Position numbers and translations under genes: made by a program
Notes under the pieces: model-generated
Told to the model about the DNA's origin: nothing
What the model saw: the letters and a program-made list of their open reading frames with translations, nothing else
Databases searched by the model: none
Assembly: GCA_021813325.1 (NCBI GenBank)
Contig: JAKALA010000022.1
Span: 1 to 51,560, forward strand
DNA: 51,560 nt
From: a bacterium
Lineage (GTDB): Bacteria > Verrucomicrobiota > Verrucomicrobiia > Limisphaerales > UBA11358
Direction of reading: 5' to 3'
In this document: positions 1 to 51,560 of the stretch, in pieces
Numbering within the stretch: the stretch's first letter is position 1
Layout of the letters: every line of letters starts with the position of its first letter

Positions 1-276
1 TGCAGTTTCGTGACAATTTGTTCCGGACTGTGTCTCGTTCGTTTCATTGGTTATCAGTGTTCCTGACGGCGCGAAGCGCCGCCAGCAACGCTCATAACTC
101 CTGGCTCAATTTTAGGGGAGCTTGCCAAGGCCTTGCTGATTTTATCTCCCATGCTAAAACACCATCATATTTGTAACAATTATCACAAAGAATTGGTGTA
201 AAAGGCGTGCGAAGCCCCCCCCCTTGGGTATAGGATGCTCATCCTTTTAATCTGCGGCGCTCTGCCGCAACCGCCG
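1..276. other. Intergenic region at left edge
   Basis: No gene can be supported here. A 6-bp hairpin (CGGCGC, loop GAA, GCGCCG) lies at 67-81 without a following U-run. A run of nine C residues occupies 215-223. The first 66 bases are open in frame 1 and end in TGA, so they could be the tail of a gene entering from the left, but this is too short to claim. Confidence 0.5.
253..269 (-). terminator. Weak hairpin after queE
   Basis: A hairpin with stem TGCGGC/GCCGCA and a 5-nt loop lies 8 bases downstream of the queE stop codon on the minus strand. No clear U-tract follows, so it is only a candidate 3' end. Confidence 0.3.
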
Positions 277-1017
277 CTACACGCCGCGTTGTTCCGGTGG
301 CCAGATGATTTTGTGTTGCTGGATTTGGAAGCGCACGGGCAGCGCATCGGCGATGATTTTTTCCGCCAGTTCCTGACGCGAAATCGGTGTGTGATTAGTG
401 GGAATGGGCTTGAGCACCTTGTTTTGTTGCCCTGGCGCCAGCGGATGCACCCAGGAAAAGAGCAGGGGACATTTCCTGGTTAACTGGTGTTCCGCAATTT
501 GCGCTTTGGCCCAGTCATAGTCTTGCTGTGTGCCGATGACAAACTTCACTTCATCCGTCGCTTTCAAATGCGCGAGGTTGGAAAGCAGATTGCGTCCAGA
601 TTCGCCGCTGGACGGACATTTCAAATCCATAATGCGATGGACGCGCGGATCAATTTGGGAAATGTCATGCGCGCCGCTGGTTTCAATCAGCACCGTGAAG
701 CCGTCGTCACAAAGTTGCTGCATCAGCGGCAGGGAATTTTTCTGGAGCAAGGGTTCGCCGCCGGTCAGTTCCACGAGCGGAAGTTTTGGGCTTGCAGAAC
801 TCGCCGCTCCGAAAAAGGGTTTGGCCAGTTCGTGGACCTTGGTTATTACCCCGGCAAGCTCGCGTTTTTTGCCTTCGGTAAAGGCGTAGGCCGTGTCGCA
901 ATACGAGCAGCGCAAGTCACAGGTGGTGAGCCGGATAAAGATGCACGGCAACCCGGCGAAGGTGCTTTCGCCTTGCAGGCTCAAATAGATTTCGTTGACG
1001 ACGAGCGTTTCGGACAC
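277..1017 (-). CDS. queE: 7-carboxy-7-deazaguanine synthase QueE
   Basis: This radical-SAM enzyme turns 6-carboxy-tetrahydropterin into 7-carboxy-7-deazaguanine, a step of the preQ0/queuosine pathway in the cytoplasm. The 246-residue protein has the Fe-S ligands C33, C37 and C40 in a CX3CX2C arrangement, the early LQGES motif (residues 14-18) typical of QueE, and the SAM-contacting LTGGEP segment at 84-89. The length is normal for the family. It stands alone: no queC, queD or queF is visible. It is divergent from the secreted peptidase gene at 1116, with about 98 bp between the starts. No preQ1-type aptamer was recognised in its leader. Confidence 0.93.
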   Translation of the reverse strand: MSETLVVNEIYLSLQGESTFAGLPCIFIRLTTCDLRCSYCDTAYAFTEGKKRELAGVITKVHELAKPFFGAASSASPKLPLVELTGGEPLLQKNSLPLMQQLCDDGFTVLIETSGAHDISQIDPRVHRIMDLKCPSSGESGRNLLSNLAHLKATDEVKFVIGTQQDYDWAKAQIAEHQLTRKCPLLFSWVHPLAPGQQNKVLKPIPTNHTPISRQELAEKIIADALPVRFQIQQHKIIWPPEQRGV

Positions 1018-1089
1018 GAACGCAGTTTAATCAGCAGCGGATAAAATGGAAATGGGATTGCGCGTGCTGGTTTTTCGGCGGCAGTGCGG

Positions 1090-1095
1090 TATAAT
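1090..1095 (+). promoter_or_regulatory. Possible -10 box in queE/peptidase divergent spacer
   Basis: A perfect TATAAT lies 21 bases upstream of the start of the gene at 1116, within an AT-rich stretch (TATAATTATAAAAAG). No convincing -35 element is seen 16-18 bases upstream. The sequence is nearly palindromic, so it could serve either gene. Confidence 0.3.
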
Positions 1096-1115
1096 TATAA
1101 AAAGTTTTTTCACAC

Positions 1116-2723
1116 ATGCGTTTCTTTGTTCGACGAGGATGGTGTTGGGTCGCTGCGATCATTTTGAGCCAGGCACTGGTTGTGTCGGCGCAATATCGTG
1201 ACCGCATTGGCGCGACGACCTTGTCGGCGGTGACGAATCTTAATGGCGCGGGCATCCAAATGGCGCAGATCGAAGCGAGTGATGGCGCGAGCCTGCCGGC
1301 GTTTGAGGTGAATCCGGTGGCGGCTGGGCAAGCGACCAATATTTTTACGTATATTTCCAGTGTCGGATCGACAAATGCCTTTCCGAATTTGGTGGGAAAT
1401 GAGTCCGGCCACGCGGATAACGTGGCCAAAATTTGCTTTGGCATATCCGCAGGCATTGCCACCAATGTGGACCATGTGCTGAACTATGATGCCGATTATT
1501 TCTTCAACAGCATTGTGGTATCAAATACGCCTGACATCCACGCGGTGGTGGCCAATCAAAGTTTCATTTTTTGCAATGCGGATTACAGCCACTTGGATCT
1601 CGCCGCCGAGGAAAGTGCGGATTCCGAATACGACAATTACTCGGCGCAATACCGCACCTTGTTCATTTCAGGCGCCGGCAACGGCGGGCCGACCAACCAG
1701 GCGATCGTTTTTCCTCCGGCCACCTGCTACAATGGCATTGGCGTCGGAGCGTTCGGTGGTGGCTCCAGCGGTGGTCCAACACTGGATAACGGACGTTGCA
1801 AGCCGGACATTGTGGCGCCGGCTTCCGAAACCAGCTTTTCAACCCCACAAGTGGCCGGCGCGGCGGTGTTGTTGATGCAGGCGGCTTTGCGCGGTGATGC
1901 GGGCGCGGATACCAATTCCGCCAGTGATCTTCGCACCGTCAAGGCGCTGCTGCTGAACGGTGCGGTCAAGCCGGTGGACTGGACGAATTCAAGTCTTTCG
2001 CCCCTGGATTTGCGGTATGGCGCGGGCGTGCTGAATGTCTTCAATTCCTACGAACAACTGGCGGGCGGCAAACACGACAGCATGGCCACCAATACGGTTT
2101 CATTGAACGCCGCACATCCGCCGATCAGTTCGTCCGGCGCGATCAGCACCTTGATGGGATGGAATTTTGCTACGAATTCGAGCGGTAAAAACGGTCCGCC
2201 AAACGATTGCCTTCACCACTACTTTTTCAATGTGACCAATGCCGATTCGTCGGCCAGCTTCATGGCCACAGCGACTTTGGTCTGGAACCGGCAACGCAAC
2301 CAGTCGGCCATCAACAATCTGAATCTGTTTCTTTACAACTGCGCCAACAGCAATCTCGTGACGTGCAGCACGAGTCTGGTGGACAACGTGGAACACATCT
2401 ACGTGCCGCAATTGTCCCCAGGCCGATACGATTTGCAGGTTTGGAAAGCGGGCGGTGCGAGCATCGTCAGCGCGGCGGAACCTTACGCGCTGGCGTGGCA
2501 ATTTGTTCCGCAACCGGTTCTGTCCATTCAGGGAATGACCAGCGCCGCGCTCGCCTGGCCGCTTTACCCGGCTGGTTTTCAGGTGGTGGCCGGCACGAAT
2601 CTCGTCGCCGGTTCGTGGCGCACCAATGGATTTCCGGCGGCGGTCATTACGAACGGACAAAACAGGCTTTGGGTGAACGCCACCAATTCCGCGCGCTTTT
2701 TCCGGCTCGAGCAATTGCCTTGA
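1116..2723 (+). CDS. Secreted subtilase-like (S8) protein with altered Asp
   Basis: This 535-residue exported protein has a signal peptide (about residues 1-25, ending VVSAQ) and a subtilisin-like fold. The His block is GHADNVA (H99), the oxyanion Asn lies in SGAGNGG (N189), and the Ser block is ETSFSTPQVAGAA (S240). Where subtilases carry the catalytic Asp (VIDTG) this protein reads QIEAS, with E53 at the Asp position. It may therefore be a weak or inactive peptidase, or it may use another acid. The C-terminal ~70 residues, ending ARFFRLEQLP, resemble the ends of the large secreted proteins near 32-51 kb. The ATG at 1116 is chosen because the signal peptide begins there. The stop overlaps or abuts the next gene. 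Confidence 0.8.
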   Translation: MRFFVRRGWCWVAAIILSQALVVSAQYRDRIGATTLSAVTNLNGAGIQMAQIEASDGASLPAFEVNPVAAGQATNIFTYISSVGSTNAFPNLVGNESGHADNVAKICFGISAGIATNVDHVLNYDADYFFNSIVVSNTPDIHAVVANQSFIFCNADYSHLDLAAEESADSEYDNYSAQYRTLFISGAGNGGPTNQAIVFPPATCYNGIGVGAFGGGSSGGPTLDNGRCKPDIVAPASETSFSTPQVAGAAVLLMQAALRGDAGADTNSASDLRTVKALLLNGAVKPVDWTNSSLSPLDLRYGAGVLNVFNSYEQLAGGKHDSMATNTVSLNAAHPPISSSGAISTLMGWNFATNSSGKNGPPNDCLHHYFFNVTNADSSASFMATATLVWNRQRNQSAINNLNLFLYNCANSNLVTCSTSLVDNVEHIYVPQLSPGRYDLQVWKAGGASIVSAAEPYALAWQFVPQPVLSIQGMTSAALAWPLYPAGFQVVAGTNLVAGSWRTNGFPAAVITNGQNRLWVNATNSARFFRLEQLP

Positions 2724-2776
2724 TGCGCTGGGTGGCGACTTGCAAAAACGGGCGAGCTGGTCGATTTAATGGAGAG

Positions 2777-4033
2777 ATGCAAGTTTACGAACATCCAACG
2801 TTTCAGATGGCGTGCCGGCAATTTGATCGCGTGGCCGATCACTTGCAAATTCCCGAAAGCGACTGCGGACGGCTTAAATTTCCCAAACGCTCCCTGGCCG
2901 TTGCCCTGCCGGTGCATATGGACGATGGCACCACTCAGGTCTTCAGCGGTTACCGCGTGCAACATCATCTTACCATTGGCCCCACCAAAGGAGGCTTGCG
3001 GTATCATCCTGACGTCAAGCTTGGCGAGGTGGCGGCGCTGGCGATGTGGATGAGTTGGAAATGCGCATTGGCCGGTCTGCCTTTTGGCGGCGCCAAAGGC
3101 GGCATTGCGTGTGATCCGTCCAAACTTTCGCCGGGTGAAGTGGAACGTCTCACCCGCCGCTTCACGCAGGAAATGATTCCATTCATCGGCCCACAGATGG
3201 ATGTGATGGCGCCGGATGTGGGCACGAATGAACAGACCATGGCGTGGATCATGGATACTTTTTCCATGCACGCCGGATATACGGTGCCCAGCGTGGTGAC
3301 GGGCAAACCGGTGGGGTTGGGCGGTTCGCTGGGCCGGCGCGAAGCCACCGGGCGCGGCGTTGCTTATCTCATTAATCGCGCGGCAGATGTGTTGAGCCTG
3401 GACCTGGGGAAATCCACGGCGGTGGTGCAGGGATTTGGAAATGTGGGGTCGGTTGCGGCTTATTCGCTCGGACGTTACGGCGCCAAGGTGATCGCGGTCA
3501 GCGATGTGGGCGGGGCGATTTACAATTCGATGGGATTGGATTTATTGGCCTTGGAAAAATACGTCGCCCAAAACCACCGGGTGGGAGGCTTCCCCGGCGC
3601 GGAGCCGATTGCCCACGAACAACTGCTCTTGTTGCCCTGCGATATTCTCGTGCCGGCCGCATTGGAACGGCAAATTACGGCGGAAAATGCGGGCAAAATT
3701 CAATGTCGCATTTTGGCGGAAGGCGCCAATGGTCCGACCACGCCGGAAGCGGACGCGATTTTGGAACAGCGCCCGGAAGTTTTTGTCATTCCCGACGTGC
3801 TCGCCAATTCGGGCGGCGTGATTGTGAGTTATTTTGAGTGGGTGCAGGATTTGCAGAGTTTCTTTTGGAGCGAAACAGAAATCGCAGACAAGCTGTTCCG
3901 GATTCTGGAGAATTCCTGGGCGCAGATTCTCAATTGCAGCCGCAAACAAAATATTTCCATGCGGCTGGCGGCGTTGAGCACGGGCATTCGTCGCGTGTAT
4001 GAAGCCAAACGCCAGCGCGGATTATTTCCGTGA
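2777..4033 (+). CDS. gdhA: Glu/Leu/Phe/Val family amino-acid dehydrogenase (probably glutamate)
   Basis: This enzyme catalyses reversible NAD(P)-dependent oxidative deamination, most likely of glutamate, linking nitrogen and carbon metabolism in the cytoplasm. The 418-residue length fits hexameric bacterial enzymes. Visible motifs are PTKGGLRYHP (K71), KCALAGLPFGGAKGG (K95 and catalytic K107) and the Rossmann segment QGFGNVGSVAA. I chose the ATG at 2777 because family similarity begins there. An in-frame ATG at 2723, overlapping the preceding TGA, would add 18 residues. The reading frame stays open farther upstream inside the peptidase gene, but that part is out of frame with a real protein. 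Substrate specificity is inferred from family resemblance, not proven. Confidence 0.88.
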   Translation: MQVYEHPTFQMACRQFDRVADHLQIPESDCGRLKFPKRSLAVALPVHMDDGTTQVFSGYRVQHHLTIGPTKGGLRYHPDVKLGEVAALAMWMSWKCALAGLPFGGAKGGIACDPSKLSPGEVERLTRRFTQEMIPFIGPQMDVMAPDVGTNEQTMAWIMDTFSMHAGYTVPSVVTGKPVGLGGSLGRREATGRGVAYLINRAADVLSLDLGKSTAVVQGFGNVGSVAAYSLGRYGAKVIAVSDVGGAIYNSMGLDLLALEKYVAQNHRVGGFPGAEPIAHEQLLLLPCDILVPAALERQITAENAGKIQCRILAEGANGPTTPEADAILEQRPEVFVIPDVLANSGGVIVSYFEWVQDLQSFFWSETEIADKLFRILENSWAQILNCSRKQNISMRLAALSTGIRRVYEAKRQRGLFP

Positions 4034-4040
4034 ACGCGAA

Positions 4041-4910
4041 TTAATGACAGCAACCACAGGCATCCCCGTGGTGAGGATGGGCGCTGGCCGGAGCGGTGGA
4101 TTGGCCGGCCAATGGATTTAGCGCGAAATGCTTTCCGATGCGGTAGCTGCTGGCGATGGCTTCGGTGATGAAATTTTTCCCAATCTCCACCGCCGCCGGC
4201 AAATCGTGGCCCAGGGCCAATGCGGCGCAAATCGCTGCCGAATAAGTGCAGCCGGTGCCGTGCGTGGAAACGCCGCGCACAAACGGCGCCGAAAGCAATA
4301 ACTCCGTCTCGCCGTCGAAGAACACATCAATCGCCGCGCGGCAGCCTTTGAGATGTCCGCCTTTCACCAATGCCGCGCAACCGTAAGTGGATACAATTTC
4401 ACGGGCGGCGCGGCGCAAGTCTTCGGGTGAACGGAGCTTTTGTCTGGCTAAAATTTCCGCCTCGTCGAGATTGGGCGTGACCAGCGTGGCCAGCGGCAGG
4501 AGTTTTTCTTTCAACGCTTTTTCGGCTGTTGGTTTGAGCAGACGGGCGCCGCTGGTGGAGACCATCACCGAATCCACCACCAATTTTGAATTTTGAATTT
4601 TGAATTCGGAATTTTGAAAAAACTTGGCGACGACGCTGATGTTCTCTGCGGAAAACAGCATTCCGGTTTTGACGGCGCGCGGCGGCAGTTCGGCAAACAC
4701 CGCTTCCATTTGCTGCCGGAGCATTTTGGGCGAACAGGATTCCACGCCTAAAACGGTTTTTGGATTCTGCGCCGTGAGACAGGCGATGGCGCTGGTTCCA
4801 TGCACGCCGAGCGCGGCGAACGTTTTTAAATCCGCCTGAATGCCCGCGCCGCCACCGCTGTCAGAACCGGCGATCGTCAAGGCGATGGGAAGTTTTGGGA
4901 ATGATTTCAT
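4041..4910 (-). CDS. thiD: Hydroxymethylpyrimidine phosphate kinase ThiD
   Basis: ThiD phosphorylates HMP and HMP-P in thiamine biosynthesis. The 289-residue protein carries the N-terminal SGGGAGIQADLKT motif, the VVDSVMVSTSGA segment and the anion-hole/catalytic HGTGCT motif near residue 220. Two oddities stand out. First, residues encoded by 4582-4616 (QNSEFKIQNSKL) derive from five tandem 7-nt units, a likely later insertion into a surface loop. Second, the last residues (AHPHHGDACGCCH) form a His/Cys-rich tail that the enzyme family does not need and that looks metal-binding. It converges on the dehydrogenase gene, with only 7 bases between. No TPP riboswitch was recognised upstream. The pseudopilin gene lies 39 bp upstream on the same strand. 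Confidence 0.92.
   Translation of the reverse strand: MKSFPKLPIALTIAGSDSGGGAGIQADLKTFAALGVHGTSAIACLTAQNPKTVLGVESCSPKMLRQQMEAVFAELPPRAVKTGMLFSAENISVVAKFFQNSEFKIQNSKLVVDSVMVSTSGARLLKPTAEKALKEKLLPLATLVTPNLDEAEILARQKLRSPEDLRRAAREIVSTYGCAALVKGGHLKGCRAAIDVFFDGETELLLSAPFVRGVSTHGTGCTYSAAICAALALGHDLPAAVEIGKNFITEAIASSYRIGKHFALNPLAGQSTAPASAHPHHGDACGCCH
4582..4616. repeat. Heptanucleotide tandem repeat inside thiD
   Basis: Five consecutive 7-base units are seen: AATTTTG three times, AATTCGG once, then AATTTTG again. Because 7 is not a multiple of 3, gain or loss of one unit would shift the thiD frame. The present copy number keeps the gene open. Short heptanucleotide tandem repeats of this style are known from cyanobacteria. 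Confidence 0.85.
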
Positions 4911-4949
4911 GAGCGAGGTTTGTTAAAAGACGGGCATTGAGACGTAAAT

Positions 4950-5816
4950 TTATTTGTGAATGCTGGCGTGCTGGTTCAACCACTGCAAGTCCTCGTTATT
5001 GCTGCCGGAAATGATCCGGATGTGATCGCCGTCGCCGCCGCTGGAACGGAGCCACGCAGGATCCGGGGAAGGGCCGGTGGCGGTGACGGTGTGAGCCAAA
5101 TCCCAGGTCTGAGGATTTGACCATCGGTGCGATTCCACATGGCCATCGGCAAAGGCAATGGTTCCAAGGTGCTCATGTTCCACGGAAGGGCGATGGTAAA
5201 AGAACGCTGAACTTTCCTGAACCATGAAGGCCGGGAAGCAGATGCTGACCGGCGAGGTGTCAACGAAGGTAAACAGTTCGCTGGCGCGGCGGGCGGCCAG
5301 GTCGGAGGTTTTGCGAAAGGCGACGTAATTGGGATTGTTTTCATTCATTTCGCCGAATTCCCAGTTGAGATAGGAATTCAAGGCGTAGGTGCGCACGCGC
5401 GATTGGAAGGTGCCATTAACCTCCAAAGTGCTATGGTCGGCCGGGCAGCGATACACCGCGATGGTTTTGAGGTAGTCCGCAAACAGCGCGTATTGCGGCG
5501 ACTGTAGATAATTCACGTTGGTGTAAGCCTCATGGTCATTGTGCCAGTAGCCTGCCACCCAGGTTTTGTTTCTGCCGTCGGTGCTATAACCATTGGCCAC
5601 CAATTTTTCGCTGCTGTCGTCGGAATACATCTGCCGGGTTAACTCCAATTGTCTGAGATTGTTGAGGCATTGGATTCGGTAGCTTTGAGCTTTGGCGCGG
5701 GTCAGTGCAGGCAATAACAGTGCGGCCAGGATGGCAATGATGGCGATGACAACCAGCAGTTCAATCAGCGTGAACGCCGTGGGCGAATGGATTCTTACCT
5801 GGCCGGCAGTTTTCAT
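4950..5816 (-). CDS. Type II secretion-like pseudopilin, H-X9-DG family
   Basis: This is a 288-residue protein with a class III (prepilin) signal, [25 protein letters not shown]. Cleavage would fall after A14, with F15 at +1 and E19 at +5; most relatives have Gly at -1, so Ala here is unusual. The C-terminal region contains [12 protein letters not shown], matching the H-X9-DG motif of pseudopilins that are greatly expanded in Planctomycetes and Verrucomicrobia. No secretion ATPase or secretin is nearby, so it probably works with machinery encoded elsewhere, or as a surface or periplasmic protein. The function is unknown. It is divergent from polX (100-bp spacer) and precedes thiD on the same strand. 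Confidence 0.85.
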
Positions 5817-5916
5817 CGCGTGGTCCGTCCAGGCAAATTAACACCCCCGTGGCTTGGGACAAGTTTGAAGCAATTTTTAACTTTGAACGATTTACGCCCG
5901 GCCTCATCTTGAGCGC

Positions 5917-7653
5917 ATGGACAAAGATAAAGTCGCGGAAATTTTGGTGGAGATCGGCACGTTGCTGGAATTGAAAGGCGAAAATCCGTTCAAGACGCGC
6001 GCCTATTCGAATGGCGCGCGCATCATCGAAGGCTTGAGTGAGCCGTTGGCAACTATCGTCAAGGAGAAGCGCTTGGGACAAATCAAAGGCATCGGCGAAG
6101 CTTTGGAGCAGAAAATCACGGAATTGGTTGAGACCGGCAAACTGAAGTATTACGAGGAATTGAAAACGTCCATTCCGCCGGGGTTGATTGAGATGTTACA
6201 AATCTCGGGTCTCGGGCCGAAGAAAATCCAGGCCATGCACAAGCAGCTCGGGATTGATTCCATCGAGAAATTGGAAGCCGCTTGCAAGGCCGGCAAAGTG
6301 GCTGAACTGGCCGGGTTTGGCGAGAAAACGCAGGCCAATATTTTGGAAGGCATCGCGCTCAAGCGCACCTATGCCAGCAAGCACTTACTCAGCGACGCCT
6401 GGCTGGCGGCGGAACCGTTGCTGGAAAGTTTGCGGCAACAGCCCGATGTCATCCGTTGCAGCACGGCCGGGAGTTTGCGGCGCTTCAAGGAGGTGATTGG
6501 TGACATTGATTTTCTGGCGTCGAGCAAGAATCCGGTGGCGGTCATCGATTTTTTTGTGTCGCAACCTGGCATGGTCAAAGTGCTGGCCAAGGGAGAAACC
6601 AAGGCGAGCGTGATTCTGGAGGGGGGAATCCAAAGCGATCTGCGCGTGGTGAGCGACGCGGAATTCCCGTTTGCTTTGGCTTATTTCACCGGCAGCAAAG
6701 AGCATAACATCGTCATGCGGCAACGGGCGATTCAGCGCGGTTTGCGGCTGAATGAATATGGACTGTTCAAATCCAAAGAAGAAACGCGAGATCCAAAACT
6801 GCTCGTGTCGTGCCGGACCGAGGAGGAAATTTTTGCGGCATTGGATCTGGCGTTTGTGCCGCCGGAACTGCGCGAGGATCACGGAGAATTCGCCTCCGCC
6901 GAGCAGAATGCTTTGCCGAAATTGGTGGAATGGTCGGACCTGAAAGGCGCGCTGCACAATCATTCCAACTGGAGCGACGGCCACAATACGTTGGAGGAAA
7001 TTGCGGAATTTATGGACGGACTGGGGTTGGAATACTGGGCGATCACGGATCATTCCAAGGCGTCCTATCAGGCCAATGGTTTGGACGCCAAACGTGTTCG
7101 GGAACAGATCAAAGAGATTGGGCGGATCAATGAAAAATTTGCGGCGGCGGGCCGGGGCTTTCGCCTCCTGACCGGCAGCGAGGTGGATATTCTCAAGGAC
7201 CGGCTGGATTTCGAGGATGATATTTTGGCGGAATTGGAAGTGGTGGTGGCCAGCCTGCATGTTCCATCCAACAGCGAGGCTGAAAACACCAAACGTCTGA
7301 TCCGGGCAGCGGAGAATCCACATGTCCACATTCTTGGGCACTTGACCGGGCGGTTGCTTTTGGAGCGGGAGCCATATCCAGTGAACGTGCCGGCAGTCAT
7401 TGATGCCTGTGCGGCAACAGGGACTTGGATCGAACTGAATTGCAATCCTTACCGGCTGGATTTGGACTGGCGTCATTGGGCGTATGCCCGCGAAAAAGGG
7501 GGCAAATGCGTGATTAATTCCGATGCGCATCGCAATGCCCATGCTGGCTTTTTGCGTTTGGGCGCCGGGGTCGCCCGGAAGGGTGGGTTGAGCAAAAAGG
7601 CGGTTGTGAATACGCTTCCGCTGGCGGAATTGCGTTTGGAACTGGCAAATTGA
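5917..7653 (+). CDS. polX: Family X DNA polymerase / PHP exonuclease PolX
   Basis: This is a DNA repair polymerase with 3'-5' exonuclease activity. The order of parts in 578 residues is N-terminal helix-hairpin-helix segments (about 1-150), the nucleotidyltransferase core with GSLRRFKEVIGDIDF (metal ligands D196 and D198), the thumb/steering region GSKEHNIVMRQRA, and a C-terminal PHP domain. The PHP domain begins with HNH (H347, H349) and includes ITDHSK, GSEVDIL, ASLHV, HILGH and NSDAHR. All expected PHP metal-binding segments look intact. The length equals bacterial PolX. It is a single gene, divergent from the pseudopilin. Confidence 0.95.
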   Translation: MDKDKVAEILVEIGTLLELKGENPFKTRAYSNGARIIEGLSEPLATIVKEKRLGQIKGIGEALEQKITELVETGKLKYYEELKTSIPPGLIEMLQISGLGPKKIQAMHKQLGIDSIEKLEAACKAGKVAELAGFGEKTQANILEGIALKRTYASKHLLSDAWLAAEPLLESLRQQPDVIRCSTAGSLRRFKEVIGDIDFLASSKNPVAVIDFFVSQPGMVKVLAKGETKASVILEGGIQSDLRVVSDAEFPFALAYFTGSKEHNIVMRQRAIQRGLRLNEYGLFKSKEETRDPKLLVSCRTEEEIFAALDLAFVPPELREDHGEFASAEQNALPKLVEWSDLKGALHNHSNWSDGHNTLEEIAEFMDGLGLEYWAITDHSKASYQANGLDAKRVREQIKEIGRINEKFAAAGRGFRLLTGSEVDILKDRLDFEDDILAELEVVVASLHVPSNSEAENTKRLIRAAENPHVHILGHLTGRLLLEREPYPVNVPAVIDACAATGTWIELNCNPYRLDLDWRHWAYAREKGGKCVINSDAHRNAHAGFLRLGAGVARKGGLSKKAVVNTLPLAELRLELAN

Positions 7654-7734
7654 TGCTTGCGGCTCTGATATGGAATGGCATTAATTACAGAAATTTAGAG
7701 GTGACAAGTGATAAAAAAAAAACTAAAAAATGTT

Positions 7735-7764
7735 TTGACGGATGTCTTGCTGGACTGGTAGTTT
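7735..7764 (+). promoter_or_regulatory. Probable sigma-70-type promoter of the EPS cluster
   Basis: TTGACG (7735-7740) and TAGTTT (7759-7764) are separated by 18 bases. An A-rich stretch just upstream could act as an UP element. The leader before the ATG at 7842 is about 70 bases. TGACGGA at 7736-7742 is repeated inverted at 7778-7784, so the leader may fold. Confidence 0.4.
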
Positions 7765-7841
7765 TGCGGGGAAATCGTCCGTCAGAAAATCCGTAATGGA
7801 TTAGCAACAGGTGTCAGTGGAAACACAAATTCAGGCGTAAA

Positions 7842-9101
7842 ATGAAAAAAATCTTTATCTCTGCTGGTCTGGCAGCAATCGCTGTTGGATTTCCTTCCGT
7901 GCATGCTCAGAGCATGGACGCGGCTCCGTCAAAACTCTGGAATGTGTCTGCGACACTGCGCGGTTTTTATGACGACAACTATACGGCTACAAGCACAAAA
8001 CGTGACAGTTTTGGTTTTGAAGTGGCTCCGTCGGTGTCTGCCAACATGGATATGCGCCAGACGGACATTGGTGTGCGTTATACATTTGGGCTGTATTATT
8101 ACCAAGATCGCGCCAATCAAGCTGGTAAATCTGGTGGGCCGATTGACTATACTCATCAGGCTGATGTGTGGCTGGATCACGCCTTTACTGAATCCTTGAA
8201 GGCGAATGTGAGTGATTCCTTGGTGGTTGCGCAGGATCCGAAGTTGATGGATGGTGGTGCGACCATACGTGTTCAGGGCAACAATTTGGCCAACCGCGCC
8301 AATGTGATGTTGACCAAGGATTGGACGCGGGAGTTTTCCACGGAAACTTTTTACGGGAATAATTACATTCATTATTCTAGCGGTTCTCCTAGTAGTGTGG
8401 GTGGTGTGAGTTATGATGCTTTGTTGAGTCGTATTGAACAGAACGTGGGCACGGATTTTAGTTGGTTGTTTGAACAAGAGACCACGGGATTTATTGGTTA
8501 TAAATTTAGCTGGGTGAATTACACGGCGGATAAAAATATTGGTGGCGGCTTCCGGAGCGATTCGCGAAATCAGCGCTCTCATTATGTTTATGTTGGGGCG
8601 ACGCATAAGTTTAGTCCCAACTTGAGCGCCACGGCCAAAGGGGGTATGACTCTTGTGGATCTTTATAATGATCCGACTGCCAGTAAAAACAGCACGGCTC
8701 CGTATGCCGATTTGTCGGCAACATGGACTTTCATGCCGGGCAGTTATGTTTTGGCCGGATTTAGGCAGGATACTCGTTCGACGGATGCGGCATATCACGA
8801 TGGTGCCACGCAGTTAACGCAATATCAAGAAATGTCGCAGTTTTATATGAACTTGAGTCATCAATTCGATGCCAAGCTGACCGGTTCGTTGACGGCTCAG
8901 TATGCCTATTCGAAATTTAAAGATGGTTACTATGGTAATCATGCTGATAATGAAGTGGATGCCGGTGCGAACTTGTCCTATCAGATTACCCGCAATTTCT
9001 CTGCGGACGTTGGCTATAACTTTACGGATTTGCTTTCTGACTTTGGTAGCCGCGAATATTCCCGCAACCGTGTTTACATCGGTGTGGGAGCGAGCTATTA
9101 A
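7842..9101 (+). CDS. Outer-membrane beta-barrel protein of the EPS cluster
   Basis: This 419-residue exported protein has a clean signal peptide (MKKIFISAGLAAIAVGF..., cleavage after A22 in SVHA-QS). The rest is alternating amphipathic strands with aromatic girdles and ends in VYIGVGASY, a terminal aromatic residue typical of BAM substrates. I see no enzyme motif. It resembles the barrels often found next to exopolysaccharide export genes. The position directly upstream of the chain-length/kinase and Wza-like genes suggests a role as the outer-membrane pore or an accessory for polymer release. A terminator-like hairpin separates it from the next gene, so it may be expressed in excess. Confidence 0.75.
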   Translation: MKKIFISAGLAAIAVGFPSVHAQSMDAAPSKLWNVSATLRGFYDDNYTATSTKRDSFGFEVAPSVSANMDMRQTDIGVRYTFGLYYYQDRANQAGKSGGPIDYTHQADVWLDHAFTESLKANVSDSLVVAQDPKLMDGGATIRVQGNNLANRANVMLTKDWTREFSTETFYGNNYIHYSSGSPSSVGGVSYDALLSRIEQNVGTDFSWLFEQETTGFIGYKFSWVNYTADKNIGGGFRSDSRNQRSHYVYVGATHKFSPNLSATAKGGMTLVDLYNDPTASKNSTAPYADLSATWTFMPGSYVLAGFRQDTRSTDAAYHDGATQLTQYQEMSQFYMNLSHQFDAKLTGSLTAQYAYSKFKDGYYGNHADNEVDAGANLSYQITRNFSADVGYNFTDLLSDFGSREYSRNRVYIGVGASY

Positions 9102-9145
9102 GATGCCGGAGGCCGATTTCCACAGCATGGTTTGAACATTTACGC

Positions 9146-9178
9146 TGGGAGCCGAGTCAAAGACAGGCTCCCATTTTT
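9146..9178 (+). terminator. Terminator/attenuator between barrel and kinase genes
   Basis: An 8-bp stem, TGGGAGCC (9146-9153) with GGCTCCCA (9166-9173), has a 12-base loop and is followed by TTTTTAT. It lies 45 bases after the barrel stop and just before the kinase start at 9190. Partial read-through would give a graded operon. Confidence 0.65.
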
Positions 9179-9189
9179 ATTTATAACAT

Positions 9190-11370
9190 ATGGATCCACA
9201 ACAAAATTCTCCAGCTCCCGAGTCCAAGCTGCATTTTTTGGATTATTGGCGCGTCATTCGCATTCGCAAGGCGATCATTATTACCGTCTTCCTGATTACC
9301 GCCATTATTGCGACAGCGGTGACATTTATTTTGCCCGAGTCTTACGCCAGCACATGCCGCATTAAAGTGGAGAATGATGGGGCTGATATTGCGGGTATGA
9401 CCTCGCTGGCGACATCCCAATTGCCGTATGATCCCTACTTTATTCAGACCACGTTTGAAATCATGCAGTCGCAAGTGGTGTTGAGTAATGTCATTGCCAA
9501 ATTAAATCTGAACGAGGTTTGGGGTAAAAAATATTTCAATGGCGACACCTTGAAAACGACCGAAACCATGGAGATTCTGAAGAATCGCATGAGTTTGGCC
9601 CCCGTGCGGAACACCAAATTGATTTCCATCACGGTGTATAGTGAAGACCCCAAAGAAGCGGCGCAAATCGCCAATACAATTGCCGAATCCTATAAACAGT
9701 ATCGGTTGGACTCGCGGATGCAGGCGAGCACGACGGGTTTGAAGTCTCTGGAAGACCAATTCATGCAGGAATCCAACCAAATCCAGTTGGCCCAAATTAG
9801 AATTGAACAGTTGCGGACCAAACTCGGAATTAGTGGGGATTCGGCTGATTCCACAGTTTTTATGCCGACGCTTAGCGCCGAGTCGTTGCAGAAATATCAT
9901 GACCAAATGATCGAAGGGGAAAAAAATTACAAGGAACTGGCGGCGCAGCTCGATGAAATGAAATCTAAAACCACCGAGCAGTTGCGGGATGTTTTGCCTA
10001 ATTTAGTCAATGATTCCTCGCTGACAGATTTGTTGAACAAGTTGCACGACGCTCAACAGCGGATCGCTGCCCTTAAAATCGATTATTCAACCAACAATCT
10101 GACGGTCACGCGTGTTCAAACGCTGATTGATGAGTTAAATCGCCAAATCGATGACCGCGTAAACGGCATTTTGGTTTACATGGAAAGCCAGGTAAACGCC
10201 AAAAAGGCCGCAGTCGATGCGATTACCCTAGAGGTGGAAAAAGCCAAGGAAAAAGACCAGGCCGATGCTGCCAAAAATCAGCCTTACTATGACGAAAAGC
10301 GGGCTTTAGAGCAATTGCGCAGTCAGCACGCGTTGTTTGGGGCCAGAATCGCGGCGGAGCGGATTGATGCCAACATGCCGAGAAATACGCTGGTTCAAGT
10401 CACCGACCCCGCCGAGCCTGGCAAAGAACCTGTCAAGCCGAACAAAACGGTTAACATTGTCTTGGGCTTGGTCTTTGGCTTGATCATGGGCGTCGGTCTG
10501 GCGTTCTTTATTGAATACCTCGACACCAGCGTTAAGACCATTGATGATGTTGAGCGGACCTTCCAGGCGCCCGTGCTGGGAGTCATTCCGCAGAACATCG
10601 GTTATTTGCTTGATGATGGTGCGGAAAGCCAACATGCCGAGGCTTACCGCGTCCTGCGCACAAACCTGTTGTTTTCCCGAAAGCAGGAAACTTTCAACAC
10701 CATCGTCGTGGTGAGTGCCGGGGCCGGTGAAGGCAAGTCCACCACCACCATCAACTTGGCCACCATTTTTGCCCAGAACGGCAATCGTGTGTTGATCGTG
10801 GATTCCGACTTGCGTCGCCCCACGCTGCACAAGCGTTTTAAGGTCGCAAACAATCTCGGGTTGACCAACTATTTGCTCAAGCAGAATAAAATTCCTGAGA
10901 TCATCCAAAAAACTTCGGTTCCGGGACTGGATTTCATGGCGAGCGGACGCCTGCCCAACAGTTCGATGGGCATCTTGGGGTCGGCCCAGATGAAGGAAAT
11001 GATTGCTGAACTCAAACAGCGTTACGATTTCATCTTCTTTGATTCACCGCCCATTTTGGGTGTGAGCGACGCCTCGGTTATTGCCAGCGAAGTGGATCTG
11101 GTCATGCAGGTGATTCAATATCGCCGCTATCCGCAACCGATGACCATTCGGGCCAAACAGATGATTGAAAAGGTCGGGGGCAACTTCATCGGCATTGTCC
11201 TTAACAACATCAACATGTCTCAGGACGAAGGCTACTACTACTACAGTGGTTACTATCACGACTATTACTATTCTCGCAATCCCAGTGAACAGGAAGCCGA
11301 AGCGAAGGCTGAAACCGAGGCCGCAGCTGGCGAAGGCGATGCGGGTATTAAAATCAAACCGAAATATTAA
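9190..11370 (+). CDS. Wzz-type chain-length regulator fused to BY-kinase
   Basis: This is an inner-membrane polysaccharide co-polymerase with a bacterial tyrosine autokinase. In 726 residues, a TM helix near 30-52 is followed by a long periplasmic Wzz domain with coiled coils (about 60-410). A second TM near residues 420-440 (NIVLGLVFGLIMGVGLAFFI) leads to the cytoplasmic P-loop kinase: Walker A SAGAGEGKST (K516), Walker A' IVDSDLRRP (D538, D540) and Walker B FFDSPP (D618). Nine tyrosines cluster at 682-694, the expected autophosphorylation site, followed by an unusual ~28-residue acidic, Ala/Glu-rich tail. It shares an operon with the Wza-like gene (32-bp gap). Confidence 0.93.
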   Translation: MDPQQNSPAPESKLHFLDYWRVIRIRKAIIITVFLITAIIATAVTFILPESYASTCRIKVENDGADIAGMTSLATSQLPYDPYFIQTTFEIMQSQVVLSNVIAKLNLNEVWGKKYFNGDTLKTTETMEILKNRMSLAPVRNTKLISITVYSEDPKEAAQIANTIAESYKQYRLDSRMQASTTGLKSLEDQFMQESNQIQLAQIRIEQLRTKLGISGDSADSTVFMPTLSAESLQKYHDQMIEGEKNYKELAAQLDEMKSKTTEQLRDVLPNLVNDSSLTDLLNKLHDAQQRIAALKIDYSTNNLTVTRVQTLIDELNRQIDDRVNGILVYMESQVNAKKAAVDAITLEVEKAKEKDQADAAKNQPYYDEKRALEQLRSQHALFGARIAAERIDANMPRNTLVQVTDPAEPGKEPVKPNKTVNIVLGLVFGLIMGVGLAFFIEYLDTSVKTIDDVERTFQAPVLGVIPQNIGYLLDDGAESQHAEAYRVLRTNLLFSRKQETFNTIVVVSAGAGEGKSTTTINLATIFAQNGNRVLIVDSDLRRPTLHKRFKVANNLGLTNYLLKQNKIPEIIQKTSVPGLDFMASGRLPNSSMGILGSAQMKEMIAELKQRYDFIFFDSPPILGVSDASVIASEVDLVMQVIQYRRYPQPMTIRAKQMIEKVGGNFIGIVLNNINMSQDEGYYYYSGYYHDYYYSRNPSEQEAEAKAETEAAAGEGDAGIKIKPKY

Positions 11371-11402
11371 CGGGCCAAAACGCGTTTTAGAAAGTATTGC
11401 CG

Positions 11403-12029
11403 ATGAAATTCAAATCGTCTTCATTGCTGCGCTTGGGCGCATTAACCTTGTTGCCGTTGCTGGCCGTGATGTTTGCGGGGTGTTCTGATTTGCCGCGCCA
11501 AAAAAACAAACCTAGTGTCATGGATCAGCCCGACATGGTCGCCACGACCGTGGCTCGGCTACACGTCGGGGATACGATTACCATCACCCTTAATGGACCG
11601 CCGGACCCAATTGAGCCTCAGGAAAAAGTCATCAAAGACGACGGCACCATTACCTTGCCGGCTATTGGCAGTGTGATGGCGGCCGGCATGACTCCGGGAG
11701 CGTTGGAAGATTTAATTCATGCCAAATATGTGCCTGCCGTTTACACGCATCTTACAGTGACCGTCAAGGCATCCAACGAGCGAGTTTATTACGTGGCAGG
11801 CGAAGTGCATCGACCTGGAGTCAACATGTATTCGGGCGCTTTGACCGTCAGCAAAGCGATCGCCGCGTCCGGCGATGTTACTGATTTTGCCGATTACGGC
11901 GACATTACTCTGACGCGTGCCAACGGGGACCGCTACAAATTGAACCTTCGGCGTATTTTGGCGGGCCACGACCAGGATCCGCCGGTTTTTCCGGGCGACC
12001 AAATCGTTGTCGGTCGTCGCACTTGGTAA
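11403..12029 (+). CDS. Short Wza-like polysaccharide export lipoprotein
   Basis: This 208-residue OPX-family protein has a lipoprotein signal (…LLAVMFAGC, lipidated Cys about residue 26). It contains a poly-export domain (LHVGDTITITLNG … DDGTITLPAIGSV) and one SLBB-like domain (VYYVAGEVHRPGVNMY). It lacks the extra SLBB repeats and C-terminal amphipathic helix with which E. coli Wza crosses the outer membrane. It therefore probably needs a separate barrel, and the protein encoded at 7842 is the obvious candidate. I chose the ATG at 11403 over a TTG two codons earlier. Its stop codon overlaps the next ATG (TAATG). Confidence 0.88.
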   Translation: MKFKSSSLLRLGALTLLPLLAVMFAGCSDLPRQKNKPSVMDQPDMVATTVARLHVGDTITITLNGPPDPIEPQEKVIKDDGTITLPAIGSVMAAGMTPGALEDLIHAKYVPAVYTHLTVTVKASNERVYYVAGEVHRPGVNMYSGALTVSKAIAASGDVTDFADYGDITLTRANGDRYKLNLRRILAGHDQDPPVFPGDQIVVGRRTW

Positions 12030-12418
12030 TGATTCAACTGAAAATTCTGTCAGGCAGGCGGGCGGGCGACATGTGTGTTGTCCGCCAGTTTCCTTTTAGG
12101 ATTGGACGCGCACCGGATAATGGACTGGCGCTGGATGAACCAGGCGTATGGGATTGCCACCTCAACTTGGATTTTCAAAAACAAGAGGGGTTTATTTTGC
12201 GTTCAGCGAAGGATGCCATCACGGCCGTCAACGATGAACCCACCAATGCCAGCCGGCTTCGGAACGGAGATCGCATCACTCTGGGCTCGGTAAAAATTCA
12301 GTTCTGGCTTGCCCCGCCGCGTCAGCGTGGCTTGCAACTGCGCGAAACCAGCGTCTGGCTGATATTAATTCTGGTCACGGCGTTTCAGTTTTTTTTGATC
12401 TACCATCTGCTCAAATAA
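12029..12418 (+). CDS. Membrane-anchored FHA-like protein
   Basis: This 129-residue protein has an FHA-like domain at about 1-95 (FRIGRAPDN; LRNGDRITLGSVKIQF) and a C-terminal TM helix at about 108-127, so the domain would face the cytoplasm. In canonical FHA domains the segment after the GR loop reads SxxH; here it is VWDCH, so the Ser that contacts phosphothreonine is absent, while R27 and H44 remain. It may bind something other than pThr or be purely structural. Its start overlaps the OPX stop, so it is translationally coupled to the export operon and presumably works with the tyrosine kinase. Confidence 0.8.
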   Translation: MIQLKILSGRRAGDMCVVRQFPFRIGRAPDNGLALDEPGVWDCHLNLDFQKQEGFILRSAKDAITAVNDEPTNASRLRNGDRITLGSVKIQFWLAPPRQRGLQLRETSVWLILILVTAFQFFLIYHLLK

Positions 12419-12446
12419 AACCCACAAGCGCTTCCGCCTGTGGGTT
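12419..12446 (-). terminator. Terminator of purH
   Basis: The inverted repeat AACCCACA/TGTGGGTT has a 12-base loop. Read on the minus strand it is followed by TTATTTG, giving a Rho-independent terminator 20 bases after purH. It may also stop transcription of the convergent EPS operon. Confidence 0.75.
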
Positions 12447-12465
12447 GGGGAAGTGGCAATGTGAA

Positions 12466-14022
12466 TCAATGGCGAAAATGGCGGGTGCCCGTGAAGGCCA
12501 TGGCCATTCCGCAGGCATCAGCGGCGGCGACAACCTCCGCATCCTTGACGGAACCGCCCGGTTGAATGGCGGCTGTCGCGCCGGCATCCGCTGCCGCCAA
12601 CAACCCATCGGGGAAGGGGAAAAACGCATCACTGCACACCACGCTGCCTTTCAAATCCAGCCTGGCTTCACCGGCTTTCCAAACGGCGATGCGGCTGGAA
12701 TCCACCCGGCTCATCTGGCCGGCGCCGGTGCCCAAGGTGCGGCCTTCGCCCACGTAAAGAATGGCGTTGGATTTGAGATGTTTCACCACGCGCCATCCAA
12801 ACAGCATGGCTTTCAACTCGGCTTCGCTGGGCTGGCGTTTGGTCGCGATCTTGAGGTCGGCAGCCGTGGTCGTTTTCAGATCGCGTTGTTGCAACAGGAA
12901 CGAATCCGCGCCCACGCCGCGCATGTCCCACGGCTGCGCGGCCAGCGGTGATTTGGTGATTTGGAGCAGGCGAAGATTTTTCTTTTTCTGCAAAATCGCG
13001 AGCGCTTCGGGCGTGAAATCAGGCGCCACGATGACTTCGCTGAAAATTTCGGCAATGGCCTCGGCGCAGGGGCCGTCCAGCGGCTGGTTTACAGCGATGA
13101 TGCCGCCAAAGGGTGCCTGTTTGTCCGTGGCAAACGCTTTGTCCCACGCCTCGCGCAAGTTTGCGCCCTGTCCCACGCCGCACGGATTGGTGTGTTTTAA
13201 AATCGCCAGTGTCGGCGCCTCGTTGTTGAATTCGGTGATCAACGCGGTGGCGGCGGTGAGGTCGAGTATATTGTTGTAGGAAAGTTCCTTGCCGTGAAGC
13301 TGTTTGAAGTAGTCGTGGAATTTGCCGTAAAGCGCGGCGGTCTGGTGCGGATTTTCGCCGTAACGCAGCGGTTGTGCCAGCGGTGCGGAAACGGTCAGCA
13401 CCTGCGGCAGCGCATTCTTGTCCGCGGCAAATTCCTTCTGTAAATGGGCGGCGATGGCGGCATCATACGCGGCGGTGCGGGCATAGACTTTGGCGCACAG
13501 TTTGCGCCGCAGTTCGAGCGTGGTGTCGCCGTTTTCCGCAATTTGTTTGGCCACTTCGGCGTAGTCGAACGGATCGACCACCACGGTGACGCTTTCGTGA
13601 TTTTTGGCGGCGCTGCGCAGCATGGACGGCCCGCCTATGTCAATGTTTTCAATGGCGTCATGCAACGCGACATTGGGTTTGGCGACCGTGGCTTCGAACG
13701 GATACAAATTCACGACGACCAGATCGATTGGCTGGATGGCGTGCTCTTTGACGGCGGCTTCGTGGTTGGCATTGCCCCGGATGTAGAGCAGTCCGCCGTG
13801 AACAAGCGGATGCAACGTCTTCACGCGGCCATCGAGCATTTCGGGAAATCCGGTGTGCTCGCTGATGTCTTTGACGGCCAACCCGGCTTCGCGAAGCGCC
13901 TTGGCCGTGCCGCCGGTGGAGATGAGTTCCACGCCGTTGGCGGCGAGAATTTGAGCGAAAGGCACGAGGCCGGTCTTATCGGAAACGGAAAGAAGAGCGC
14001 GTTGAATTTTCACGCGTGACAA
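12466..14022 (-). CDS. purH: Bifunctional AICAR transformylase / IMP cyclohydrolase
   Basis: PurH carries out the last two steps of de novo IMP synthesis. The 518-residue length is standard. The N-terminal MGS-like IMP cyclohydrolase domain ([44 protein letters not shown]) precedes the AICAR formyltransferase domain with the catalytic [12 protein letters not shown] motif and the C-terminal [10 protein letters not shown] and TGTRHFRH segments. Nothing is missing. The gene is monocistronic in this window, ends at a good terminator, and is divergent from rhaB with a ~208-bp spacer. Confidence 0.97.
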
Positions 14023-14229
14023 AATCTACGAAACCCGTCTCCGCTGCAACCGGCAAATTGTGGTTCCCGTGACAATTTTTGCTCCTGGCTAAAGTGCCGC
14101 TTCGGAAAATAGCCCGCCATCCGGCGTTTGGCCCGACAGTTTTGCCTTAACTCAGGTCTCCGATGATGGAATTGGACAGAACCCTTTTGACACGGTGGTG
14201 GCATGGCTTAAAATTCGTCGCAAACACCC

Positions 14230-15690
14230 ATGGCTACACATTATTTAGGTTGCGACCTCGGGGCGGACACCGGACGGCTGATCCTCGGAACGCTCGAAAA
14301 TGGCAAGATTTCACTGGAGGAACTGCATCGTTTTCCCACCGGCGCCACCAAGGTTTCGGGCGCGCTGCATTGGGAATTTGACCGGTTGCTCAACGAATTG
14401 AAGGCCGGCCTGAAAAAAGCCGCCGCCCGCCAGTTGCCTATTGCGAGCATCAGCACCGATTCTTGGGGGGTGGACTATGTGGTTTACGACGAACGGGGAA
14501 TGCCTGCTTCGCCGGTTTGGTGCTATCGCGATGCGCGCACGGCGTTGGGCGTGGAGATCGTCAAGGGAAAGGTCGAATGGCCGGTGGTTTTTGCTGAAAC
14601 CGGCATCCAGTTCATGGCTTTGAACACCATTTATCAAATCGTGACCGAGCCAGCCGAGCGTTTGCAAAAGGCCCGATTCCTGTTGTTGATTGGCGATGCG
14701 TTTAATTATTTCTGCTCGGGCGTGGCGCGCAACGAAGCTTCGATGGCCAGCACCACGCAACTCTACAATCCCACTCAAGGTTCCTGGTCCCAGCATTTAT
14801 TTTCTGTTCTCGGTTTGCGCGAAGACTTGTTCGCGCCGATTTGTCCATCCGGAACGCGGCTGGGTCCGATGAAGAAAAGCCTCGCCACAGAAGTCGGCCT
14901 GCCGCAGATCGAAGTGATCGCCTCGTGTTCGCACGACACGGGCGCGGCGGTGGCGGCGGTTCCCGCGCAAGGCGGCCACTGGGCTTACTTGAGTTCCGGC
15001 ACCTGGTCGTTGATGGGCGTTGAACGTCCCCAGCCCGTGATGACCGAGCAAGCCCGGAGCCTGGGATTCACCAACGAAATTGGCTATGGGAACTCGGTCC
15101 GCTTGTTGAAAAACATCATTGGTTTGTGGCTCATTCAGGAATCGCGCCGTTACTGGCAGAAACATGGAAACCAGCTTGGTTTTGATGCCCTGGAGAAAAT
15201 GGCTCTGGCCGCTCCGCCGTTTGTGTCGCTGATCAATCCGGATGATCCGCGTTTTCTCAGCCCCGATGACATGCCCAAAAAGATCGCCGACTTTTGCCGC
15301 GAAACTGGCCAGCCTGAACCGGCCAACATGGGCGCCTGTGTCCGGTGTATTTACGAAAGCCTCGCGCTGTTTTATCGCGTCACACTGCGCCGGACCGAAC
15401 AACTGACCGGCCAAAAAGTGGAGCGTTTGCACATTGTTGGCGGTGGCAGCAAAGATGGCACGTTGAATCAATTTAGTGCGAATGCCTTGAAAATTCCCGT
15501 GTTGGCAGGGCCGACGGAATGCGCGGCGCTGGGCAATATTCTGGTGCAAGCCATCGCGCTGGGCCATCTGGAATCCCATGAAGCGGCGCGGCAGGTCGTG
15601 CGTGATTCATTCGAATTGAAAACTTACCAGCCGCAAAACACCGCCGAATGGGACGCGGCGGCAGTCCGATTTGAGCGGCTGTTGCAATGA
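14230..15690 (+). CDS. rhaB: Rhamnulokinase (FGGY family)
   Basis: RhaB phosphorylates L-rhamnulose in rhamnose breakdown. The 486-residue FGGY kinase has the N-terminal phosphate loop LGCDLGADTGRL, the rhamnulokinase-like ISTDSWGVDYVV and NTIYQ segments, YLSSGTWSLMGVE, and the C-terminal ATP-site segment HIVGGGSKDGTLNQFSANA. No rhaA, rhaD or regulator is adjacent, so the rest of the pathway must be elsewhere. A related deoxysugar ketose kinase (fuculokinase) is the main alternative, but the sequence pattern favours RhaB. Confidence 0.9.
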   Translation: MATHYLGCDLGADTGRLILGTLENGKISLEELHRFPTGATKVSGALHWEFDRLLNELKAGLKKAAARQLPIASISTDSWGVDYVVYDERGMPASPVWCYRDARTALGVEIVKGKVEWPVVFAETGIQFMALNTIYQIVTEPAERLQKARFLLLIGDAFNYFCSGVARNEASMASTTQLYNPTQGSWSQHLFSVLGLREDLFAPICPSGTRLGPMKKSLATEVGLPQIEVIASCSHDTGAAVAAVPAQGGHWAYLSSGTWSLMGVERPQPVMTEQARSLGFTNEIGYGNSVRLLKNIIGLWLIQESRRYWQKHGNQLGFDALEKMALAAPPFVSLINPDDPRFLSPDDMPKKIADFCRETGQPEPANMGACVRCIYESLALFYRVTLRRTEQLTGQKVERLHIVGGGSKDGTLNQFSANALKIPVLAGPTECAALGNILVQAIALGHLESHEAARQVVRDSFELKTYQPQNTAEWDAAAVRFERLLQ

Positions 15691-15858
15691 CCTGGATAAA
15701 AGCCCTTCAGTCCTCATGGTCAGAGGCTTCGGCGGTCTGAATCGTCTGGCCAAATCTGGTCCGATTTGATTTACGGCTGGCAAATCGCCGCTGGTTCCGT
15801 CAGATTTTGAGTCAATAAGGCGTTATCGTCTGTAAATGCCAATTTTCTAAGTTCAAAT

Positions 15859-17235
15859 ATGTTGTGGTGGATCTGCCAGCAGCTTCGCGTAAGCAGTTTG
15901 AAGACCCGGTTGGCCGTCGTGCAAAAACTGGCGGATTCCGATTCTCCGGAAGCGGTGGAATCCCTCATCTTCGCCCTGAAAGATCGCGCGCCCGAAGTGC
16001 GGCGGGCGGCGGCGCGCGTGCTCGGAAAATTTAAGAATCCGCAAGCGATCGGGCCGCTGGTTGTCGTGTTGCGCGATCCCAAGCCGGAAGTGCGAGTTGC
16101 CGCGATTGAAGCCTTGGGAAAACAGGGCGATCCCGTGGCGGTCAATCCGCTGGTCGGACTGTTGGTGGACTCGGATCAAGCCGTGCGCGCCGCCGTTTCC
16201 CGGAGTTTGGAAAAATTAGGCTGGCGTCCGGGTGACGATTCTCAGCGCGTCATGCAGATTCTGGCCATGGGCAAATTGGGCGCGGCCGTTTCCCTGGGAT
16301 CAGAAGCGGTTGGCCCCCTCATTGAAATGGTCCAGAGCGGGCCGCCAAACAAGCAGTTTGAAGCCATCAAAGCCTTGGGCGAAATCGATGATCCCCGGGT
16401 CAAACCGGTGATGCTGGAAGCGCTGAAACTGGAAAATGCCGCCATTCGCATCGCGGCAATCGGCACGTTGGAACGCCTGGCTGATCCCGATACGTTGGGT
16501 TATTTGGAAAAAATGCTGGCAGACGCCCAGCCGAGTGTCCGGGGCGCGGCCGTGGAGGCTTTGGCCAGTTGCGGCAAGCAGAAAGCCGTGTCGTTGTTGT
16601 TGCGAATGTTGAAAGATTCATTCTGGGAAGTGCGGCAGTCCACAGTGCGCAAACTTGGGACGCTGGGAGATGGTTCGGCGGTAGATGGCCTGGCGGAACT
16701 GCTGCGGGATCCGGATCGGGACGTGCGCGAAAGCACGGCGATCGCGTTGGGCCGGATTGGCGATCGTCGCGCGGTCCCGTCGCTGGTGCTGGCCCTGTTG
16801 GATGAGGAAAGCGTGGTGCGGGCGGCCGCCGCCGCGGCGCTGCCGGCGGTGGACCGGCAATGGACCAAGAACCCGATTTTGCATCTGGTGCTGCCGCGGG
16901 TGAAAGCCGCCTTGTCGCATTCGGAATATTGGGTGCGATACAGCGCCGCCAAGTTGTTCGAACAGTTGAAAATTGATCCGGAGCAAGTGGCCGAGGCGCC
17001 GGCTGGCGCTTCTGGAGCTGCCAAGGCAGACCCCAACGCGGAGCCGCCGCATCCCGCGTTCGCGGTTTTGTCGGATTTGATATTTGATCACGACCGCGAT
17101 TTGCGCCTCGCCGCCGCCCAGGCGTTCGGACATTTGCATGAGCGCAATGCGGTGCTCATTTTGGGCGCGGCGGTAAATGATTTTGACCATAATGTCCGGC
17201 TGGCGGCCCGCCAAGCGCTGGCCGACGTGAGCTGA
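15859..17235 (+). CDS. HEAT-repeat protein
   Basis: This 458-residue cytoplasmic protein is made almost entirely of ~31-residue HEAT/PBS-lyase-type repeats (for example VRRAAARVLGKFKNPQAIGPL and VRVAAIEALGKQGDPVAVNPL). They are interrupted by an Ala/Pro-rich linker near residues 380-395. No signal peptide or catalytic motif is seen, so it probably acts as a protein-binding scaffold. It lies 48 bp upstream of the response regulator on the same strand, which suggests shared transcription and a role in the same signalling assembly. The exact partner is unknown. Confidence 0.8.
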   Translation: MLWWICQQLRVSSLKTRLAVVQKLADSDSPEAVESLIFALKDRAPEVRRAAARVLGKFKNPQAIGPLVVVLRDPKPEVRVAAIEALGKQGDPVAVNPLVGLLVDSDQAVRAAVSRSLEKLGWRPGDDSQRVMQILAMGKLGAAVSLGSEAVGPLIEMVQSGPPNKQFEAIKALGEIDDPRVKPVMLEALKLENAAIRIAAIGTLERLADPDTLGYLEKMLADAQPSVRGAAVEALASCGKQKAVSLLLRMLKDSFWEVRQSTVRKLGTLGDGSAVDGLAELLRDPDRDVRESTAIALGRIGDRRAVPSLVLALLDEESVVRAAAAAALPAVDRQWTKNPILHLVLPRVKAALSHSEYWVRYSAAKLFEQLKIDPEQVAEAPAGASGAAKADPNAEPPHPAFAVLSDLIFDHDRDLRLAAAQAFGHLHERNAVLILGAAVNDFDHNVRLAARQALADVS

Positions 17236-17283
17236 AGCCGCAATGAACATTGGAAAACCCAAACCGGGAATGCTTGTTAATTC

Positions 17284-18315
17284 GTGAGCACTGTTGCCAG
17301 ACAATATCAAGTTCTGTTTGTCGATGACGAACCGGACTTTTTGCAGGCCGTCACCGAAACCTTCGGTGCCATGAGCGAAGGCCGCTGGCAGATGCATCGC
17401 GCCACTTCGGCCGATGCCGCCCTAAATCTGCTCAAAAGCCGGAAAATGGATTTGGTGGTGGTGGATGTGAACATGCCCATGCTCGATGGCGTGCAATTTC
17501 TCCGCATCCTCAACCGCAAACATGCCGGGATCAAAAAGGTGACGCTCACCGGTTATGCCACCGAGGAAAAGCGATCCGAATGTCTGGCCAACGGGGCGGA
17601 ACTGTTCATTGAAAAACCGCGGACGGCCCAAGGCTTCAAATCCATTTTTGTCATGCTGGAGGAACTGCTGACGTGGACGCCGCAGCAAGGATTCCAAGGC
17701 ATGTTGCGGCAGGTTGGGCTGAACGATGTCATTCAGATGGAATGCCTCGGGCGCAATTCCTCCGTGCTGGAAGTGCAAAATCAGCAGCAGCGCGGGCGAA
17801 TTTACATTGAGGACGGAAACATCATTCACGCGACGCTGGGCGGAGAACAGGGCGAAGCGGCGTTTCAAAAAATATTGGCGCTGTCCGGTGGCGCCTTTGG
17901 CCTCCATCCGTTCGAATCACCGGGAGTTCGCACGATTGAAGGCTCGTGGGAATTTTTGTTGATGGAAGCGGCGCGCGTGCGTGATGAACTGGCCGCGCAG
18001 CCTGTGGAAGAGCCGACGTCGCCGGCACCGGAAATTCCCGTGGTGCAAGAAGCCCCGCCCGAGGTGGCCGTGGCGGAAACCTTGATTTGCAAGGCGGATG
18101 GCGAGCCATTGTATCAGTGGCAATGCGAGACGTTGTCGGATCGGCAGGAATTGCTGCAAACCATTTCACAGCAGGCGGCCTTGCTGGCAAAAGGGCTGCC
18201 ATTGGGCCAGTTTGACCGCCTGGAAATTCAGCAGGCCAACGGTCGCACCATTGCGCAAGCAACGCCGGAGCGCAGGGTGTTTGTCCGTGTCCTCAATCTG
18301 ACCGCAGCCCCATGA
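17284..18315 (+). CDS. Response regulator, REC-DUF4388-C-terminal Roadblock-like
   Basis: This 343-residue protein starts at GTG. The REC domain (about 8-125) has all key residues: D14/D15, phospho-acceptor D61 in VVVDVNMPMLDG, T88 and K111. A DUF4388 (PATAN-like) domain follows at about 136-215 (GFQGMLRQVGLNDVIQ … GRIYIEDGNIIHA … GGAFGLHPFES), then a Pro-rich linker. The C-terminal ~80 residues (ADGEPLYQWQC … DRLEIQQANGRTIAQA) look like a partial Roadblock/LC7 fold. There is no DNA-binding domain, so output is probably protein-protein. The last codons overlap the next ATG (ATGA). Confidence 0.85.
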   Translation: MSTVARQYQVLFVDDEPDFLQAVTETFGAMSEGRWQMHRATSADAALNLLKSRKMDLVVVDVNMPMLDGVQFLRILNRKHAGIKKVTLTGYATEEKRSECLANGAELFIEKPRTAQGFKSIFVMLEELLTWTPQQGFQGMLRQVGLNDVIQMECLGRNSSVLEVQNQQQRGRIYIEDGNIIHATLGGEQGEAAFQKILALSGGAFGLHPFESPGVRTIEGSWEFLLMEAARVRDELAAQPVEEPTSPAPEIPVVQEAPPEVAVAETLICKADGEPLYQWQCETLSDRQELLQTISQQAALLAKGLPLGQFDRLEIQQANGRTIAQATPERRVFVRVLNLTAAP

Positions 18316-18653
18316 GCGAAACCTTGGCACGACTATTGGAAGGCTGTGCCGCCGCGCCCGGCGCCATCGGGTGTGGCGTGCGCCAGCCGGGGCGGCCCAG
18401 CCATGTGCAAAGTTTTCACAAGGAATTCTCCAGCGAGGCGCTCGAAAAAGCCTTGCTCCATCTGGCCAACGCCAACGCTTTGATGGCCAACCACGACATC
18501 TCAGGCAAATGGGTCACGTGGAAATTCGCCCATGCGCAAATATTTGCCACCACCCGATCGGATGGTGCGTTGTTTTGTCTGATCACGCGGCGGGGCGCGG
18601 AAGCCGGCGAATTCTTCGAGTCGATGGCTTCCAGGTTTGCCACGGCCACCTGA
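18312..18653 (+). CDS. Small Roadblock/LC7-like protein
   Basis: This 113-residue soluble protein overlaps the response regulator stop by 4 bases, so the two are translationally coupled. The layout (LLEGCAAAPGAIGCGV, two central helices, WVTWKFAHAQIFATT, DGALFCLITRRG, a final helix) matches the alternating pattern of Roadblock/LC7 (MglB-type) domains. That assignment rests on fold-like patterning only. No MglA GTPase is nearby. It may regulate or dimerise with the preceding regulator. Confidence 0.6.
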   Translation: MSETLARLLEGCAAAPGAIGCGVRQPGRPSHVQSFHKEFSSEALEKALLHLANANALMANHDISGKWVTWKFAHAQIFATTRSDGALFCLITRRGAEAGEFFESMASRFATAT

Positions 18654-18702
18654 CCGCCGCATTTTTGCTTTTCCTTTTTGCGTTCGCCGCCATCTTGTTC
18701 GC

Positions 18703-19557
18703 GTGGAACTCACAGCAAATGAAATTCGCCGGGCCGTGCGCGCGGCTTTGGCCGAAGATTTGGGGCGTGGCGATGTCACCACGCTGGCCACCGTGCCGGC
18801 CACCGCAAAATCCATCGCCCGCATGAATGCGCGCGAACCCATGGCCGTGGCGGGACTGGAATTCGCCATTTGCGCATTTCGGCAACTTTCTTCGAACATC
18901 CAAATCAAAGCGTTGGCGTGCGACGGGCAGCGGGTGGAAGCCGGCCAAACCTTACTGGAAATTTCCGGTTATTCCCGCGCCATTTTAAGTGCGGAACGGG
19001 TCGCCTTGAATTTTATCCAACGCCTCTCGGGCGTGGCCACGGCCACCGCGCAATTTGCCGACCGGGTTAAAAACACCGGGGCAAAAATTCTCGACACCCG
19101 AAAAACCACCCCGGGCTGGCGGCGGTTTGAGAAATATGCCGTGTGGTGTGGCGGCGGGAAAAATCACCGGATCGGCCTGTTTGACATGGTGCTGATCAAG
19201 GACAACCATCTGGTTGCCGTGCGCCACGAAAAGCCCAATGCCATCGCGGCGGCGGTGGCCAGGGCGCGAAAGAAATATCCCAAACTGAAGGTTGAAGTTG
19301 AAGCGGACACGCTGGAGCAGGTTGCCCAAGCCGCGGCTGCCGGTGCCGACATCATTCTGCTGGATAACATGCCGCCGGCGCAGTTGCGTCGCGCGGTCAA
19401 GATCGTCAACCGACGGGCGCAAACCGAGGCCAGTGGCGGGGTGAATTTGAAGACCATTTCGGCCATTGCCAAAACTGGTGTTAATTTTATCTCGGTGGGT
19501 GCCATTACGCATTCCGCGCGAGCGGTGGACATTGGCCTGGATTTTGTCAACAGATGA
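18703..19557 (+). CDS. nadC: Nicotinate-nucleotide pyrophosphorylase (carboxylating)
   Basis: NadC converts quinolinate and PRPP to nicotinate mononucleotide in de novo NAD synthesis. With a GTG start at 18703 the protein has 284 residues, normal for the family. An in-frame ATG at 18637 would overlap the preceding gene and add 22 residues without family resemblance, so I disfavour it. Motifs are LAEDLGRGDVTT, ERVALNFIQRLSGVAT, ILDTRKTTPGWR, KDNHL, VEVEADTLEQ, DIILLDNM and ISVGAITHSA. birA overlaps its stop by 4 bases. nadA and nadB are not in this window. Confidence 0.94.
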   Translation: MELTANEIRRAVRAALAEDLGRGDVTTLATVPATAKSIARMNAREPMAVAGLEFAICAFRQLSSNIQIKALACDGQRVEAGQTLLEISGYSRAILSAERVALNFIQRLSGVATATAQFADRVKNTGAKILDTRKTTPGWRRFEKYAVWCGGGKNHRIGLFDMVLIKDNHLVAVRHEKPNAIAAAVARARKKYPKLKVEVEADTLEQVAQAAAAGADIILLDNMPPAQLRRAVKIVNRRAQTEASGGVNLKTISAIAKTGVNFISVGAITHSARAVDIGLDFVNR

Positions 19558-20531
19558 CCACGGACGCCAAAATTCTGACCGCTTTGCGAGCAAATCCGGA
19601 CGGCGTTTCCGGGGCTGATCTGGCAGCGCACCTTGCCATCAGCCGCGCCGCGATCTGGGCGCGCATTGATGAATTGCGCAAAGTGGGTTATGACATCGAG
19701 GCCAGCCCGCATTTTGGCTACCGGCTGATCAGCGCGCCCGATGCGTTGCACGCGGATGATCTGCTGGCCCGCCTGGGGAAAACCAGGGTGATCGGGCGCG
19801 ATATTCAGGTTTTTGAGCAAACCACTTCCACCAACGATGTGGTGGAAAAACTGGCCCGCGACGGCGTCAAAGAAGGCGTCGTCGTGTTTGCTGAATCGCA
19901 AACCAAAGGCCGGGGGCGATTGGGACGGAAATGGCTTTCACCCACGCGCAAAGGACTTTGGTTTTCGATTCTGTTGCGGCCTGATTTGCGGCCGCAAGAG
20001 GCCACGCGACTGATCGTGGCTTCGGCCACGGCTTTGCGCCGCGCAATTCAAACGGTCACGGGAATTTCCGCAGAGATTAAGTGGCCCAACGATTTGCTGG
20101 TCGGCGGGAAAAAGGTCGTCGGCATCCTGACGGAAATGAGCGCGGAAGTGGATCGTGTGCGTTACGTGATTCTCGGGATCGGCGTGGATGTGAATCAGGA
20201 CGCCGATGAGTTTCCGCCGGATTTGCGCAAATTGGCGACTTCATTGAAAGCCGCTTCGGGTGAAGCTGTGTCGCGGGCCGACCTGGCCACGCAGATTCTA
20301 CGCGAGCTGGACAAGGATTATGCGCGCATCGGCGCCGGCAAGTTTGCCGCCGTGGCCGATGAATGGGAATCGGCGTGCGCGACCATCGGACGCAATGTAA
20401 CCGTGCATGTGGGGGACCGGAAATTCGCCGGGCGCGCCGAAACGTTGGACGACGATGGCGCGTTGCTGGTGCGTAGCGAGCACGGACATCTGGAGCGCAT
20501 TACCGGCGGCGACGTAATTCTGGAAAAATGA
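19554..20531 (+). CDS. birA: Biotin-protein ligase / biotin operon repressor
   Basis: BirA makes biotinyl-AMP and attaches biotin to acetyl-CoA carboxylase. This 325-residue version is the two-domain type with an N-terminal winged helix (DLAAHLAISRAAIWARIDEL, about 1-62) followed by the ligase domain (STNDV, ESQTKGRGRLGRKW, IKWPNDLLVGGKKVVGIL) and a C-terminal SH3-like domain. It may therefore also repress biotin genes, which are not seen here. It is translationally coupled to nadC (ATGA overlap) and followed by an inverted heptamer repeat region before coaX. Confidence 0.95.
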   Translation: MTTDAKILTALRANPDGVSGADLAAHLAISRAAIWARIDELRKVGYDIEASPHFGYRLISAPDALHADDLLARLGKTRVIGRDIQVFEQTTSTNDVVEKLARDGVKEGVVVFAESQTKGRGRLGRKWLSPTRKGLWFSILLRPDLRPQEATRLIVASATALRRAIQTVTGISAEIKWPNDLLVGGKKVVGILTEMSAEVDRVRYVILGIGVDVNQDADEFPPDLRKLATSLKAASGEAVSRADLATQILRELDKDYARIGAGKFAAVADEWESACATIGRNVTVHVGDRKFAGRAETLDDDGALLVRSEHGHLERITGGDVILEK

Positions 20532-20533
20532 AA

Positions 20534-20621
20534 CATTTCCAATTGCCAATCTCCCAGTGGCGGTTTTTGATGGGCAGTCGGCGCTTGTGTTTTAATTGGA
20601 AATTGGCCATTGGAAATTCAA
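20534..20621. repeat. Inverted heptanucleotide repeats between birA and coaX
   Basis: Two clusters of 7-base units face each other: 20534-20554 (CATTTCC, AATTGCC, AATCTCC) and 20594-20621 (AATTGGA, AATTGGC, CATTGGA, AATTCAA). The 15-base arms 20536-20550 and 20602-20616 match at 14 positions as an inverted repeat with a 51-base loop. The right cluster ends 1 base before the coaX ATG and occupies its ribosome-binding region. Confidence 0.8.
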
Positions 20622-20622
20622 A

Positions 20623-21372
20623 ATGATTCTCCTCTTCGACATCGGCAACACGCACACCCACCTCGGCCTCGCCGATGCAAGCCGGGTGTTCAAGCAAACT
20701 GATATTCCAACTCTGGCCTGGTTTGGCGGCGGGGCCATGGCCCGCGTGCGGCAATTTGTGGGCAGCCATCGCCTCCAGGGGGCGGTCTTGTGCAGCGTGG
20801 TTCCCCGCGCGACGCCGCGCGTGTGCCGGGCGGTGCGTGCGGGCTGGAAGCTGGAGCCTTTGCAGATCAATGCCAGGACGATTCGCGGCGTGGGCGTGGA
20901 TTATCCCAAGCCGGCCTCCATCGGTGCGGATCGTCTGGCCAATGCCGTGGCCGCCCAGCAGAGATTTGGCGCGCCGGTGGTGGTGGTTGATTTCGGCACG
21001 GCGGTGACGTTTGATGTGGTCAATGCCCGGGGAAATTATGTCGGCGGCATCATCGCTCCGGGGTTGGCCGCGATGACCAATTATCTCCATGAAAAAACCG
21101 CCTTGCTGCCGAAAATCAAAATTCGCGACATCAAAACATCCGTCGGCAAAAGCACGGAAGAAGCCATGCTCATCGGCGCCGTGCAGGGGTATCGCGGTCT
21201 GGTGCGGGAACTCATCGGCAATTTAAAGTATCAATTAAAGGCCAAGGAATTACCCGTGGTGGCCACTGGCGGCTATGCCAAGCTGATTGCTGCTAAATTG
21301 CCGGAAATTTCCGCGGTCGAGCCGGACCTGACCCTGGAAGGATTACGGCTGGTCTGGCAGGCAAGCCCCTGA
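20623..21372 (+). CDS. coaX: Type III pantothenate kinase
   Basis: CoaX catalyses the first step of coenzyme A synthesis. The 249-residue protein has the ASKHA-type phosphate loop DIGNTHTHLGL at the N terminus, SIGADRLANAVAA, the catalytic-Asp segment VVVDFGTAVTFDVV and GGIIAPG. I place the start at the ATG at 20623. A TTG at 20596 would begin inside the heptamer repeats and add an unrelated nonapeptide. It is the third gene of a cofactor run (nadC-birA-coaX) and is followed after 3 bases by the GIDE-LemA gene. Confidence 0.94.
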   Translation: MILLFDIGNTHTHLGLADASRVFKQTDIPTLAWFGGGAMARVRQFVGSHRLQGAVLCSVVPRATPRVCRAVRAGWKLEPLQINARTIRGVGVDYPKPASIGADRLANAVAAQQRFGAPVVVVDFGTAVTFDVVNARGNYVGGIIAPGLAAMTNYLHEKTALLPKIKIRDIKTSVGKSTEEAMLIGAVQGYRGLVRELIGNLKYQLKAKELPVVATGGYAKLIAAKLPEISAVEPDLTLEGLRLVWQASP

Positions 21373-21375
21373 ATC

Positions 21376-22698
21376 ATGCGCGATTTTGCTCCATTCCTGC
21401 CGTTCCTGGGCGTGTTGATCGGGCTGATCTGTTTGGTGATGGCGTTTCGGGACGGTCGTCGCCGGCGGCTAATCGACAATTTGCCCACCTCCAAAACCTC
21501 CGGGGTTTTCATCGGCCTGGTGGAACTCAAAGGCACGGCGGAATCCGTCCAGCCCCTGACCAGTTATCTCGCCGGGAACGCTTGTGTTTATTATTCCTGG
21601 CTGGTGGAGGAGCACTGGTCCCGCACCGTCACGGAAACTTACACGGACAGCAACGGCAAAACGCAGATGCGCACGCGGGAGGAGAGCGGCTGGACGCGTG
21701 TGGATCAGGGCGACGAGATGATTCCCTTTTATTTGCAAGATGATTGCGGCGTGATTCTCGTTCGTCCCCGTGGTGCGAAGATCGAGCCGGTCACGGTATT
21801 TGACGAAACCAGCACCCCTTTGAGTCCGCTTTACTACGGCAAAGGACCGGCCACCTCCGTGGCTAATTCAGATCACCGGCGGCGATTTGTGGAAACGGCG
21901 GTGCCAATGCACGCGGAGCTATTCATCGTTGGTCAGGCGCGCGAGCGGCAGGATCTCGTGGCTCCGGAAATTGCCGCTGACGCGCAAGCGCCGATGTTTC
22001 TCATTTCCACGCGCTCCGAGGAGCAGGTGAGCCGCGGCATGAAATGGGGTTCGCGCGGCTGGGCGATTTTGGGCCTGCTGGCCGCCGTTGGTTTTTCCAT
22101 GGGCCGGGATGCCGCCATGAATCAGGATCTGGCGGCGCACGTGGCAATTTATCTGGCCATTGGCGCGGGCTATTTGCTGGCTGGCGCGCTGGCCTGGGTG
22201 TTGATGGTTTACAACTGTCTGGTGGACGTGCGCAACCGTGTGCGGCAGGCCTGGTCGCTGGTGGATATTCAACTCAAGCGCCGCTCGGATTTGATCCCCA
22301 ATCTGGTGAATTGCGTGAAAGGCTATCGCGATCACGAAGCGCAATTGCAAACGGAACTGGCGGCGTTGCGCAGTCAGCTTGCCGCCACGCCGCCGGGGGT
22401 GGCCGGTCCGGATCACGGCGCGGTCAGTTCCCGGATCATTGCCATGGCCGAGCGCTATCCGGAACTCAAGGCCAGCGAGGCATTTTTGGCCTTGCAGAAA
22501 ACCCTGTCCGACACCGAACAGCGCATCGCGCTGGCGCGAAGCTATTTCAACGACATCGCCACCCATTACAACACGCGCCTGGAAACCGTGCCGGAAAAAT
22601 TCATCGCCGCCTTGGGCGCCATGAAACCGCAGCCGCTCATGGCAGCGAATGACTTTGAGCGTGCGCCAGTGACGGTGGCTTTGGCACCGGGAAATTGA
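21376..22698 (+). CDS. GIDE-LemA fusion membrane protein
   Basis: This 440-residue protein has an N-terminal TM helix (about 5-25) and a GIDE-like region (about 45-205: GLVELKGTAESVQPLTSYLAGNACVYYSW … VDQGDEMIPFYLQDDCGVILVRP). Two central TM helices (about 226-270) and a C-terminal LemA domain (about 275-410: YNCLVDVRNRVRQAWSLVDIQLKRRSDLIPNLV) follow. GIDE is the non-RING part of mitochondrial MULAN/GIDE ubiquitin ligases; no RING is present here. LemA proteins are helical membrane-associated proteins of unclear role. Joining the two suggests a shared envelope quality-control or stress task, which is inference. It sits at the end of the cofactor run. Confidence 0.82.
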   Translation: MRDFAPFLPFLGVLIGLICLVMAFRDGRRRRLIDNLPTSKTSGVFIGLVELKGTAESVQPLTSYLAGNACVYYSWLVEEHWSRTVTETYTDSNGKTQMRTREESGWTRVDQGDEMIPFYLQDDCGVILVRPRGAKIEPVTVFDETSTPLSPLYYGKGPATSVANSDHRRRFVETAVPMHAELFIVGQARERQDLVAPEIAADAQAPMFLISTRSEEQVSRGMKWGSRGWAILGLLAAVGFSMGRDAAMNQDLAAHVAIYLAIGAGYLLAGALAWVLMVYNCLVDVRNRVRQAWSLVDIQLKRRSDLIPNLVNCVKGYRDHEAQLQTELAALRSQLAATPPGVAGPDHGAVSSRIIAMAERYPELKASEAFLALQKTLSDTEQRIALARSYFNDIATHYNTRLETVPEKFIAALGAMKPQPLMAANDFERAPVTVALAPGN

Positions 22699-22941
22699 AT
22701 TGGCGGACGGCGGCGAATACCGCTTGCTTTGTGGTTGAGGCACGATAGTTTCGGGATGAAAATCAGACGGGCACATTCAAAAAGTCGGTCCTGAAAAACG
22801 GGAACTACATTGAAGCTATTGAATGGGAGCGGTTGAAGGGGTGGAGATTTTCGACTAGCGCATTGAATAATTGGGAAAAAAAACCGGTCGAAAGGAGCGA
22901 GGCAAAACCAGGCTTCGGGTTTTCACCAAGTTTCCTTTCTG
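22699..22941. other. Spacer before IS remnant
   Basis: No gene is seen in these 243 bases. This stretch should hold the left end of the insertion sequence, but with the right end lost I could not define terminal inverted repeats or a target duplication. Confidence 0.4.
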
Positions 22942-23832
22942 ATGCCAACGCTGGCCGAGCAACTGGATCCCTGCCAAGCGCTGAAGCAGTTGGCGGATCA
23001 AATGCCTTGGACGGAGTTTGAGACGACGTTTGGGAAGTATTACAGTCCGGAAGGGCGTCCGGCCAAGCCGGTGCGTTTGCTGGTCGGGCTGCGGTTGCTC
23101 AAGCAGAGGTTCAACCAGGGCGATGAGACGGTGGTGGCGGCTTGGGGGCAGAACCCTCACTGGCAATACTTTTGCGGGATGCCGGAGCTTCAGTGGGCCG
23201 CGCCCTGTGATCCCAGCGATCTGGTTTACTTCCGGCAACGCATCTTTCAGGTCAGCGCGCAGTTGCACGGGGACAAGGCGGAGGAAAAGGAGGTGGTGGT
23301 GGACACGACGGTGCAGGAAAAGAACATCACCTGTCCGACCGACAGCAAGCTGGCGCACAAGATCATCGGGCGTTGCTGGAAGCTGGCCGACCGGCACGGG
23401 GTCAAACTGCGGCGGCGTTATCGCAAGGCGGTGCGGCACGGTGTGCGGGCGCAACGCTGGCGGAAGGATCCGAGGAAACGGAAGCTGGCGCACCGGGCGT
23501 TGCGGTAGCTGAAAACCATCGCCGGGCGTTTGCTGCGCGAACTGGAGCGCAAGCCGCCCGCCGCGTGCGGCCGGAACAGCCAGAAAACTTTGCGCTGTAT
23601 CGGCGCGTGCTGGCTCAACAGCCGGCGGATCGGGACAAAGTTTACTCCCTTGCACGAGCCGCAGGTTTACTGTCTCGCCAAGGGCAAGGAGCACAAGAAA
23701 TACGAATTTGGCAGCAAAGCCTCGGTGGTGCTGACCAAGACCGGTGGCGTGATCGTGGGCGCGGTGGCGCACCCGGAAAATCTTTACGACGGAGACGCGC
23801 TGGTGCCGGCGCTGGAACAAACGCAGGCGGTT
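22942..23832 (+). pseudogene. IS5-like transposase remnant
   Basis: The N-terminal part (MPTLAEQLDPCQALKQLADQ … FGKYYSPEGRPAKPVRLLVG … DPSDLVYFRQRI) and the later segment LHEPQVYCLAKGKEHKKYEFGSK are typical of IS5-family DDE transposases. An in-frame TAG at 23506-23508 interrupts the gene. The same frame resumes directly afterwards with LKTIAGRLLRELERK. Similarity stops after GDALVPALEQTQAVI (about 23832), so the last third, with the final catalytic residues, is missing. The element is therefore dead. It separates the cofactor run from the oxidoreductase gene. Confidence 0.85.
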
Positions 23833-24174
23833 ATCCCGCCGCTATTTGCGTTAGCTACATACTTCCGCCATGTTTTTACCCTGTTACCCAAGCGACGGGG
23901 CGTCGCTTCCACACTGTTTCAGAGGTCTCAAATGATGCGGTTTACGCCGGGCAAAAGCAGGATTTGCCGGTTTGGGTTGGCGGAAGCAATGGAACCCTGT
24001 TCTCGAAGCGTGATTTTTTTGCCGGAGTGTAACCGAAACGCGGTGGGCTGGCGTCTAGTCAACTTTCCGAGGACAGTTGCATTATGGTCTCCCCGGTTTC
24101 GGGCAAAGACAGATCTTCTGGATTCGGCTGGCCTTGGAAGAGAAAACCCGATTACCAATTACCCCGAATCACGC
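23833..24174. other. Unassigned DNA after IS truncation
   Basis: These 342 bases hold no supported gene. One frame ending in TAA at 24030-24032 reads DAVYAGQKQDLPVWVGGSNG, which looks like the degraded end of a protein but has no family I recognise. The junction with the transposase fragment suggests a deletion or rearrangement. Confidence 0.4.
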
Positions 24175-25500
24175 ATGAAAAACTCGCTTCCGGTTTCACG
24201 GCGTAAATTCATTCAATGTGCCGGCGTTGCCGCCGTGGCGCCCCTCATTTTGCCTGCCCGTCTCTGGGCGGCGGATACGCCGGCCAACAGCCGGATCGTG
24301 CTCGGATTTATTGGCATGGGCACGCAAGGGCGCGGGCTGATGAACGGTTTCCTGAACCGGGATGACACCCAGGTGGTGGCGGTTTGTGATGTTGACACCA
24401 CCCGACGCGAATTTGCCAAGTCGCAGGTGGAGCAGCATTATGCCCAGGCCAAAGCGGCGGGCACTTACAAGGGCTGCGAGGCTTACAATGATTTTCGCGA
24501 ATTGCTGGCCAGAAAGGACATTGATGGCGTTGTGATTGCGACGCCGGATCATTGGCACGCGTTGATTTCCATTGCGGCCGCCCAGGCGGGCAAGGACATC
24601 TATTGTGAAAAACCGATGGCCCACACCATTCTGGAGGGCCGGGGTATGGTGAACGCCGTGAATGCCCACCAGCGCGTGCTTCAGGTGGGCAGCATGCAGC
24701 GGTCTTCGGCTGAATTTCGCGCGGCCTGTGAGCTGGTGCGTAATGGTGCGATTGGCACGGTGAACAAAGCGGAAGTCGCGGTGGGCGGTCCGCCGCGACC
24801 GTGCGATCTGCCCGGCGAACCGGACGAACCGGGATTGGACTGGAGCTTCTGGCTCGGGCCGGCGCCGATGCGGCCTTACAATTCCGTTTTGAGTCCGCGC
24901 GGCGTGCATCAAGGGTTCCCGAATTGGCGCAATTATGAGGAGTATGCCGCGGGCCAAGTGGGTGACTGGGGCGCGCACCATTTTGATATTGTGCAATGGG
25001 CGTTTGGCTTTGATCGCACCGGGCCGGTGGAGATTTTTCCCGCCGAAAAACCGGAGGCCACGCATGGCGTGCGCTATCGTTACGCCACCGGCCAGGAAGT
25101 GACGCATATCGATGGCAACGGCATCACGTTCTTTGGCGAGAAGGGGAAAATCTACGTGAACCGGGGCAAATTCCAGTTGTGGCTGGGCGATCAGCTCAAG
25201 GCGGAAACCATGGATAGTTATGCCAATCTGTTGAAGGAATTGCTCCCGCCCAATGCGGTGCGACTTTACCGCAGCAATAATCACCTCAGCGACTGGCTGA
25301 CAAGCATGCGCACGCGCAAGCAGCCGATCTGCGATGCCGAAACCGGCCAGCGCACCGCCACAATTTGCAATCTGGTGAATCTGGCGTATTTCCACCACCA
25401 ACTGATCAAGTGGAATCCGGCTACGGAACAATTTGTCGATGGCACGGGCGAAGCCGCCTGGCTCACCCGCGAATATCGCGCGCCGTGGAAGCTGGCGTGA
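24175..25500 (+). CDS. Tat-exported Gfo/Idh/MocA oxidoreductase
   Basis: This 441-residue protein begins with a twin-arginine signal (SRRKFIQCAGVAAVAPLILP, R9-R10), so it folds with its cofactor and is exported to the periplasm. The NAD(P)-binding domain has GFIGMGTQGRGL and the family's catalytic EKPMAHT motif. The C-terminal domain has WRNYEEYAAGQVGDWGAHHFD, characteristic of secreted sugar oxidoreductases abundant in Planctomycetes and Verrucomicrobia. The substrate is unknown, probably a sugar or inositol derivative. The ATG at 24175 fits the Tat signal; the frame is open upstream only because of the IS remnant. It stands alone. Confidence 0.9.
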   Translation: MKNSLPVSRRKFIQCAGVAAVAPLILPARLWAADTPANSRIVLGFIGMGTQGRGLMNGFLNRDDTQVVAVCDVDTTRREFAKSQVEQHYAQAKAAGTYKGCEAYNDFRELLARKDIDGVVIATPDHWHALISIAAAQAGKDIYCEKPMAHTILEGRGMVNAVNAHQRVLQVGSMQRSSAEFRAACELVRNGAIGTVNKAEVAVGGPPRPCDLPGEPDEPGLDWSFWLGPAPMRPYNSVLSPRGVHQGFPNWRNYEEYAAGQVGDWGAHHFDIVQWAFGFDRTGPVEIFPAEKPEATHGVRYRYATGQEVTHIDGNGITFFGEKGKIYVNRGKFQLWLGDQLKAETMDSYANLLKELLPPNAVRLYRSNNHLSDWLTSMRTRKQPICDAETGQRTATICNLVNLAYFHHQLIKWNPATEQFVDGTGEAAWLTREYRAPWKLA

Positions 25501-25528
25501 GCGGGCTTTGAGCGAAGATTAATGTGAG

Positions 25529-25555
25529 GAACCGGGCTGGACCAATGCCCGGTTC
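25529..25555. terminator. Bidirectional hairpin between convergent genes
   Basis: A perfect 9-bp stem, GAACCGGGC (25529-25537) with GCCCGGTTC (25547-25555), has a 9-base loop. It lies between the convergent stops at 25500 and 25558. It lacks a strong U-tract on either side. Confidence 0.5.
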
Positions 25556-25557
25556 AC

Positions 25558-25989
25558 TCATTTAAGTTCAAAATCGTGCGTGCCTTTAACCTCGCCGGCT
25601 TCCACAAACATCCGGTAGGCGGTGTTGGGTTCCAACAGTTGCGGACGGGTGCCAGGAACTGCCGGCTTTAATCCGCGAATGTGCTGTCCGTAGAAAAACG
25701 ACTTCACGGGAATGGAGTTGGAGGATGTTGTTAGGTGCCATACCGGCAGCACATTTTTGTTGGTCTCGTATTCGGCCAGCGGCACCACCTTGATGTCGGT
25801 CAGTTTCAACTGGCGGCTGAGGCCAAAAATCAAGCCGGACATTTCGCCGGCGGGCATCGGCCGGTGGCGCATCATGCGGATGGTGTGGAAGATTTGCACG
25901 GTTTGCGGCTTCCAATTCACAAAAAAAACCAGGTAGGTTGCCGCCAGCACAACCGCCAGACTGATGAGAAACCAATTTTTCTTCGTCAT
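25558..25989 (-). CDS. Small membrane-anchored protein of unknown function
   Basis: This is a 143-residue protein with an N-terminal TM helix (about 6-25, WFLISLAVVLAATYLVFF). A short extracytoplasmic domain contains IRMMRHRPMPAGEMSGLIFGLSRQLKLTDIKVV and a closing beta-rich part (YRMFVEAGEVKGTHDFELK). I do not recognise the family. The regular hydrophobic pattern and clean start argue that it is a real gene. It is divergent from the ECF sigma gene (about 165-bp spacer) and might respond to the same signal, but nothing shows that directly. Confidence 0.65.
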   Translation of the reverse strand: MTKKNWFLISLAVVLAATYLVFFVNWKPQTVQIFHTIRMMRHRPMPAGEMSGLIFGLSRQLKLTDIKVVPLAEYETNKNVLPVWHLTTSSNSIPVKSFFYGQHIRGLKPAVPGTRPQLLEPNTAYRMFVEAGEVKGTHDFELK

Positions 25990-26153
25990 AAGTGAATTTA
26001 GAGGCCAGCAAAAGCCGCAACTGTTTTCCGTTCAGACGTTATCGGATCGTGATTGGTTAACTAAAAACCGACAAACAGGCTAAATCCCGTCCCACCTTCG
26101 GCTTGGCTGGCCGCTGCAACTTCCGCTTGCCGCTGGGACGCCCACACCCGATC

Positions 26154-26810
26154 ATGCCTGCGGTTTTCATGCCAGACTCTGTTGACACAGAAATAACCGA
26201 TGCCGAGTTGGTGCGCCGCGCCAAAGCGGGCGAACTGGAAGCATTCGAGACGCTGACCAGCCGCCATGAACAGCGGGTGTTTGCCCTGGCCATGCGCATG
26301 TTGCGGCAGGAACACGACGCCGAGGACGTGACGCAACAGACCTTTCTGAGCGTATTGGAAAATTTGGAAAGCTTTCGCGGCGAAGCCAGTTTTTCCACCT
26401 GGGTGCTGCGCATCGCCGCCCACGCCGCCCTGAAAATTATTCGCAAACGCAAAGGGTTGCCGACCGTTTACTTGGAAGAAACGACGGAGCCGGATGGCTA
26501 TGACTCGGTGCCGCATCCCGAATACATTGCCGACTGGAGCCGGTCGCCCGATCAATTGGCGGCGCAGAATGAGGTGCGGCGCCTGTTGGACGAGGCCTTG
26601 ACGCGCCTGGATGAAAAGCATCGCTTGATTTTTCTGCTGCGCGATGTGGAGGGATTGTCCGTCCGGGAAACCGCCGAGGCGTTGGAATTAAGCGAAGCGA
26701 ATGTGAAAGTGCGCCTGCTGCGCGCGCGGTTGCAACTGCGTGAGGAACTGACCCGGGTGCTCGGCGATCCGGGCAAACAATTGCCCCGCTCCCATCACCG
26801 CCACGAATGA
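26154..26810 (+). CDS. ECF-type sigma factor
   Basis: This RNA polymerase sigma factor of the extracytoplasmic-function group has 218 residues from the ATG at 26154; the ATG at 26169 is equally possible. Region 2 is seen at about 30-95 (FETLTSRHEQRVFALAMRML, EDVTQQTFLSVLENL, FSTWVLRIAAHAAL). Region 4 is at about 145-200 (LDEKHRLIFLLRDVEGLSVRETAEALELSEANVKVRLLRAR). An HC2-type anti-sigma gene follows after 70 bases. A GTAACTT-N16-TCAAA promoter-like sequence lies in that gap and is repeated farther downstream, so this factor probably reads both. Confidence 0.92.
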   Translation: MPAVFMPDSVDTEITDAELVRRAKAGELEAFETLTSRHEQRVFALAMRMLRQEHDAEDVTQQTFLSVLENLESFRGEASFSTWVLRIAAHAALKIIRKRKGLPTVYLEETTEPDGYDSVPHPEYIADWSRSPDQLAAQNEVRRLLDEALTRLDEKHRLIFLLRDVEGLSVRETAEALELSEANVKVRLLRARLQLREELTRVLGDPGKQLPRSHHRHE

Positions 26811-26830
26811 AGACGCGCCATTTGACAATT

Positions 26831-26861
26831 TTTGTAACTTTCCGCCGTCCGGTGGCTCAAA
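26831..26861 (+). promoter_or_regulatory. ECF-type promoter of anti-sigma/rhodanese unit
   Basis: TTTGTAACTTT (26831-26841), 12 bases, then GGCTC (26854-26858); expressed as an ECF promoter this is GTAACTT-N16-TCAAA. The same elements with the same spacing occur at 27795. The likely start site is about 26866-26868, giving a short leader to the ATG at 26881. GTAAC-type -35 elements are known for some ECF factors. Confidence 0.65.
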
Positions 26862-26880
26862 TTGTGCATAGGTCCGAACC

Positions 26881-27159
26881 ATGAAGTGCGAAGAACTGCT
26901 GGCAATGTTGAATGAATACGTGGATGGCACGGTGGATCCGACTGTGTGCGCCGAATTTGAAGAGCACATGGCGGGGTGCAATCCGTGTCAGGTGGTGGTG
27001 GATAACATTCGTCAGACCATCACGCTCTACAAGGACGGCCAGCCTTACACGATGCCCGTGAAATTTCGCGCCCATTTGCATGAAGTTTTGCGCCAGAAAT
27101 GGCGGGAAAAACATCCGGTAACAACCGGCGACGAGGAAAAGAGCGAACATCAACCATGA
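26881..27159 (+). CDS. HC2-type zinc-finger anti-sigma factor
   Basis: This 92-residue cytoplasmic protein has the zinc-binding anti-sigma pattern: C3, then H29, C33 and C36 in EFEEHMAGCNPC (HX3CX2C). It has no TM helix, so it is a soluble sensor, probably thiol/zinc-responsive, that holds the preceding ECF factor. It is preceded by its own ECF-like promoter, consistent with negative feedback. Its stop overlaps the rhodanese ATG (ATGA), coupling the two. Confidence 0.85.
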   Translation: MKCEELLAMLNEYVDGTVDPTVCAEFEEHMAGCNPCQVVVDNIRQTITLYKDGQPYTMPVKFRAHLHEVLRQKWREKHPVTTGDEEKSEHQP

Positions 27160-27542
27160 ATGCCGGTTTAAATTGGACGCCCATTTTGATTTTTGGCGGC
27201 GTGGTGGCGGGCATGTTTTTGTTGAAACGGTCCGGCCAGGTATCGGCTCAAGCCGCGCAAACTTACCTGAAACAGGGCGCTTTGGTGATTGATGTGCGCA
27301 CACCGGGCGAATTCAACTCCGGGCATTTGCCAACGGCCATCAACATTCCGCTGGATGAAATCACCGCCCGCCTGCCCCAACGCGTGGGCGATAAAAGCCG
27401 GATCTTGTTGCTGCATTGCCAAAGTGGCATGCGCAGTGGCGTGGCCAAAAATCAGTTGAAGGGCATGGGATATGCCAATGTTTACAACCTGGGTTCCCTG
27501 GGCCGGGCGCGGGCCATCGTGGGAAATTCGGCCAGGCGTTAG
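27156..27542 (+). CDS. Membrane-anchored single-domain rhodanese
   Basis: This 128-residue protein has an N-terminal TM helix (about 8-23) followed by one rhodanese domain. The domain has ALVIDVRTPGEFNSGHLPTAINIP and the active-site loop HCQSGMRS with C88. Such proteins handle persulfide sulfur or act as thiol sensors. Coupling to an HC2 anti-sigma factor points to sulfur, redox or metal stress. The 3' end (NLGSLGRARAIVGNSARR) is basic and slightly shorter than usual for the fold. The next gene downstream is a DUF2892 membrane protein; rhodanese plus DUF2892-like TM segments together make up YgaP-type proteins. Confidence 0.88.
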   Translation: MNAGLNWTPILIFGGVVAGMFLLKRSGQVSAQAAQTYLKQGALVIDVRTPGEFNSGHLPTAINIPLDEITARLPQRVGDKSRILLLHCQSGMRSGVAKNQLKGMGYANVYNLGSLGRARAIVGNSARR

Positions 27543-27657
27543 CCTTTTAGCCGGAACCAGGCGGTTGGATTGAGGGGCTAAAGGTCAACTTGCGTTTGAA
27601 GTTTCAGTCAAGGACAGTGGGGGCGCATTTGTTGCGCATTGACGGAGCGATCTCAAA

Positions 27658-27679
27658 GCGGGTAATCCCGCCCGTTTTT
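27658..27679 (+). terminator. Terminator after rhodanese gene
   Basis: GCGGG (27658-27662), loop TAAT, CCCGC (27667-27671), then CCGTTTTT. The stem is short, but the U-run is clear. It lies 116 bases after the rhodanese stop and separates the two ECF-regulated units. Confidence 0.5.
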
Positions 27680-27794
27680 CGTATGGTCGGGGACCGCAGG
27701 GCGATGTGATTCGAATTCAAAACTATGTTCGTGTGGTGCGAGGCGGAATAAACTGAGGGGTTCCGCCGGTCCGCCGCCGACAAAAGCAAATTCC

Positions 27795-27825
27795 TTTGTA
27801 ACTTTTGGTGGTTTCGCGGCTCGGT
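27795..27825 (+). promoter_or_regulatory. ECF-type promoter of DUF2892/RND unit
   Basis: TTTGTAACTTT (27795-27805), 12 bases, then GGCTC (27818-27822), identical in sequence and spacing to the element at 26831. The -10 core would be TCGGT, so transcription would begin about 27830-27833, almost at the ATG at 27834. The message may be nearly leaderless. Confidence 0.6.
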
Positions 27826-27833
27826 ATGGGCAA

Positions 27834-28055
27834 ATGAAAATGCATCTGCTCATCCGTCGATTTGCCGGCACGTTTATTCTGGCCAGCCTGTTGCTCGCGC
27901 ACTATCACAGCCCGAATTGGCTTTGGTTTACGGCGTTTGTCGGCTTTAACCTGATCCAGTCTTCGTTCACCAACTTCTGTCCGCTGGAGCTGATTTTGAA
28001 GAAGTTCGGCTTTGGCCGGGACGAAAATAAATCTGGCGGTTCTTGGGGTTCCTGA
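27834..28055 (+). CDS. DUF2892 (YgaP-like) small membrane protein
   Basis: This 73-residue protein has two hydrophobic segments (about 10-24 and 28-45) and the family's NLIQSSFTNFCPLELILKKFG, including the conserved Cys in FTNFCP. DUF2892 proteins form the membrane part of YgaP-type rhodaneses and often accompany RND pumps and rhodanese genes. It is 17 bp upstream of the adaptor gene and so heads the efflux operon. Confidence 0.85.
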   Translation: MKMHLLIRRFAGTFILASLLLAHYHSPNWLWFTAFVGFNLIQSSFTNFCPLELILKKFGFGRDENKSGGSWGS

Positions 28056-28072
28056 CACAGTAAAAGCGCTTC

Positions 28073-29095
28073 ATGAAACGGCTTCTATTTTTAACTTTAA
28101 TGGCGGCGGGACCGTTTTGGGCGGGCTGCCACAAAACCGCGGAGAAGGTTCCGTCAGCGTTGCTGCCGGCGGCCCCGGTGCGCGTGCAGGCGGTTGAACG
28201 CAAAACGCGCGCCGCCACGGAAGATGTCGTCGGCACCGTGCGCCCCAAGTTGAGCGCCGCCATCGAAGCCAAGATCAGCGGGCGCATCGAACAAATGCTC
28301 GTGGTCTCCGGCCAATCCGTGAAAGCCGGCGATTTGCTGGCCACGTTGGACGCGCATGAAGTTCAGGCCCGGCTGGATCAGGCCACCGCCGCGTTGCAGC
28401 AGGCGGAGAGTGACTTCAAGCGGGCCACCGATTTGCATGACCAGAAAATTCTTTCGCAATCGGAATTCGACAGCGCGCAATCCAAGTATCGCATGGCCGC
28501 CGCCGTGGAGGCCGAGGCGAAAACCATGCTGGATTACACCCAAATAGCCGCGCCGTTTGACGGGGTTATCACGCGTAAACTGGCCGATGTCGGCGACCTG
28601 GCTGCGCCCGGCAAAACCTTGCTGCAAATGGAAAATCCCAATGCGTTGCGTCTGGAGGCCGATGTGCCCGAGGCCCTGATTGACAACGTGAGGCTGGGCG
28701 ACAAATTCCCCGTTCGGGTGGCGACCATCCCCAATGAAATTCAGGGCGCCGTAGCCGAAATGTCGCCCGCCGCCGATCCGAACAGCCGCACCTTTTTGGT
28801 CAAGCTGAACCTGCCGAACACGCCGGGATTGCGGTCCGGCCAATTTGGCCGGGTGGCGGTGCCCGTGGGTGAGGTGACGGCGATTCGTGTGCCGGCCACC
28901 GCAGTCATTCAGCGTGGCCAGATGGAACTGGTTTTTGTGGCGGCCAACGGCCATGCGGAATTGCGCCTGATCAAAACCGGTCGCCGCGTCGGCGATGAAA
29001 TGGAAGTGGTTTCCGGCTTGAATCCGGGCGAGCAAGTCGTCACCGAAGGCGCGGCGGAATTGACCGATGGACAACCTCTGACTGTCAAGCCGTGA
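28073..29095 (+). CDS. RND efflux periplasmic adaptor (membrane fusion lipoprotein)
   Basis: This protein links an RND permease to an outer-membrane channel. The 340-residue protein has a lipoprotein signal ending FWAGC (Cys about residue 19), a biotinyl-lipoyl-like half motif ([28 protein letters not shown]), a coiled-coil hairpin (about 95-155), the second lipoyl half ([23 protein letters not shown]) and beta-barrel/MP domains. The length is compact, with a short hairpin. It overlaps the permease start (GTGA). No outer-membrane factor is in the operon, so a shared TolC-like protein is presumably used. Confidence 0.93.
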
Positions 29096-32000
29096 CTTCC
29101 CCCAACGACAATCCACCGGGCGCCCACCTTGGCATCGCGGGCCGCATTGCGCAGGCGTTTATCGATTCCAAACTGACCCTGCTGATCGTCATTGCCGCAT
29201 TGCTCCTGGGCGTCTTCGCCGTGGTCATGCTGCCGCGAGAGGAGGAGCCGCAGATCAAGGTGCCAATGGTGGATGTGATGGTTTCCATGCCCGGCTCCAG
29301 CGCCAAAGAGGTCGAGGAGCGCGTCACCCGCCCAATGGAAAAACTGCTCTGGGAAGTTCCCGGCGTGGAATACATCTATTCGACTTCGAGCGAAGGCCAG
29401 TCGCTGGTGATCGTGCGGTTCAAGGTGGGCGAGAACATGGAAGAAAGCCTGGTAAAGTTGAACCAGAAACTGCGGCAGAACTTCGATAAAATCCCGCATG
29501 GCGCGTCCGCGCCGCTGGTAAAGGCGCGCTCCATTGACGATGTGCCGATTCTGGCGCTCACCTTTCACAGCCCGCGTTACGATCATCTGATGCTGCGCCG
29601 GTTGGTGGCGCAGGTGGATGATTCCATCAAGCAAGTTCCCCTGGTTGCGGAGACCACCATCATCGGCGGCGAACAGCGCGAGATTCGCGTGTTGCTCGAT
29701 CCGGTGAAACTGGCGGCGCGCAATCTCTCGCCCGCCGGTCTGGTGCCGATGCTGCAACAGGCGAACCGCCAATATTCCGCCGGCGACCTGGCCAGCGACG
29801 ATCACGCTATCGTCGTCGAAACGGGCGCGTTTCTGCGCAGCGCGGCGGATGTGGGCAATGTGGTGGTGGGCGTTTATGCCGGCAAACCCGTTTATTTGCG
29901 CGACGTGGCGACCATTGTGGATGGCGGCGAAGAGCCGAACCAGTATGTGTTTTTCGGCACCGGCGCGGCGGCGGGCATCAGTCCCGCGCAGCCAGCGGTG
30001 ACCCTTTCCATTGCCAAGCGTCCCGGCGCGAATGCCATTTCCGTGGCGCGCCAGGTGTTGAGGAAAGTGGATCTGCTCAAGGGCTACATCATTCCCGCGG
30101 ATGTGCAGGTGACGGTGACGCGCAACTACGGCCTGACCGCCGAGGAAAAATCCAACGAACTGCTGTGGCACATGCTGATTGCGGTGGTCAGCGTGTCGTT
30201 TCTCATTTTGCTGGCGCTCGGCTGGCGCGAATCGTTCATCGTGTTGCTGGCCATTCCCGCGACGCTGTCGCTGACGTTGCTGGTCTTTTATCTTTACGGG
30301 TTCACGCTCAACCGAATCACGCTGTTCGCGCTGATATTTTCCATTGGCATTCTGGTGGACGATGCCATTGTCGTGGTGGAAAATATCGTCCGCCATTTCC
30401 ATCTGCCGCAAAACAAGGGACGCAGCCGCTCAAGCGTGGCCATCGAGGCGGTGAGCGAGGTGGGCAATCCGACCATTCTCGCGACGTTTGCGGTGATTGC
30501 TGCCGTGCTGCCGATGGCGTTTGTCGGCGGGCTGATGGGACCCTACATGCGGCCGATTCCGATCGGCGCCAGCGCGGCGATGTTCTTTTCGCTGGCGATT
30601 TCATTCATCGTCACGCCGTGGGCGGCGGTCCGGGTGTTGCAATGGCGCCAGAAGATTCATGCTGCCGGCAGCCACGCGCCGGATCATGAGGCGGCGAGTG
30701 AAAATTTCTTCGGTCGGCTGTATCGCGGTCTGATGCTGCCGCTTATCGCCAGCGCGAAACGGCGTTTTATTTTTCTGGGCATCCTGGTGGTTCTGCTGCT
30801 CGGCTCCATGGCGTTGGTCGGCCTCGGCTGGGTGAAGGTGAAAATGCTGCCGTTCGACAACAAGAGCGAATTCCAAATCATCCTCAACATGCCGGAAGGC
30901 AGTTCCCTCGAACGCACCGCGCAATGTGCGCAGGAGATCGCGGACGCGGTCCGTTCCGAGCCGGAGGTGACCGATTACGAGACTTACGTGGGCGTCGCTT
31001 CGCCGTTCAATTTTAACGGATTGGTGCGTCATTATTTCATGCGGCGCGGCGCCAACGTGGCGGATTTGCAAATTAACCTGGTGCCCAAGAGCGAGCGCAA
31101 ATTTCAGAGCCACGACATCGCCAAACGGGTGCGCCCGCGCGTGGCGGAGATTGCCGCGAAATTCAATGCCCGCGTGGCCGTGGCTGAAGTGCCGCCCGGA
31201 CCGCCCGTGTTGCAAACGCTGGTGGCGGAAATTTACGGGCCGACCGAGAAAGACCGCCTGACGCTGGCGCGGAAGGTGATTGATATTTTCCACAGCACGC
31301 CGGGCGTGGTGGACACGGACTGGTATATCGAAGCGGATCAACCCAAGGTCGAGTTTGTGATCGACAAGGAAAAAGCCGCGCTGCACGGCATCAGTGCCGA
31401 AACCATTTCGCAAACGCTCCAGATTGCCGTCGGCGGCGATTCGGTGGATTTGTTGCATGTTCCCAAAGAGAAGGAAGACGTGAACATTGTCCTGCAACTG
31501 CCGCTGGCCAGCCGGAGCAATCCGGAGGAATTGCTCGCGTTGCGGGTGCGTTCCGGCGATGCGAACGCGCTTCCCGAACCGGCCGCCGCCGCCTCTTCCT
31601 CCCCGCTCGTGCCGCTGCGCGAACTGGTCACGGTCAAGCACACGATCATCGACAAGAGCATCTATCACAAAAATCTCATGCCCGTGACCTACGTGATCGG
31701 CGACGTGGCGGGCGTGGTGGAAAGTCCGGTGTATGCGATTCTCAAGATGAACCAAGCCTTGGCAAAGCTGGACACGAAACAGTTTGGCGGCGACGGTTCG
31801 CCCTTGAAAATTTACAACGCGGTGCTGCCGTTCAACGATCATCAACCGGCCCTGAAATGGGACGGCGAATGGCATATTACGATAGAGGTGTTCCGCGACT
31901 TGGGCCTCGCGTTTGGCGCGGTGCTGGTGCTGATTTACATTTTGATGGTAGGCTGGTTCAAGTCGTTCCTCACGCCGCTCATTGTGATGGTTGTGATTCC

Positions 32001-32376
32001 GTTTTCGCTCATCGGCGTGCTGCCGGCGCACGGCATGTTACATGCGTTCTTCACGGCGACGTCCATGATCGGCTTCATGGCGGGCGCGGGCATTGTCGTC
32101 CGCAACTCGATTATTCTCGTGGACTTCATCGAGATGCGATTGGCGGAGGGGCATCCGCTGGCGGCCGCGGTGGTGGAGGCGGGCATGGTGCGCTTCCGTC
32201 CCATCATGCTCACGGCGCTGGCGGTCGTGGCGGGGGCCACTGTCATTCTGGCCGATCCGATCTTCCAAGGTCTGGCGATCGCCTTGATGGCCGGAAGTTT
32301 GATCTCCATGTTCACCGCGCCGGTGGTGGTGCCGCTGCTTTACTTCATGGCGAACAACCGGCCCCAACGGGATTAA
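29092..32376 (+). CDS. RND efflux permease
   Basis: This is a proton-driven inner-membrane pump of the AcrB/HAE-like RND family, with 1094 residues and a GTG start coupled to the adaptor. The expected two halves are seen: TM1 near 25-47, a large periplasmic loop starting [20 protein letters not shown], a TM2-6 block with the proton-relay pair D423-D424 in [13 protein letters not shown], and a second periplasmic loop. The second TM block contains [21 protein letters not shown]. The substrate is unknown. The context (ECF factor, rhodanese, DUF2892) favours a redox-, sulfur- or metal-related stress compound over general drugs. Confidence 0.93.
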
Positions 32377-32637
32377 TCCTTTCGGGAAAATTGCTGGGTG
32401 AGGGGCCTTGATGGGCCATTCAGCGGGCTTAAAACCAAGCCGTTGGTGGTAAGCGTTTTTGCGCTGGCGGGCCGAAGTTTTGGTCCGCCGCCGGCGCGTC
32501 CGGCCACGGCCAGTTGCTGCCGGCTTGTTTCATCAATGATGGCGAATTTATTGGCTCAAACCAGCGTGTTTGGTTTGCAGACAAGTGATTTTGAGTCTCG
32601 CTTTTCATCGCAAATGCTACAGATGGTGCCTATTCCC

Positions 32638-35600
32638 ATGCTGGAAAAGCGTTTTTACTCCGTGCTGGCTTTGGTCATGATGGCCGTGCTTTCAAAAGCT
32701 GTCAGCATGACTCCACTTGATGTCACCGGCTTCAACCGTGATGTCGTCGTTGAAAACACCGTTCCCGGCCCGCCTTACACCGGCGCGGCGCTGGAATTGA
32801 ATCCGGGGGAGAATTTGTGTTTTTATCAGGCGGGGCTTGCGGGAACGACCCGCGGGTTGCCGGAGACCGGATTGTTCACGAGCGCCTTGACGGGCGATGA
32901 CGGCACTGAATTTCAGTTTCAGCCTTACACGGCCAACAATGCCTTGGTGTTGAGCAGCGGCACGGGCATCAGCTCCGGCCCATTGACCCTGACGACGCCG
33001 GCGGCATATTCGCGCATCGCGGTGATCGCCAATTCAGCCAGCGGCGGCGGCAGTCCCAATCTCACCCTGAATTTCAGCGACGCCAGTTCGCTGACCACGA
33101 CCTACAACGCGCCGGATTGGTTTAACAACAGTGGTTACGCTTTGTTGGGCATGGAGCGCATCAATATTTCCGACGGCAATGTCAGCGGCGGTTCGACGAA
33201 TCCGCGTTTTTACCAGACCACATTGGATTTGGTGTCGCTGGGCGTGAGCAACAAGCAACTGGTCAGCATCACGTTTAATCAGGCCAGTGGGGCCGGTTCC
33301 ACGGGCATTTATGCCGTGAGCGGCGAAAGCGCAGCCCCGTCGCCAGCGGTGATTGCCGTAAATCCAACCAACGCCACCGTGGCGGAACTGTCGCCCGCCA
33401 GTTTTTCAGCGGGAGTTGCGGGGAATCCGTATCCGGCGTTGCAATGGCTGAAGAACGGCAGTCCCGTTTCCGGAGCGACCAACGCCATGTATTCCATCGC
33501 TTCGGCAGCACTGGCGGACAATCAAGCGTTGTTCCGTTTGGTGGCCACCAACCTGGTCAGCGGCGTGGCTTGCGCCGTGACGAGCAGTCCGGCCCAGTTG
33601 ACGGTGGTTGCGGACACCATCAAGCCGGTGTTGACCGGCGCCCAATCGCTGGGGTTGAGCCAGGCGCAGGTGATGTTTTCTGAACGTGTCAAAACTTCCA
33701 CCGCCACCAATCTGGCCAATTATTCCCTCGCCGGCCCCGGCGGCGCGGTGGCGATTTCCCGCGCCGTTCTCGATGGCACGCAAAGCAATGTGGTGCTGAA
33801 CGTGGCGGCCTTGAGCGATGGCGCCACCTACACCCTCACGGTGAACAATGTGGCGGATCAATCCGCGGCCGCCAATGTGATTGCGGCCAATTCGCACACC
33901 AATTTCATCGCTTCAATCTACGCGCCGGTGGCCATCGGCGGCGCCGTGCCGGCGGGCGGTTTCACCACGGTTGCCAATGGCTTTGATATGGCCGGCGGCG
34001 GGGCGGATCTGGGCGGAACCAATGACCAGTTCCAATTCAATTACCTTCCCACCACCGGCGATTTTGATGTGAAGGTGCGGATTGATTCCATCACCCTGGC
34101 GGAGGCGTGGTCGGAGGCGGGCCTGATTGCGCGCGAAGATCTCACGCCGGGATCGCGGTTAGCCAGCATCATGGGCACGCCCTCGATCAGCGGTTGTTAT
34201 TTTCAGACGCGGGCTTTGACGAATGGAACGACCACGCTGACCGGTTCCTACCCGGCGAATTATCCCAACACCTGGCTGCGGCTGAAACGGTCGGGTGATG
34301 TATTTACCGGTTATGCGAGTGTTGATGGGCAAGGCTGGACGCAACTGGGCACGGCGACATTAGCCATGCCTTCCACGATTTATTTTGGGTTTGCGGTGTC
34401 CAGTCACAACCTCAGCCAGGCTTCCACCGCAGCGTTTCGCGATTATGGCAATGTTACGGCTGCGACCGTGGCGGGTTTGCCGCCCTTTGAACCTTTGGCC
34501 CAATGCAGCCGGCGCACCAGCCTGGTGATTTCGGAAATCATGTATCATCCCACCAACAGCCAGGTGGAATACGTGGAGCTGTTCAACTCGCTGGGCGAAC
34601 CCGCCGATTTGAGCGGATACCGCCTGGCGGGCAGCATTGATTACATTTTCCCCGATGGCACGATTCTTCCGGGCGGCGGCTTTTTGGTGGTGGCTCGTTC
34701 GCCGGGTGATTTGGAAAATGCCTATGGGCTGACCGGCGTGCTGGGGCCGTATTCCGGCAATTTGCCGAATGACAGCGGCACGGTAAAATTGATCAACCAC
34801 TCCGGCGCTGTTTTCTTGCAGGTGGATTATTCCGACCATTCGCCGTGGCCGGTGGCGGCGGATGGTTCGGGCCATTCGCTGGTATTGGCCCATCCGTCCT
34901 ACGGCGAAAATAATCCGCTGGCGTGGTCGATCAGCGACGTTATCGGCGGTTCACCTGGCCGTCTGGATTCCTACACACCGGAACCTGTGCGCAACGTGGT
35001 GATCAACGAGTTCCTCGCCCATACCGATCCGCCGGATTACGACTACGTGGAGCTTTACAATCACAGTTCGCAGCCGGTCGATATTTCCGGGTGCATTCTC
35101 ACGGACGATCTTTCCACCAACCGGTTTGTCATTCCCGCCGGCACCATTCTGGGCGCGCGCCAGTGGGTCGCCTATTCCTGCCCCAACCTGAGTTTCAACT
35201 TGAATGCGGCTGGCGAGGATATTTATTTCAAAAACGCCGCCGACACGCGGGTGATCGACGCGGTGCGCTTCGATGGCCAGGAAAACGGTGTGGCCACGGG
35301 GCGTTACCCGGATGGCGGCGATCGATTTTATCGGCTGGCTGGCAAAACGCCTGGCAGTGCCAACGCGCCGATTCTGGTCAGCGACATCGTCATCAACGAA
35401 TTGATGTATGATCCAATCAGTGGCAATGATGACGATCAATACGTGGAGCTTTACAACCGCAGCACCAACACGGTGGATCTGGGCGGATGGAGCCTGGGCG
35501 ATGCGATCAGCTACCGCTTTCCCACCAACACCTTGATCCGCCCGGACGGTTATGTCGTCGTGGCCCGCAATGCCGCGCGGTTGGAAGCCAGTTATCCGGG

Positions 35601-38600
35601 ACTCAATGCGACCAATTGCTTTGGGGATTTCAGCGGCAAGCTGGCGCACGGCGGGGAGCATCTCACCTTGGCAAAATCTGTGCCGCATCGGGTATTGGAC
35701 AATGGCGTGACCGTGACAAATCCACTGGACGTGGTGATGGAAGAACTCACCTACACGCATGGCGGGCGCTGGCCGGAATTATCCGCCGGCGGCGGCAGCA
35801 GCCTGGAATTGATTGATCCGACGAGCAATCCGCAATTGCCTTCAAACTGGGCCGACAGCGATGAAACGCGCAAGGCCCCGTGGACGCATATTTCGGCCAC
35901 CGGCACGATTGACAATGGCGATGTCACGGCTGACGAATTACAGGTGCTGCTCCAGGCGGCGGGCGAATGCCTGATCGACAACGTCCAGGTGACTTCCAGC
36001 GGGAACAATCTGATTGCCAATTCCACGTTTGAATCCAGCGCCACCGGCTGGACGGCGGAAGGAACCGAATCGCAATCCAGCCTGGAAAGCACGGAAGGTT
36101 CCAGCAGCAGCAAATCCTATCACATTCGCGCGGTCACGCGTGGTGACAACCAGGTGAACCGCGTGCGCACGCCGCTGTCCACATCGCTGGCCTCCGGCAC
36201 AACGAATGTCACCTTGTCGGCGGATGTCCGCTGGCTCAAAGGCACCCGAAATATTTTGCTGCGATTGCGCGGGAACTGGCTCGATTGCGCGGGAAAAATG
36301 GCGTTGCCGGTAAATCCCGGAACCCCCGGCGCCCGCAACAGCCGATATATTACCAATGCGCCGCCAGCAATTGTGCAAGTGCAGCATTCCCCGGTGTTGC
36401 CGGCGGCCGGCGAGCCGATTGTGGTGACGGCGCGGGTGATGGATTCCGATGGAATTTCGCTCGTCGTTCTCCAATATCGGCTGGACCCAGCCATCAGTTA
36501 TTCGACGGTGATCATGCGGGACGATGGCACGGGCGGTGACGCGGTGGCGGGCGACGGCATCTATTCGGCGACGATTCCCGGGCAAACGACCGGAACGATG
36601 GTGGCTTTTTACGTGCAGGCATCCGATGCGCATGTCCCCGCCGCCACGGACACGTTTCCCAATGATGCGCCCGCCCGCGAATGTCTCGCGCGCGTGGGCG
36701 AAGTGCAGCCGACCGGCAACCTGCCTGTGTATCGCATCTGGATGACCCAGGCCACGCAAAACACGTGGGCCAGCCGCAATACGCAAATCAACACGCCTTT
36801 GGACGTGACTTTTGTCCTGGGTAACTCGCGGGTGATTTACAACACGTCGGCGCTCTATGCGGGCAGTCCTTACATTGCGCCGGGTTATTGCGGCCCGGCG
36901 TGCGGGCGTTGCGGTTATTCCGTCACCACGCCGGATGATGATTTGTTTCTGGGTGAAACGGATTTGGTGCTCGACTGGCCGGGCGGTCACGGCGCCGAAA
37001 CCAGCGCGATTCAGGAGGAAATGGGCTACTGGATTGCCGATCAGCTCAACCTGCCGTTCAGCCATCGCTACCATGTTCGATTGCACGTGAACGGTGTGAC
37101 GGATGACGACCGGCAAAGCATTTTTGAAGCGGTCATGCAGCCGGGCGGCAGTTTTGTGGATGAATGGTCGCCCAACGATACGGGCGGACGGTTTTACAAA
37201 ATCGAACGGGCGTTTGAGTTCAGTGACGCCGGCAGCCTTGCCGCCGATCCCGAGCCGCGCCTGCAAAACTACACCACCACGGGCGGCGCGAAGAAACATG
37301 AGAAATACCGCTGGAATTTCCTGCCCCGCGCCGGCACGAGCGTGGACGATTTTACGAATATTTTCGCGCTGGTGGACGCCGTGAACGCCACCGCGCCGGA
37401 GCCCTACACGTCTTCAACCTTCGGCCTGGTGGACGTGGAGGAATGGATGCGGATTTTCGCGACGGAACACATCATCGCCAACTTCGACGCCTACGGTCAT
37501 GACATCGGCAAGAACATGTATGCCTACCAGCCAGAAGATGGCAAATGGCAGCTTTACATGTTTGATCTCGATTGGCTGATGCTCGCGGCGGCGCAGACGG
37601 GACGCACCGCCAGCGCCGCGCCGCTGTTCACGTCCGAAGATACGACCATCGCGACCATGTATGCGTTTCCGGCCTTTCAACGCGCCTACTGGCGGGCGGT
37701 GCAGGACGCGGTGAACGGCCCGATGCTGTCGGCCAAATGTGATCCGGTCATGGATGCAAAATATCAATCGCTGCGGGCGAACGGCGTGAATTGGTGTGAT
37801 GGCCAGGCGTTGCAGGATCCGTCCCCGGTCAAGCAATGGTTTGCCGACCGCCGGGTGTTTTTGGTGAATCAACTGGCCACGGTCGCCGCTGATTTTGCGC
37901 TGAACGGTTCCACGAATTTTACGGCGACGACGAATCTAATTACGCTCACGGGCACCGCGCCGGTTTCGGTGACCACCATCACCATCAACGGGCAGCCCTG
38001 GCCGGTGACCTGGACGAGTGTCAGTAACTGGACCGCCACGGTGGCGCTCAACACCGGCAGCAATCTGCTCAATGTCCTGGCTTACGACGCCAGCGGAAAT
38101 TTGGTGGGCAATGCGGACAATCCGGTTCAGGTGGTTTACAATGCGGTCACCCCTTCACCGGTGGGCGCGGTGGTGTTCAATGAGCTGATGTATTCGCCGG
38201 CCCTGCCGGATGCGGAATATGTGGAGTTGTTCAACACCTCCAGCAACACGGCGTTTGACCTTTCCGGCTGGAACATCAACGGCCTGGGTTACACCTTCCC
38301 CGGCGGCAGCGTGCTGGCCCCGCGCAGTTATCTGACGCTGGCCAAAAATCGCACAGCGTTCGACGCGGCTTATGGCGGCAGCCCCGTGGTCTTTGATGAA
38401 TTTTCCGGCAACCTGCAGTTGAATGGCGAAACGCTTTCGCTGCTGCAACCGACGGGCGTGTCGGACCAGTATAACGTGGTGGATCGCGTGCGTTACGAAG
38501 ACAATCTGCCATGGGCGGCGGCCACCAACGGGCTGGCGTTGCAGCTCGTGGACGCCCAGCAGGACAACAGCCGTTCCGCCAACTGGGACGTGGGCAGCCC

Positions 38601-40593
38601 GCCCAATCTGCCGCAGAATTTGTCGTTCCTCGCCTACAACAGCGCTTGGAAATTCATGCAGGTTTCCAATCTGGATGGCGTGAACTGGACCGCGCCGGGT
38701 TATAACGATTCCACCTGGCCCTCCGGCCCCGGCTTGCTCGCTTATGAAGTCAATTCGCTGATTGTGCCGTTGATCGGCACCACGCTGAATCCGCCCGGGA
38801 TGGCAACCAATAATGTGACCGCCGGGCACGCCGACTATTTCCGCACCCAGATTGTCATCTCCAACAAACTGTCCGGCTACACGATCAACGCCAGTGCCTA
38901 TATTGACGATGGCGCGGTGTTTTATGTGAATGGGGTCGAAGCGCAGCGGGTGCGCATTGCCGCCGGCATTTTGGTGACGAACAAGACCTTCACCACCGGC
39001 CAGCCGCCAACTGGGGATGCCGTCAACCCGGATCTATTCACGCTGGATCCGTCCTTGTTCACGCTGGGCACCAATGTCATCGCGGTGGAAGTGCATCAAA
39101 ACGTGGCCGGCAGTTCGGATATTACGTTCGGGTTGCAGCTTGGCACCACGTTCACCGGCAATTATCTCGCCACGGCCACGCCGGGAGCGGCGAATTCGGT
39201 GGCCGCGTCGTTGCCCGCATTTCCGGATTTGTGGTTGAACGAAGTGCAGGCTGGCAATCTGACCGGTCCCACGAACAATCTCGGCGAGCACACGCCGTGG
39301 GTGGAATTGCACAATGCCGGCAGCAATGGGGTGAGTCTGGCGGGCTATTATCTTTGCAATAACTACACCAATCTGGGCCAGTGGGCCTTCCCGACGAACC
39401 TGACGATCCCGGCCCATGGATTTCTGGTGGTCTGGTGCGATGGCCAGACCAGTCAGTCCACGGCCGGCGCGCCGCACGCCGGCTTCACGCTGCCCGCCAA
39501 CGGCGGCAGTGTGGCGCTCGTCCGCACTATGGTCGGAAATGCGTTGCAGGTGGTGGATTATTTGAATTACACGAATCTGCCCAACAACTGGACCTACGGC
39601 GATGTGCCCGATGATCAGCCGTTCTATCGTGAGCAAATGTTCTTTGCCACGCCGGGCGCCACCAACAACCGCGCGCTGCCGCCGCTGACCGTGTTCATCA
39701 ACGAGTGGATGGCCGACAACGTCGCCACCCTGGCCAATCCATACAACGACAAATATGACGACTGGTTTGAGCTGTATAATCCCACCACGAACACGATGGA
39801 TCTGGGCGGCTATTACCTGACCGGCACGCTGACCAACCAGACCCAGTTTCAGGTGCCCAACACCGGGCAATATCAGATTCCGCCGCATGGTTACATGGTG
39901 GTTTGGGCCGACAACAACAGTTCGGCCAACAGCTCCAGCCGGCCGGAATTGCATGTGAACTTCAAGTTGAGCAAGGCCGGCGATGCCATCGGCCTGTTCA
40001 GTCCGGATGGCACCGCCATTGATGCCGTGACGTTCGGGGCGCAGGCCACGGATGTCAGCGAAGGCCGCTATCCGGATGGTTCCAGCACCATGCTCTCGAT
40101 GCCGGCGCCCACGCCGGCTGCGCCCAATGTGGTGCCGAACACCGCGCCGGTTTTGGCGGCCATCAGCGGCCGGGAAGTGACGCTCGGCCAGACGCTCACC
40201 TTGGCGGCCGTGGCCACCGACGCCGACCAGCCGGCCCAAACACTGACTTACAGCCTGGCCGCTGGCGCGCCGGCGGGAGCTTTCATTAATGCCACCACCG
40301 GGCAATTCAGTTGGACGCCCACCATCGCGCCGGCCACCAATACGGTGAGCATTGTGGTGACGGATAATGGCTCGCCCAGCCTCAGCGACACGAAGACATT
40401 TGCGATATACGTTTATCTGCCGCCGACCATTTCATTTGAAGTCAATGGCAGTCAGCAGATGCAGCTTGCCTGGCCGCGCGGCACGCTGCAGTCGGCCAGC
40501 GAAATCACCGGGCCTTACCACGATGTTCAAGGGATGTCGCCGTATGTGATCAGCCCAACCCAGGCCAAACAGTTTTTCCGAGTCCGCTTGTAA
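32638..40593 (+). CDS. Giant secreted lamin-tail / CotH-kinase multidomain protein
   Basis: From the ATG at 32638 the protein has 2651 residues; ATGs at 32614 and 32623 and a GTG at 32398 are alternatives, but a signal peptide (…[16 protein letters not shown]) begins here. Approximate order: unnamed DWF-type domain 26-230, Ig-like 237-322, bacterial Ig-like 325-420, DUF1349-like sandwich 429-607, three lamin-tail domains 624-1034, carbohydrate-binding-like segment 1100-1200, CotH-type kinase region 1361-1747 ([20 protein letters not shown] … LYMFDLDW), then lamin-tail domains at 1841-1970, 2196-2314 and 2351-2477, a cadherin-like domain 2501-2590, and a C-terminal module ending KQFFRVRL. Probably an extracellular adhesin or matrix protein able to phosphorylate secreted partners. 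Likely co-transcribed with the next gene (33-bp gap). Confidence 0.85.
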
Positions 40594-40626
40594 AACCCAA
40601 ATTAGTTCACCACCCTATCACGCATC

Positions 40627-43600
40627 ATGTTGAAACGTTTCCTGTGGCTGGCCGTTCTGACGGCCGTCATCGTTGTCGGATTATTGCTGACCAAATCTGT
40701 AAAAAAAACGGTTTCGCCCCGGAGTTTGAAGCCGACCGCGACCGTCGCCTCGCCGGCTTCGCCGCCGCCAACCGCGGCGTCCGCCGCCCCCAATGTGGCG
40801 CTGGCCGCCGCCAGCCCGATGACCGTGGCCGGCGCGGGCACCAACGATTCGACCGCGCGGCAGTTTGATCTGGCGGTGAATCCATATGCGGCCAGTTTGC
40901 GTGAGCCTGGCAAATCGCATCGCGCTTGGGATGCGGATTTCATGAAGTCGCTGCAAAACGCCAAGGACGGCGATCCCATCAAGTTTGAACTGACGCAAGG
41001 CCGCCAGGCGGTTGGCACGGTCAAAATCATGCAATTCACGGAGGGCAAGCTGAGTTATGTGTCCGGCGTGTTGACGGCACCGGAGACTGGAAAATTCTTT
41101 TTCATCGACCCGCCGGCGGGCGGCAAAGCGGGCAAGGCGGTGGGCGTCATTGAATTTGCCGGCAGCCAGACGGCCTATCGCATCGAGCCGACCGGCCCGA
41201 ATGGCGACCCCGAGTTGTGGCAGCGCCGGCTGGATGAAGTGCTCTGCGTCGGCATGCCGCCCGCCCAGGCGGCCGCCACGAATACGACAATGGACATGCC
41301 GCCGTTGCGTCCGGATGCGGACGGCGGCACGGCGCCGGCTTACAATACCAACTTGAACGGCGTGGCGGTGATTTCGCTGCAAAGCAATCCGGGTTCCAAG
41401 GCGGTTTTACTGCTGGATTTCTTTGGCGGCTATACCACTTCCTGGGGCGGGGTGCCGTATTCGGTGCCGGCGGCGGCCAATAACGCGACCATCAAAGATT
41501 TGTGGAAGCGCGTGGCCGAGGATTACATGGCGTTCAACATCAACGTCACCACGGACATCAAGGTGTATCAAGCCGCGCCCGCCAGCAGCCGGCAGCGTTG
41601 TTGTTTTACGGATACGCCCGTCACCGCCGCCGGGGTGGCGTATGTTGGCTCTTGGAACTGGGGCTCGGACGTGCCCTGTTGGTCGGTTTACACGACGGGC
41701 AAAGCCGGGGCCGAAGTGGCCGCGCATGAGCCGGGGCATACGCTGGGCCTGGGGCACATGACGCAGGAAGTTCCGGATGGTTCGGGCGGCACCACGCATG
41801 TGGAATATGACACCGGCCACGGCAGTGGCGCGACGGGTTGGGCGCCGATCATGGGCGCCGGTTACTATCAACCGGTGACCACCTGGTCGAAGGGTGAATA
41901 TGAATACGCCGGCAATAAACAGGATGAATTGAATGTCATTTCCACGGCCAATAACAACGTGGCCTATCGCACGGATGATACCGGCGGCACTTTGGCCACG
42001 GCCCGGTTCCTGGATTTGTATCCGGATTATTCGGCCGCCGCTGAAGGCGTGATTGAGCGGGCGGGTGATACCGACGCGTTCAAATTCACCACCACTGGCG
42101 GTAATGTTTCGTTGATGGCGTCGCCGGTGGGCGATTGGGCGGATCTGGCCGTGATGGCCACGTTGGCGGATTCCACGGATGTGATTATCGCCAGCAATAA
42201 TCCGCAGACGACGCTTTCAGCCTCCATCAGCACCAACCTGCCTGCCGGCACCTACACTTTTCGCGTGACGGGGACGGGGCGGCTCGATCCCGTGACGAAC
42301 GGTTTCAGCAGTTACGCGAGCCTGGGCTATTATTCGGTTTCAGGATTTGTCACGGGTGGCCGCGTGCCGGATCGGTTTGACGTCTTGGAACATGCGGCGA
42401 CGGGCACGGTGGTCGGAACCGTCGTGGCGCAGGACACCAACAGTCCGCTCAGTTACGCGATTGTTTCCGGCAATACCAGCAGCGCGTTCAGCATCGATAC
42501 CAACGGCGTGTTGCGCGTGAACAATTCCACCGCCATCGACTATCTGCGGCTGGCCACGAACACGAGCCTGGCCGCGCAGTTCGATTTGTCGGTCAATATC
42601 CTGAATTTGCACGATTCATCCTTGAATGAACTGAACCGGCGCGTGGTGGTTTCCGTGCAAAGCGTTTCCAATAGTTATCCCATCACGGCCACCGGCTGGA
42701 ACGCCGGCGTGATTGTGCCCTACAACGCCACCGCGGCGGCGCCGCAGGCCACGGGATTTGACATCGCCAACAATTACTGTTTCTACCAGGCGGGTTTGTT
42801 CGGCAATGCTCAGGTCGGCAACAGCGGCGGTTTGCAGGGATTGCCGGCGGGCGGCACGTTTATCAGCCGGTTCGACGGTTCGACGTTTCGTTTCGGTCCT
42901 TACGGCGGCACGAACGCGCTCGTGCTGGGGCGCACGTTTCCGTCGGTGGGCACGCTGACGCTGGCCCAGCCGCGGGCTTACAGTTCCCTGACTTTTATCG
43001 CAGCCTCGGCCAATGGCGGTGGCGTGGGCACGTGTTTTGTGACGTTTACCAACGGCCTGCGCAGCAAAAGCTTTAACTTCAATGATCAGGATTGGTTCAA
43101 CACCACCACCAACGTGGCGCTCAACGGGTTTGGCCGGATCAAACTGGGCCAATCCACCTTGAGCACCGAGGATTCCGGTTACAGCAATCCCAACTTTTAT
43201 CAGACAACTTTGAAGCTGTCGGATCTGGGATCGAATCTCATGGTGTCGTCCATCACGTTCATCAATCCTTCCGTGGGCGGAAATCAAAATTCCGCGATCT
43301 TCGCCTTGGGCGGACTGCCCATGCCGGATGCGGTGGTCATTACCGGAAATCCGTCATCGATTACCAACAGCGTGGCGGGACAGTCCGGCACGTTAACCGT
43401 GGTGGCCATGGGCACGCCGCCTTTGGCCTGCCAGTGGTTCAAGGGCAATCCCGGCAGCGGAACGCCCATCGACGGGGCGACCAATTTCAGTCTGACGTTT
43501 GCTCCGGTGCAAACAAACAACGCGGGAAATTACTATGCCGTGGTGACCAACAGCACAAGTTCGGCGACCAGCGCGGCGGGTTCGGTGGTGGTGTATCGCG

Positions 43601-45054
43601 AGCCGCAGATTGTGCAGCAACCATTACCGGCGAATTCAGCCTTGTTTGTTGGGCAGAAAATAACCTTCGCCATCAAGGTCAATGCGGCCACGCCTCTGGC
43701 CTACAACTGGCAGTTGAACGGCACAAATATTCCCGGAGCACTGGCTTCGACCTATTCCATCAACAATGTGCAACTGGCCCAGGCCGGCAATTACACCTGC
43801 CTGATCAGCAATCCCTACGGTTCCGTCACCAGCAGTCCCGCGATCCTTGCGGTGGTGGCCACCAATTATCCCTACGCGCAACTGGTCATCAACGACCATC
43901 CGGTGGGTTACTGGCGGCTGGATGAAGCGAGTGGCAATGTGGCGCATGATTACTTCTCGACCAACAATGGCGCCTATAACAACGCCCTGCTGAACCAGCC
44001 GGGCAATGGCTTGGTGGACACGCATAAAGTGGCGCGTTTCGGCGTGCTGGCTTCGATGAACAGTTATGTCGGCGGCATCCCGCTTGACTTCGGCACCACC
44101 AATTACACTGCCAACACGAACGGCGAATTTTCCATCGAATGCTGGGTGAACGGCGGTTCGCAAACCACGGATGCGGGCATCATGACCAAGGGCACCGGCG
44201 GCGGCGGTGAACAGTTCAATTTGGACTGTGGCTCGGGGGGTGGACATGCCTTCCGTTTCTTTGTCCGGCAGTATGACGGCACCGCCTGCCTGGCCAATGG
44301 CAGCGTGGCGCCCAACGGCCAATGGCATCATCTCGTAGGCGTGTGCGACCAGACCAACGGCACCGTGTCGCTCTACATCGACGGCCAATTGAACGCCAGC
44401 ACCACCATCGGCGCCAGCGCCGGAATTCTCAATTCGGTGCAACCGGTGGCGTTTGGTTCGCGCCAGTCGGGTTCGGGAAATTTCGACGATCAATTCATTG
44501 GCAGCCTGCAGGATGTGGCCATTTACCGGTATGCCTTGAGCGCTTCCCAGATTCAGGCGCATTACGCGGCGGCGGCCAATCGCGCGCCGGTGTTCACGAA
44601 CAATCCTTTAATTGCGGCGGTGGCCAGCGCCACGCAGGCCTATTCGGCCTCCATTGCCGGCAGCGCCGTTGATCCGAACGGGGATGCTGTGGTTTACGGC
44701 AAGGTCAGCGGTCCCGCGTGGCTGTTTGTCGCTGGCAGCGGCCAGTTAAGCGGTATTCCGTTGACGGGGGATGTCGGCACGAACACGTTCATCGTGAGCG
44801 TGAGCGATCCGGCCGGGCTTTCCAGCACCGCCACCATGTTGATCAACGTGGCGGCGCCGATTGCGGCCAGCATGGCATTGCAGGGGCCAAATTTGCAGTT
44901 GAACTGGACCGGCGGGGTGGGGCCTTACGAAGTGCAAATGTCCACCAATCTTGACGGAACCCATTGGACAACCATTGTGACCGGTTTGGCCACGCCCACT
45001 TTGGTGGTGGCGCCCACCAATGACACGGCGTTTTACCGCATCATCGGCCAATAA
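40627..45054 (+). CDS. Secreted metzincin-like metalloprotease, multidomain
   Basis: This 1475-residue protein has an N-terminal TM/signal (about 5-24) and a Pro/Ala-rich linker. A peptidase domain follows with HEPGHTLGLGH (zinc ligands H367, H371, H377; catalytic E368) and a later IMGAGYY turn compatible with the metzincin Met-turn. Downstream parts are a PPC-like domain 446-572, cadherin-like 578-678, the unnamed DWF-type domain 683-899, two Ig-like domains 901-1078, LamG/concanavalin-like 1080-1316, a putative-Ig domain 1318-1415 and a C-terminal module ending TAFYRIIGQ. Probably a surface or secreted protease with adhesive modules that could process the neighbouring giant protein. A strong terminator follows. 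Confidence 0.85.
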   Translation: MLKRFLWLAVLTAVIVVGLLLTKSVKKTVSPRSLKPTATVASPASPPPTAASAAPNVALAAASPMTVAGAGTNDSTARQFDLAVNPYAASLREPGKSHRAWDADFMKSLQNAKDGDPIKFELTQGRQAVGTVKIMQFTEGKLSYVSGVLTAPETGKFFFIDPPAGGKAGKAVGVIEFAGSQTAYRIEPTGPNGDPELWQRRLDEVLCVGMPPAQAAATNTTMDMPPLRPDADGGTAPAYNTNLNGVAVISLQSNPGSKAVLLLDFFGGYTTSWGGVPYSVPAAANNATIKDLWKRVAEDYMAFNINVTTDIKVYQAAPASSRQRCCFTDTPVTAAGVAYVGSWNWGSDVPCWSVYTTGKAGAEVAAHEPGHTLGLGHMTQEVPDGSGGTTHVEYDTGHGSGATGWAPIMGAGYYQPVTTWSKGEYEYAGNKQDELNVISTANNNVAYRTDDTGGTLATARFLDLYPDYSAAAEGVIERAGDTDAFKFTTTGGNVSLMASPVGDWADLAVMATLADSTDVIIASNNPQTTLSASISTNLPAGTYTFRVTGTGRLDPVTNGFSSYASLGYYSVSGFVTGGRVPDRFDVLEHAATGTVVGTVVAQDTNSPLSYAIVSGNTSSAFSIDTNGVLRVNNSTAIDYLRLATNTSLAAQFDLSVNILNLHDSSLNELNRRVVVSVQSVSNSYPITATGWNAGVIVPYNATAAAPQATGFDIANNYCFYQAGLFGNAQVGNSGGLQGLPAGGTFISRFDGSTFRFGPYGGTNALVLGRTFPSVGTLTLAQPRAYSSLTFIAASANGGGVGTCFVTFTNGLRSKSFNFNDQDWFNTTTNVALNGFGRIKLGQSTLSTEDSGYSNPNFYQTTLKLSDLGSNLMVSSITFINPSVGGNQNSAIFALGGLPMPDAVVITGNPSSITNSVAGQSGTLTVVAMGTPPLACQWFKGNPGSGTPIDGATNFSLTFAPVQTNNAGNYYAVVTNSTSSATSAAGSVVVYREPQIVQQPLPANSALFVGQKITFAIKVNAATPLAYNWQLNGTNIPGALASTYSINNVQLAQAGNYTCLISNPYGSVTSSPAILAVVATNYPYAQLVINDHPVGYWRLDEASGNVAHDYFSTNNGAYNNALLNQPGNGLVDTHKVARFGVLASMNSYVGGIPLDFGTTNYTANTNGEFSIECWVNGGSQTTDAGIMTKGTGGGGEQFNLDCGSGGGHAFRFFVRQYDGTACLANGSVAPNGQWHHLVGVCDQTNGTVSLYIDGQLNASTTIGASAGILNSVQPVAFGSRQSGSGNFDDQFIGSLQDVAIYRYALSASQIQAHYAAAANRAPVFTNNPLIAAVASATQAYSASIAGSAVDPNGDAVVYGKVSGPAWLFVAGSGQLSGIPLTGDVGTNTFIVSVSDPAGLSSTATMLINVAAPIAASMALQGPNLQLNWTGGVGPYEVQMSTNLDGTHWTTIVTGLATPTLVVAPTNDTAFYRIIGQ

Positions 45055-45079
45055 GCGGTCGGGAATATTGTCACATTCG

Positions 45080-45120
45080 GGCCGGCTTCGCTTCATCCGC
45101 GAAGCCGGCCTGCTCGTTTT
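45080..45120 (+). terminator. Terminator after metalloprotease gene
   Basis: A perfect 12-bp stem, GGCCGGCTTCGC (45080-45091) with GCGAAGCCGGCC (45099-45110), has a 7-base loop and is followed by TGCTCGTTTT. It lies 26 bases after the stop. Confidence 0.75.
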
Positions 45121-45247
45121 GGGATTCCGCGCCAGCCTTTGAATCGCTGGTGGCCGCGGATTGGAGTTTTTTTGCCGGGAAAAAGCCGGCGGCGATCCTG
45201 GCGGAAGGCATTGCCGGATTGCGCTGATTTGGCTTAGTATCGTGGCA

Positions 45248-46339
45248 ATGGAACATCTGCCCAAAAAGTCGAGCTTGGTGCATGAGACCGCCCTCACGCT
45301 GAAAGAGTGGATTCGCACCGGCATGTTGAGCGAAATCCTGCCGGGCGAATTGCAGTTGAAGAACCGCCTGGGAGTGGGGCGCGACACCTTGCGGCTGGCT
45401 TTGAAATTGTTGACGAACGAGGGCTGGATTGAACCGGGATCCAAAGGCGTCCAACGGCGGGTATTGTCCAAACACAAGGTGCCGCCGCAGGCCGCGGTGA
45501 AAGAATTGTTGCCGGTGACTTTTTTGTCGCCTCATCGCGTGGAGCATCGGGTGACGCTGCTGGAACTGGCGGACACGCAGCTTCGCCTGACCGAGCAGGG
45601 GCGCAGCCTGCGTTTTCTGTCGCCGGACATTTTTCATTTGAAGCATCCGGAGCGTCAGTTGGAACGTTTGGTGCATGCCCATCCCTCGGCGGCGTGGATT
45701 TTGTATATTACCAGCGAACCGATTCAGCGCTGGTTTGCCGATCAAGGCCTTCCGACGTTTCTTTACGAATGGCCTTATCCGAATATTGATTTGCCCCATG
45801 TGGTGGCGGACTGGGAAGCGGCGGCTTTCCACGCCGGGTTGCAATTAATTCGTCAGGGACACCAGATCATCGGAATTTTTGAATATGAGGAACGCCGGCC
45901 CGGCCTGCTGGCTGTGGAACGCGGCCTGCAACGCGCGCTTTCGACGGCGGATAATAATGCCCGGTTTGTGGTTTTTAAAAACGACTTGTCGCCGGCGTCG
46001 GTGGCGCGTTCGCTAAACCAGGCTTTTCTGCTCAAGGAAAGACCCACCGCCTTTGTGCTTTCGCGGGCCATGCAAGTGTTGACCACGCTTTCCTGGATGG
46101 TTTCCAAGGGAATCCGGGTGCCGGCGGACGTGTCGGTGGTGGCGTTGGCAAATGACACTTGGTATTCCGAGCTTTATCCGCCGTTGTCGTATTACGAACC
46201 GAACACCAAGGCGTTTTCACGTGACATTGCCCAGCGCGTGCTTGAACTGGCGAACACGGGCGTGGTGACCCAAAAGTCTGTTAAAATACCGTTGGAGCAC
46301 ATTGCGGGTTCAACCATTGGCCCGGCTCCAAAGTTGTGA
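45248..46339 (+). CDS. GntR-type regulator with LacI-like sensor domain
   Basis: This 363-residue transcription factor has a GntR winged helix (about 8-72: ALTLKEWIRTGMLSEILPGELQL … GVGRDTLRLALKLLTNEGWIEP). A LacI/periplasmic-binding-protein-like ligand domain follows (about 90-355: WILYITSEPIQRWFADQGLPTFLYEW, GIRVPADVSVVALAND). This hybrid is common in Verrucomicrobia and Lentisphaerae. A sugar ligand is likely but unidentified. The ATG at 45248 is preferred over an in-frame ATG at 45161 that runs back through the terminator. It lies between the secreted giants and the pseudopilin and could control either. Two palindromes downstream are candidate operators. Confidence 0.85.
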   Translation: MEHLPKKSSLVHETALTLKEWIRTGMLSEILPGELQLKNRLGVGRDTLRLALKLLTNEGWIEPGSKGVQRRVLSKHKVPPQAAVKELLPVTFLSPHRVEHRVTLLELADTQLRLTEQGRSLRFLSPDIFHLKHPERQLERLVHAHPSAAWILYITSEPIQRWFADQGLPTFLYEWPYPNIDLPHVVADWEAAAFHAGLQLIRQGHQIIGIFEYEERRPGLLAVERGLQRALSTADNNARFVVFKNDLSPASVARSLNQAFLLKERPTAFVLSRAMQVLTTLSWMVSKGIRVPADVSVVALANDTWYSELYPPLSYYEPNTKAFSRDIAQRVLELANTGVVTQKSVKIPLEHIAGSTIGPAPKL

Positions 46340-46370
46340 TGTCTGGAGTTTGGCAGGCAGCACGGCAAGT

Positions 46371-46383
46371 CGAGTTAAACTCG
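46371..46383. promoter_or_regulatory. Palindromic operator candidate
   Basis: CGAGTTAAACTCG is a perfect palindrome in its 5-bp arms, 31 bases after the GntR/LacI-type regulator gene. The size fits an operator, but no second copy was found to support it. Confidence 0.35.
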
Positions 46384-46623
46384 CCAGGACTCTGCTTGGG
46401 AAAGGTGTTTGGTGGGGGGGCACGTTCAACCCGCCAATTGGGCCGCCGCTGATTGCGACCGACTGAGGCGGGCAAGCACGTCAAAGTTTGGAGTGCTTTA
46501 ATTAATTAAATTTAGCATCTAAATCAATGGGTGTTGAGTGTGGAAATTCAACAAAGCCAAGATATTTTGAAGAAAACGCCAGATTGTTATCGGTTCTGGA
46601 TTTTGTCTCGCGACCAGACATTT

Positions 46624-46644
46624 CTTGTTTGGTTTCCAGACAAG
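46624..46644. promoter_or_regulatory. 21-base inverted repeat, operator candidate
   Basis: The arms CTTGTTTGG (46624-46632) and CCAGACAAG (46636-46644) pair at 8 of 9 positions around a 3-base centre. It is located 112 bases before the pseudopilin start. It could bind the upstream GntR/LacI-type regulator. Confidence 0.35.
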
Positions 46645-46756
46645 TCGATTCTGCTTTTACGGGCTAGGTTTCTGAGTGATAAGGAGCTTACTGTAAGCCC
46701 ATAATAGCCATTAACTCATAAGCGAAAAACCCATAGTCTTAACCCCCCCCAAGCAA

Positions 46757-47587
46757 ATGTCTGAACACAAAGTTGTAAAAGTATCCGGTCTTCAAAGCGA
46801 AAACCGCAAAGGTGGATTTACCTTGATTGAACTGTTGGTCGTAATTGCCATTATCGCCATTTTGGCGGCCATGCTGTTGCCGGCGCTGGCGTCGGCCAAG
46901 GCCAAGGCCAAGGGTATTCAGTGCATCAACAACAACCGGCAGCTCATGTTGGGCTGGCGCCTGTATTCCGATGATAATCACGGCGATTTGGTCGCTTCCT
47001 TGGGGCAAAACGGCGCCAATACTTTTAATGGGCGGCCGGTGTGGATGACGGGGGATATTCGGAACAGCCCCAGCAGTTGGGATGTCCGCGTGGATGTTAT
47101 GAAAAGCCCGTTGTTCAATTATGTGGGCAAGAACATAACCCTTTTTAAATGTCCGGCGGATCCAAGCATGGTTACAGTTGCCGGGCAGACATATCCCCGG
47201 GTGCGCAGTATTTCCATGAGTCAGGTGTTTGACTTTGGTGAATGGTTGACACCTGCTCATTGGATGATCTACTCCAAGATGGACAACATCAAGAAGCCGG
47301 TGGATACGTTTGTCTTCATTGATGAAAATCCCTCCTCGATCAATGATGCCGCGTTTGCGGTCCAATGCGACGGCATGGACGGCAGTGGTGTGCCCGGCAC
47401 CAAGACGATCGTTGACCTGCCGGCGATCTACCATAACAAGGCCGCCGGTCTTTCGTTCGCTGATGGCCATGCCGAAATTCACAAGTGGACGGGGGGAGTT
47501 ATTTTATCCGGTGGAAAGACGTCCATGACGGCCGGCGACGCCTTTGATTTCAACTACTTGGCGTCACATACATCCGTTCCGAAATAA
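46757..47587 (+). CDS. Type II secretion-like pseudopilin, H-X9-DG family
   Basis: This 276-residue protein has a canonical prepilin signal ([27 protein letters not shown]; cleavage after G20, F21 at +1, E25 at +5). The C-terminal [12 protein letters not shown] gives the H-X9-DG motif. It resembles the pseudopilin at 4950-5816 in length and layout. It directly precedes a large secreted protein gene (228 bp) and may help export or present it, but no secretion machinery is encoded here. The start region is odd: eight C residues end six bases before the ATG, where a ribosome-binding site would be expected. Confidence 0.87.
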
Positions 47588-47593
47588 CCGCCC

Positions 47594-47646
47594 AATCAGC
47601 CGGCGTTGAGGAACCGGTGGCATGGCGGCTGATTCGGCCTAATTTT
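47594..47646 (+). terminator. Terminator-like hairpin after pseudopilin
   Basis: The arms AATCAGCCG (47594-47602) and CGGCTGATT (47626-47634) are followed by CGGCCTAATTTTT. The loop is 23 bases and may fold further (CCGG/CCGG). Confidence 0.5.
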
Positions 47647-47720
47647 TGCGGAAAGAAAGTTGCCTGCTGGCGCGCCAAAGCAAATTGTTAAATTGAGTTT
47701 TAAATAAAAGAAACGGCCAA

Positions 47721-47815
47721 AAACCAACCAAAATGTCTGCCTAAACCCTCCAAAATCAGCAAACAAACAAAAGCCAAACCAAATAACCAACAAACCCATA
47801 CCTCAACCATAACCT
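47721..47815 (+). promoter_or_regulatory. A/C-rich, G-depleted leader without Shine-Dalgarno
   Basis: Of the 95 bases directly before the ATG at 47816, only 4 are G and 11 are T; the rest are A or C, with many CAA and CCAA words. No purine-rich ribosome-binding site is present. Such a leader should be unstructured. Confidence 0.6.
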
Positions 47816-50800
47816 ATGAAACAAAGAATAATGCTATGTGCCCTGACTCTGGCGGCCGCCGGGGTCGCACGAGCGGCCTACCAGCCGGTGGCCATTGACA
47901 ACAGCAGTTACAACGCGGACGTCATCGTGGAAAAGACCGCGACCCCCTACCTGCCGATTTTGACCAGCGCGTCAATCGACCAGGGAACAAACAACTACAA
48001 CGCCACGTTGTTTGAAGTGGGATTGGACACGAATAATCCGGCTAACGGCGTGCCCGCTCATGGCAGCACCTTTGCTGCTTATGACAACCCCAATTATTCC
48101 TACAAGATGGCGCCGACTTTTGTCGGTCCCAATGGAATTCTCATGGATTCTCAGGTTACGAACGGCACCTTTACGCTCGTGACCCCGGCAGCCTACGCCA
48201 CGCTTTCCTTCATTGGCCTCGGCGGCAACGGCGGCAACTCGATTGCCGTCACCGTGTATCACCAGGACGGCAGCACTGAAAATGGAAATTTTTCCACTTC
48301 CGACTGGTTCGGCGGCACGGTTGGCATCGCCAGGATCATGGGCGGGCGGATCAGCCAGGTGTATAACTTGAACACGGAGACGGACGGCAACAGCGGTGAC
48401 GGACTTGGCAATCCACGCATGTATCACAAGGAGGTTCCTCTGTCCAACACCACCAGTCCGGTGACCAAAATCGTCTTGACGTGGACGGGCGGCAACGCCG
48501 GTTCGCATAGTGGCGTCTTCTGCGTCAGCGGCGCCACCACCGCCGGCGGAGCCATTACGCCGATTGACGTGACGGGTTATGACTACGATTTCATTGTGGA
48601 AGCGACGGCTCCCCACAACGGCCGCGTTCTAAGCCAGACGATGGTGGGTGGCACCAACCTCTGGGCCACCAGCCAGTCCATGGACGGCACGGATAACACC
48701 GGGGCTTCCTGGTATGAACAGGGCTACAATTTGGGCAATCCCGCTTCGGGCACTTACAACAGCCCGAATGCGGACATGTCTTGGACCGGTTTGCCGCATC
48801 CCGGCGCGTATGTCACCAACTCCACCGGGGATCATATCTTCCAGATGCCAGCCGATTACACCACCAACAACGCCATCTACATCAGCACCACCGTGACCAA
48901 CGACACGATCACGCTGACAACGCCGGCGGCTTTTTCCGGCCTTTCGTTCATGGGCGCGGCCGGCAGCGGCCCGGTCAACGTGAACATCGTGATCAATCAC
49001 CAGGGCGGCGGTTCGGAAACGGCGGTTCTTTCCATTCCCGACTGGTATAACAGCACGGCTCCGGTGGCCTTTATTGCCAATGGCCGGGTGCAAGTGCCTT
49101 CAGCCCAGTTGCAGGATGTGAAGAACAACAATCCCCGTTTGCTCCAGACCGACTTGGTGTTGCAGGACGCCGTCAACCCGGTGACCAGCATCTACCTTGA
49201 AAATACCAACTCCAGCGGCGGTCGTTTCTCGATCTTCGCCATTTCTGGTTCGACTGGGCCATTGCCGCCCGTGATTGCCACCCAACCGACGGCGGTGAAA
49301 GCCTATCAAGGTTCCAGTGTGACGTTTACTTCGACCGCCACGGCGAACACCACCATCACCTACAAGTGGCAGATGGGCACGAATGACGCTTCGGGCACGA
49401 ACATGGTTTATAGCGATCTTGCCAATAGCGCCAACATTTCCGGCGTCACCTCCACGATCCTGAGCCTCAACAATATTGATTTCACCCAGCAGGCCAACTA
49501 CCGCATCGTCGCCAGCGACTCAGCGGGTTACGTTTACAGCGCGGCGGCCAGTTTGACGGTCTTTTCCACTCAAACGGACGTCACCATGCCTGGCGACGGC
49601 ATTACTTCTCTCAATGTCAGCCCGTTCGGCGACGGCCCTCCGGCTAATGCCATTAATGACGACATGGGCACGAAATTCGGCGCCAACATCTCCGGCGGCG
49701 TGGCGGCATTGGTGATTAATCCAACGACCGGACTCACCATTCTTAATGCCCTTCGCATTTACACGGGCAATGATTCCACGGGCCGTGACCCGGCTTCCTA
49801 CAAGCTGGAAGGTTCGCGCGATGGCGGCAGCACCTACACGTTGATCTCCTCCAACTCCATCACGCTCCCGAATGGTCGCAATAGCGGCATCAGTGGCGCC
49901 CCCAATCCGCTGACGCAGTATGTGACTGAGGTGCGTTTTGCCAACACCAACGGTTACACGACCTACAAGTTGTCATTCCCGACTTACAAAAATGCGACCT
50001 CGACGCAGGTTCAATTCGAAGAATTGGAATTGCTGGGGGTGAATGATTATTCGGCCGTTTATTTCTATCCGCAGCCGGCGGATGGCAAGGCCTTTAATGG
50101 CGGCACGGTGAGTTTGAATGGCTATGCGATTAACGCGACGAGCCAGTCTTGGTTCAAGGGCACGAACGGGGTTTATGTTCCGCTGGCCGATGGCGGAAAT
50201 ATTTCCGGCTCGCAGACCTCTTATCTGACTGTTAATCCGGCCACGTTTGCCGATGTGGCGGATTATATCGCCGTGGCCAGCAGCGCTTCCGGCTATGTGA
50301 CGAGCTCCATCGCCCATCTGTATATCTACACGACGAATACGGATGTGACTGTTCCGACCGATCCGATCACGGGCTTCGGGGATACGACGGGTTCGCGCTA
50401 CGGTGCAAATACCAATGCGTCTTATGTCATCAATAACGACTTCACCGTTTGGGAAAATGGTGGCAGCGGTGATAGCGCTGGCGCTGGCTTCCCGCCCTTC
50501 GTGGGACCAGTGGGCGTGGTGTTGACGCCGGCAGTGGGATCGACGGTGCTGACGGGCATTCGCATTTACCCCGGGGCTGACCCGTCCGTGAACGATCCCA
50601 GCAGCTTTGTGCTGGAAGGTTCCAACAATGGTGGCAGCACCTATACCACCATTGCTTCCGGTTCGCTGTCCTTGCCGTTATCACGCAACGACATCTCGCT
50701 GGTGGTCGATCCCACCCTGTCAGCGGTTCAGGAAATCCTGTTTTCAAATACGCGCGGATTTACCAGCTACAAGTTGACGTTTGCCAGCAATGTGGATCCG

Positions 50801-51106
50801 AGCACCACTTCTTTCCTGTCCGTTGGTGAAGTGGAATTCCTGGGTGTGCCCGGAGCGGGTGTAAATCCGCCCTCGCAGCCGACGATTACCACTCCGTCAA
50901 TCAGCGGCGGTAATCTGAGCCTGAGCGGCACCGGCGGTTCGCCTGGCAGCACCTTCTCGGTTCTGACCAACTCGGATCTCAAGGTTCCGGTGGCCAACTG
51001 GGGAACCGCGATGACCGGAACCTTCGACGGCAGTGGTAACTTCTCGGTGAGTCTGCCGGTTACCACCACTAATGCCGGCTTGTTCTATCTCATCAAGACC
51101 CCGTAA
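47816..51106 (+). CDS. Secreted protein with two DWF-type and two discoidin-like domains
   Basis: This 1096-residue protein has a signal peptide (MKQRIMLCALTLAAAGVARA, cleavage about residue 20-21). The mature protein has two copies of the unnamed DWF-type domain (22-244 and 247-482), an Ig-like domain (484-580) and a discoidin/F5-8C-like domain (586-738: LRIYTGNDSTGRDPASYKLEGS). A short Ig-like segment, a second discoidin-like domain (841-1011: IRIYPGADPSVNDPSSFVLEGS) and a C-terminal module ending LFYLIKTP follow. No enzyme motif is seen. Likely a carbohydrate-binding surface or matrix protein. It is flanked by a G-poor leader and a strong terminator, consistent with high expression. Confidence 0.82.
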   Translation: MKQRIMLCALTLAAAGVARAAYQPVAIDNSSYNADVIVEKTATPYLPILTSASIDQGTNNYNATLFEVGLDTNNPANGVPAHGSTFAAYDNPNYSYKMAPTFVGPNGILMDSQVTNGTFTLVTPAAYATLSFIGLGGNGGNSIAVTVYHQDGSTENGNFSTSDWFGGTVGIARIMGGRISQVYNLNTETDGNSGDGLGNPRMYHKEVPLSNTTSPVTKIVLTWTGGNAGSHSGVFCVSGATTAGGAITPIDVTGYDYDFIVEATAPHNGRVLSQTMVGGTNLWATSQSMDGTDNTGASWYEQGYNLGNPASGTYNSPNADMSWTGLPHPGAYVTNSTGDHIFQMPADYTTNNAIYISTTVTNDTITLTTPAAFSGLSFMGAAGSGPVNVNIVINHQGGGSETAVLSIPDWYNSTAPVAFIANGRVQVPSAQLQDVKNNNPRLLQTDLVLQDAVNPVTSIYLENTNSSGGRFSIFAISGSTGPLPPVIATQPTAVKAYQGSSVTFTSTATANTTITYKWQMGTNDASGTNMVYSDLANSANISGVTSTILSLNNIDFTQQANYRIVASDSAGYVYSAAASLTVFSTQTDVTMPGDGITSLNVSPFGDGPPANAINDDMGTKFGANISGGVAALVINPTTGLTILNALRIYTGNDSTGRDPASYKLEGSRDGGSTYTLISSNSITLPNGRNSGISGAPNPLTQYVTEVRFANTNGYTTYKLSFPTYKNATSTQVQFEELELLGVNDYSAVYFYPQPADGKAFNGGTVSLNGYAINATSQSWFKGTNGVYVPLADGGNISGSQTSYLTVNPATFADVADYIAVASSASGYVTSSIAHLYIYTTNTDVTVPTDPITGFGDTTGSRYGANTNASYVINNDFTVWENGGSGDSAGAGFPPFVGPVGVVLTPAVGSTVLTGIRIYPGADPSVNDPSSFVLEGSNNGGSTYTTIASGSLSLPLSRNDISLVVDPTLSAVQEILFSNTRGFTSYKLTFASNVDPSTTSFLSVGEVEFLGVPGAGVNPPSQPTITTPSISGGNLSLSGTGGSPGSTFSVLTNSDLKVPVANWGTAMTGTFDGSGNFSVSLPVTTTNAGLFYLIKTP

Positions 51107-51129
51107 AATATCAATCTGTAAGTTCACCG

Positions 51130-51161
51130 AAGGCCGGGCGAAAGCCCGGCCTTCTTTTTTT
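51130..51161 (+). terminator. Strong Rho-independent terminator
   Basis: A 10-bp stem, AAGGCCGGGC (51130-51139) with GCCCGGCCTT (51144-51153), has a stable GAAA loop and is followed by CTTTTTTT. It lies 23 bases after the stop of the large secreted protein gene. Confidence 0.92.
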
Positions 51162-51442
51162 GTGCTGGTGTTCGTGCCGCGAAGTGCCCGGCCAAGGTTG
51201 CAAACCGAAATTCCGCGGGGGAAACGCGCCGCAAACCAAACGAACCGCGCAAAATCAGGAAGTTTGCCGCCGGCTTTTCTCCTCCAACGGCCATACCCAT
51301 CGAGTGGAGTCGGCCTATCCGGGATCCATGGCCTTTTCGGGTGTTTCGCGGTTGCAACGGCGGAGTTTGGGGTGATGCGAAATCCCAGTGCGTTGGTTTT
51401 CAAAACATACGAAGATTCCATCTCGCCAAGCAGGTTGTTTTA
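51162..51442. other. Intergenic region near right edge
   Basis: No gene is supported in these 281 bases. Open frames here are short or run antisense into the preceding gene. Confidence 0.5.
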
Positions 51443-51471
51443 TTGTAAGCGTCTTCAGGGGTGCATACTAT
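51443..51471 (+). promoter_or_regulatory. Probable sigma-70-type promoter
   Basis: TTGTAA (51443-51448) and TACTAT (51466-51471) are separated by exactly 17 bases. Transcription would start about 51478, some 25 bases before the ATG at 51504. Confidence 0.5.
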
Positions 51472-51503
51472 CGGTAGCTGATGCAGGCTGGCACAATGGG
51501 GGA

Positions 51504-51560
51504 ATGAATAGAGTTTTTCGACCTCGACGGAAGCGATTTTCTCGCCAGCAACAGCAACAG
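51504..51560 (+). CDS. Start of an unidentified gene (cut by window end)
   Basis: An ATG at 51504 opens a frame that runs off the window and begins MNRVFRPRRKRFSRQQ, very basic then Gln-rich, with GGGGGA just before the start. A basic, low-complexity N terminus is typical of nucleic-acid-binding proteins, but 19 codons are not enough to name one. The promoter-like sequence at 51443 supports a real gene. Confidence 0.45.
   Translation, partial: MNRVFRPRRKRFSRQQQQQ

Follow-up and report, generated by a model that had tools for sequence, protein, structure and literature searches.

A conserved ECF-type promoter motif and a candidate sulfane-sulfur stress regulon in Limisphaerales

The window analysed here, a stretch of 51,560 nucleotides from a bacterium of the order Limisphaerales (Verrucomicrobiota), contains an ECF sigma factor gene followed by two transcription units, each preceded by the same spaced sequence motif. 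Are the two sites promoters of the neighbouring sigma factor, and if so, which genes and which signal do they connect? A first-pass annotation, made from the sequence of the window, had proposed that they define a regulon of a zinc anti-sigma factor, a membrane rhodanese, a DUF2892 protein and an RND pump, possibly a persulfide/redox or metal stress circuit. From the comparison with related genomes, it is very likely that the predicted promoter and its regulon are real. We suggest that the ECF sigma factor and the zinc anti-sigma factor probably run a stress regulon for sulfane sulfur or sulfide through these promoters, with feedback on the inhibitor only.

The locus and its two sites

The sigma factor gene (26169..26810, + strand) encodes a protein of 213 aa that consists of the sigma2 and sigma4 domains only (Pfam Sigma70_r2, E 2.3e-17; Sigma70_r4_2, E 1.8e-14); a longer open reading frame on the + strand starts with TTG at 26103. 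Twelve further genomes of the genus have orthologues with 63-81% identity. In the window, the gene is adjoined by that of a small zinc-type anti-sigma factor (26881..27159, + strand, 92 aa; Pfam zf-HC2, E 2.4e-10), which contains C3, H29, C33 and C36 plus C23, and from this position the two are predicted to be a cognate pair. A rhodanese gene follows (27156..27542, + strand; Pfam Rhodanese, E 5.2e-16); its product has the active-site loop LHCQSGMRS and, judged by eye, an N-terminal hydrophobic stretch.

The second unit, also on the + strand, starts with a YgaP-like transmembrane protein, here YgaP-TM (DUF2892; 27834..28055, 73 aa; Pfam YgaP-like_TM, E 1.5e-10), and continues with an RND periplasmic adaptor (28073..29095; NCBIfam RND_mfp, E 3.7e-75, above cut-off) and an RND permease (29092..32376; Pfam ACR_tran, E 2.2e-163). 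The permease scores 447 bits with NCBIfam RND_permease_2 and 235 bits with CusA/CzcA, both under their cut-offs, and thus appears nearer to the multidrug than to the heavy-metal models. Between the two units lies a terminator-like hairpin followed by a T run (27658..27671, + strand), a weak feature, as shuffled sequences contain hairpins of this kind at least as often.

The first predicted ECF promoter (26831..26858, + strand) has TTTGTAACTTT as its -35 region and GGCTC as its -10 region and precedes the anti-sigma and rhodanese genes. The second (27795..27822, + strand) precedes the YgaP-TM/DUF2892 and RND operon. Both are exact copies of the pattern TTTGTAACTTT-N12-GGCTC, i.e., 28-mers in which 16 specified bases are identical and 12 form the spacer, and they score 34.8 and 37.3 with the matrix described below. 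From the end of site 1 there are 22 nt to the ATG of the anti-sigma gene (26881), and from the end of site 2 there are 11 nt to that of the YgaP-TM gene (27834). The positions, the spacing and the placement before transcription units beside an ECF sigma gene are therefore exactly as the first-pass annotation had given them.

In the genome of 4,283,325 bases these two are the only exact matches, and the reversed pattern has none. The same two sites are the only ones in the window at up to 3 mismatches, while two or more sites occur in 4 of 100 shuffles (mean 0.37); as the pattern was derived from the two sites themselves, these statistics are post hoc. A pair of the form 11+N12+5 within 1.5 kb is present at least once in 4 of 60 first-order Markov surrogates of the window, and the real window has, besides this pair, a single further place, 49804/50611, which the count includes twice, in shifted register. 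When spacers of 8-20 are allowed, the window contains 21 such pairs and 15 surrogates contain 0-8 each, so the window has other repeats too. By itself the pair is only suggestive and is no proof; what goes beyond the bare pair is conservation at orthologues.

Conservation of the motif and its link to the sigma factor

In the 49 genomes of the genus, a search that allows one mismatch yields 44 sites, and 7 with the reversed pattern. We fetched the contigs around the genus sites and around the anti-sigma orthologues, and called their genes by hexamer score. In these contigs, all 52 sites with up to 2 mismatches have a spacer of N12, with 11-13 allowed.

The first-pass annotation had stated that absence of the motif upstream of orthologues would speak against a promoter. 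A site with up to 3 mismatches is present within 120 nt upstream of the gene at 69 of the 80 anti-sigma orthologue loci, and its spacer is N12 in 65 cases and N13 in four. Of 1,540 control windows taken from these loci, 7 have such a site. Fourteen of the 80 named loci duplicate genomes of the genus set; with these duplicates removed, 54 of 66 anti-sigma loci have a site that scores 12 or higher with the matrix. The named relatives are metagenome bins, mostly from Verrucomicrobiota subdivision 3/Limisphaerales, and their labels may be wrong. The conserved site is found in Verrucomicrobiota and in a small number of bins with Acidobacteria or Omnitrophota labels, and only weakly in those labelled Planctomycetota. 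Eleven of the 80 anti-sigma genes have no site with up to 3 mismatches, including all five Planctomycetota-labelled loci, where 4-8 mismatches are found and the TGTAAC core is retained.

The consensus of 65 aligned sites is approximately TGTAACTTTT-N11-CGGCTC, with near invariant boxes and variable flanks; the sites were preselected at up to 3 mismatches, so the invariance of the boxes is partly imposed. In this selection, the AAC of the -35 region is present in at least 63 of the 65 sites, and the -10 region is CGGCTC, not the CGT of ECF-type promoters. AAC is described as the classical -35 box of ECF promoters (PMC8103513). A matrix built from the 65 anti-sigma sites, which match it by construction, finds 44 further matches in the same loci, all outside the training set and 28 of them outside the genus, whereas the reversed matrix finds 2.

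At the level of the class (384 genomes), the strict motif has 27 matches and its reversal 26 (hand count), i.e., background overall. The anti-sigma factor (E <=1e-15) is found in 20 of these genomes, the strict motif in 24 and both in 13 (Fisher 3e-13). As the motif is no commoner than its reversal across the class, only this co-occurrence is informative there.

Within the genus, the motif follows the sigma factor closely. Orthologues of the sigma factor (E <=1e-45) and of the anti-sigma factor (at least 73% identity) are found in the same 13 of 49 genomes, after exclusion, as paralogues, of the anti-sigma matches at 25-37% identity in 7 of 20 genomes. All 13 genomes with the pair contain the motif, against 2 of the 36 without it (Fisher 4e-10). 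In these two, G001 (69% complete) and G033 (94%), a site is present and the sigma factor was not detected; their single sites stand before a YgaP-TM paralogue and before rhodanese-CydAB. It is possible that the sigma factor is missing from the assembly or has been lost.

The YgaP-TM operon, behind site 2, offers the strongest test of this association. Upstream of the YgaP-TM gene in sigma-positive genomes, a site is present in each of the 14 copies tested, at a distance of up to 700 nt. It lies within 40 nt in 8 copies, at 136-180 nt in 2 and at 563-591 nt in 4, the last being operons headed by thioredoxin and DUF6132 genes. Two more sigma-positive rows, left out of the 14, both have a site, and 7 rows at 28-35% identity were left out as distant paralogues. 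In sigma-negative genomes, a matrix scan of 6-9 kb around the gene finds a site in none of 10 copies, with a best score of 7.7 against 19-43 in the 14 sigma-positive copies. G001 and G033 count among these 10, their sites being elsewhere in the genome. The relatives that lack both the sigma factor and the motif thus form a natural control.

At the YgaP-TM operon of the sigma-negative genomes, a divergent ArsR-type gene is found in 10 of 10 cases, recognised by alignment in every one and also by Pfam in the three that were scanned. Two cysteines are shared by all ten proteins. The gap beside it contains an ATATAAC/GTTATAT inverted repeat, in its strict form in 3 of 10 genomes and in similar-looking forms in the others. 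It seems, from this comparison, that the YgaP-TM operon has passed between control by the ECF sigma factor and control by a repressor. We considered whether this ArsR could be SqrR/BigR and rejected this, as the best of the three scanned reaches 36.7 bits with the BigR model, against a cut-off of 155, and the helix-2 cysteine lies 3 residues after that of SqrR. As the cysteines are off the SqrR position, the ArsR swap alone is no proof of a sulfur signal; it is compatible with one, and the only model whose cut-off the protein passes is the general metalloregulator one.

The reading of the motif as an ECF promoter has thus held up in relatives, before most anti-sigma orthologues and before YgaP-TM/RND operons alike. 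That the likeness of the two sites is due to chance, as the similar pairs in a few surrogates might suggest, has a negligible probability; it is ruled out by the sites at the orthologues, which are absent from nearly all control windows, by the extra matrix matches and by the sites at the YgaP-TM operons. A motif that serves as operator or promoter of some regulator other than this ECF sigma factor would fit the 33 of 80 loci at which the sigma gene does not adjoin the anti-sigma gene, as well as the two genus genomes that have a site and no detected sigma factor. However, the constant distance between the two boxes, the AAC in the -35 region, the near-perfect tracking of the sigma factor in the genus and the lack of the motif at the YgaP-TM operon where the sigma factor is absent make such a regulator very improbable. 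Both sites in the window would then be promoters of the neighbouring ECF sigma factor.

The genes behind the sites

The genus sites were found regardless of genes, and of the 44, the first gene behind the site is the anti-sigma gene in 9, an operon with sulfur/redox genes follows in 33 and neither in 2. For comparison, 450 genes were called in these contigs, which were chosen for the sites, and 95 of them are sulfur/redox genes. One of the two sites in the last group precedes a YgaP-TM gene for which the gene call had set the start too far upstream.

The families behind the sites include rhodanese, YgaP-TM, thioredoxin alone or joined to DUF6132, a C_GCAxxG_C_C protein, the cytochrome bd subunits (CydAB), TauE, Sulf_transp, Cons_hypoth698, AhpC/1-Cys peroxiredoxin, a methyltransferase, a response regulator with a histidine kinase, and RND parts. 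We take Sulf_transp to be the YeeE/YedE type and Cons_hypoth698 the YeiH type, and the gene labels OMF and SDR are likewise our assumption. There is also a flavoprotein with a rhodanese domain that resembles CoA-disulfide reductase (448 bits, cut-off 579), and an SQR-like protein that is far under the cut-off of its model (42.8 against 525 bits). The gene labels were spread by BLAST clustering from representatives, and 25 of the 39 downstream operon clusters were identified by Pfam; among these 25, there is neither a persulfide dioxygenase nor a catalase. In 52 site-led operons of the genus, YgaP-TM is found in 18, rhodanese in 17, thioredoxin in 16, TauE in 6, cydA in 4 and peroxiredoxin in 2. 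Sulfurtransferase (rhodanese), sulfur transport (TauE, Sulf_transp) and a sulfide-resistant oxidase (cytochrome bd) are thus all represented behind the sites, genus-wide and not all in one genome.

Our own genome has a smaller site-led set, with rhodanese, a flavoprotein-like frame and the YgaP-TM/RND unit only. The first-pass annotation had called for a scan of the whole genome, and besides the two exact sites this yields three more probable ones, with 2 mismatches, a GTAAC core and matrix scores of 33.0, 27.2 and 26.3. Behind one of them is a flavoprotein-like frame with a rhodanese domain, behind another a rhodanese gene, and behind the third a rhodanese gene that a response-regulator-like frame follows. 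At C7 and C119, the flavoprotein and the response regulator behind the sites were identified by visual inspection, and the rhodanese domains by a separate domain search. At up to 3 mismatches the genome has 21 matches and 56 for the reversed pattern, which is background, and we kept the five sites with 0-2 mismatches and the GTAAC core. A further candidate with 2 mismatches (C9:20900, TTTGGAAC) scores 11.5 with the matrix and was dropped. The genome has six genes with a rhodanese domain, and four of them follow a site (hypergeometric 6e-10 to 4e-9, with 3,400 genes assumed).

Outside the genus, 20 of the 28 sites lead to operons with rhodanese, thioredoxin, a CoA-disulfide-reductase-like protein or YgaP-TM, as judged by eye. 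The other eight comprise three with adaptor/RND genes only, one with the anti-sigma gene at a longer distance (L121) and four without a sulfur-labelled gene (L129, L152, L166 and L169 at 2900). That the anti-sigma factor, rhodanese, DUF2892 and RND genes belong to one regulon is therefore borne out by sites conserved in relatives, and the gene set is wider than had been claimed. This wider set favours the sulfur/redox half of the circuit proposed in the first-pass annotation and not the metal half.

The circuit, the sensor and the signal

Site 1 sits between the sigma and the anti-sigma genes. In 54 regions upstream of the sigma gene, no site with up to 3 mismatches is found, and the best matrix score there is negative in all 14 genus copies. 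The sigma genes at the 80 anti-sigma loci were located by tblastn: the sigma gene adjoins the anti-sigma gene in 47, and it was not found on the + strand in 23, which contig ends explain in some cases. In the 33 of the 80 loci at which the two genes are not neighbours, the sigma gene is elsewhere, off the contig or undetected, and the site mostly stays with the anti-sigma gene. Most ECF operons are described as positively autoregulated, one prediction putting the share at about 55% of ECFs (PMC8103513), and this usual arrangement is not seen here. Judged from the placement of the sites, activation should raise the inhibitor only, a design for quick shut-off. Such an arrangement, in which a sigma factor would drive its inhibitor and leave its own gene aside, is unusual among ECF systems and worth modelling.

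In 75 anti-sigma sequences, C3, C23, H29, C33 and C36 are invariant, the invariance of C33 and C36 being partly imposed, as one of the two search peptides contained them. The ZAS motif Hx3Cx2C is present (H29, C33, C36), and zinc binding is predicted from it. The spacing of C3, H29, C33 and C36 (26, 4, 3) is that of Cys11, His37, Cys41 and Cys44 in RsrA, where Cys11 is reported to be required for redox release (PMC4960319). The match to the RsrA model TIGR03988 (E 1e-7) reaches 32 bits against a cut-off of 62.5. As the score is under the family cut-off, we do not file the anti-sigma factor as RsrA; it is RsrA-like in its predicted zinc motif. A PDB search with the anti-sigma profile returns RsiW only (E 0.0027), and an AlphaFold model has a mean pLDDT of 56, too poor to use.

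From these observations, the following mechanism can be proposed. In the unstressed cell, the zinc anti-sigma factor with its Cys-His-Cys-Cys site would hold the sigma factor. Sulfane sulfur (persulfides, polysulfides) that has built up from sulfide would attack the zinc thiolates C3, C33 and C36, zinc would leave, a C3-C36 (or C3-C33) disulfide or a polysulfide would form, and the sigma factor would be freed. It could then transcribe a dispersed regulon that consists of the anti-sigma factor, as a shut-off loop, the membrane rhodanese and YgaP-TM with the RND pump. Depending on the genome, the targets may also include thioredoxin, the CoA-disulfide-reductase-like flavoprotein with a rhodanese domain, the C_GCAxxG_C_C protein, transporters of the TauE, YeeE and YeiH types, and cytochrome bd oxidase. 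The sigma gene itself would be outside its own regulon, so that induction lifts the inhibitor and not the sigma factor.

The choice of signal in this scheme follows from the gene set. In Acinetobacter, sulfide is reported to induce tauE and cydAB, and yeeE-yedE lies within a sulfur detoxification operon controlled by BigR (PMC7315123). In E. coli, the sulfide sensor YgaV is described as controlling ygaVP and cytochrome bd genes (PMC9774250). As the genes behind the sites match these sulfide responses, sulfane sulfur or sulfide is our best guess for the signal.

The main rival keeps the regulon and changes the signal to general thiol-oxidative stress (disulfide, peroxide, hypochlorite), as in SigR-RsrA, with the sulfur genes serving thiol repair. 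The zinc site has the spacing of RsrA, itself a sensor of disulfide stress, the RsrA model does match, and the thioredoxin, peroxiredoxin and CoA-disulfide-reductase-like genes fit such a response equally well. However, the RsrA score is only about half of what its family requires, peroxiredoxin is present in just 2 of the 52 genus operons against the much higher counts of rhodanese and YgaP-TM and the higher ones of TauE and cydA, and there is no catalase in the 25 identified clusters. For these reasons, general thiol oxidation is less likely than sulfane sulfur as the signal. Thioredoxin, at 16 of 52 operons, is neutral between the sulfane-sulfur and the thiol-stress readings. A regulon for thiophilic metals, organometals or drugs, with the zinc anti-sigma factor and ArsR as metal sensors and the RND pump as the main output, is improbable. 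The RND operon is a frequent member of the regulon, the ArsR of the relatives is above the cut-off of the ArsR/SmtB metalloregulator model (75.9 against 55 bits), and tributyltin is reported to derepress ygaVP in E. coli (PMC9774250). Against this, the permease is closer to the multidrug than to the CusA/CzcA models, the members found most often are rhodanese, YgaP-TM and thioredoxin, and no role with metals is apparent for cytochrome bd, TauE or YeeE.

A sulfane-sulfur signal allows a more far-reaching proposal, which we hold tentatively, at somewhat less than even confidence. The ECF sigma factor with its Cys-His-Cys-Cys zinc anti-sigma factor could be a direct sensor of sulfane sulfur in subdivision 3/Limisphaerales and in the Acidobacteria-labelled bins, doing there the work of SqrR/BigR, CstR or FisR, with a polysulfide bridge at the zinc site, with feedback on the inhibitor only, and exchanged for ArsR at the same operon in close relatives.

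Pairs of an ECF sigma factor with a zinc anti-sigma factor and persulfide regulons are each known already. SigR-RsrA of Streptomyces, a thiol-oxidative system, shares the Cys/His/Cys/Cys spacing described above, but our anti-sigma factor is under the RsrA cut-off, no site is found before its sigma gene, and the gene set is rich in rhodanese, YgaP-TM/RND, sulfur transport and cytochrome bd. The outputs of the CstR, SqrR/BigR and FisR persulfide regulons overlap with ours in sulfurtransferase, TauE and YeeE/YedE, and cytochrome bd is described as induced by sulfide (PMC7315123, PMC5823870). However, no persulfide dioxygenase is among the 25 identified clusters here, and the persulfide sensors described in PMC9774590 are of the CsoR type, the ArsR type and a sigma54 activator, in contrast to an ECF sigma factor with a zinc anti-sigma factor.

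Among the matches listed in the open-access literature, as far as titles and the beginnings of abstracts tell, no ECF sigma factor with a zinc anti-sigma factor controlling a sulfane-sulfur response is found. The nearest precedent among these matches is Arcobacter butzleri, where the ECF factors sigma-2 and sigma-7 likewise affect sulfur (sox) genes; the targets described are Sox enzymes and nap and tct genes, not a set for defence against sulfane sulfur (PMC3445524). Two matching sites have thus led to a defined, testable regulon with a predicted promoter sequence and a predicted sensor with named cysteines, in a phylum whose regulation is little known. Should sulfane sulfur be the signal, the sigma/anti-sigma pair would join a field that is described mostly with DNA-binding repressors and activators.

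The E. coli YgaV-YgaP system resembles the locus in other ways. There too the YgaP membrane domain and rhodanese are part of a regulated unit, and YgaV also controls cytochrome bd genes (PMC9774250). In the window, unlike in E. coli, YgaP-TM and rhodanese are separate genes, each in a unit behind its own ECF-type site, while an ArsR beside YgaP-TM, as in E. coli, is found in the sigma-negative relatives.

Promoter spacing and the sigma factor tail

At the second proposed ECF promoter site (27795-27822), the interval between the -10 box and the start codon of the DUF2892 gene, YgaP-TM, is just 11 nt long (27822-27834), and the YgaP-TM mRNA is predicted to be nearly leaderless. This 11-nt gap is retained in seven of the 14 copies tested. 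The ECF sigma factor itself (26169-26810) ends in a histidine-rich C-terminal tail, SHHRHE (26784-26807), and at least two histidines are found among the last residues in 13 of the 14 sigma orthologues of the genus, as counted by eye in the alignment. It is possible that this tail binds metal.

Distribution of the motif in relatives

Scanning 384 genomes of the class, the strict form of the motif is at background level in genomes without the anti-sigma factor. Therefore, the motif alone is unfit for predicting the regulon in distant genomes.

Within the genus, a single contig of genome G045 (C15; loci L053-L056) holds six sites inside about 58 kb, as if the regulon had been gathered there into an island; loci L058-L061 of G032 belong with this observation. 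In some of the named loci (L128, L136, L168 and L170), a site near 3190-3280 lies on the minus strand and reads into a YgaP-TM or thioredoxin gene that runs divergently. One exact site (L066, G042:C252:23623) lies upstream of a gene from cluster C44, which carries no sulfur label.

Sigma-negative operons and neighboring frames

In ten genomes with no detected sigma/anti-sigma pair (L214-L223), a divergent ArsR-type gene lies opposite the YgaP-TM/RND operon, and the inverted repeat ATATAAC/GTTATAT, or one that looks like it, is also present with it at these operons. The ArsR-type protein has two conserved cysteines, of which the one in helix 2 is off the SqrR position.

In the window, translations point to putative transposase-like reading frames, apparently split, at 22942-24032. 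Downstream of the RND genes, and on the same (plus) strand, lies a very large open frame of 2,659 codons by gene call (32614-40593).
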